From a virus: DNA of 30,557 nucleotides. The position numbers and the translations under genes are program-made. Positions 1-30,557 of this stretch are shown here, in pieces. Each line of letters opens with the position of its first letter. Position 1 is the first letter of the stretch. Location of the stretch: IMG/VR virus record IMGVR_UViG_3300007734_000559, positions 1-30,557 of that record; one strand, written 5' to 3'. Below the pieces are notes generated by a model. That model ran no database searches. It saw nothing but the letters and a program-made list of their open reading frames with translations, and was not told where the DNA came from.

Positions 1-1118
1 GGGTCGGTCTTGTAGCTGTAGAGCGTCAGCTCGTCGATGGTGTGCGTGCATCGAGGGTGAACGATGATGTCATGCGACTTGAGAAACTCGACGCCTTCCT
101 CGACGGAGCGCGGCCCCTTGACGGCGGGCATAATCTTGCCGAAGCCGTTGCGGCGCATGTGGCTAATCGTCTCGGGGCGCGCGGAGTCGGCGACGATAGG
201 CCAGCGCTCCGACTCGGGAATCGTCAGGAAAAGCGCGGGCGTATCGACAATCTCGCAGCCAACGGAATACACTTCGTAGTCAATGTATAGTTTACGTCCT
301 ACGACGTGGCAGCGCACGAGCGTCGTCGGGTCGACTGCAAATCCCCAGTCAGCACCGAAGCGATGAACGGCATCGGCGGGCGCGTCGAACTCTTCAATCT
401 GCCAGTTGCGAAACACCCGCGATTCGCTGTTGCGAAGATATTCTCCGCGCCATACGTGCGCGTACTTGTCTGGGTCGCGGCGCTTGTCGTACTCGAGTTC
501 GGCCTTGAGCACGTCGGGAAACCATGGATTGTCGCTGTAGTTGACGCGCACCACGGCGGCATCGTGCGGCGGCGTGTTGCCGCGCAAGAGCGCGTCCACC
601 GGGTCGGTCGATTGCGAGGGGTTCCAGGAAAACCAAAGCTCAGAGCCAGGGCGACGAATCGTCGGTCGGAGCAGGTCCAGCGAGCGCTGGCTCAGCGATT
701 GCGCCTCCTCGACCCATGCGCAGTCGTACCCTTCCAGGCTCTTAATCGAGTCCGCCGTGTGGTTCTGCATTCCTTGGAAGATGATTTTCCCAGTTCCTTT
801 CCTGGATTTAATCACTGACTCTTGAATCTCGAAATAGTGCGAGACGCCGAGCGATTCGATCTTGTTTTCAAGAAGTCTTTTGACTGACTGCCCAAGAGAC
901 TTTTGGATCTCGCGCACGCAAACGGTCGAACGGTTGGCATCGAGCACGTGAGCCTCGACGAGCGCCTCAGCGAACGCATGGCTCTTGCCGCTTCCGCGCC
1001 CGCCCCAGGCGCCCTTGTAGCGAGCTTTGCCGAGCAGAGGGAGCATCCATCGGGGCGTATCGATGCGGAGCGTCCTAGCGTCATCCTGGCGCGACTGTTT
1101 GGCAATACTAGCCGCCAT
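1..1118 (-). CDS. terL: Terminase large subunit (partial, C-terminus beyond window edge)
   Basis: ATPase-nuclease motor that packages phage DNA into the prohead through the portal. The frame is open from an ATG at 1118 to the left edge (372 codons seen). The ATPase half shows a Walker A, GGRGSGKS at residues 39-46, and a Walker B-like CAWVEEAQ at 133-140. The nuclease half shows RNase H-fold acidic residues in FGADWGF (D257) and VADSARPE (D311). This pattern fits the Terminase_3/PBSX-type large subunits. The start overlaps the terS stop by 11 nt, so the two are probably translationally coupled. Only the last few tens of residues should be missing. The next gene in this direction would be expected to be portal, outside the window. 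Confidence 0.94.
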   Translation of the reverse strand, partial: MAASIAKQSRQDDARTLRIDTPRWMLPLLGKARYKGAWGGRGSGKSHAFAEALVEAHVLDANRSTVCVREIQKSLGQSVKRLLENKIESLGVSHYFEIQESVIKSRKGTGKIIFQGMQNHTADSIKSLEGYDCAWVEEAQSLSQRSLDLLRPTIRRPGSELWFSWNPSQSTDPVDALLRGNTPPHDAAVVRVNYSDNPWFPDVLKAELEYDKRRDPDKYAHVWRGEYLRNSESRVFRNWQIEEFDAPADAVHRFGADWGFAVDPTTLVRCHVVGRKLYIDYEVYSVGCEIVDTPALFLTIPESERWPIVADSARPETISHMRRNGFGKIMPAVKGPRSVEEGVEFLKSHDIIVHPRCTHTIDELTLYSYKTD

Positions 1119-1509
1119 CGGGCTTGCCTGCCTTGGCGGCTGCATCGACAATCACGCGCTCGATGCGCGAGAGCTCGAGCGGCCCGCCGTCCGCGCCCGT
1201 AATCTCGTGACGCTCGGTCTCGCGCCAGCGGGCTTGAGTCTTCAGAAAAAAGATGGCCGATGTCGTGTCGCCGCTCAGAGCCTTTTGAATCAACCCTTGG
1301 GCGACCTTCGCGATAACCTTGCTTTTTCCCCGTTTATACAGTTCGCCAATGCTTGGATCGCGCTCTAGGATTGCAAAGAACGTCGTGCGCCCGATGCCGA
1401 AGTAGTCGGCGACTTGCTCAGCGGAGAGAAACGCCGCGAGCGTCTCGACCTCGCCGCGCTGCTTCTCGGTAAGCGTCTTCGCGGGTCGTCCTGCTTTGCC
1501 GTTGGCCAT
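1108..1509 (-). CDS. terS: Terminase small subunit
   Basis: DNA-recognition subunit that brings concatemeric phage DNA to the large subunit. The 133-aa product starts with a basic segment (GKAGRPAK), followed by a helix-turn-helix around residues 28-50 (SAEQVADYFGIGRTTFFAIL) and a helical segment with QGLIQKALSGD, as in many phage small terminases. ATG 1509 is chosen over the GTG three bases upstream because it forms a TGATG junction with the methyltransferase stop and sits behind a GAGGTGA ribosome-binding site. It lies directly before terL. A generic phage HTH protein is the alternative, but the position next to terL argues for terS. Confidence 0.85.
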   Translation of the reverse strand: MANGKAGRPAKTLTEKQRGEVETLAAFLSAEQVADYFGIGRTTFFAILERDPSIGELYKRGKSKVIAKVAQGLIQKALSGDTTSAIFFLKTQARWRETERHEITGADGGPLELSRIERVIVDAAAKAGKPDGG

Positions 1510-2771
1510 CACGTCACCTCGTCGAAGAGCTTACCATCCGATTCGCGCGTCGCTTGCTTCCCGGTGAACTGCTGCCAGCGCTTCACGATGACGTCGACGT
1601 AGCGCGGGTCAAGCTCCATCAGGCGGGCGATGCGGCCTGTCTTCTCGCAGGCAATGAGCGTCGTTCCGCTGCCGCCGAACGGTTCGAGCACCACGTCGCC
1701 GCGGTCGCTGCTGTTGCCGATGCAGTACTCGACAAGCTCGACGGGCTTCATCGTCGGATGCACACCGTTGCGCGCGGGCTTGTCGAAGTTAAGAGTCGAT
1801 GATTGCTTTCGGTCGCCAGTCCACTTGTGCGCCGCGCCAGATTTCCACCCGTAGAAGATTGCTTCGTGCTGGTAGTGGTAATCCGAGCGTCCGAGCACGA
1901 ACGTTGACTTGACCCATGCGAGCGTATGACGCCACACGTCGAGGTCTTTCAGCACCGTGCCGAAACAGTGGAACAGCGGGACCGCCGGGGCCGCTACATA
2001 CCAAGCGGCGCCCTCCTTGCAGGCTGCGAACGCAGCGCCGAGTGCGGCGCGAAGGAAGTCGGTGAGCTCGTCGTCGTCGAGGTCGTCGTTAACGATGCCG
2101 TGAGCCTCGCGCGGTCGCTTCTTTCCGCCATCCCATTCGCGCAGGAAATCTGTCGATTGCTTCACGCCATACGGCGGGTCCGTCCACACGCAGTCCGCCT
2201 TGACGCCCGCCATCAACTCCTCGACCGCATCGACGCTCGTCGAATCCCCGCACATCACCCGATGCTTCCCGAGGAGCCACACGTCGCCAAGAACGGATCG
2301 CGGCTTTGCCGGAGATTCGGGCACCTCGTCTGGGTCGGTCTTGCCTTCTGGGAGCACCTCGGGCGTCAGCGCGTCGATCTCGTCGCCGTCGAACCCCGTC
2401 AACTTCAAGTCAAACCCAAGCTCCCCGAGCTCCCCGAGCTCGAGTGCGAGAAGCTCGGAGTCCCAGCCGGCATTCATGGCTAGCTTGTTGTCGGCGAGGA
2501 CGTAAGCGCGGGTTTTTGCGTCGGACCATCCCTCGGCGACAATCACGGGCACGTTGACCATGCCGAGCTGGCGAGCTGCGAGGAGCCTGCCGTGCCCCGC
2601 AATCACCCCGCCAGCGGGCGACACGAGCACGGGGGTAGTCCAGCCCCATTCGCGAATCGAAGCCGCAAGCTGCGCCACCTGGGCGTCGGAGTGCGTGCGG
2701 GCGTTGCGAGCGTAGGGCGTGAGGCGCTCGATGGCCCACTGCTGCACCCTGTCGGCGGGGTTCGTTTTCAT
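1509..2771 (-). CDS. ParB-like domain fused to a DNA methyltransferase (N6-adenine or N4-cytosine)
   Basis: Likely modifies phage DNA by S-adenosylmethionine-dependent base methylation, protecting it from host restriction or marking it for packaging. Residues 15-130 form a ParB/sulfiredoxin-type domain with VIAGHGRLLAAR around 57-67. Residues 160-420 form an N6_N4_Mtase domain with the catalytic DPPY at 198-201 preceding the SAM-binding FGGSGTT at 365-371, the beta-class order, plus HPTMKP at 339-344. The 420-aa length fits known phage ParB-methyltransferase fusions. ATG 2771 is chosen because it overlaps the upstream stop as ATGA. No restriction partner is visible, so it looks like an orphan enzyme. 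Target sequence unknown. Confidence 0.9.
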   Translation of the reverse strand: MKTNPADRVQQWAIERLTPYARNARTHSDAQVAQLAASIREWGWTTPVLVSPAGGVIAGHGRLLAARQLGMVNVPVIVAEGWSDAKTRAYVLADNKLAMNAGWDSELLALELGELGELGFDLKLTGFDGDEIDALTPEVLPEGKTDPDEVPESPAKPRSVLGDVWLLGKHRVMCGDSTSVDAVEELMAGVKADCVWTDPPYGVKQSTDFLREWDGGKKRPREAHGIVNDDLDDDELTDFLRAALGAAFAACKEGAAWYVAAPAVPLFHCFGTVLKDLDVWRHTLAWVKSTFVLGRSDYHYQHEAIFYGWKSGAAHKWTGDRKQSSTLNFDKPARNGVHPTMKPVELVEYCIGNSSDRGDVVLEPFGGSGTTLIACEKTGRIARLMELDPRYVDVIVKRWQQFTGKQATRESDGKLFDEVT

Positions 2772-3010
2772 GGGGCCACCCGATACCACGTGCCCTTGGT
2801 TTGGCCCAGGCGCTCGACGAGCCCACGGGCGACCGCCTCTCGGAGCGCGTCATACGTAACCGTGCGCCCCCACCCGAGCGCGGCTCGGATAACGGGCGCA
2901 GTCGCGCGACGTTGCCCCAAGGAGGCTGTTTTGATGACCAGGGCGAGGCGAGCTAGGGCGGCGGGGTCAAAGCCGCCCTTTCGCCCGCTAGGGCGCAGCA
3001 CGGGCTTCAC
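2768..3010 (-). CDS. Small winged-helix DNA-binding protein
   Basis: An 80-aa product read from GTG 3010, which overlaps the preceding stop as GTGA and ends in an ATGA junction with the methyltransferase. The N-terminus is basic (RPSGRKGG). The rest looks like a winged helix-turn-helix: a helix with the segment APVIRAALGW, a recognition-helix-like TVTYDALREAVARGLVER, and a wing ending GTWYRVAP. It could regulate the packaging operon or assist the methyltransferase or terminase. A longer reading from further upstream exists, but it would overlap the 38-aa gene in a very arginine-rich, shadow-like stretch. No specific family recognised. Confidence 0.65.
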   Translation of the reverse strand: MKPVLRPSGRKGGFDPAALARLALVIKTASLGQRRATAPVIRAALGWGRTVTYDALREAVARGLVERLGQTKGTWYRVAP

Positions 3011-3123
3011 GGGCCACCGACGGCGGCGACGAGCCCGGCGAGCACGACGAACGAGGCGAAGGTCGCCGTGTAGAGCGCGCCGAGGGCGAGCGCGTCCCTG
3101 ATGAGCCCGCGACGGGGGGCCAT
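3007..3123 (-). CDS. 38-aa predicted single-span membrane protein
   Basis: A very short gene joined to both neighbours: ATG 3123 overlaps the upstream stop as TGATG, and its TGA overlaps the next GTG as GTGA. The product begins with a basic segment (MAPRRGLIRD), followed by about 25 hydrophobic residues (ALYTATFASFVVLAGLVAAV) and a short tail, so one inner-membrane helix with a basic end inside is predicted. No homologue recognised. The exact start/stop coupling is the main reason to believe it; a GC-rich shadow frame is the alternative. Confidence 0.5.
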   Translation of the reverse strand: MAPRRGLIRDALALGALYTATFASFVVLAGLVAAVGGP

Positions 3124-3245
3124 CACGCGACACCCCGCATTCGCAGGCACGCGACGAGGAGGTCGCGCAGCTCGGGGTCGGTGGTGACGGCCAGGAGGCC
3201 GCGGAGGTCGGCGAGGGTTGCGGCGTTGCCGCGGATGCGGATCAC
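3123..3245 (-). CDS. 40-aa leucine-rich small protein
   Basis: Starts at GTG 3245, which overlaps the stop of the ART-like gene as GTGA, and stops in a TGATG junction with the 38-aa membrane protein. The product (VIRIRGNAATLADLRGLLAV, then TTDPELRDLLVACLRMRGVA) looks like two amphipathic helices separated by TTDPE, with no signal peptide or membrane span. Function unknown. A small partner or inhibitor of the adjacent ART-like enzyme is possible, but that rests only on adjacency. Confidence 0.5.
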   Translation of the reverse strand: MIRIRGNAATLADLRGLLAVTTDPELRDLLVACLRMRGVA

Positions 3246-3541
3246 GACGCCACCGAGCAGAGACGCCACGTCGTGTGCTGCGTGCCCGAGCACGTCTCGT
3301 CGAGGTAGCGGACGAGCGCGTAGCCGTCCGCGGCCCAGCCTGCGAGCTCCGCCTTGCGGTCCCCTGGGTAGACGACCATATCGCGGTCTGCCGCCGAGAT
3401 GGCGACGAGGAGCGTATCGCCCTCGACCTCGACCTCGTGGACGTTCGCGCCGTACTCGGCGGCGATCTCAGCGTCGTCCGTGAGGCAGAGCCCGGCGTGC
3501 ATCACGAGTGACTCGTTGTCGGTGCCGTGGAAAAGAATCAT
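3242..3541 (-). CDS. Short ADP-ribosyltransferase-like protein
   Basis: A 99-aa protein resembling the core of ADP-ribosyltransferase/PARP-fold enzymes, which transfer ADP-ribose from NAD+ to a target. It opens with MILFHGTD, matching the H-G-T motif that holds NAD+ (H5), followed by GLCLTDDAEIAAEYG (residues 17-31), the usual continuation in small phage ART-like proteins. An acidic YLDET near residues 79-83 could supply the catalytic glutamate (E82). ATG 3541 is preferred because it puts the HGT strand at the N-terminus; a GTG 18 nt upstream is possible. It heads the packaging operon behind an AT-rich promoter-like tract. Family assignment comes from pattern, so the activity is uncertain. 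Confidence 0.6.
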   Translation of the reverse strand: MILFHGTDNESLVMHAGLCLTDDAEIAAEYGANVHEVEVEGDTLLVAISAADRDMVVYPGDRKAELAGWAADGYALVRYLDETCSGTQHTTWRLCSVAS

Positions 3542-3776
3542 GGGCTCGTTATACACCACGTTTCCACTTCGTGCTAGATAATTCTTCGTGCTTCATATCT
3601 TTTCTTCTTTTTCTCTTTCAACGCACCGCGTAGCACATGCGCCAAACTGGTATCAGTTGCGACGCTGCGTGGCGGTAACTCGTAACCCCTTCTAAAGAAG
3701 GGGGTTACGTTACGTTACCACGCCCTTCGCCTTGCCCCCGTAACCAGTTACCACCAGTTACCGCCCCGTTACGCCG
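3542..3776. other. Intergenic control region between prim-pol and the ART-like gene
   Basis: No convincing gene in this 235-bp stretch. It holds, from left to right on the plus strand, two GCACGAAG direct repeats (minus strand, within about 3569-3596), an AT- and pyrimidine-rich tract near 3592-3622, a perfect AACTG-GTAT-CAGTT palindrome at 3645-3658, an imperfect hairpin at 3682-3708, and the dense GTTAC/GTAAC array. It probably carries the promoter of the packaging operon and may be a replication origin. Confidence 0.6.
3592..3621 (-). promoter_or_regulatory. Candidate sigma-70-type promoter for the ART-methyltransferase-terminase operon
   Basis: On the minus strand a TTGAAA (-35-like, 3621-3616) and a TATGAA (-10-like, 3597-3592) are separated by 18 nt in a purine-rich spacer, about 50 nt upstream of the ART-like start. 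The -10 match is only moderate. Confidence 0.35.
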
Positions 3777-3780
3777 TTAC
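3674..3780. repeat. Array of ten GTTAC/GTAAC pentamers (iteron-like)
   Basis: GTAAC or its complement GTTAC begins at 3675, 3682, 3704, 3709, 3714, 3740, 3747, 3757, 3768 and 3776, i.e. ten copies in 106 bp. Several are extended to GTTACC or AGTTACC. The last copy overlaps the prim-pol stop codon. The right-hand copies are 7-11 bp apart, close to one helical turn, as expected for binding sites of a replication initiator. Copies at 3682 and 3704 form the ends of an imperfect hairpin (3682-3693 with 3696-3708, one bulged base). Confidence 0.7.
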
Positions 3781-5645
3781 CGTAGCCCACACGCCGCCAG
3801 CCTGAGAGCGTTACCGTGGTCGTCATGCGACACGATCCACCCGTGCTCGTGGGCTGTGATGACCTCGGCGGCCAGCAGCTCGGCGATGAGCTTCCCGGAT
3901 GCCGTCGGCTTGCAGACCTGGTTCGCCGACGCTTCGGTCATGCCCATATGCTCGACGAGATACGCCCTTAGCGCGGCTCGCGAGAGGTACGGCGACCCTG
4001 CGCGCTCCTCGGTGCCGCTCGACCACCACGCGCCCTCGAAGACCTTGCGGTGCTTCTCGAGTTTGCCGTCGACCTTCTTTTTCGGCGCTGCGACGGTCTC
4101 TCCCTCGGCGAGCATGAAGACCGCGCCCTTGACCTCTTCGCCGTCGTCGTCGACCCAGCCGAGCGGCACGGGCACGAGCCGCCCAACGAACGGCGTCGGG
4201 GGCTCCGCGTCCTTCATTTTCGCGCAGCTTACCTCGATGGCCCCGTCCTCGCCTTTCGCGACGAGGATTGACGCGTCGAGCGAGGCCTTCCATGCGGAGC
4301 TTCCGCGAGCCCTACCCTTTGCATCCACGTTATGCCCGGTGTGATGATTCAGTATTACCGTGGCCCGAAGCGCGGCGGCAACCACGTTGCAAGCTCCGAA
4401 CATGCCGCGCACGTCGCGCGCGGAATTCTCGTCGCCGCCCATGTGATTGTTTACGGTGTCGACGATAATCGCCTCAACGTCGCCGGACGTGAGCTCGCGC
4501 ACCGCGCGGAGTATCTCCGCCGCGGCGTTAGGTCCGTCGAGGTCGAGGGCCTTGTTCGAGACGAGGAGCTCGTCGAGGTCGGTGCGCCCGTGCAACTTCG
4601 CCCACGCTGCGACGCGCTGGCGGAAGCCAAAGTTACCCTCGCCGCAGAGGTAAGCGACGCAGCCCTTCTTCGCCCGCCGCCCGTGCCAGTCGAGCCCGGC
4701 TGCGATGCGGCACGCCATGTCGAGGGTCACGAACGTTTTGCCAGCGCCGGATTCCCCGAAGACCATCGTGACGCCCGACTCGGGAACCCAGCCCTTGATG
4801 AGCCAGCGAAGCGGCGAAGGCTCCGTTAGGAACGACGACGCGCGGGTCAAAAAATACGCCGCCGAGCGCTCCTCGACAAACACGTCGTCGGCCATCGAAG
4901 CGTTCGCCGCGGTGTCGTGCTCCGCGTCGTAACGCGCGATCGATTCGGCAATTTGCCGCACCTCGGAGGCGGGGAGCGGCACCTCGCATCGCGTCTCGTT
5001 CGCGACGACGATCGCGGCGAGGATCTCCGCGCGAGTCATGCCGTGATGCCGCATCGCCCCGGCGAGCGCGGCGAGGCCCGCGTTGCGATTGCCGGTGATG
5101 AGCTCAGCGCCGACGACGACCGGGGCGCGGGGAGCCGGGCGCAGCCCTTCAAGCCATCGCTCAGAGAGCGCCATCGGGGCGATGCCGTCGAACGGGTCGC
5201 TTGAGATTTCCCAGGTGTACGAGCGCCCCTCGATGCGCGAAGGGAACGCGAGGAAATATCTCCCGTCGCTCAAGAGGTCGATGCCGTCGCGGAGCTTGCA
5301 GCTTTTCACGCCCTCGACGTAGGAGGCAAGATAGTGCTGGCCCCCGCCTGCCGTGAGCTGCACCGCGCCGTCTCCTTGCGCGCCGCGCTCGTCCGTCCAC
5401 GAGCTCCACGAGTCGTCGCCGCCGTTGCGCGGGTCGATGTCGAGGACGACAAGGCCGCTTCGCGACCCTGCGGCGATGGCGATATTCAGGTCGTCTCTGT
5501 CAGCGAACCATCGCGTGATTTGCTCGGGGTCCGTCGATGCGTCGTTAACTCCGTGCGCGCAGGCTGGGAGCTTGCTGTTCGGGAGCACGGGGAGGACCGG
5601 CCAGCCCCAGCTCGCGTAGGCGAGCGCCGCTTCGAGGAGCGTCAC
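3777..5645 (-). CDS. Bifunctional primase-polymerase / RepA-type helicase
   Basis: Probably the phage replication protein: it makes primers and unwinds DNA. The 622-aa product has an N-terminal Prim-Pol domain (about 1-165) with LDIDPR at 68-73 holding the catalytic aspartates and GGGQHYL at 100-106. A PriCT-like helical linker follows (about 180-240). The C-terminal AAA_25/RepA-like ATPase starts near 278 with Walker A GESGAGKT (297-304), Walker B AIIVDT (392-397), and a later NHHTGH. GTG 5645 overlaps the stop of the HTH gene as GTGA, so the two are co-translated. The GTTAC array begins at its stop codon, suggesting it may act there. Helicase polarity and primase activity are inferred from family. 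Confidence 0.9.
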   Translation of the reverse strand: MTLLEAALAYASWGWPVLPVLPNSKLPACAHGVNDASTDPEQITRWFADRDDLNIAIAAGSRSGLVVLDIDPRNGGDDSWSSWTDERGAQGDGAVQLTAGGGQHYLASYVEGVKSCKLRDGIDLLSDGRYFLAFPSRIEGRSYTWEISSDPFDGIAPMALSERWLEGLRPAPRAPVVVGAELITGNRNAGLAALAGAMRHHGMTRAEILAAIVVANETRCEVPLPASEVRQIAESIARYDAEHDTAANASMADDVFVEERSAAYFLTRASSFLTEPSPLRWLIKGWVPESGVTMVFGESGAGKTFVTLDMACRIAAGLDWHGRRAKKGCVAYLCGEGNFGFRQRVAAWAKLHGRTDLDELLVSNKALDLDGPNAAAEILRAVRELTSGDVEAIIVDTVNNHMGGDENSARDVRGMFGACNVVAAALRATVILNHHTGHNVDAKGRARGSSAWKASLDASILVAKGEDGAIEVSCAKMKDAEPPTPFVGRLVPVPLGWVDDDGEEVKGAVFMLAEGETVAAPKKKVDGKLEKHRKVFEGAWWSSGTEERAGSPYLSRAALRAYLVEHMGMTEASANQVCKPTASGKLIAELLAAEVITAHEHGWIVSHDDHGNALRLAACGLR

Positions 5646-5815
5646 TTGCGGGCCTCAAGGTACGCGCTGAGCGCCTGCAGGGTAGAGTGCTTGGGGTCGG
5701 TGTTCTTCCCATCGCGAATCCTTGCGATCGAGTTCGGATGCAGCCCGGTCGCCTCGGCGACGGCATCGAGCCGCCTGTCCTGCAAACGCTCGCGAATCTC
5801 TTGAAAAGTTAGCAT
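5642..5815 (-). CDS. 57-aa XRE/Cro-like helix-turn-helix regulator
   Basis: A small DNA-binding protein with the compact fold of Cro/CI-type regulators. The HTH lies at about residues 16-36 (LDAVAEATGLHPNSIARIRD), followed by GKNTDPKHSTLQALSAYLEA, the usual last helices of this domain. ATG 5815 is chosen because an AAGGAG ribosome-binding site sits 10 nt upstream. The stop overlaps the prim-pol GTG start, so regulator and replication protein form one operon. It faces the plus-strand early operon across a 210-bp region rich in GGAAAAC repeats, its most likely operators. No oligomerisation domain is present, so it looks more like Cro than a full repressor. Confidence 0.8.
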   Translation of the reverse strand: MLTFQEIRERLQDRRLDAVAEATGLHPNSIARIRDGKNTDPKHSTLQALSAYLEARK

Positions 5816-6025
5816 GGTTTCGTTCTCCTTCCCGCGAGTCTACCACGTTGCGTCTTCTACAGCGCGGAAAACTTTTTCCACCTCTGAATGTTAGGGAAAA
5901 CGCAGGGGATAGGGAAAAACGACACGCAGCAGAAAAAAGAACTAGCGCATCGGCGGCGCATGGCTTAGTGTCTCTTCATCGAGCCAAACGGAATCACCCG
6001 ACCGGCGAGACAAACGGAAAACATC
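5816..6025. promoter_or_regulatory. Divergent control region between prim-pol operon and early plus-strand operon
   Basis: No gene seen. The stretch contains a perfect 14-bp dyad GGAAAA-CT-TTTTCC at 5866-5879, TAGGGAAAAC at 5892-5901, TAGGGAAAAAC at 5910-5920 and another GGAAAAC at 6016-6022, just before the first plus-strand ATG. I could not find a convincing sigma-70 promoter pair on either strand here. Confidence 0.55.
5989..6001 (+). repeat. CGGAATCACCCGA leader repeat, copy 1
   Basis: A 13-nt sequence ending 24 nt before the ATG at 6026. It recurs exactly at 6450-6462 before the next gene. Confidence 0.7.
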
Positions 6026-6385
6026 ATGAGCATCTTCGCCACAATCATCACCGACAGCACCGATCACTCAAATGCGCGCATCCGCGCAATCGTCCGAACA
6101 AACGCACACGCCGAGAGCATTCTCTCGGCGGCGGTTGCCGTCATCGTCTCCGCCACTGGGGAGCTTCCGGAGGTCGTCGAAGACGATATCCGGGGCCAGG
6201 CGCAAGGATCGCAGGCGTCAGCCAGCGCTGCAGTGAGGCTGGTGTCCAGCGCCCTTCAGGCAGTGGAGAGCGCGTATACTTCAACGCATCCCATGGCGGG
6301 AGCCGGCGAAGGTCTCGGATCGGCGGCTCCAGTGCTCGATTGCCGCAAGGGGCAAACGATTGCCGAGAGTATTTTGATCGCGTGA
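6026..6385 (+). CDS. Hypothetical early protein, 119 aa
   Basis: First gene of the plus-strand early operon; not recognised. The product is alanine- and isoleucine-rich, with a hydrophobic stretch SILSAAVAVIVSATGE near residues 31-46, an acidic ELPEVVEDD and an Ala/Ser-rich middle that could be helical. The tail ends AESILIA, echoing AESILSA near residue 30. A perfect 8-bp hairpin (GCCGAGAG, loop CATT, 6110-6129) lies in the coding sequence at the first of these, and GCCGAGAG recurs at 6362. The ribosome-binding site is weak (GGAAAA). A terminator-like hairpin follows the gene, so it may be made at a different level from its downstream neighbours. Confidence 0.6.
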   Translation: MSIFATIITDSTDHSNARIRAIVRTNAHAESILSAAVAVIVSATGELPEVVEDDIRGQAQGSQASASAAVRLVSSALQAVESAYTSTHPMAGAGEGLGSAAPVLDCRKGQTIAESILIA

Positions 6386-6404
6386 AAAAAACCGCTCATA
6401 TCCA

Positions 6405-6436
6405 GCCCGCTCCCTCCACCGAGGGGCGGGCATTTT
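6405..6436 (+). terminator. Rho-independent terminator or attenuator after the first early gene
   Basis: GCCCGC(T)CCCTC at 6405-6416 pairs with GAGGGGCGGGC at 6421-6431 (11 bp, one bulged T, loop CACC), followed by A-TTTT. The U tract is short, so partial readthrough is likely. A second small hairpin, GGGTGC-AA-GCACCC, lies at 6437-6450. Confidence 0.55.
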
Positions 6437-6449
6437 GGGTGCAAGCACC

Positions 6450-6462
6450 CGGAATCACCCGA
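6450..6462 (+). repeat. CGGAATCACCCGA leader repeat, copy 2
   Basis: Exact copy of the 13-mer at 5989-6001, ending 20 nt before the ATG at 6483 and following the terminator-like hairpin. A shared promoter or regulator element is possible. Confidence 0.7.
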
Positions 6463-6482
6463 ACGCTTGAAACGAGAATCTC

Positions 6483-6836
6483 ATGTGGATCAAGAATCTT
6501 ACGCAGCACGCCCCCACCGTCGAGCAATTCGACGGGCTCAACGGCGTTACCGCCGTCGACGCAACAGCGGTAGCGCTGCTTAACTTCGCGACGCTCCCGA
6601 GCGTCGAGGAAATCAACGGGCGCGCCCTTGGGCTTGCCGACCTCGCGGTCGGCTTCGAGTCCGCGCTTGTCGGCGGAGCCCCCTACCTCATGGGGCCGCT
6701 CTGCGCAGCCCTGAAGGCGCAAGGCATTCAGCCGCTCTTCGCCTTCACCGAGCGGAAATCGGTGGAGGAAACGCAGCCTGACGGCAGCGTCAAAAAGTCG
6801 AGCATCTTCGCGCACGTCGGCTGGGTGGCCGTCTAA
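6483..6836 (+). CDS. Hypothetical protein, 117 aa, upstream of Sak4-like gene
   Basis: Soluble protein of unknown function. The layout (MWIKNLTQHAPTVEQFDGL at the start, a conserved-looking central GRALGLADLAVGFESALVGG, and a C-terminus FAHVGWVAV with alternating hydrophobics) suggests a small mixed alpha/beta fold. No catalytic or metal-binding motif is obvious and there is no signal peptide or membrane span. Its TAA overlaps the ATG of the Sak4-like ATPase (TAATG), which ties it to the recombination module. A start at 6483 agrees with the GAAACGAG upstream. Confidence 0.7.
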   Translation: MWIKNLTQHAPTVEQFDGLNGVTAVDATAVALLNFATLPSVEEINGRALGLADLAVGFESALVGGAPYLMGPLCAALKAQGIQPLFAFTERKSVEETQPDGSVKKSSIFAHVGWVAV

Positions 6837-7510
6837 TGGCCATATCAGTCAAGCGCACAAGCGCGCTCACTCAGGGCGGCGTCAAGCTCCTCTGCTACGG
6901 GCAAGCCGGGGCGGGCAAGACGACGCTCATCGCGTCGCTGCCTAGTCCCATCACCCTATCGGCGGAAGGCGGGCTCCTCTCGCTACAGGGCGCGGACCTG
7001 CCCTACATCGAAATCGCCTCGATGGCCGATCTCCACGAGGCTTACTCGTGGCTCGCCAGCTCCGACGAGGCGCACGGCTACGAGAGCATCGCCATCGACT
7101 CGATCTCGGAGATTGCCGAGGTCTGCCTCATCGCCGAGAAGAGGACGGCGAAAGACCCGCGCCAAGCCTACGGCGCGATGATCGACCAGATGACCGAGGT
7201 CATCCGGGCGTTTCGCGACCTGCCCCGGCACGTGTACGTCTCGGCGAAGCTTGACAAGTCAGCCGACGAGCTCGGCAAGGTCAGCTACGCCCCGTCGATG
7301 CCGGGGGCGAAGTTGGGCCAGCAAATACCTTACTTCTTCGACGAGGTGCTTGCGCTCCGCGTTGAGCGCAGCGAGTCAGGGGAGCCCGTCCGCGGTCTCC
7401 TCACGCAAGGTGATGGCATCTGGACGGCGAAAGACCGCTCCGGGCGTCTCGACGCCTGGGAGCCTGCCGACCTCGGGGCGGTCATCGCGAAGATCGGCGG
7501 TGCGAAGTGA
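6836..7510 (+). CDS. Sak4-like RecA-fold ATPase (phage recombination/annealing protein)
   Basis: A 224-aa nucleotide-binding protein of the AAA_24/Sak4 type, phage relatives of the RecA core that support single-strand annealing and recombination. It shows Walker A GQAGAGKTT at 22-30, Walker B SIAIDS at 84-89, a conserved KDPRQAYGAM around 106-115, and a C-terminal GDGIWTAKDRSGRLDAWEP segment typical of this group. The start is coupled to the preceding gene (TAATG) and the stop to the next (GTGA). The neighbouring DUF669 gene, a usual companion of Sak4 proteins, supports the call. A general DNA-metabolism ATPase is the alternative. Confidence 0.85.
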   Translation: MAISVKRTSALTQGGVKLLCYGQAGAGKTTLIASLPSPITLSAEGGLLSLQGADLPYIEIASMADLHEAYSWLASSDEAHGYESIAIDSISEIAEVCLIAEKRTAKDPRQAYGAMIDQMTEVIRAFRDLPRHVYVSAKLDKSADELGKVSYAPSMPGAKLGQQIPYFFDEVLALRVERSESGEPVRGLLTQGDGIWTAKDRSGRLDAWEPADLGAVIAKIGGAK

Positions 7511-7896
7511 ACGAGCTCGACACCCTTGCCGCCGCCTGGAGCGCGGCGAAAACCGCTGAAGGCGAAGCCGTCGAGGCCCGCCGCGCAATCGAGGACCGCA
7601 TCATCGTCCTCCTCTCCATCCCCGAGGGGAAAGAGGGCACGACGACCGCTCCGACCGAGCAGGGCTTCGCGATTAAAATCGTGGGGCGGCTGAATCGGAA
7701 AATCAACACCGACAAGCTGCAAGAGCTCGCCACCGAGCACGGGCTCACGGAGCACCTCGGCGCGCTCTTCCGCTGGAGCGCAGACATCAACGCAGCCGCT
7801 TGGAAGAGCGCGGCAGCGGCCATCACAGCCCCGCTACTAGGGGCAATCACGACGACCGCAGGGCGTCCCTCATTCAGCATCAGCAAGGACAAGTAA
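7507..7896 (+). CDS. Hypothetical phage protein between Sak4 and DUF669 genes, 129 aa
   Basis: Starts at GTG 7507 overlapping the Sak4 stop. Residues 1-35 are an Ala/Glu-rich helix with coiled-coil character (LDTLAAAWSAAKTAEGEAVE). The middle has a beta-like TEQGFAIKIVGRLNRKIN followed by TDKLQELATEHGLTEHLG, and the tail is TAGRPSFSISKDK. Proteins of this form often sit beside DUF669 genes in phage recombination cassettes; their role is not established. It may bind the ATPase or single-stranded DNA as an accessory factor, which is inference from position only. Confidence 0.7.
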   Translation: MNELDTLAAAWSAAKTAEGEAVEARRAIEDRIIVLLSIPEGKEGTTTAPTEQGFAIKIVGRLNRKINTDKLQELATEHGLTEHLGALFRWSADINAAAWKSAAAAITAPLLGAITTTAGRPSFSISKDK

Positions 7897-7897
7897 A

Positions 7898-8353
7898 ATG
7901 GAATTTGAATTTGACGCATCGACAGTCCCCGTCTCCGATCGCTCCTACGAGCTCATCCCCGCGGGCTGGTACGCGGCGACAATCACCGACGCGGAGAGCC
8001 GCGGCACGAAGTCCGGCACGGGGAAATATCTCCGCGTCGAATTCACCCTCGCCGACCCTGCGGGGCGCAAGGTCTGGTCAAATTACAACGTCAAAAACGA
8101 CAACCCTGCTGCCGAAAGTATCGGGCGGCAGCAGCTCGCCGAGGTCTTGCGAGCGATCGGAAAAAAAACCGTCCGCGACACCGACGAGCTGAAGGGCTGC
8201 GTGCTTTCGGTCAAAGTGAAAATTCGCGACGCGGCGAACGGCTACGAGGCATCGAACGAGGTCGCAGCCGCGAAGAGCCTCGACGGCTCTGCGCCGCCGA
8301 AGGCCGCAGCGCCAGCCGCTGCCAAGGCGACGCCGCCATGGGCGAAGAAGTGA
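7898..8353 (+). CDS. DUF669 family protein (candidate single-stranded DNA-binding protein)
   Basis: 151 aa matching the DUF669 pattern: an early PAGWYAATITDAESRGTKSG (about 22-41), then GKYLRVEFTLADPAGRKVW with a long beta strand, then IGRQQLAEVLRAIGKK and a C-terminal Ala/Pro-rich tail ending ATPPWAKK. DUF669 proteins are common beside phage recombinases and are thought to work as ssDNA-binding proteins; that function is family-level inference. The flexible tail would resemble the partner-recruiting tail of an SSB, though it is basic rather than acidic. Its last 16 nt overlap the next gene. Confidence 0.85.
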   Translation: MEFEFDASTVPVSDRSYELIPAGWYAATITDAESRGTKSGTGKYLRVEFTLADPAGRKVWSNYNVKNDNPAAESIGRQQLAEVLRAIGKKTVRDTDELKGCVLSVKVKIRDAANGYEASNEVAAAKSLDGSAPPKAAAPAAAKATPPWAKK

Positions 8354-8823
8354 CGCAGCCGAATGGGGGGCCGTCGCTTGCGGGCGGCTCCCCGCTTCGG
8401 GTGGGCGACCGCTTCGGGCGGCTCCTCGTCACCCTGACGAGCCCGCTCGTCGCGCTCTGCGACTGCGGGAAGCTCGTCACGGACCGCAAGGCTTATCATC
8501 TCTCGCACAACCGCCTGCGAAGCTGCGGATGCCTACGTCGAGAGCGCATCTCGGTCCCTCACGAGTCGGCGACCTGGACCGGGATTCGCTGTTTGAATCC
8601 AGGCGAAAAAGTCCGCTGGCAACGCTTCGCCGTCGTCTGCAAGCGATGCAATCAGCCAAGCGAGGTCGGCTATCCCGCGCTCGTCACGCGCAAGGTGCCG
8701 CTTCACGGCTGCGCACGTTGCGCCGTAGCGCGTCGCAAGAGTCGCTGGGCTATCCCAGCCGAAGACGCCGCCAGGGCGGCAAAGCGCGCAGCGGCGAAGG
8801 CTGTTGCGGGAGATGAGGCATGA
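8338..8823 (+). CDS. Protein with two predicted zinc-binding motifs, 161 aa
   Basis: Shows two sets of four cysteines: C41/C43 with C63/C65 (CDCGK ... RSCGCLRRER) and C101/C104 with C125/C128 (CKRC ... CARC). The first pattern is the zinc-ribbon-like module found next to HNH or AP2 domains in phage proteins; no HNH catalytic triad is visible here. The C-terminus is a long Ala/Lys-rich helix (AARAAKRAAAKAVAGDEA) that could bind nucleic acid. It overlaps DUF669 at the start and the next gene at the stop (ATGA). A nucleic-acid-binding or regulatory role is likely; a degenerate homing endonuclease is another option. Confidence 0.7.
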   Translation: MGEEVTQPNGGPSLAGGSPLRVGDRFGRLLVTLTSPLVALCDCGKLVTDRKAYHLSHNRLRSCGCLRRERISVPHESATWTGIRCLNPGEKVRWQRFAVVCKRCNQPSEVGYPALVTRKVPLHGCARCAVARRKSRWAIPAEDAARAAKRAAAKAVAGDEA

Positions 8824-9173
8824 CCCGCCTAGACCTAGCCGCCATCCGAGCGCGCTGCGAAGCGGCGACGAAGGGTCCGTGGTGCGTTTCAACGGTGAGT
8901 TTTGCAAACGGGAATACCGTCGTTGAGGCAATTACCGGCGTAGGCGAGCCGCAGTGGTCCGAGTACGGCGAGGGCGAGGGCGAATGGTACACCGATAGCC
9001 TTGTACTCGTTGAAACCGATGCGGGCGTTTACGGCCCAACGCTGCCGGATGCGCAGTTTATCGCAGCCGCCCGCACCGACGTTCCCGCGCTCCTCGCGTA
9101 CATCGAGGAGCTGGAGCGCGAGCGCGACGAGGCGCAGCTTGCGGAGTTAGCAACGAAGAAAGAAAAGCCATGA
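8820..9173 (+). CDS. Ead/Ea22-like phage protein, 117 aa
   Basis: The N-terminal LAAIRARCEAATKGPW and the C-terminal block DAQFIAAARTDVPALLAYIEELERE are the two conserved ends of the Ead/Ea22-like group of non-essential early phage proteins, whose function is unknown. The middle is variable and acidic here (EYGEGEGEWYTD). The last 25 residues form a charged coiled-coil-like helix. It is joined by ATGA overlaps on both sides, so it is translated with the recombination genes. Confidence 0.75.
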   Translation: MTRLDLAAIRARCEAATKGPWCVSTVSFANGNTVVEAITGVGEPQWSEYGEGEGEWYTDSLVLVETDAGVYGPTLPDAQFIAAARTDVPALLAYIEELERERDEAQLAELATKKEKP

Positions 9174-10174
9174 AAATCCCTGAACCCAATCACACCATCG
9201 CGGCCCTCGTCGACGCAGCGCACGAAGCGAAACGGGCGAGCCACGCGGAATGTTTCCGCCCGCATATGGGCGCGTCGACGCTCGGCGAGAAGTGCGACCG
9301 CAAGCTATGGCTAGGCTTCCGCTGGGCGGTGCGCGAGCGCTTCCCCGGTCGCATCCTGCGCGTCTTTCGCCGGGGGCATCGCGAGGAGGAAACCGTCGTC
9401 GAAGACCTTCGCGCGATCGGCGTGAAGGTCCGCGCAACGGGCACCGCGCAAACGCGCGTCGAGTTCGGGAGCCACGTAGCGGGAAGCCTCGACGGGATCG
9501 TAGCAGGCGTGCCCGAGGCTCCGAAGCGGTCGCACGTCCTCGAGATCAAGACGCACAGTCGGAAGTCTTTCGAGACGCTCGAAAAGGAGGGCGTCGAGAA
9601 AGCGCACCCGAAACACTACGCGCAAATGCAGGCGTACATGCTCGGAACGGGCGTCGACCGAGCCCTCTACGTCGCCGTTTGCAAAGACGACGATCGCCTT
9701 TACACCGAGCGCATCGAGCTCGACAAAGGGCGCGCAGAGAAGCTCGTCGCCCGAGGGCAACGCATCGCGCTCCAGGACGAGATGCCGCCGCCGATCTCGA
9801 CCGACCCGACGTGGTACGAGTGCAAGTGGTGTTCGGCGCACGACCTCTGCCACGGGTCGAGAGTCACGCAGGAAATAAACTGCCGGACCTGCGCGCACTC
9901 GACGGCAACGCCTGAGAGCACGTGGACGTGCGCTCGCAACGGCGACCACGTGATGCCGACCGACTGGATGCGCGAGGCTCACGATTGCCACGCGCTGCAC
10001 TGCGACCTCGTACCGTGGCCCGTCTCCTACGTCGAGGGCGACGCGGTGCACACGATCGAAGGGCACGAAGTGCGCGGCTTTGCTTCGACCGAAATCGTCG
10101 CGAATCCGAAGGCGTGCATCGACCCGCCCCTAGTCGCGCTCCGCACCAAATTCGGCGGGCGGATACTCGGATGA
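9170..10174 (+). CDS. Cas4/AddB-like PD-(D/E)XK nuclease with predicted Fe-S cluster
   Basis: A 334-aa exonuclease-like protein. Nuclease motifs: an acidic RRGHREEETV (68-77), GSLDG (105-109, D108), LEIKTH (124-129, E125 and K127) and HYAQMQAYM (150-158), the RecB/Cas4 order. C42 (KCDRKLW) and C219/C222/C228 (CKWCSAHDLC) fit the four-cysteine Fe-S site of Cas4 and AddB. A second cysteine/histidine group (NCRTCAHS, TWTCARN, HDCHALHC) follows and may bind another metal. As 5'-3' end resection usually pairs with annealing proteins, it probably supplies ssDNA to the Sak4/DUF669 set. It overlaps its helicase neighbour by ATGA. Confidence 0.85.
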   Translation: MKIPEPNHTIAALVDAAHEAKRASHAECFRPHMGASTLGEKCDRKLWLGFRWAVRERFPGRILRVFRRGHREEETVVEDLRAIGVKVRATGTAQTRVEFGSHVAGSLDGIVAGVPEAPKRSHVLEIKTHSRKSFETLEKEGVEKAHPKHYAQMQAYMLGTGVDRALYVAVCKDDDRLYTERIELDKGRAEKLVARGQRIALQDEMPPPISTDPTWYECKWCSAHDLCHGSRVTQEINCRTCAHSTATPESTWTCARNGDHVMPTDWMREAHDCHALHCDLVPWPVSYVEGDAVHTIEGHEVRGFASTEIVANPKACIDPPLVALRTKFGGRILG

Positions 10175-11793
10175 AGCTGCGCATGTACCAGCAGCGCGCA
10201 ATCGACCAGCTCTACGACTGGTTTCGCGCAGGGAACGAAGGGAACCCGTGCCTTGTCCTTCCGACGGGCGCGGGGAAGTCGCACATCGTCGCGGCGCTCT
10301 GCGAGGACGCACTGACGCAGTGGCCAGAGACGCGCGTTTTGATGTTGACCCACGTGAAGGAACTCATCGAGCAGAACGCGGCGAAGCTGCGCGCACACTG
10401 GCCGGGGGCTCCGATGGGTATCTTCTCGGCATCCATCGGGCGGCGCCAGCTCGGCGAGCCCATTACCTTCGCGGGCATCCAGAGCATTCGCAAGCGCGCC
10501 GCCGACGTCGGGCACGTCGACCTCATCATCATCGACGAGGCGCATCTCGTTTCGCACAAGGACGAGGGAGGCTACCGCGACTTCATCGCCGACCTCGCCG
10601 AAATCAATCCCGCGCTCCGCGTCATCGGCCTCACCGCGACGCCGTACCGGCTCGGCCACGGGATGATCGACCAGGACGGCGCGCTCTTCTCCGCGCTCAT
10701 CGAGCCGGTGGCCATCGACGAGCTCGTGCGCGACGGCCACCTCGTGCGCCTGCGCAGCAAGTGGACCGAGTTCGGCCTCGACACCGAAGGCGTGCACACG
10801 CGCGGCGGTGAGTACGTTGAATCCGAGCTTCAGCGCGCCGTCAACACGCCAGAGCAGAACACGCGCACGGTGCGCGAGACGATCGCCCTCGCAGGCGAGC
10901 GCAAGAGCTGGCTCTTTTTCTGTTGCGGTGTCGACCACGCGCGCGACGTTTGCTCCGCGCTTCAGCACGAGGGCATCGCTTCGGATTGCATCACGGGGCA
11001 GACGCCGAAGAAGGAGCGCGAGCGCATCATCGAAGAGTTCAAGCGCGGCGAGCTTCGCGCGCTCACGAACGCAAACGTACTCACGACCGGCTTCGATCAC
11101 CCTGGCGTTGACCTCATCGCGATGATGCGCCCGACCCTCTCGCCAGGGCTCTACGTGCAGATGGCGGGGCGAGGGATGCGGCCCGCCCCGAGCAAAGACG
11201 ATTGCCTCGTCCTCGACTTCGCGGGCGTCATCGAAACGCACGGCCCCATCCTCGACGTGCGCCCGCCGAACAAAGCGAAAAAGGGCAACGGCGAAGCGCC
11301 GGTGAAAGTCTGCGACGCCTGCAACGAGCTCGTGAATCCGTCCGCGCGCGTGTGCCCTGCGTGCGGTAACGAGTTCCCCGAGCCCGAGGAGAAGATGCTC
11401 GTGCTCCGCGACGCGGACATCATGGGCGGCCCTGTCTCCGACGTGCACGAGCTAGAGGTCGACGCCTGGGAATGGCGACGGCACGTAGGGCGCAGCTCGG
11501 GCAAAGAATCGCTGCGCGTGCGGTACTACTCCGGCCTCACCGATTCCGTCGACGAGTACCTGACGATCGCTCACGACGGGTACGCAGGCGACAAGGCCCG
11601 CAGGCTGCTCGCACGCATCGCCACCGACGCTGGCCTTTCGCCTGGATGGGCGCTTTCCGACGATCTCGACGAGGTAGCCCGTAGCATGAATTCCGCGTCG
11701 TCTCCGAGTGTGGTAAGATACACGCAACGCGGCAAGTTTGCCGAGATACTGACCAGAAGATGGGCGCATGACCGCAATCAAAACGTGGCTTGA
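10171..11793 (+). CDS. Superfamily 2 DEAD/DEAH-type DNA helicase with zinc finger
   Basis: ATP-driven helicase of 540 aa. Motifs in order: PTGAGKS (31-37, Walker A), IIIDEAH (119-125, Walker B/DEAH), TATPYR (155-160, motif III), a helicase C domain with TNANVLTTGFDHPGVD (299-314), and QMAGRGMRP (330-338, motif VI). A four-cysteine zinc finger follows (C381/C384, C395/C398). ATG 10171 is used because it overlaps the nuclease stop as ATGA; the open frame extends upstream but antisense-like. Such helicases in phages act in recombination or replication restart. Its pairing with the Cas4-like nuclease suggests an end-processing duo analogous to AddAB/RecBCD in layout only. Confidence 0.9.
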   Translation: MKLRMYQQRAIDQLYDWFRAGNEGNPCLVLPTGAGKSHIVAALCEDALTQWPETRVLMLTHVKELIEQNAAKLRAHWPGAPMGIFSASIGRRQLGEPITFAGIQSIRKRAADVGHVDLIIIDEAHLVSHKDEGGYRDFIADLAEINPALRVIGLTATPYRLGHGMIDQDGALFSALIEPVAIDELVRDGHLVRLRSKWTEFGLDTEGVHTRGGEYVESELQRAVNTPEQNTRTVRETIALAGERKSWLFFCCGVDHARDVCSALQHEGIASDCITGQTPKKERERIIEEFKRGELRALTNANVLTTGFDHPGVDLIAMMRPTLSPGLYVQMAGRGMRPAPSKDDCLVLDFAGVIETHGPILDVRPPNKAKKGNGEAPVKVCDACNELVNPSARVCPACGNEFPEPEEKMLVLRDADIMGGPVSDVHELEVDAWEWRRHVGRSSGKESLRVRYYSGLTDSVDEYLTIAHDGYAGDKARRLLARIATDAGLSPGWALSDDLDEVARSMNSASSPSVVRYTQRGKFAEILTRRWAHDRNQNVA

Positions 11794-11962
11794 AATCCTC
11801 GCGAATCCTCCTCGATGCTGCGCATCGTGCGACCACTACGCCACCCGCTCGGGCGGCTTTGAAGAAGATGCAATATGCAAGAAGTTCGACGCCCGCCCGC
11901 CCCTCGAATTCGTCGAGGAACCAAACGAGTGCCCGCAGTGGGCGGACTTGCAGCCGTTCTGA
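11768..11962 (+). CDS. Small four-cysteine protein, 64 aa (HiPIP-like or zinc-binding pattern)
   Basis: Overlaps the end of the helicase gene by 26 nt. Cysteines at C18/C21 (CASCDHY), C37 (ICKKF) and C55 (ECPQW) follow the order C-x2-C-x2-Y, C-x2-F, C-x2-W, which recalls high-potential iron-sulfur proteins and the late protein at 22108-22482. A simple zinc-binding mini-protein is equally possible. There is no signal peptide. Role unknown. Confidence 0.65.
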   Translation: MTAIKTWLEILANPPRCCASCDHYATRSGGFEEDAICKKFDARPPLEFVEEPNECPQWADLQPF

Positions 11963-12291
11963 GGACGGAGCACGTCGAGCAGCGCGAGTTCGTGCGCTGG
12001 TTTCGGCAGACGCACCCGGCGGTGCGAATCCTCGCCATCCCGAACGGCTCGCAGCGCAGCCGCACGACGGGCGCGAAGCTGAAGGCCGAAGGCGTTGTCG
12101 CAGGCGTGCCCGACCTGCTCGTGCCCGCGTGGTCGCTTTGGATCGAGATGAAGCGCGCCGACGGAGGCTCAACAAGCGCAGTACAAAAAGACTGGCACCG
12201 CTACCTTGAATCCATCGGGCACAAGGTGGTCGTTTGCGCTGGGTTTCTTCAGGCGAAAGAAAAAGTGGAGGAGCTGTTAAAAAAAGGTTGA
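11929..12291 (+). CDS. VRR-NUC domain nuclease
   Basis: A 120-aa PD-(D/E)XK nuclease of the VRR-NUC type, enzymes that cut branched or Holliday-like DNA; in phages they sit in replication modules. Key elements are IPNGSQRS, the nuclease core GVPDLLV followed by WIEMKR, and the downstream Q..W..YLES and KVVVC segments. GTG 11929 is chosen because GAGGAA lies 8 nt upstream; the in-frame ATG at 11875 would overlap the preceding gene by 88 nt and add an arginine/proline-rich, shadow-like extension. It ends at the -35 element of the candidate promoter for the next genes. Confidence 0.85.
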   Translation: MPAVGGLAAVLRTEHVEQREFVRWFRQTHPAVRILAIPNGSQRSRTTGAKLKAEGVVAGVPDLLVPAWSLWIEMKRADGGSTSAVQKDWHRYLESIGHKVVVCAGFLQAKEKVEELLKKG

Positions 12292-12316
12292 TCTTAGGTC
12301 AATCGTGATGCATAAT
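12288..12316 (+). promoter_or_regulatory. Candidate sigma-70 promoter with operator-like dyad
   Basis: TTGATC (12288-12293) and CATAAT (12311-12316) are spaced by exactly 17 nt, about 40 nt before the ATG at 12356. The -35 lies in a near-perfect dyad TTGATC-TTA-GGTCAA (12288-12302), suggesting control by a dimeric repressor. Confidence 0.55.
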
Positions 12317-12355
12317 GTTCTCACGGTGCTCGACACCGCTAACTGAAAGAGTCTC

Positions 12356-12613
12356 ATGGTCATCACCGCTAAGTTCTCCGGCACCTGCAATGTGTGTAAC
12401 TGCTCGATCGCGATCGGCTCCAAGGTCGAATGGGCCAGCGGGTCTAAGGCTCGACACGTTGCATGCGTGACGAGCGCAGCGCCGGTCGCGGCTTCGCGTA
12501 AGAAGCTGAGCAATGGCGATCGATACTTTCACGCCGGCAACGCGAAAATCTTCGGCTGCGCTGCATGCCGCACGGGGAAGCGAATGTGCGAGCAATGCGA
12601 ATTCGACGATTGA
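12356..12613 (+). CDS. Cysteine-rich zinc-finger-like protein, 85 aa
   Basis: Has its own promoter and an ACTGAAAGAG ribosome-binding site. Cysteines fall in two groups: C11/C14/C16 with H34/C37 (CNVC ... HVAC) and C68/C71 with C78/C81 (CAAC ... CEQC), the layout of two small zinc knuckles. The N-terminal part (AKFSGTCNVCNCSIAIGSKVEW) resembles the N-terminus of phage and plasmid proteins with a PARP-type or treble-clef finger. The linker is basic (AASRKKLSNGDR). Probably a nucleic-acid- or protein-binding accessory factor. Confidence 0.75.
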   Translation: MVITAKFSGTCNVCNCSIAIGSKVEWASGSKARHVACVTSAAPVAASRKKLSNGDRYFHAGNAKIFGCAACRTGKRMCEQCEFDD

Positions 12614-12653
12614 TTATAGACGGCGCATCGCGCCGCACACTGAAAGGATCCAC

Positions 12654-13235
12654 ATGATCGACGCCGACACCGTAGGCCGCATCGCAATCAGGCTCGGGCG
12701 AGCCTTCAACCAAAAATGGGCGAAGGCCATCCCATCCGACGCGGAGTGGAATTGGGAAACCGCGCAGAACTACGCGCAATTCGTGCCCTCGCAGCGCCCG
12801 GCGAAAGTCGAGGGCGACACGATCTCGTTCCGGAATCGCAGTAGCTCGACATCGTGGGAGGTCTCGCCGACGTGCGTTCGCGTGGAGTGCGTCGCAAAGG
12901 GCGACGGGCTGCAAGCGCTCGTCGAGGCGCACATCATCGACGGCATCCCGCTCGTAATCGCCATCCTGCCGAGCTTCGCGGCGATGGAGCCAGCCGACGT
13001 ATGGCGAGCCGACCGAGCCATCACGTCGGTCTGCGCTGGCCCGTGGCAACACCTCCACCGGCTCACGCCTCTATCGGTCATCGCGCAGACGCTGCCCGAG
13101 TACGTGCCGAGCGAGCCCTCGCGGCTGACGTATATCGGCGACCACGTCATCGCGACGCACGCGCCGCTGCACGACGCAATGGCTCGCGGGGGCCATCGGT
13201 TCTTCACCGCCTGGTCCGCGCTGGTGACGCGATGA
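12654..13235 (+). CDS. Hypothetical protein, 193 aa
   Basis: Read from ATG 12654, preceded by a GAAAGGA ribosome-binding site at a good distance; the open frame extends upstream but would overlap the 85-aa gene. No motif recognised. The sequence is mixed alpha/beta with a tryptophan-rich early segment (WAKAIPSDAEWNWETAQNYA), a hydrophobic strand PLVIAILPSFAAM near the middle and a histidine-rich C-terminus (GDHVIATHAPLHDAMARGGH). It shares an ATGA junction with the next small gene. No signal peptide or membrane segment. Confidence 0.7.
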   Translation: MIDADTVGRIAIRLGRAFNQKWAKAIPSDAEWNWETAQNYAQFVPSQRPAKVEGDTISFRNRSSSTSWEVSPTCVRVECVAKGDGLQALVEAHIIDGIPLVIAILPSFAAMEPADVWRADRAITSVCAGPWQHLHRLTPLSVIAQTLPEYVPSEPSRLTYIGDHVIATHAPLHDAMARGGHRFFTAWSALVTR

Positions 13236-13393
13236 GCGTCCCGATCGGCTCCACCTACGACTGGCGCTGCTATCCCTGCGGCGCAACGGCCTCGACTGAG
13301 CGACGCGGGGGCGTCGTCGACCTGCCGAAAGGCTGGGTCTGCAAGCCTGACGGAAAAACATTGTGCGCGCACTGCCAGCTCGTGCCACGCTGA
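13232..13393 (+). CDS. Small zinc-ribbon-like protein, 53 aa
   Basis: Last gene of the plus-strand operon, joined to the previous gene by ATGA. Cysteines C13/C16 (CYPC), C37 and C45/C48 (CAHC) give a zinc-ribbon layout. There is no other domain. It ends where the convergent late operon ends on the other strand, with hairpins between them. Confidence 0.6.
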   Translation: MSVPIGSTYDWRCYPCGATASTERRGGVVDLPKGWVCKPDGKTLCAHCQLVPR

Positions 13394-13397
13394 CCGT

Positions 13398-13449
13398 CCC
13401 GCATGTTGCGGGTTCCCGCTTCTCGCGCCGCTCCAAATACCGGCGCGAG
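13398..13449. terminator. Convergent hairpin region between early and late operons
   Basis: Two inverted repeats lie between the facing operons: CCCGC-ATGTT-GCGGG at 13398-13412 and a perfect 9-bp stem CTCGCGCCG / CGGCGCGAG with a 10-nt loop at 13422-13449. Neither is followed by a good U run, so they may stall or protect transcripts rather than terminate by the intrinsic route. Confidence 0.4.
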
Positions 13450-13458
13450 GGGCTGGAC

Positions 13459-13638
13459 CTAAAAAGGCCCCTGCGGCTTGTCCTTCGGCTCGCAGGCGGC
13501 GTGCCGCGTGCGGAAGGCGTGCCCCGCTTCGACGAGCTCATCGAGCGGCATCGGGAGCGCGAGGCGTAGAGCGCCCGCGCAGTTGCCGCAGTAGACCGCG
13601 ACGATGCGCCCCGGCAGCTCGTGGACCGTAACGCTCAC
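13459..13638 (-). CDS. Small CxxC/HxxC protein at the end of the late operon
   Basis: A 59-aa reading from GTG 13638, which overlaps the endolysin stop as GTGA; ATG 13653 (64 aa) is an alternative start. C17/C20 (YCGNC) and H46/C49 (HAAC) suggest a single zinc site, with a helix PMPLDELVEAGHAFRTR between them. It ends with KDKPQGPF. Function unknown. It is the last gene of the late transcript, facing the early operon. Confidence 0.55.
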   Translation of the reverse strand: MSVTVHELPGRIVAVYCGNCAGALRLALPMPLDELVEAGHAFRTRHAACEPKDKPQGPF

Positions 13639-14438
13639 AGCCTGAGCAGCCATCGCAGGAGGCGCAGCCACCAGGGGAGCGCGACCACGGGGAGCGGCTC
13701 GCCGACGCGAGGGAGCACGACGGTCATTGTAGGAGGGGGCGCAGCGGGCGGCGTGGGGGGCTCGTGGCGCTCGTTCTGAGCGTCAACCGGGGGCAACGAT
13801 GCGGCCATCGTCAGGGGCTCGGGAACGGGCACGCTAGGCGCAGCGTCCGCGGGGAGCGAGCGGTCGTACTCTTTCGCTAGGCTGGACACGTTGCGCGCGT
13901 AGTCGTCCGGGTCGCCGGAGTAGTAGCCCGCAACGCGGAGCGCTCGCGAGTAGTCGCCAGCCTTGCCGTCCATCGCCAGGAAGACCGCTGCGCGGTAACG
14001 CTTGCCGAGAAGGAATCTTACGTGCGACTCCATCGCCACGTCGAGGGTTTCGTAAGCTCGGAATCTGTTCATCGGATGCTTGCCGCTGAATCGGAGGATC
14101 CAAAGCCCCTTGGCGTCGGTGCCGACGTGCTCGACCCGCGCGCCTTCGGGCACGTGCGCTAGGTACTCGGCAGAAGCGGCAGGCGAGAAGTGCTCCGTCG
14201 TCGTGAAATGCTGCCAGCAGCCCGCCCAATTCGACCCGCATTTCACGCCGCCGAGGTTGTAGTTCATCGACGCCTTGAAACGGCCCGTCTCAAGGGCCAT
14301 CTGCCCGACGAGAATCATCGCACCCGCGCGCGTGACCTGCTCGCGACCTAGCTGCGCATCGAGCTGGAGACGCAACGCTAGGTAGACTTCGGCGGGCTGC
14401 ACTGGCGTCGCCTTAGCAGGTAGCTCGCGCGGGGTCAC
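13635..14438 (-). CDS. Endolysin, glucosaminidase (FlgJ/GH73-like) with Trp/Arg/Leu-rich C-terminal tail
   Basis: Cell-wall hydrolase for lysis. Residues about 30-190 match the N-acetylglucosaminidase fold of FlgJ-like enzymes: LVGQMALETGRF (E50 is the likely catalytic acid), NYNLGGVKCG, FRAYETLDVAMESHVRFL and a YYSGDPDDYARNV block near the end of the domain. A proline/alanine-rich linker (about 200-245) leads to the tail ALPWWLRLLRWLLRL, an amphipathic cationic helix. GTG 14438 is chosen for the GTGA overlap and an AAGGAG ribosome-binding site 8 nt upstream. No N-terminal signal or SAR domain, so release would need a holin or the tail itself. Confidence 0.85.
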   Translation of the reverse strand: MTPRELPAKATPVQPAEVYLALRLQLDAQLGREQVTRAGAMILVGQMALETGRFKASMNYNLGGVKCGSNWAGCWQHFTTTEHFSPAASAEYLAHVPEGARVEHVGTDAKGLWILRFSGKHPMNRFRAYETLDVAMESHVRFLLGKRYRAAVFLAMDGKAGDYSRALRVAGYYSGDPDDYARNVSSLAKEYDRSLPADAAPSVPVPEPLTMAASLPPVDAQNERHEPPTPPAAPPPTMTVVLPRVGEPLPVVALPWWLRLLRWLLRL

Positions 14439-14713
14439 GCCTCGAGCTCCTTGCGCAGCTTGCCGAACGCGGGCCACGCCTGCTCGTAGGCTCCGCAGAT
14501 GTCGAGCAGCTGCACGCGCAAGAGAGTGTCTTTCGCGCAAGCGGCGACGATGCGCCGACGCGCCTCGGGCTCGCGCTCAAGCATCACGGCAAGCGCTGCG
14601 ACGCACGCGGAGACGGGCGCATCTTTGTCCTCCGAAGTGACCCAGAGGTAGATGGTGCGCGCGAGGCTGACGATGGCCTCGGCGAGCGCAACGGCGGTAG
14701 CAACGTCACTCAT
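14435..14713 (-). CDS. Hypothetical lysis-cassette protein, 92 aa
   Basis: All-helical soluble-looking protein with a mildly hydrophobic N-terminal helix (ATAVALAEAIVSLARTIYLW, residues 5-24), then CVAALAVMLEREPEARRRIV and LLDICGAYEQAWPAFGKLRK. ATG 14713 overlaps the upstream stop (ATGA) and its TGA overlaps the endolysin GTG. The N-terminal helix could be a weak membrane anchor, so a holin or antiholin role is possible but unproven. Confidence 0.65.
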   Translation of the reverse strand: MSDVATAVALAEAIVSLARTIYLWVTSEDKDAPVSACVAALAVMLEREPEARRRIVAACAKDTLLRVQLLDICGAYEQAWPAFGKLRKELEA

Positions 14714-14937
14714 CGCGCAAGCTCACTTGCGCACGCGCCGTCGCGGAGCGCTCGCCTAACGTCGCGCGTCGCCGACTCGCAGCGTACGAGCAGGAGAGGA
14801 TCGACCGTCTCCAGGCCAGCGGCAGCACATGCGACGTTGAGGCCGATCGCCGCGCGGTCTGCAACGACGCACCGAGGAGCACACCCGCCGCAAAGCAGAG
14901 CAGCGCAAGCCAGGGCGAGAGCTCGACGAGCATTCAC
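14710..14937 (-). CDS. Putative lipoprotein in lysis cassette (o-spanin/Rz1-like candidate)
   Basis: 75-aa product from GTG 14937, which overlaps the upstream stop as GTGA. It begins with a basic residue pair and a hydrophobic signal (RRALALACAALLCGGC) ending in LCGGC, a good lipobox, so it would be lipidated at that cysteine and sit in the outer membrane like an o-spanin. The remainder (DRAAIGLNVACAAAGLET ... CESATRDVRRALRD) is short and cysteine-containing. A second 75-codon frame lies almost completely inside the same DNA (14706-14933); see findings. Spanin function is inferred from position and lipobox. Confidence 0.6.
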   Translation of the reverse strand: MNARRALALACAALLCGGCAPRCVVADRAAIGLNVACAAAGLETVDPLLLVRCESATRDVRRALRDGACASELAR

Positions 14938-15152
14938 TTCGAGCCCCCTGCGACGAGCTCCTGGACCGACCGAATGGCCTTCGCCGGGTCGACGCCGAGA
15001 GCTCGCAGAAGGCGGATGCCTGCCGCGAGGCGCGGCATATCCTCGCACATGACCGCCCACTGCTCGGCGGTGCGAGCGCGTAGGACGATGTTCAGCAGCG
15101 CCGAGAGCGCGGGCCAAACGAAGACGGTCCAGATTTCAACGCGGTCATGCAT
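14934..15152 (-). CDS. Hypothetical small membrane protein of the lysis cassette, 72 aa
   Basis: Residues 6-24 (EIWTVFVWPALSALLNIVL) form one predicted transmembrane helix, followed by a helical, leucine-rich cytoplasmic or periplasmic part (AAGIRLLRALGVDPAKAIRS). Its start overlaps the upstream gene by 8 nt and its TGA overlaps the lipoprotein GTG. A single-span holin or holin regulator would suit the position. Family not recognised. Confidence 0.65.
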   Translation of the reverse strand: MHDRVEIWTVFVWPALSALLNIVLRARTAEQWAVMCEDMPRLAAGIRLLRALGVDPAKAIRSVQELVAGGSK

Positions 15153-15369
15153 GGGGAATCCTAGCCTCGATGGATGCGATTTTCTCTCCGTGAACCTGCA
15201 CGACTTGCTGAAGCCGCTCCACGTCGCGAGCCACGCGAACCACGTCGCACGCTACGCCGTCGAGCTTCGCGCCGAGCGTTGCGAGGAGCCCGCCGATGCG
15301 CGCCGCCGTTAGCGCGAACCCGGCGACGGTCACGAGCAGGTTGAGGGTTTGCATGGCGTCGGGGGACAT
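15145..15369 (-). CDS. Small protein with N-terminal membrane helix and coiled coil (i-spanin or holin-partner candidate)
   Basis: 74 aa: a hydrophobic stretch QTLNLLVTVAGFALTAARIG (about 7-26), then a heptad-like helix (VVRVARDVERLQQVVQVHGE) to the end. This is the plan of an i-spanin or a small coiled-coil phage membrane protein. ATG 15369 has a TGAGGAAAC ribosome-binding site. First gene of the lysis cassette, 6 nt after the tailspike. A holin-associated role is also possible. Confidence 0.65.
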   Translation of the reverse strand: MSPDAMQTLNLLVTVAGFALTAARIGGLLATLGAKLDGVACDVVRVARDVERLQQVVQVHGEKIASIEARIPHA

Positions 15370-15375
15370 GTTTCC

Positions 15376-17229
15376 TCAAGCCTGCGCGAAGACTCGCCAG
15401 TCCAAAAAACTAGGGTCGTACGTGAACAGGTAGTTGCTTGCCCCCGGAACTATCCCCAGCGCGTTAGCCCCCCACGCTGCCGCAGCGGCGAATCCAGTCC
15501 CTCGAATAATCTTACCGGCTACGCCAACGGGGAACGTCCCACGAACGTATGAAGTAGCAATCAGCGCCCCAGAGTTAACGATCGTCCCATCGTTCGTGAA
15601 CGCGGGGTCAGCGCCGTTCTTTTGGTACAGATACCCGTCAAGCGGATTCATCCAAACGCGGAACGCATCGAAGCGCATCACCGGGAAGATGGCGACGGCG
15701 TTCAGCGCGTAAAATCGGAACGCCGACGGCAGAAGAGTCGTGTCGAAGTTCGCGTAACCGGCTCCGAAATCAAACGTCGTCGGGCCGGTGAAAGCCGACG
15801 AGCGGTCGAGGAAAACGAAGCCGCCGTCGGGGAGGATTTGCGTCGTGCCCGCGCTCGCGTCGATCTTCGCGCCGAAGAGCTTCGAGCAGTTGACGATGCG
15901 CGTCCCAGCAGCCGAAGCGGTTAACGCGTAGGCGTCCGAGCCCGTGCAATCAATCGAGCAGCCGTCGATGCTGAGGTCTTCGCAGGCGTTGCCGAAGACG
16001 CCGACGACCGACGCCGAGTTGTTCTGCCCCGCGAAGCTGCACCCTGAAGCAAGGCACTCGCCCGAGATCGACCCGCCGCCGTCGACGGAGAGGTGCCTCG
16101 CCGTAGCATCGGCGACGGTCGTAAAAAGGAAGCAGCCGAAGAGCCGCACCTTGCTCGCGCCGTCGAGGATATTAACATTGTGCACGGCGTTCGAGCGAAG
16201 GCTCGTGCCGGTGACGGTCACATCCTGCGGCGGGATTCCGCCGTTTGCGTCGACGTTCAGTCCGTGGCGGAAGTTGCTCTCAAAGGTGCCGCCCGTGATG
16301 GTCGTAAAGTACGTCTCTTGACCGATGAACACGCCGTCGTAGATGCTCGCGCGCGACCAGATGTCGGTTAGCGAATTGTGCGAGCCGCGCTGGATTTTGA
16401 TGCCGCTGACTTGGCACTGATAAAGCTCAAGCCGCTCGAACATGGATTGCGACGTGTAGTCGCAGAAGATGCCATCACCAGAGCCGACGGTGCCTTGGAT
16501 CGTCAGGTCGCAGACGTGAAGCGAAACGTTATTGAAGAGCAGGTTGCCGATCGACGTGATGCACGGCCCTAGCCCGTAATTGTGAATGATCGCGTTGCCG
16601 CGCCCTGCGCCTCGGAGCGTCTTCGCCCCTGCGCCGTTAGGGATGTCGATCGCTCCGTTCGTCGGCGTGCCGTCGTTCGAGACGCGGTACGCGCCTTCGG
16701 GGAAATACACCTCGTCGGAGGCCGCGATTGCCGCGTTAATCGCCGCGCTCACGTCGATGAGCAGCGTGCCCGCCTTCACGTCGGCAACCTGCGCAACGGT
16801 CATAAAATCGAAGGCCGACACCGACTCTTGCAGCTTGCTCGTGAGCGCGCGCAGCGTTGAGCCGACGCCGCCTTCGATGTACGTCACGCGGTCGGAGGTA
16901 ATCGAGCCCGTCGTCGACGCGAGCGGGATGCGCACCGTCGCGTTCAGCGACGAGAAGACGAGCGTGTTGTCGCTCTGGTGCACCGCGACTGAGAAGTCGT
17001 CCGCGTTGACGTAAAGGCGGCACGCTGACCCCTGGTACTGCGGAAATCCGTTGAGCGTTCGCACCGGCTGCGCGACTGGAATCGTCAGCGCCGCATCGAC
17101 ATAGACGGGAATCTGATTCGTTAACGCGGGAAGGCCCGCCGTGCCGAGGTAGAGGTAGCCCGCATCGAGCGGCTGCCCGTCGCGGTCGTGGAACGTCGGG
17201 AAGGGCTCGGAAACTGAGAATGCGCTCAT
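15376..17229 (-). CDS. Tailspike with P22-like head-binding domain
   Basis: Receptor-binding adhesin of 617 aa. Residues 1-100 match the P22 tailspike N-terminal particle-binding domain: PFPTFHDRDGQPLDAGYLYL, then NQIPVYVDAALTIPV and LNGFPQYQGSACRLYV. Residues about 160-480 show repeating right-handed beta-helix turns with regular N, G and C positions (for example NVSLHVCDLTIQGTVGSG and GGTFESNFRHGLNV). The C-terminal 100 residues are probably the trimerisation cap. Catalytic residues for host polysaccharide cleavage cannot be placed by eye. The ATG overlaps the upstream ejection-protein stop (ATGA). It is the last virion gene before lysis genes. Confidence 0.9.
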   Translation of the reverse strand: MSAFSVSEPFPTFHDRDGQPLDAGYLYLGTAGLPALTNQIPVYVDAALTIPVAQPVRTLNGFPQYQGSACRLYVNADDFSVAVHQSDNTLVFSSLNATVRIPLASTTGSITSDRVTYIEGGVGSTLRALTSKLQESVSAFDFMTVAQVADVKAGTLLIDVSAAINAAIAASDEVYFPEGAYRVSNDGTPTNGAIDIPNGAGAKTLRGAGRGNAIIHNYGLGPCITSIGNLLFNNVSLHVCDLTIQGTVGSGDGIFCDYTSQSMFERLELYQCQVSGIKIQRGSHNSLTDIWSRASIYDGVFIGQETYFTTITGGTFESNFRHGLNVDANGGIPPQDVTVTGTSLRSNAVHNVNILDGASKVRLFGCFLFTTVADATARHLSVDGGGSISGECLASGCSFAGQNNSASVVGVFGNACEDLSIDGCSIDCTGSDAYALTASAAGTRIVNCSKLFGAKIDASAGTTQILPDGGFVFLDRSSAFTGPTTFDFGAGYANFDTTLLPSAFRFYALNAVAIFPVMRFDAFRVWMNPLDGYLYQKNGADPAFTNDGTIVNSGALIATSYVRGTFPVGVAGKIIRGTGFAAAAAWGANALGIVPGASNYLFTYDPSFLDWRVFAQA

Positions 17230-19577
17230 GGGGTCGGTTGCTCCTGTGGCTTCTGCGGCTCGGAGGTTGCTCCCGAGAGAATGGCGTTGCGGATGAATAG
17301 CTCGCGAGCGCTCATAACACTAGGGAGCCCCGCGGCTTGTGCGAAAACATCGAACTTAGGAGAGCTCGCGAGCCGCGCGATAGCTTGCTGGCGAACTGTT
17401 GGAGTGCCCGCCGATGCGACGACGAGCCGGTAGAATTCCGGCGAGATGAGCACCGCATCTGCGGCTTTCGCCGCAGTCGTTCGGTTTTTTTGAAGAGCCG
17501 AGTTGATGCCAGCGCCGAGCCCTGCCGCGAGGCCGAGCCCGCGAGCTCCGACCATTGATGTTGCGGCTTCGATCGGGATGCCGATCGCCGCCTTAGCGCC
17601 GAAGCTGTAGACGGCATCCATGAGCGAATCAGCGGCCTTGAGCTGCGCGTCAACGTCGCCGACGCGACCCGTTTTGATGTTCTCTTGAATCGCTTGATTG
17701 ATCGACCTCGACACTTTTGCGAGGTCGTCGAATGCTGCCTTCGCCCCTGTCGGAAGGTTAGAGAATACCGCCGCGGCTGATTGCTTGTTCTGATTCAAAT
17801 TTTCGTAAAACTTGCTGAACGTGTTGAAGTTTAGCGTGCCGTTTTTCGTCGTGCTTCCGAACGCAGAGCCTAGAGCCGACACGACGACGCTTCCGCGCAT
17901 AGATGCGGGGATGCCCTTCACGAGATTCGCGAAGCGGTCGGCGTCGCCCTTTGCCAGCCCGGTTGTCGATGTCATGAGCTTAGTAACGAGAGACTGGTCG
18001 AACTCCTTGCCGAAGAGCGCGCCCATGTCGTCTTCAAGTCCCTTGCGCAGCCGCACCGCATCTTTCGCAGCCGCCCACTTGTCAGCGACGCCTGCGGCCT
18101 GCGCTGCGATCTCCTGGTCTTGCGAGATAACGTCTCGGAGCTGCTTCGCAATACGCGTGCTTCGATCTGGGACGACGCCGGGGCCTCCGGCAATCTCGCC
18201 AACGTCTTTTCGAAGCTCGTCGACGAGCGCATAGGTCGGGTGAATTTCCGTTACCGACTTTCCACTCTTCGACGGAATACGCTGCGGTGTGAGCTTGGCA
18301 AGTAGCTCCTTTTCAATCGGCGTGAGATTGTCGACGCCGTTCATTTCCTTGATGCGCTGCTGAATGAAATCAAGCGTGTTGTCTGCACGCACTCGCGTAT
18401 CTGTTGGAAGCGCTTGCGTGATGTCAGAGTAGAGCGAATCCGATGTAGTTTTCAGGGCAGACGCCTGCGTCTTTAGCTCCGTTTTCACAGTCTCGGAGAG
18501 CGTCGAAAGGTCGCGCGTGCCGCCGAGCTGCTCGACAAGTTGCGACGCGCGTTCTCCGACTCGCTGCAAGCCCTCCATCTCGGCTGTTCGCGCAGCCGAC
18601 CCTGGCTTCGACTTTACGCCTTGGGCGATTTCGCGCACGACCTGGCTTGTCGAAACATGGTCAGGCTGAAGATACTGCGTGACGCCAATCCGGTCGGCTG
18701 CTTTGATTGTTTCGGGGTCCGCCTGCACTTCGGTCGCTAGGCGTTCGAGTGCCCGACCGCTGAACGGTCCTTCAACAGCCTTCTTCGATTCGCGCCCGAA
18801 CTCCTCGACGGTGAGTGCATTAGGCACCGCGCGACCGCTCTTCGGGAGCTTGCCACCGAGCCCGCCGCCGATGACTGCCGCTGCGAGCTGCGAGCCAGCG
18901 CCGAGGCCGAGCTCGGAAGCAGCTTGCGCAGCAGACGAACCAACGATGTCAGAAGCGACCTGCGACGCAGGGGCTTCGGCGAGCATGGCCCCTACTGCCT
19001 GCGCCATCGGGGCCGCGCTCTTCATGAGCCCCTGCCCCAAGGAGACGCCACCGGCACCGCTTGCTAATCCGGCGGACGCCGCTTGAACCATGCGCTCGGC
19101 TCCGGTCTTAGGCTCGGCGACGCCAGCCCTCGTAAGCAGAGCCTCCCACGCCTCGGTCGGCGTGCTGATTTGAGTCCCGAATGTCGCATTCACCGCGCGA
19201 ATAATTGGCTCGCCGATGAGCTGAGATGCGCCGTAGGCGGCACCGCCTGCAATTGCGCCAGGGATCGCGCCGATGCCAGCGGTCGGGAGCCCGCCCATCG
19301 CTGCACCTACGGCCATCGCCGTGCCGAGCGGCGCAAGGCCGCGCGTTGCGCCGCCTACAAGCCCCGCCATCGTCGTTTCGGGCGCGGCAGCAGCGGCAGG
19401 AGCCCCGCGTTCAAACGAGAGCATCTGACGGCCTTGAGGCGCGGCAGCGGGGGCGGTCTCCGCTGCGCTCGCGCCCCGCGCGGCTTGGTACGCCTTCGCA
19501 ACGGTGTCAAAGTCGGGCGTGCCCTTCTTCGCCGCATTCGCGACAATCCATGCAGCGTAGTCTTCGGCGGTTGCCAT
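17226..19577 (-). CDS. Large ejection (internal virion) protein, P22 gp16-like position
   Basis: 783-aa protein expected to leave the capsid with the DNA and help build a passage through the cell envelope. The N-terminal 35 residues (TAEDYAAWIVANAAKKGTPD) are a charged helix common to this protein type. Residues about 70-230 are Gly/Ala-rich hydrophobic segments with glycine-zipper spacing (AVGAAMGGLPTAGIGAIPGA) suited to membrane insertion. The remainder is long helix (DTRVRADNTLDFIQQRIKEM and similar). ATG 19577 is chosen for the TGATG junction. Order gp7-like, gp20-like, this gene matches P22 gp7-gp20-gp16, but sequence identity to gp16 is not claimed. Confidence 0.75.
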   Translation of the reverse strand: MATAEDYAAWIVANAAKKGTPDFDTVAKAYQAARGASAAETAPAAAPQGRQMLSFERGAPAAAAAPETTMAGLVGGATRGLAPLGTAMAVGAAMGGLPTAGIGAIPGAIAGGAAYGASQLIGEPIIRAVNATFGTQISTPTEAWEALLTRAGVAEPKTGAERMVQAASAGLASGAGGVSLGQGLMKSAAPMAQAVGAMLAEAPASQVASDIVGSSAAQAASELGLGAGSQLAAAVIGGGLGGKLPKSGRAVPNALTVEEFGRESKKAVEGPFSGRALERLATEVQADPETIKAADRIGVTQYLQPDHVSTSQVVREIAQGVKSKPGSAARTAEMEGLQRVGERASQLVEQLGGTRDLSTLSETVKTELKTQASALKTTSDSLYSDITQALPTDTRVRADNTLDFIQQRIKEMNGVDNLTPIEKELLAKLTPQRIPSKSGKSVTEIHPTYALVDELRKDVGEIAGGPGVVPDRSTRIAKQLRDVISQDQEIAAQAAGVADKWAAAKDAVRLRKGLEDDMGALFGKEFDQSLVTKLMTSTTGLAKGDADRFANLVKGIPASMRGSVVVSALGSAFGSTTKNGTLNFNTFSKFYENLNQNKQSAAAVFSNLPTGAKAAFDDLAKVSRSINQAIQENIKTGRVGDVDAQLKAADSLMDAVYSFGAKAAIGIPIEAATSMVGARGLGLAAGLGAGINSALQKNRTTAAKAADAVLISPEFYRLVVASAGTPTVRQQAIARLASSPKFDVFAQAAGLPSVMSARELFIRNAILSGATSEPQKPQEQPTP

Positions 19578-20893
19578 CACTTGCCTCCGCTGAGGATTGC
19601 GTCAGCGGCGCTGAAGACGCTCGTCGTCGATGCCGCAGGCGTTGAGGTAGGTGCCGCAGGCGTCATCACGGGGCCAGGCTGCGCGGCGGCTTTCGGCTCG
19701 TCGTCCTGCGGCGCGGAAAGCAAAATTGATGAAGGGTTGAGACCAGAGCGTTTTGCTTCGGTCGTATAGGCGGCCTTGAGCTGGTCGCCTTTCTCTTTAT
19801 ACGGCTTGTATAGCGCCTCGGCTTGTCCCCTGAATGATTTGCGCTGCTCCGGGTTAAGACGCTCGCCGGTTTTAAGTCCATTAAATAGGTTCCTGACTTT
19901 ATCGTCAACGCCTCCCGCGTTCTGAGCGTTCGCAAATTCTGTCTCTCTGACCGCAGAGCCTGGGTCAAGCATCTTCATATAATTAAAGATGAGCGCAAGG
20001 TCACCGGCTGCGGTGTCTTCTGACTGGCGGAGCCGCTCGATTGAGAACGTCTGCTCCGCAATCGGCTTGTAGTCTCGGGTGAAATCATCCCGAAACTTTC
20101 CCTCTGCATTCAACGTATCTTTTAGCGAAAGCCCTGACTTTGCAGGTCCACCGACGCCCATTGGCTTCGGCTTGAGCTTGTCGACTTCGAGCTGCTCGCG
20201 GAGCTCGGCGAATTTCGCCTTCGCCTCTGAAATCTTCGCTTCAGAATATTCTTTCAGATTCTTCGACCCTTCGAGCATCCGCTCGCGGCGCTGGTCTTCG
20301 AGCTTGCCGAAGGTTTCGCCGTACTTCTCCGGTCCCATTGCCATCGCGACCGCCGTGTTGAGGCTCGTCTGCGCTGCGTTGAGGTCGCCGTAAAGCACAA
20401 GGTTTTTTTGAACGTCCGCCGCATCGGCCTCGCGCGTCTTACCGGCGTTGCGGAGCGCTTCTACTTGGCCGTTTAGAAGCTCGCCCGCCGTTACACGATC
20501 GCCAGCGTTGAGCGCTGCGACGATAGGCTGAATTTCGGCGACCTTTGTCTCGCGCTCCTGCGTGCTAAGATTCGCATAAGGCGTCTTGAGCTGCTCGACG
20601 GCCTCCGGATATTTCAGCATGAGCTCGTTAAGGCCCTTCGCCGAAAAGCCCTCTGCGCCGAACCTGCCTAGCTCTTGCTGGAACTGCTGCGTGCGCTCCG
20701 CCTTCGCTCGTAGCGCCTGATTCTCGATGAGCGTCTGTTGGCGCTGCGCCGCCATCGCGTCGTTACGCTCCATCATGCCGGCGAGCTGCACGCCTTGCTG
20801 AAGCCCCGCGGTGACGGCTTCGGCTGGATTCGGTACGTTTAGCGTATAGTTGAAAGGCTGGTAGTTGTTAAAAGGCTGGTAGTTCTGGTTCAT
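19577..20893 (-). CDS. Ejection protein, P22 gp20-like position
   Basis: 438-aa mostly helical protein predicted to travel into the host with the DNA. It starts with a repeated NYQPFN motif (residues 4-9 and 10-15), then a long Gln/Ala/Glu-rich helical region (MERNDAMAAQRQQTLIENQA), coiled-coil-like segments (EYSEAKISEAKAKFAELREQ) and a Pro/Ala/Thr-rich tail ending SVFSAADAILSGGK. There is no signal peptide or enzymatic motif. GGTGAG upstream is a fair ribosome-binding site. Its position between the gp7-like and large ejection proteins is the main argument. Confidence 0.75.
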   Translation of the reverse strand: MNQNYQPFNNYQPFNYTLNVPNPAEAVTAGLQQGVQLAGMMERNDAMAAQRQQTLIENQALRAKAERTQQFQQELGRFGAEGFSAKGLNELMLKYPEAVEQLKTPYANLSTQERETKVAEIQPIVAALNAGDRVTAGELLNGQVEALRNAGKTREADAADVQKNLVLYGDLNAAQTSLNTAVAMAMGPEKYGETFGKLEDQRRERMLEGSKNLKEYSEAKISEAKAKFAELREQLEVDKLKPKPMGVGGPAKSGLSLKDTLNAEGKFRDDFTRDYKPIAEQTFSIERLRQSEDTAAGDLALIFNYMKMLDPGSAVRETEFANAQNAGGVDDKVRNLFNGLKTGERLNPEQRKSFRGQAEALYKPYKEKGDQLKAAYTTEAKRSGLNPSSILLSAPQDDEPKAAAQPGPVMTPAAPTSTPAASTTSVFSAADAILSGGK

Positions 20894-20897
20894 GATC

Positions 20898-21656
20898 TCA
20901 CCCGAGATTAAAGTTCATGCCGGTGACGCCAGCCGCGCCCATGCCAGGCGTGTAGCCGCTACCTGCGGGGCCTGTGGGGCCTGCGGGGCCTGCGGGAGCT
21001 CCTCCACCGAGCGGTCCGCGGCCCATTGCTCCGAGCCCGCCGAGCGTGCCGAGGGCTCCGCCCACGCCGCCGAAGATGTTCGCCATGCCCTGCCCCTGCG
21101 CGAGCGCTGCGCCCGCTGCTGCTTGCCCCTGCGCGCCGTATTGGCCCATGATGCCTTGCGCGCTCTGCTGGCCGAGGCCCGCTGCGCTCATGGCCCCTTG
21201 CTGGCCCGCGCCGGAGATGCCGCCGAGCTGTGCCATCTGCTGCTGGATAAGCTGCGAGAGCATCTGCGGGCGGAACTGCGCAAGCGCTGCTTGCGCGTTG
21301 CCGCCGCGGAGGCCGCCCGTTGCGCTTGCGTTCTGCAAGATGGCCGTCTCGCCTTGCTCGACCATCGCTTGAAACTGCGGACCTTGCTCAATCTGAGCAA
21401 TCGCCGCACGCTGCGCATCGGCCCCGCCGAGCCCTAGCAGCGCTTGCTGCTGGCCTAGCGCGGCTTGCCCCGCTTGCATGTAGGGCGCAAGAAGTCGCTC
21501 TGATTCGGCTTGTTGACGGCGCTGCTCTGCGATTGCGGCTTCGCTCGCCGAACGCTGCGCGCCCGATGCCTCTTCGGATGCGTTCTTCTGCGAGTAATAC
21601 CCGCCAACTGCGGAGATAACGGAGCCACCAATGATGGCAGTTGCAACCCAACCCAT
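20898..21656 (-). CDS. DNA transfer/ejection protein, P22 gp7-like position
   Basis: 252-aa protein with an N-terminal membrane-like helix (VATAIIGGSVISAVGGYYSQ), an Ala/Gln/Glu helix typical of small ejection proteins (EEASGAQRSASEAAIAEQRR), then LLAPYMQAGQAALGQQQALL, EQGPQFQAMVEQGETAILQN and GLRGGNAQAAL, blocks that recur in many podovirus injection proteins. The C-terminus is a glycine-rich, collagen-like GPAGPTGPAGSG segment. ATG 21656 lies in a TGATG junction with the cupin gene. It probably acts with the next two genes in building the injection channel. Confidence 0.8.
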   Translation of the reverse strand: MGWVATAIIGGSVISAVGGYYSQKNASEEASGAQRSASEAAIAEQRRQQAESERLLAPYMQAGQAALGQQQALLGLGGADAQRAAIAQIEQGPQFQAMVEQGETAILQNASATGGLRGGNAQAALAQFRPQMLSQLIQQQMAQLGGISGAGQQGAMSAAGLGQQSAQGIMGQYGAQGQAAAGAALAQGQGMANIFGGVGGALGTLGGLGAMGRGPLGGGAPAGPAGPTGPAGSGYTPGMGAAGVTGMNFNLG

Positions 21657-22111
21657 CACGCACTCCTATCAGATAGTTCATGGACGCGCAGCCGTTCAAG
21701 GAGCGCGTGTGTTTCGTTGTAGGCGTCGCTTTTTTCGACGAGCAGATCTTCAAGCTTGTCGAGGTCGCGCTCTTCGGTCGCGTGGACGTTTTGAAATACG
21801 ATGTCTTCGAGCACGAGCGCAACCTTGCGCCCTGGCGGAGCGATGAAGGTCAGCGGAGCTCGAACGGTCGTGACTCCGTCGGGCGTTGCGATCGTCATGC
21901 TGCCCTTGAGCAAGATGCAAACGTGCTCGGTCTTGTGCTCGTGCCCAATGATGAGCGTGCCGGCTGGCGCTGTCATCTGCCGCACGTAGACGCCGGATGC
22001 GAAGAAGTGATCGATCGGGCAATCAACCTGCGGAAGCGCGAGCATCGCCCCTTCGAGCCGCTCAATCTTGAGCGCGTCGTCTTCGCGCGATGCTTCGGCA
22101 AGAGTCGTCAT
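21656..22111 (-). CDS. Cupin-domain protein, virion operon
   Basis: 151-aa beta-barrel protein with cupin metal-binding histidines: H57/H59 and H63 in GHEHKTEHVCILLKG, then a second motif APPGRKV with H110. A helical extension with acidic residues follows (RDLDKLEDLLVEKSDAYNET). Cupins of this kind recur among podovirus head genes; whether they are structural, assembly factors or enzymes is unsettled. ATGA overlap at the start and TGATG at the stop couple it with its neighbours. Confidence 0.8.
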   Translation of the reverse strand: MTTLAEASREDDALKIERLEGAMLALPQVDCPIDHFFASGVYVRQMTAPAGTLIIGHEHKTEHVCILLKGSMTIATPDGVTTVRAPLTFIAPPGRKVALVLEDIVFQNVHATEERDLDKLEDLLVEKSDAYNETHALLERLRVHELSDRSA

Positions 22112-22482
22112 CCGTCCTCAAATTCTTTCTCTTCCCAAGCCTGGCAGCATCGCAGGTCGTGGCAGCAGAACGAGAACTTCGTGCAGAATCCACGGAAGCC
22201 CGCGCCGTCGTCCCACTGGTTCCACGGGATGCGCTCCATCTTGAGCTGCGTGTCCGGCGTGTTGTCGTAGTACTCGCAATTCGAGCAGCGACGGCGACGA
22301 GCCTCGGCCTCGTCGAGCTGCATCGTCTTCGCGATGGCTCGCCAGTAGTCGGCGTTTGCCCCGCGCTCGTTCGACGGCTGCTCGGGTCCAAGCTGCCAGT
22401 CCTGAATCACCATGAGCGTGTTTTTCTTGTTCTCGCTCGTCGACGGGAACGGCTTTTCGATAGGGATTCCGAGCATCATCAT
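22108..22482 (-). CDS. Cysteine-rich virion-operon protein with HiPIP-like motif, 124 aa
   Basis: ATG 22482 overlaps the upstream stop (ATGA); three tandem ATG codons begin the gene. The C-terminal half carries C66/C69 in RCSNCEYYD, C100 in GFCTKF, C106/C107 and C112/C113 in RCCQAWEE. The order C-x2-C-x-Y, C-x2-F, C-x2-W resembles high-potential iron-sulfur proteins; a zinc site is the alternative. Similar small proteins are found among podovirus structural genes, role unknown. A smaller cousin of this pattern is encoded at 11768-11962. Confidence 0.75.
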   Translation of the reverse strand: MMMLGIPIEKPFPSTSENKKNTLMVIQDWQLGPEQPSNERGANADYWRAIAKTMQLDEAEARRRRCSNCEYYDNTPDTQLKMERIPWNQWDDGAGFRGFCTKFSFCCHDLRCCQAWEEKEFEDG

Positions 22483-22799
22483 GTGATTTGTACTCCGTTG
22501 GACGAGCCGAAGAGCGCAGCCGCGGCGCTGCACTCGTAGCGAATAATTTCCCCAGGAGCGAGCAGCGCGCCGATAACCTCGGGGCAGAGGTACGTCTCGC
22601 CGGGGAGGATGGTTTGCGCGATGATGATCGGCGACGACGCCGCCGAGCCAAGGCGCACGGTCAGCGTCACGTTCGCCGCGCTCTGGTTCGCGAAGGCCAT
22701 GTAGTCGATGCGCGTCTTCGCGTCCGTCGACGTGTAGGCGGTCGTTGCTGCATTCGGAACGAACGCCGGGGGGATGAGTTGCGAGGGCGTGACGGCCAT
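22479..22799 (-). CDS. Hypothetical structural protein, 106 aa
   Basis: A small beta-rich protein (NVTLTVRLGSAASSPIIIAQ, then PGETYLCPEVIG and GEIIRYECSAAAALF) of the kind often found as jelly-roll-like accessory virion proteins. Its layout is close to that of the 103-aa protein at 27247-27558 (shared pattern of an N-terminal arm, a strand with ET, and an LxPG turn), so the two may be distant relatives. TAATG junction upstream, ATGA downstream. No enzymatic motif. Confidence 0.7.
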   Translation of the reverse strand: MAVTPSQLIPPAFVPNAATTAYTSTDAKTRIDYMAFANQSAANVTLTVRLGSAASSPIIIAQTILPGETYLCPEVIGALLAPGEIIRYECSAAAALFGSSNGVQIT

Positions 22800-23710
22800 T
22801 AGACTTCCTGCGTGACGGTGAGAATAACCGAGGGGATTGCCGGGACGACGCCCGCGGATGGGAAAGTTGTAATCTGAAGAGCCACGTTGCTCACGGCGTA
22901 GACGAGCTCAAAATATTCGCCGGGGGCCAAACGTAGCACCCAATTCCACGCCGCGACGAGCTCCGCGTTGTTGCCCTGGATGCGCACCTGCGACGCAGAA
23001 TCGGGCACGTCGACGCCTGAGACGCGAGGCCACAGCCAGATGATGTGCGCGGGGGCTGTTGTGTTGTCGAGCTGCGCCGAAAATTGGAAGTTAAAAATGC
23101 CCGCGTCGGCGACGTAGACCCGCGACGTGTTCACGGGGTCGCGCCAGATGCCGCGCTCGATGTCCACCACGTCGAGGTCGATCGGATAATCCACGTTTGG
23201 GAGCAGCGCGACTTGAGTCACGAGCGAGGCGAACGCCCCGACGCCGACGCGCTTCGCGGGCACGACGGGAGGGGCCGTTGCTGGGTCCAGGTGGCCGCTT
23301 AACGCGCTTCGCGCAGCTTGGGCGACGGCTAGGGCGTTCGAGGCTTCAGCCGCCGCTGGGTCCAGGTGGCCGCTTAACGCGCTTCGCGCAGCTTGGGCGA
23401 CGGCTAGGGCGTTCGAGGCTTCAGCCGCCGCTGGGTCCAGGTGGCCGCTTAACGCGCTTTGCGCAGCTTGGGCGATGGCTAGGGCGTTCGAGGCTTCAGC
23501 CGCCGCGTCTTGGGCAAGCTGCGCGACTACGCCTGCGAGAGAGTTGACGTTTGCGAGCGCCGCGCCTGCGTCGAAGGCCACCGAATCAAGGCCCGTCGTC
23601 TTGACATCCTCGACCGTCGAAAAGAGCAATTCAAATTGCTTGATCTGCTCGTGCTCGGTGAGGAACTTTGCGAGCTGGTCACGGGTAAGGCCGAGGCGCT
23701 TGACGGCCAT
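22799..23710 (-). CDS. Candidate tail needle with alanine-rich repeats and jelly-roll knob
   Basis: 303-aa protein in three parts: an N-terminal helix LGLTRDQLAKFLTEHEQIKQFELLF (split here: KFLTEHEQIKQFELLF at 15-30), an alanine-rich helical stalk with three 25-residue tandem repeats (69-143, unit AEASNALAVAQAARSALSGH plus LDPAA), and a C-terminal beta domain (about 155-303) with FNFQFSAQLDN, IIWLWPRVSGVDVPDSAS and APGEYFELVYA, the style of phage C1q/TNF-like knobs. It directly follows the gp10-like gene, the place of the gp26 needle in P22, and Sf6-type needles carry such a knob. ATG 23710 is in a TGATG junction. A fibre is the alternative. Confidence 0.65.
   Translation of the reverse strand: MAVKRLGLTRDQLAKFLTEHEQIKQFELLFSTVEDVKTTGLDSVAFDAGAALANVNSLAGVVAQLAQDAAAEASNALAIAQAAQSALSGHLDPAAAEASNALAVAQAARSALSGHLDPAAAEASNALAVAQAARSALSGHLDPATAPPVVPAKRVGVGAFASLVTQVALLPNVDYPIDLDVVDIERGIWRDPVNTSRVYVADAGIFNFQFSAQLDNTTAPAHIIWLWPRVSGVDVPDSASQVRIQGNNAELVAAWNWVLRLAPGEYFELVYAVSNVALQITTFPSAGVVPAIPSVILTVTQEV
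23280..23504 (-). repeat. Three tandem 75-bp repeats within the needle-candidate gene
   Basis: Units at 23280-23354, 23355-23429 and 23430-23504. The first two appear identical; the third differs at two positions (cttcg to ctttg, gacgg to gatgg). Each unit encodes 25 residues in frame. Near-identity at DNA level implies recent amplification or gene conversion. Confidence 0.95.
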
Positions 23711-25113
23711 CACCAAGCCAGCGGTTCAAGGGTTGCTTCAAGGCTCGCGATCGGCAGATGCGCGGACGAGTCGCCGCGGAAGCGCTGGATGCGGAAGCGC
23801 CGCATCGAGCCCTGGCGACGCCACGCGATGCGGTGCTGCCGAGAGCCGAAGGCCCCGACGCGCACCGTCTGGTCGGTCGACCACGAGAGGCCGTCAAGGC
23901 TGTAGCTCGTCGAGATGAGCGGATTCTCGCCGAATGGCACGGAGCCAGGGAGCGCGACGAGTTCGAGCTCGTGGAAGATGACGCCGTTGCCTTCGGCGAA
24001 CGCGATCGGCGTCGTCAGCTCCCATCGCACGCGCTCGCCCCAATGCGTCGAGGTCGTCTGCTCGCAGTGGCCGAACGACGAGCTTGCAGGGTCGCCGACG
24101 CACCATCGGTCGTAGGCCCAAACGAAGTTGCGCGCGCGGTACTGCGCGAAGCCCTGGAGCGTGCTCACGAGCACGAACCACACGAACGAGCCGAGGGCCT
24201 TTGAGGCGTTGCCGTCGAAGACCAGCGTGCGGTCCGGGAGATGCACGTAAAGCAGCGCGTGTGCCCTATCGTTGCGGGCTTCGAACTTCACGCCTGCAAG
24301 CTGCGCTTCGGTGTAGGTCGCAAGGATTTGATCAATCTCGCGCGTCGAAATCTTGTTCGCCTGCGCGTTCAGCCCGACGAAGATTTCAGGGGCTTCGTTT
24401 CTGCCGCCGCCGAGGAAGGCGATTTGTTCCTGATACGCGCAGCACGCGAAGGTGCCGACGCAGCCTTTCATGATTTGCGCGCCCTCGATGCGCTGAAACG
24501 GGAAGCCGATGCCGCCCACGTTGTCGAAGAATTCAATCGTGTTCCGGTTAATCGCAGCGACTTCGTTTCGCATCTTCACGAGCGCGACGATGGGATCGGG
24601 GTCTGCTTCGCTGCTCGCGTACTTTAGCGGCAAGACAACAAACGGGTTATTGAGCTCGGTGACGATGAGGAACTCGCCGTCGGTCGTCATGAAGTAGCCG
24701 TCGACCCAGCAGAAATCCACAACGGTTCCGAGGTCGGGATCGACGACCTGCTGAAGCAAAGCTCCGGTGAGGTAGTAGAGTCGACCGCCGCTCGCGATGG
24801 CGAGGCGGTCGAACGAATAGTCAAACGTTACGAGCCCACCAGGGCCAACGTCGCCGAAGTCTTGCACGAGCCCCGTTGGGTCAATGTGCACGAGCCGCGA
24901 GCCCATCACGCGATAGAGCAATCCGTTCCAATTGATGCCGCCGCGGTCGGTGCCGGGGCCTACGCCGTCGCTCACGATGCCGTCGCCGGGGCGCAGGTAC
25001 GCATTCGAGATGCCCGTCGCCATCGGCACAGGGACCAAGTTCACCGGGTACGCCGTGCGAAAGTCGGGCGTCGTCGTGGCGTAGATGCCTGAGAGGAGCG
25101 GGATTGACGGCAT
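23710..25113 (-). CDS. P22 gp10-like packaged-DNA stabilisation / tail hub protein
   Basis: 467 aa, close to the 472 aa of P22 gp10, the tail component that closes the portal after packaging. Recognisable features: the N-terminus MPSIPLLSGIYATTTPDFRT with PVNLVPVP, then repeated beta-blade-like strands (RLAIASGGRLYYLTG, FCWVDGYFMTTDGEFLI, EQIAFLGGGRNEAPEIFVG) and a C-terminal WRRQGSMRRFRIQRFRGDS. ATG 25113 is chosen because this is the conserved start; upstream codons are arginine/proline-rich. It sits between gp4-like and needle-candidate genes, as in P22. Confidence 0.88.
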   Translation of the reverse strand: MPSIPLLSGIYATTTPDFRTAYPVNLVPVPMATGISNAYLRPGDGIVSDGVGPGTDRGGINWNGLLYRVMGSRLVHIDPTGLVQDFGDVGPGGLVTFDYSFDRLAIASGGRLYYLTGALLQQVVDPDLGTVVDFCWVDGYFMTTDGEFLIVTELNNPFVVLPLKYASSEADPDPIVALVKMRNEVAAINRNTIEFFDNVGGIGFPFQRIEGAQIMKGCVGTFACCAYQEQIAFLGGGRNEAPEIFVGLNAQANKISTREIDQILATYTEAQLAGVKFEARNDRAHALLYVHLPDRTLVFDGNASKALGSFVWFVLVSTLQGFAQYRARNFVWAYDRWCVGDPASSSFGHCEQTTSTHWGERVRWELTTPIAFAEGNGVIFHELELVALPGSVPFGENPLISTSYSLDGLSWSTDQTVRVGAFGSRQHRIAWRRQGSMRRFRIQRFRGDSSAHLPIASLEATLEPLAW

Positions 25114-25115
25114 GG

Positions 25116-25286
25116 CTATTCGTTCGCCGGGGCGGGTTCGAGGGGCTCGGCTTGGACGTTGAGCGCCTTGCCGAGAGTCTCGATGCACTCGGCGACGGCG
25201 ACCGCTTCGGCGAGCTCAAGGAGCCCGGCCTTCTGCGCGCGGTGAGCCACGATGACGAGGTTTTTGAGCGCTTGTTCGGGAGTCAC
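25116..25286 (-). CDS. 56-aa hypothetical helical protein
   Basis: Read from GTG 25286, which overlaps the upstream TGA (GTGA), to a TAG two bases before the gp10-like ATG. The product is a helical VTPEQALKNLVIVAHRAQKA, then LLELAEAVAVAECIETLGKA and a Pro/Glu tail. This resembles small phage proteins of two amphipathic helices found beside structural genes. Fits the coupling style of the operon. Function unknown. Confidence 0.65.
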   Translation of the reverse strand: MTPEQALKNLVIVAHRAQKAGLLELAEAVAVAECIETLGKALNVQAEPLEPAPANE

Positions 25287-25615
25287 AGAGACACCTCTTC
25301 GGGCGAGACGGGCGATGCAACTGCCGGAAGGTCGGGAGCTGCAACTGCCGGGACGATCTCAACGATGACGAGTCCGAGGCTTTCCGCAGTGTGCCGGTAC
25401 AGATACTCGTCGTCGCTGCCCCACGCGGCGTAGGCTGCGCCGTCGAGGGATAGCGATCCGCCCTGATACGCGCCGGGCGCGTCGCCAGTGACGGCCCACT
25501 GCACCGTGGCTTGGCCGGCGACGCCTAGCGCGTTGCAGGTCGCATTTGCGATCTTGAGCGCGTCGCAGGACACGGGCGGGAGGCCCACGGAAACAGGCTG
25601 AATTTTTGCGTGCAT
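25283..25615 (-). CDS. Hypothetical structural protein, 110 aa
   Basis: ATG 25615 begins MHAKIQPVSVGLPPVSCDAL. The open frame continues upstream within the fibre gene but in an arginine-rich shadow. The product has beta-like strands GQATVQWAVTGDAPGAYQGG and LSLDGAAYAAWGSDDEYLYRH, then VIVEIVP and a proline/acidic tail; it may be a small decoration or fibre-associated protein. Follows the tail fibre by 10 nt. Confidence 0.7.
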   Translation of the reverse strand: MHAKIQPVSVGLPPVSCDALKIANATCNALGVAGQATVQWAVTGDAPGAYQGGSLSLDGAAYAAWGSDDEYLYRHTAESLGLVIVEIVPAVAAPDLPAVASPVSPEEVSL

Positions 25616-25625
25616 GATGATGGTC

Positions 25626-27245
25626 TCAAACAAGGGTGAAAGTTTTTGTGACGCCAGCGACGCGCATACTGATATTTGCGCCGTCAAACCAAATATCGCC
25701 ATCGTTCGGGGCCGTTGGTGCGACTCCGCTGCGGATGCGAAGAGAGGCTGCCGCCGTCGTCGACGCCCCAATATCTGCCTGCGCCGTTGCGACGGTGCCA
25801 GCCACCTGCCCCATTGCGGTCTTGCCGGCGAGCACGTTGCTCGCGAGCGTGTCTTCTTGCGAGATGCCCCAGCGGTTCGTGATCGACGCGCCGCCGCTAA
25901 TCGCCGCAGCCTGGAGCCGCAAGCCGTACGCGTTAGTAACGACGTGGCCCGCCGATAGCGTAAACCCACCTGCGTTGAATGCTGTAAGCGTCCCCGTCGT
26001 TCCGGCCGCCGCGAAATTGTGAAAAAGCTGAAACCCTGTCACAACGTTATACGCATACGATGCTGCTGACGCGGCCCCGGTAGATGCTTGAATAAGCGCG
26101 ACTGACCCTGTAACGTTTTGTGCTGCAAGGTCTCCTGGTGTTGCGCGCAAGTGCCGAAATAACGATCCTGTGATTGTGTTTACACCACTTGAACTTATAA
26201 TATTTGGAATAACCTGAAACCCGATAAAAGAGCCACCAGCCAAATTAGTAAGTTGAGGCTTTGCGTCAATGCCGTAACAAGTATTGGTCCCAACTACGGA
26301 AGCGTCAAACGGGTCAGTCACAAGGCGCAATCCCGCCCAATTTTGCGTCAAACCTAGAATTCCCGTCGTTTGGCTGTAAATCAACGGCACGTTTGCTTGT
26401 CCAAACCCGCTTATCCACCCGCCCCCCACAACATCAAGCGCCGCCCGTGGCGTAGCCGTTCCGGCCCCGATGCGCCCGAGCGCCGTGACGTTGCCCGAGC
26501 CTGCGACAATCTGCGCGATGGTGGCGACGGTCACGACGAAGCCCGCGCCCGCGCCGATGGTCGCGCACGAGAGCGCGTTTCCTGCCGTGTAGGCGGTCCC
26601 CGGCGAGCGCAAGACGCAGACCGTAACAATCCCGCCCGCGACAACGATGTCCGCCGTTGCGCCCGTGCCCGTGCCGCCCGTAAGCGCCTGCTGCGAGTAG
26701 GTGCCATTCGTGTAGAGCGTGCCGCCTGCGGTCAGCGCAACGGTTGCGATTGCGCCGTTCTGGAGCGTTGCCGCCGTCACGTTGTTTCGCTGCAACAGCA
26801 GGTCGTGCGGCGTGGCTGAACCCACGACGACGGTCCCTCCGGTGATGCCTGTGCGAAATTCCCGAATGCTGTCCGAAGACGAGAAGAGCGCCTCGGCACT
26901 ATTCCCGAGGCGAATGCCATCGTAGCTGGGGGCCGAAACGATGCCATCGCTAACGCTTAGCAACGTGCCTGGAGCGCAGCCGATGCCCAGGCGTTTGCTT
27001 ACTGTATTTAATGTTAATACGCCTCCCAGGGCCAACGCGTCTGGATGGCTTGGAAGCGTCCACGTCTGATTGCTCGTGAACGTCTCCGCCGTTGCCGCGC
27101 TCGTGATCGTCGTGCCCGACTCGCTCAGGAGCGAATCGCCGATTGACGACGCCGTTGCGAACTTCGCCAGCTTGCCGGGGGTGCCGGTGCCCGTAACCGT
27201 GCCGCCGCCGCCGCCGCCGAGGTTTGCTACTGCCTTAAGTCCCAT
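25626..27245 (-). CDS. Tail fibre
   Basis: 539-aa glycine/threonine/serine/alanine-rich fibrous protein starting MGLKAVANLGGGGGG, with short repeating strands (LLSESGTTITSAATAETFTS, GGVLTLNTVSKRLGIGCAP) and segments such as GNVTALGRIGAGTATPRAALDVVGGG, the style of phage neck or tail fibres with beta-prism/helix turns. The C-terminus APTAPNDGDIWFDGANISMR with VAGVTKTFTLV is a common fibre ending. A part of the central region (about 26150-26330) is clearly more AT-rich than its surroundings, hinting at exchange of the receptor-recognition part. Binding target unknown. Confidence 0.75.
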   Translation of the reverse strand: MGLKAVANLGGGGGGTVTGTGTPGKLAKFATASSIGDSLLSESGTTITSAATAETFTSNQTWTLPSHPDALALGGVLTLNTVSKRLGIGCAPGTLLSVSDGIVSAPSYDGIRLGNSAEALFSSSDSIREFRTGITGGTVVVGSATPHDLLLQRNNVTAATLQNGAIATVALTAGGTLYTNGTYSQQALTGGTGTGATADIVVAGGIVTVCVLRSPGTAYTAGNALSCATIGAGAGFVVTVATIAQIVAGSGNVTALGRIGAGTATPRAALDVVGGGWISGFGQANVPLIYSQTTGILGLTQNWAGLRLVTDPFDASVVGTNTCYGIDAKPQLTNLAGGSFIGFQVIPNIISSSGVNTITGSLFRHLRATPGDLAAQNVTGSVALIQASTGAASAASYAYNVVTGFQLFHNFAAAGTTGTLTAFNAGGFTLSAGHVVTNAYGLRLQAAAISGGASITNRWGISQEDTLASNVLAGKTAMGQVAGTVATAQADIGASTTAAASLRIRSGVAPTAPNDGDIWFDGANISMRVAGVTKTFTLV

Positions 27246-27246
27246 T

Positions 27247-27558
27247 TTAGAGCCCCTCGCCTGGAATAACGTGCAGGCTACCGGCTGCGCCGGAGCCGAT
27301 GTACGCGAAGAACTGATAGCCGCGCTGCTTCGTGATGACGCACTTCATACCTGGCAAAATAAGGTAATCCCCGCCGAGGGTAGCCGTTAGCGTGGCTGTT
27401 TCGCCGAAGCGAATCGAGCAGCTAATCGCCGCCGATAGGTTCGTGAGCTCGACGGCTGACGAGTTATTCGGGAACGCCTGCACCGCGCTCGCAACGCCTG
27501 GGGCAACGGTGACGCCCTGGCCGTAAGCGGGGGCGAATGCCTGAGTATAATAGCTCAT
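27247..27558 (-). CDS. Hypothetical small beta-rich structural protein, 103 aa
   Basis: Begins MSYYTQAFAPAYGQGVTVAP. Alternating hydrophobic strands (SAVELTNLSAAISCSIRFGE, ATLGGDYLILPGMKCVITKQ) end with HVIPGEGL. Ribosome-binding site GAGGT 6 nt upstream. Its plan is similar to the 106-aa protein at 22479-22799. Probably a head-tail or fibre accessory protein; no family recognised. Confidence 0.7.
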   Translation of the reverse strand: MSYYTQAFAPAYGQGVTVAPGVASAVQAFPNNSSAVELTNLSAAISCSIRFGETATLTATLGGDYLILPGMKCVITKQRGYQFFAYIGSGAAGSLHVIPGEGL

Positions 27559-27566
27559 AATGGACC

Positions 27567-28394
27567 TCAGATGAGATAGGTTGCGACGGTGTATTGAATC
27601 GACGTGGACGCCGGGAAAACGAGTACCGGCGTGTCTGGCTTTTGAAATCTGACCCTGGTTACTCCCGCGATTTTGCCGAAGAACGCAACAACACCGTTGC
27701 CTACTGGCGTGCCCGAAACCACGTCGCCGACTGGCAGAATAAGCCCCGGCAAACCGTCGAAGTAGTCCGTCGCCGACGTGAAGTTCAGTGTTGAAGCGGC
27801 GGCGGTCGTAATCGTGAGCCCGAGCGTCACCACAGAGCCGGTGCGCTGATAGCGCGCGGAAAAGACAACGGTGCCGACGATGCCTGCGCCGTTGTAAATC
27901 GGTGTAAAGATTCCGTTGGTGACGCCGAGCGTCGACGGCTTGCTAATCGTCCACCACGCAACGGAGAGCACGTCATATCGCAGCGTGATCGACCCGTCGG
28001 CGGGGATGCCCGTTGGTGCGCCGTTAAGGGCTGTTGCGCCGTTCAGCGTGAAGCTAAGCGCTGTTACCTCCTGCGAGGAGTACAAGACGATTTCTTGCCC
28101 GTCTGCGGCGCTTGCAGCGGCAGGCAGAACGATGGTGCCGGTCGCCATTGGCCCGGTTGGCGTGAGCAGCACGAAGAGCGAGCTCGCCGTCGTCGGGAGC
28201 GTGAGCGTGAAGCCTGCAAGCGTCGGCGATGCCGTCACGCGCTGGAACGCTGGCGACATCCATGCTTGCTCGATGTACGAGAGCAACGTCGAAACCGACG
28301 CGCGGCGCGCGTCTCCGTTGCTTGCAGAGTACACCGGAATTTGATCGGAGCCCGAGAGCTGATTCAGAGAGGCGAGCTGGTTAATCGTCGGCAT
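27567..28394 (-). CDS. Virion fibre/appendage protein with conserved N-terminal adaptor
   Basis: 275 aa. The first 45 residues (MPTINQLASLNQLSGSDQIP, VYSASNGDARRASVSTLLSY) match a short adaptor that starts many fibre-like proteins of podoviruses and places them on the head or tail. The rest is beta-rich with NFTSATDYFDGLPGLILPVG and a C-terminal VQYTV-like ending (SIQYTVATYLI), resembling a trimeric knob. Preceded by AGGA ribosome-binding site. It follows the gp4-like gene. Host-contact or decoration role. Confidence 0.75.
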   Translation of the reverse strand: MPTINQLASLNQLSGSDQIPVYSASNGDARRASVSTLLSYIEQAWMSPAFQRVTASPTLAGFTLTLPTTASSLFVLLTPTGPMATGTIVLPAAASAADGQEIVLYSSQEVTALSFTLNGATALNGAPTGIPADGSITLRYDVLSVAWWTISKPSTLGVTNGIFTPIYNGAGIVGTVVFSARYQRTGSVVTLGLTITTAAASTLNFTSATDYFDGLPGLILPVGDVVSGTPVGNGVVAFFGKIAGVTRVRFQKPDTPVLVFPASTSIQYTVATYLI

Positions 28395-28403
28395 GGAGAA
28401 TCC

Positions 28404-28886
28404 TTAATCGTAATCGATCGGCGCGTCGTTACCGGCGAGCAGCGGCGCAACGGGGTCGCGCAAGAATGGCCCGCCCTGCCAGCACCACGGCTTGTTGCCC
28501 GCGCCTGCGGGGAGCGTGCCCGGGAACTGCTGGTCGTTCGGCATCGCGGCGCGCACGAGAATTGTGGCGTAGCTTCCGCGTGCGGTCGCCATCGTCGCGG
28601 GCAAGACCTGCTTGCCATAACTCGGGGCGATGCGGCACGCGAGGTTCGTCACGATCGCTTCGTTCGCGCGGTCGGGCACGGATGTCTGCGTGTCGAGGTC
28701 GCTTTGCTGAGGCGAGAGCGGCAGCGGATAGCCGAGGCGAATGCCGCGCTCGTTCCACTCGGCCATCATGCCGTCGAGGCGGCGAAGGGCCGTCTGGAGG
28801 TCTTGAGGCGTCGAGTTGAACACGTAGTCGGCGAGGCCGATTTCCGTCAGCGCCGCTTCGATGTACTGCCGCTTTGTGTAGCCCAT
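28404..28886 (-). CDS. P22 gp4-like tail accessory factor
   Basis: 160-aa (P22 gp4 is 166 aa) protein that binds the portal ring after DNA packaging and links it to the tail. The sequence MGYTKRQYIEAALTEIGLAD, YVFNSTPQDLQTALRRLDGM and MAEWNERGIRLGYPLPLSPQ is typical of this family, followed by VPDRANEAIVTNLACRIAPSYGK (split as RANEAIVTNLACRIAPSYGK). In P22 a muramidase activity has been reported for gp4; no such site is claimed here. Location downstream of coat and upstream of gp10-like agrees with P22 order. Confidence 0.88.
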   Translation of the reverse strand: MGYTKRQYIEAALTEIGLADYVFNSTPQDLQTALRRLDGMMAEWNERGIRLGYPLPLSPQQSDLDTQTSVPDRANEAIVTNLACRIAPSYGKQVLPATMATARGSYATILVRAAMPNDQQFPGTLPAGAGNKPWCWQGGPFLRDPVAPLLAGNDAPIDYD

Positions 28887-28889
28887 GGG

Positions 28890-29183
28890 TTAGCCCTTCA
28901 GCGCCGTTTCGATGCGCTCTGCCAGCGTCTTGTCGCTCCATCGCTTGTCGATTTTGATGCGCAGCTCTGCGGCCTTGCGCTCAAGCTCGTCGCGCGTTGG
29001 CGGAGCGTCGCTCACGTCGTCCGAGAGCGCAGCAGCAGCGGCGACGGGCGCGGCAGTCTTCGCGGCAATCGCGTCGGCTTTGCTCGCGCTCCACCCTTCA
29101 GCGAGACGCTTCTCGACAAGGTGCGGGGCCTCGTTGCGGTACTCGAGCCCGTGGGCTTTTCTCCAGCGGTAGACGAGCGCCAT
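28890..29183 (-). CDS. Small protein with C-terminal HeH/SAP-like helix pair, 97 aa
   Basis: ATG 29183 begins MALVYRWRKAHGLEYRNEAP. The C-terminal 35 residues (RDELERKAAELRIKIDKRWS then DKTLAERIETALKG) resemble the HeH/LEM-SAP-like motif common near the ends of phage head proteins, where it may touch DNA or a partner. Between them is an Ala/Asp-rich linker. Position after coat suggests a head-completion or head accessory protein. The upstream extension (MRAKRRKASE) is not needed. Confidence 0.7.
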   Translation of the reverse strand: MALVYRWRKAHGLEYRNEAPHLVEKRLAEGWSASKADAIAAKTAAPVAAAAALSDDVSDAPPTRDELERKAAELRIKIDKRWSDKTLAERIETALKG

Positions 29184-29184
29184 C

Positions 29185-29307
29185 TCACTTGCCTTTCTTC
29201 GCTTTGCGCGCAATCGCGACAGCTTGCTTCGCCGGCTTGCCGGCTTTCATCTCCGTCTTGAGGTTCTTCTCGGCGGAGCCCTTTGCGTAACCTTTGACAA
29301 GCGGCAT
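29185..29307 (-). CDS. 40-aa lysine-rich phage protein (DUF6496-like)
   Basis: Starts MPLVKGYAKGSAEKNLKTEM and continues KAGKPAKQAVAIARKAKKGK. The pattern K-x-N-x-K-T-E-M, then GKPxKQAVAIA is a small conserved phage protein (DUF6496-like) seen beside virion genes. Very basic, so DNA or RNA binding is possible. One base separates its TGA from the next ATG. The gene is followed upstream (toward coat) by a strong terminator, so it may be made from readthrough. Confidence 0.75.
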   Translation of the reverse strand: MPLVKGYAKGSAEKNLKTEMKAGKPAKQAVAIARKAKKGK

Positions 29308-29334
29308 GGCGCGCACGGTAGCACGCGCACGGCG

Positions 29335-29362
29335 AAAAAAAAGGAGCGACCGAAGCCGCTCC
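29335..29362 (-). terminator. Rho-independent terminator after coat gene (UUCG tetraloop)
   Basis: On the minus strand GGAGCGGC (29362-29355), loop TTCG, GTCGCTCC (29350-29343) gives an 8-bp stem, including one G-U, closed by the stable C(UUCG)G loop and followed by eight U residues (29342-29335). It lies 24 nt past the coat stop. Confidence 0.9.
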
Positions 29363-29385
29363 CTCTTTCGCTCGCGCTCAGTGAA

Positions 29386-30557
29386 TCACTGGTCGAAGAG
29401 CAGAATTCCCGCCATCTCAGGGTTCAGCATCGCGGTGCCGAAGAGCACGTCGACGCGGTACTGAGTCAGGCTCGACGCGATGTCGAATTGCTTCTGCATC
29501 ACCACTTCGATGCCCTGGTCGGTCGTTGCGCGCATCACGGCGACGCCTGCATTCTCCGGGATCGCGAGGCGACCTGGGAGCAGTTCAATCGCCGACTTGT
29601 GCCAGAAGCAGTTGTAATCGGCGGTCGTCGTGTTGAGGAAGACAATCGCTTGAGCAGCTCCGCCGGCACCAGAGCGTTCGCAGTTTTGATACTGAATCTC
29701 GGACTGCGTAGGCGCGTTGGCTGCGCTGATGATTGGCGGCGTAATGACGATCGTGTTCGCAGCGCCGACGGAGACGACGCGGAAGGTTTTAAGCTGCCCG
29801 GTCGACTGCTTGGTGATGAGATGCACCGAGTCGATGCCCGCGATCGTGAAGGCGTCGCCAGCCGCCACGCCAACGTTGCTTGAAAGCGTGATCGTTTGAA
29901 AGCGATTGTCCACGTTGAGGATGCCGGCGACGCCGGTATTCGTAGCAAGCGGGACGTAGTTAACGTTGCCGCCTGCGTCGAGCGTCGAGACGGTGAGGGC
30001 CACGCCCGCAGCGGCGGTCTTGCGCAGCGCGTAGTCTTGCTTGTACGTGTCGAAGGACGAAACCATGCCGACGTAGGCGCGCTCAAACGCCTTGTCAGAG
30101 CGGTTGTTCGTGCCGAAAGAGCGCGTCGTTCCGACGACGTTGCCCGCAAGGCCGTTGTAGCTCCGCGAGGAGAGCGAGAGATAGCGCGAGTCGCTCGCAA
30201 CGCCCGTCTCGTTCATGATCGAATCGCAGAGCGCAATGTCGTCGAAGGAACCGGCGGGCGTGCCGGTCGTCACGACGAGCGAGCCGAGGGCGGTCGCCGT
30301 CGACATCACCGCGACGTTGATGTCGGATGCAAGCTTTTGATTCGCGCCTTGAGCGAGACGACCCTCTTGCAGCGCGTCGCGCAGCTCAACGGACGTCATG
30401 CCCCACGCCACGGTCTTAAGGTTCGTGATCGACGCAGGGCACGTGAGCTGGGTCTTATCGCCGAACGTGATCGGGGACCCGGGCACGCTCGTTACGCTTG
30501 GCATGATGTACGGCTGCGGACGCCAGATGGTGCCGTAGTTAGGCGAGACGCTCGACG
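29386..30557 (-). CDS. Major capsid (coat) protein, P22 gp5-like (partial, N-terminus beyond window edge)
   Basis: Capsid subunit. The frame is open to the right edge; the ATG at 30504 is internal, since upstream in-frame codons give SVSPNYGTIWRPQPYI, matching the early NTIW segment of P22 coat. Further matches are ALQEGRLAQGANQKLASDIN with STATALGSLVVT, and ILNVDNRFQTITLSSNVGVA with AGDAFTIAGIDSVHLITK, the latter like P22 residues near the insertion domain. The C-terminus is VDVLFGTAMLNPEMAGILLF. P22 gp5 is 430 aa; 389 residues are seen here, so a few tens are missing. Scaffold and portal should lie just upstream, outside the window. Confidence 0.9.
   Translation of the reverse strand, partial: SSVSPNYGTIWRPQPYIMPSVTSVPGSPITFGDKTQLTCPASITNLKTVAWGMTSVELRDALQEGRLAQGANQKLASDINVAVMSTATALGSLVVTTGTPAGSFDDIALCDSIMNETGVASDSRYLSLSSRSYNGLAGNVVGTTRSFGTNNRSDKAFERAYVGMVSSFDTYKQDYALRKTAAAGVALTVSTLDAGGNVNYVPLATNTGVAGILNVDNRFQTITLSSNVGVAAGDAFTIAGIDSVHLITKQSTGQLKTFRVVSVGAANTIVITPPIISAANAPTQSEIQYQNCERSGAGGAAQAIVFLNTTTADYNCFWHKSAIELLPGRLAIPENAGVAVMRATTDQGIEVVMQKQFDIASSLTQYRVDVLFGTAMLNPEMAGILLFDQ

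Follow-up and report, generated by a model that had tools for sequence, protein, structure and literature searches.

The first breach of the outer membrane is generally ascribed to tail needles, and the reasons for their natural differences in length are, to our knowledge, not understood. P22-like needles contain 11 to 16 heptads, measure 220-320 Å, and combine a conserved anchor with variable, swappable tips that include a TNF-like knob (PMC3741392). The Sf6/HS1 needle stalks differ in length, with 11 versus 16 heptads (PMC3741392). The P22 needle protein gp26 (phrog_1219) is encoded directly after gp10 and before gp7, and comprises an N-terminal virion-binding region, a helical stalk, and a variable tip. 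In the short-tailed Kuravirus SU10, the needle gp18 is a three-chain coiled coil within the nozzle, and the gp18 gene is numbered beside the nozzle gene (PMC9509320). The short tail fibres of SU10 also bind the nozzle, and the fibre and nozzle gene numbers are adjacent (gp16, gp17; PMC9509320). A literature search on 25-residue phage stalk repeats or tandem repeats in needles returned no relevant paper.

We analyzed a 30,557-base IMG/VR virus record (the window). A preliminary description of this DNA had proposed a gp26-type tail needle whose helical stalk is growing by 75-bp tandem repeats.

Results

The candidate gene (22799-23710, minus strand) encodes a needle-like tail protein of 303 amino acids with an N-terminal anchor motif, a predicted helical stalk, and a C1q-like knob. 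Its ATG overlaps the stop codon of the preceding gene (TGATG). The preliminary description had placed it just after a gp10-like gene. This neighbor (23710-25113, minus strand; inferred start MPSIPLL) was identified as a gp10-like head closure/tail nozzle protein (Hc3, Phage_stabilise) by PF11134 (E = 2.6e-30) and phrog_578 (E = 1.2e-89). The surrounding genes, all on the minus strand, run from a P22-type coat protein (29386-30504; PF11651, E = 9.6e-64) and a gp4-like tail accessory factor (28404-28886; PF11650, E = 9.1e-16) through gp10 and the candidate to a small, beta-rich-looking protein directly downstream without a Pfam match (22479-22799). These are followed by a gp7-like DNA ejection protein (20898-21659; phrog_598, E = 1e-32; PF25688, E = 2.8e-4), ejection genes, and a separate beta-helix tailspike candidate of 617 amino acids (15376-17229; PF12708, pectate-lyase-like, E = 7.6e-6, just under the curated cut-off; no PHROG matches). 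This order parallels that of P22 and Sf6, whose needle gene comes after gp10. The record stops inside the morphogenesis cluster, and no portal, scaffold, or terminase was identified among the genes searched in it. The interval from gp10 to gp7, where a needle gene belongs, is complete, and profile searches of the record revealed no other needle candidate there.

Several other features of the window were recorded. The C-terminal end of the gp7-like protein contains a short collagen-like Gly-Pro-Ala stretch, encoded by a 9-bp repeat of 3.9 copies (20962-20996). For the gene at 21656-22111 (minus strand), PHROG assigned phrog_12032 at E = 1.8e-39 ("short tail fiber protein"), yet its Pfam matches are only weak and cupin-like; the label may be wrong. 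The gene at 1509-2789 (minus strand) joins a ParB-like domain and a DNA methyltransferase in one protein (phrog_498, E = 2.9e-152). Rfam and tRNA scans found nothing, and a plasmid search gave no match.

The candidate protein had no significant match in PHROG, Pfam, or NCBIfam, and neither its sequence nor its profile found a match among PDB sequences. The window record also yielded no match to the gp26-type needle families phrog_1219 and phrog_1030; these searches gave no different gp26 homologue that would compete for the role. Alignment of the candidate to P22 gp26 and Sf6 gp9 using hhalign returned E values of 0.94 and 0.34, with a probability of about 0. The gp26-type assignment therefore stands for the gp10-adjacent position, helical stalk, and knob, but not for homology to gp26. 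Judged by its sequence, the candidate does not belong to the gp26 family; at most it is an analogue in position and architecture.

The candidate shares with P22 gp26 its place between gp10 and gp7 and its three-part layout, but its N-terminal motif differs, and comparisons of sequence and profile detected no similarity. Descriptions of P22 needle shafts give heptad repeats, whereas the increment of the candidate family is 25 residues, and the stalk of single-unit family members is much shorter than that of the P22 needle. Like the Sf6/HS1 needles (phrog_1030), the candidate has a predicted helical stalk with a TNF-like knob at its end, and stalk length varies naturally in both groups; however, knob and anchor are unrelated to theirs in sequence, and the Sf6 knob falls outside the best 50 structural matches. 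SU10 gp18, compared by description, ends in a beta-prism rather than the C1q fold predicted here.

The anchor motif spans residues 1-34 (MAVKRLGLTRDQLAKFLTEHEQIKQFELLFSTVE; 23609-23710, minus strand), and alignments gave the consensus RxxLTRxQLAxFL..IrxFExLF. We scanned IMG/VR by protein alignment with the N-terminal 45 residues only, leaving out the knob, and recovered 80 loci. In every one (80/80), the end of gp10 and the motif were no more than about 30 nt apart. When all loci were pooled and redundancy was removed, gp10 ended ≤60 nt upstream of the anchor in 192/192 evaluable distinct loci; two further distinct anchors lie at contig edges, outside the evaluable set. The C termini of the 80 loci were more varied: 43 carry the C1q-like knob, 26 carry other tips, and 11 are cut off. 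Among its other tips, the pooled set contains an S74 chaperone fibre (Peptidase_S74, locus L181) and tail-fibre-like sequence matching tail fiber PHROGs (L226). Such fibre-type modules occur in some relatives and are absent from the window protein. Among loci encoding the knob, gp10 was just upstream in 98 of 109 evaluable cases and the small downstream protein was present in 102 of 115. Of the knob proteins examined, those lacking the anchor motif lay mostly away from gp10. The anchor is nearly absent from cultured phages: convincing matches among 50,697 records were limited to MW202867 and MW202475, metagenome-derived circular genomes in which a fibre or a pectate-lyase-type tailspike is encoded by a gene of its own. 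A conserved anchor with a variable tip corresponds to the P22-like needle organization, but nozzle-docked fibres would look alike.

Two observations concern other proteins recovered in these scans. A mid-protein domain of about 150 amino acids (...GQE..Y...NGTVV...GDILY.SPT..G..T...P.AP...) lies between stalk and tip in L112, L142-L163, and others; the proteins tested gave weak family matches only. L123 and L124, from Cytophagaceae MAGs, encode C1q-knob proteins with 207-bp tandem repeats in 2-3 copies. This is a different stalk unit, and these knob proteins are not gp10-linked.

Tandem Repeats Finder (TRF) detected a 75-bp repeat of 3.0 copies at 23280-23506, with a 98% match and a score of 440; no other tandem array in the window came close to it in strength. 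Unit 1 (AAAEASNALAIAQAAQSALSGHLDP; 23432-23506, minus strand) encodes residues 69-93, unit 2 (AAAEASNALAVAQAARSALSGHLDP; 23357-23431, minus strand) residues 94-118, and unit 3, which has the same sequence as unit 2 (AAAEASNALAVAQAARSALSGHLDP; 23282-23356, minus strand), residues 119-143. Units 2 and 3 are identical at 75/75 nt. Unit 1 differs from them by two bases, both nonsynonymous (I/V and Q/R), with 0 synonymous differences. The array thus agrees with the preliminary description of three almost identical units adding 25 residues each. Identical codons over 225 nt ruled out chance or convergent Ala-rich coding as its origin. An antisense open reading frame across the repeat (23197-23547, plus strand) is mechanical and has no Pfam match.

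We then compared unit number across relatives, a check that the preliminary description had proposed. Each of 30 full-length close relatives from IMG/VR contains one unit, and a stalk-directed scan pooled with the earlier loci gave 30 distinct stalks of the clade besides that of the window, again single-unit in 30/30. A search of IMG/VR for the exact unit junction found no other multi-unit copies. Growth of the stalk by 75-bp units is therefore recent and private to the window record. The closest single-unit relatives, L005 and L006, differ from the window by 6-11% at the nucleotide level outside the repeat, compared with 0-2 differences per 75 nt between units, which makes the expansion much younger than that split. 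In outgroups, the I/V codon is mostly ATC and the Q/R codon mostly CGG, AAG, or AAA. Given these codons, the simplest history, which is weakly supported, would start with a duplication, after which each copy acquired a private substitution and the GTC/CGA copy was duplicated in turn; a triplication in one event plus an additional substitution costs just one more step.

The 25-residue step extends beyond the window. The strongest self-similarity offset in 80 non-redundant stalks was 25 residues, also when the window was excluded, and among 45 more strictly filtered stalks it was the top offset in 13, with 28 next best in 5. Because related sequences inflate such statistics, direct ladder and spacing evidence carries more weight. 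One clade with the same flanks has stalk lengths of 67, 92, and 117 residues, corresponding to DNA spans of 279, 354, and 429 nt, that is, 75-nt steps. A second set has lengths of 45, 70, and 95, whereas a few members whose linkers differ have lengths outside the ladders (78, 81, 91). When successive units were recognized by motif with spacings of 18-32 allowed, exactly 25 was found in 15/15 distinct spacings; L226 has about seven units by eye. The window unit is therefore the family's own increment rather than an odd length. Across the wider family, these sequences indicate that the unit has been gained or lost repeatedly and that stalk length changes in whole steps, with dozens of related phages differing by steps of this size.

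We modeled the candidate as a single chain using AlphaFold with a 44-sequence alignment. Helices were predicted at residues 48-88, 94-112, and 118-138, with a break after each, followed by a beta knob at residues 155-303. The first helix (23447-23569, minus strand) is the putative ancestral stalk helix, equivalent to residues 44-84 in single-unit L005, for which the model has that one helix followed by a loop and the same knob. Single-unit members would thus have a short stalk of one ~41-residue helix, about 60 Å long. Each extra unit in the window protein is modeled as a ~20-residue helix and a short break at SGHLD, just before Pro. The helical stalk of the preliminary description is reproduced in these models at pLDDT 50-70.

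The knob (22802-23248, minus strand), modeled at pLDDT mostly >90, is predicted to be a TNF/C1q-like jelly roll. Foldseek matched it in the PDB (E = 4e-8 to 2e-6; TMt up to 0.79 with C1q domains) to TNF/C1q domains, including 4-1BBL, BxpB, BclA, Caprin-2, and C1QL3, and to the phi812 central spike knob. It also resembles many C-terminal knobs of uncultured Caudovirales proteins. The C1q-like knob proposed earlier is thus borne out at the level of the predicted fold, one that is typical of trimers.

The preliminary description had also argued that 25 residues equal 11+7+7, so that a coiled coil could stay in register. This arithmetic is compatible with a stutter-containing coiled coil. However, the G and P in each unit and the predicted breaks at SGHLD(P) leave a continuous in-register coiled coil unsupported in the window protein, and the k=7 harmonic of hydrophobicity in its unit was reached by 31% of shuffles, which is not significant. 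In the family profile, the largest harmonic was 7 turns per 25 residues, reached by 7.7% of shuffles; relatives whose units lack G and P may maintain a continuous register. A hydrophobic-moment test on three concatenated units was rejected as independent coiled-coil evidence, since any sequence with a period of 25 gathers power in the harmonics of that period; the per-unit test given above took its place.

Discussion

We lean towards the candidate being the needle that forms the central plug of the tail in a short-tailed phage of P22 type, with a gp10-docked, modular stalk of 25-residue units that recently grew from one unit to three. The short N-terminal motif would dock the needle to the gp10 nozzle, the helical stalk would project out of the nozzle, and the C1q/TNF-like knob would form the tip of what is presumably a homotrimer. 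Two recent duplications of the last stalk unit would have placed two extra helices, each after a short break, behind the ancestral helix of the stalk and ahead of the knob, which could give the needle a longer reach or more hinges. A needle-like function follows if position, anchor, stalk, and knob mean here what they mean in P22. Against it, sequence and profile comparisons relate the candidate to neither P22 gp26 nor the Sf6 needle, the stalk of single-unit members is far shorter than that of P22, some family members have tail-fibre-like tips, and the predicted helices are of only moderate confidence.

It is quite possible, if somewhat short of probable, that the unit gain is a neutral product of slippage, with extra helices that fold back or form floppy links and leave reach unchanged. 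This explanation concerns the effect of the repeats and not the identity of the protein, and it can coexist with a needle. The SGHLDP in each unit, where the model breaks, and the lack of a significant coiled-coil period in the window unit are what it would predict. The repeated gain and loss of exact units, with frame and flanks intact, suggests instead that 25-residue steps are tolerated or preferred, without implying a benefit.

The main rival to the needle role is a peripheral tail fibre, present in several copies per tail and docked on gp10 by the same N-terminal motif, in which the repeats would lengthen a receptor-binding fibre. The SU10 short tail fibres offer a precedent for nozzle binding and gene adjacency, C1q-like knobs also end many phage fibres, and the fibre-like C termini of L181 and L226 and the long repetitive C termini of L192 and L218 sit on the same anchor. 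We nevertheless consider this rather unlikely, since the window and the complete relatives MW202867 and MW202475 have a separate beta-helix tailspike or tail fibre, and the candidate occupies the exact P22/Sf6 needle position with no competing candidate found between gp10 and gp7. A central needle remains the preferred role.

Very improbably, the array of three units reflects a misassembly or a minority variant of a single-unit gene, as its absence from the 30 other clade members and from IMG/VR junctions outside this metagenome contig might suggest. Tandem repeats tend to be collapsed, not created, by short-read assembly; unit 1 is distinguishable by its two private differences; and independent assemblies across the family repeatedly show gain or loss of exactly 25 residues.

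The earlier needle idea was right in outline, in position, predicted helical stalk, knob, and growth by units, and was not supported as to gp26 homology and an in-register coiled coil. The changes in needle length and perhaps in envelope penetration that it expected from copy number may follow. What goes beyond it is that 25 residues is a family-wide stalk increment, and the wider finding would be a gp10-linked, modular, needle-like family with a quantized stalk. More tentatively, this may be a large, essentially uncultivated, gp10-coupled needle family, unrelated to gp26 in sequence, whose length evolves around a fixed 25-residue quantum by 75-bp gain and loss under selection for reach across different envelopes, with the window showing the process in progress. 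The gp10-linked anchor signature provides a way to find needle-like proteins in metagenomic P22-type phages; in the window record, gp26-type models find nothing. The exact 25-residue stalk steps, the fresh expansion at the DNA level, and the one-unit controls together form a natural length series for testing the effect of needle length.
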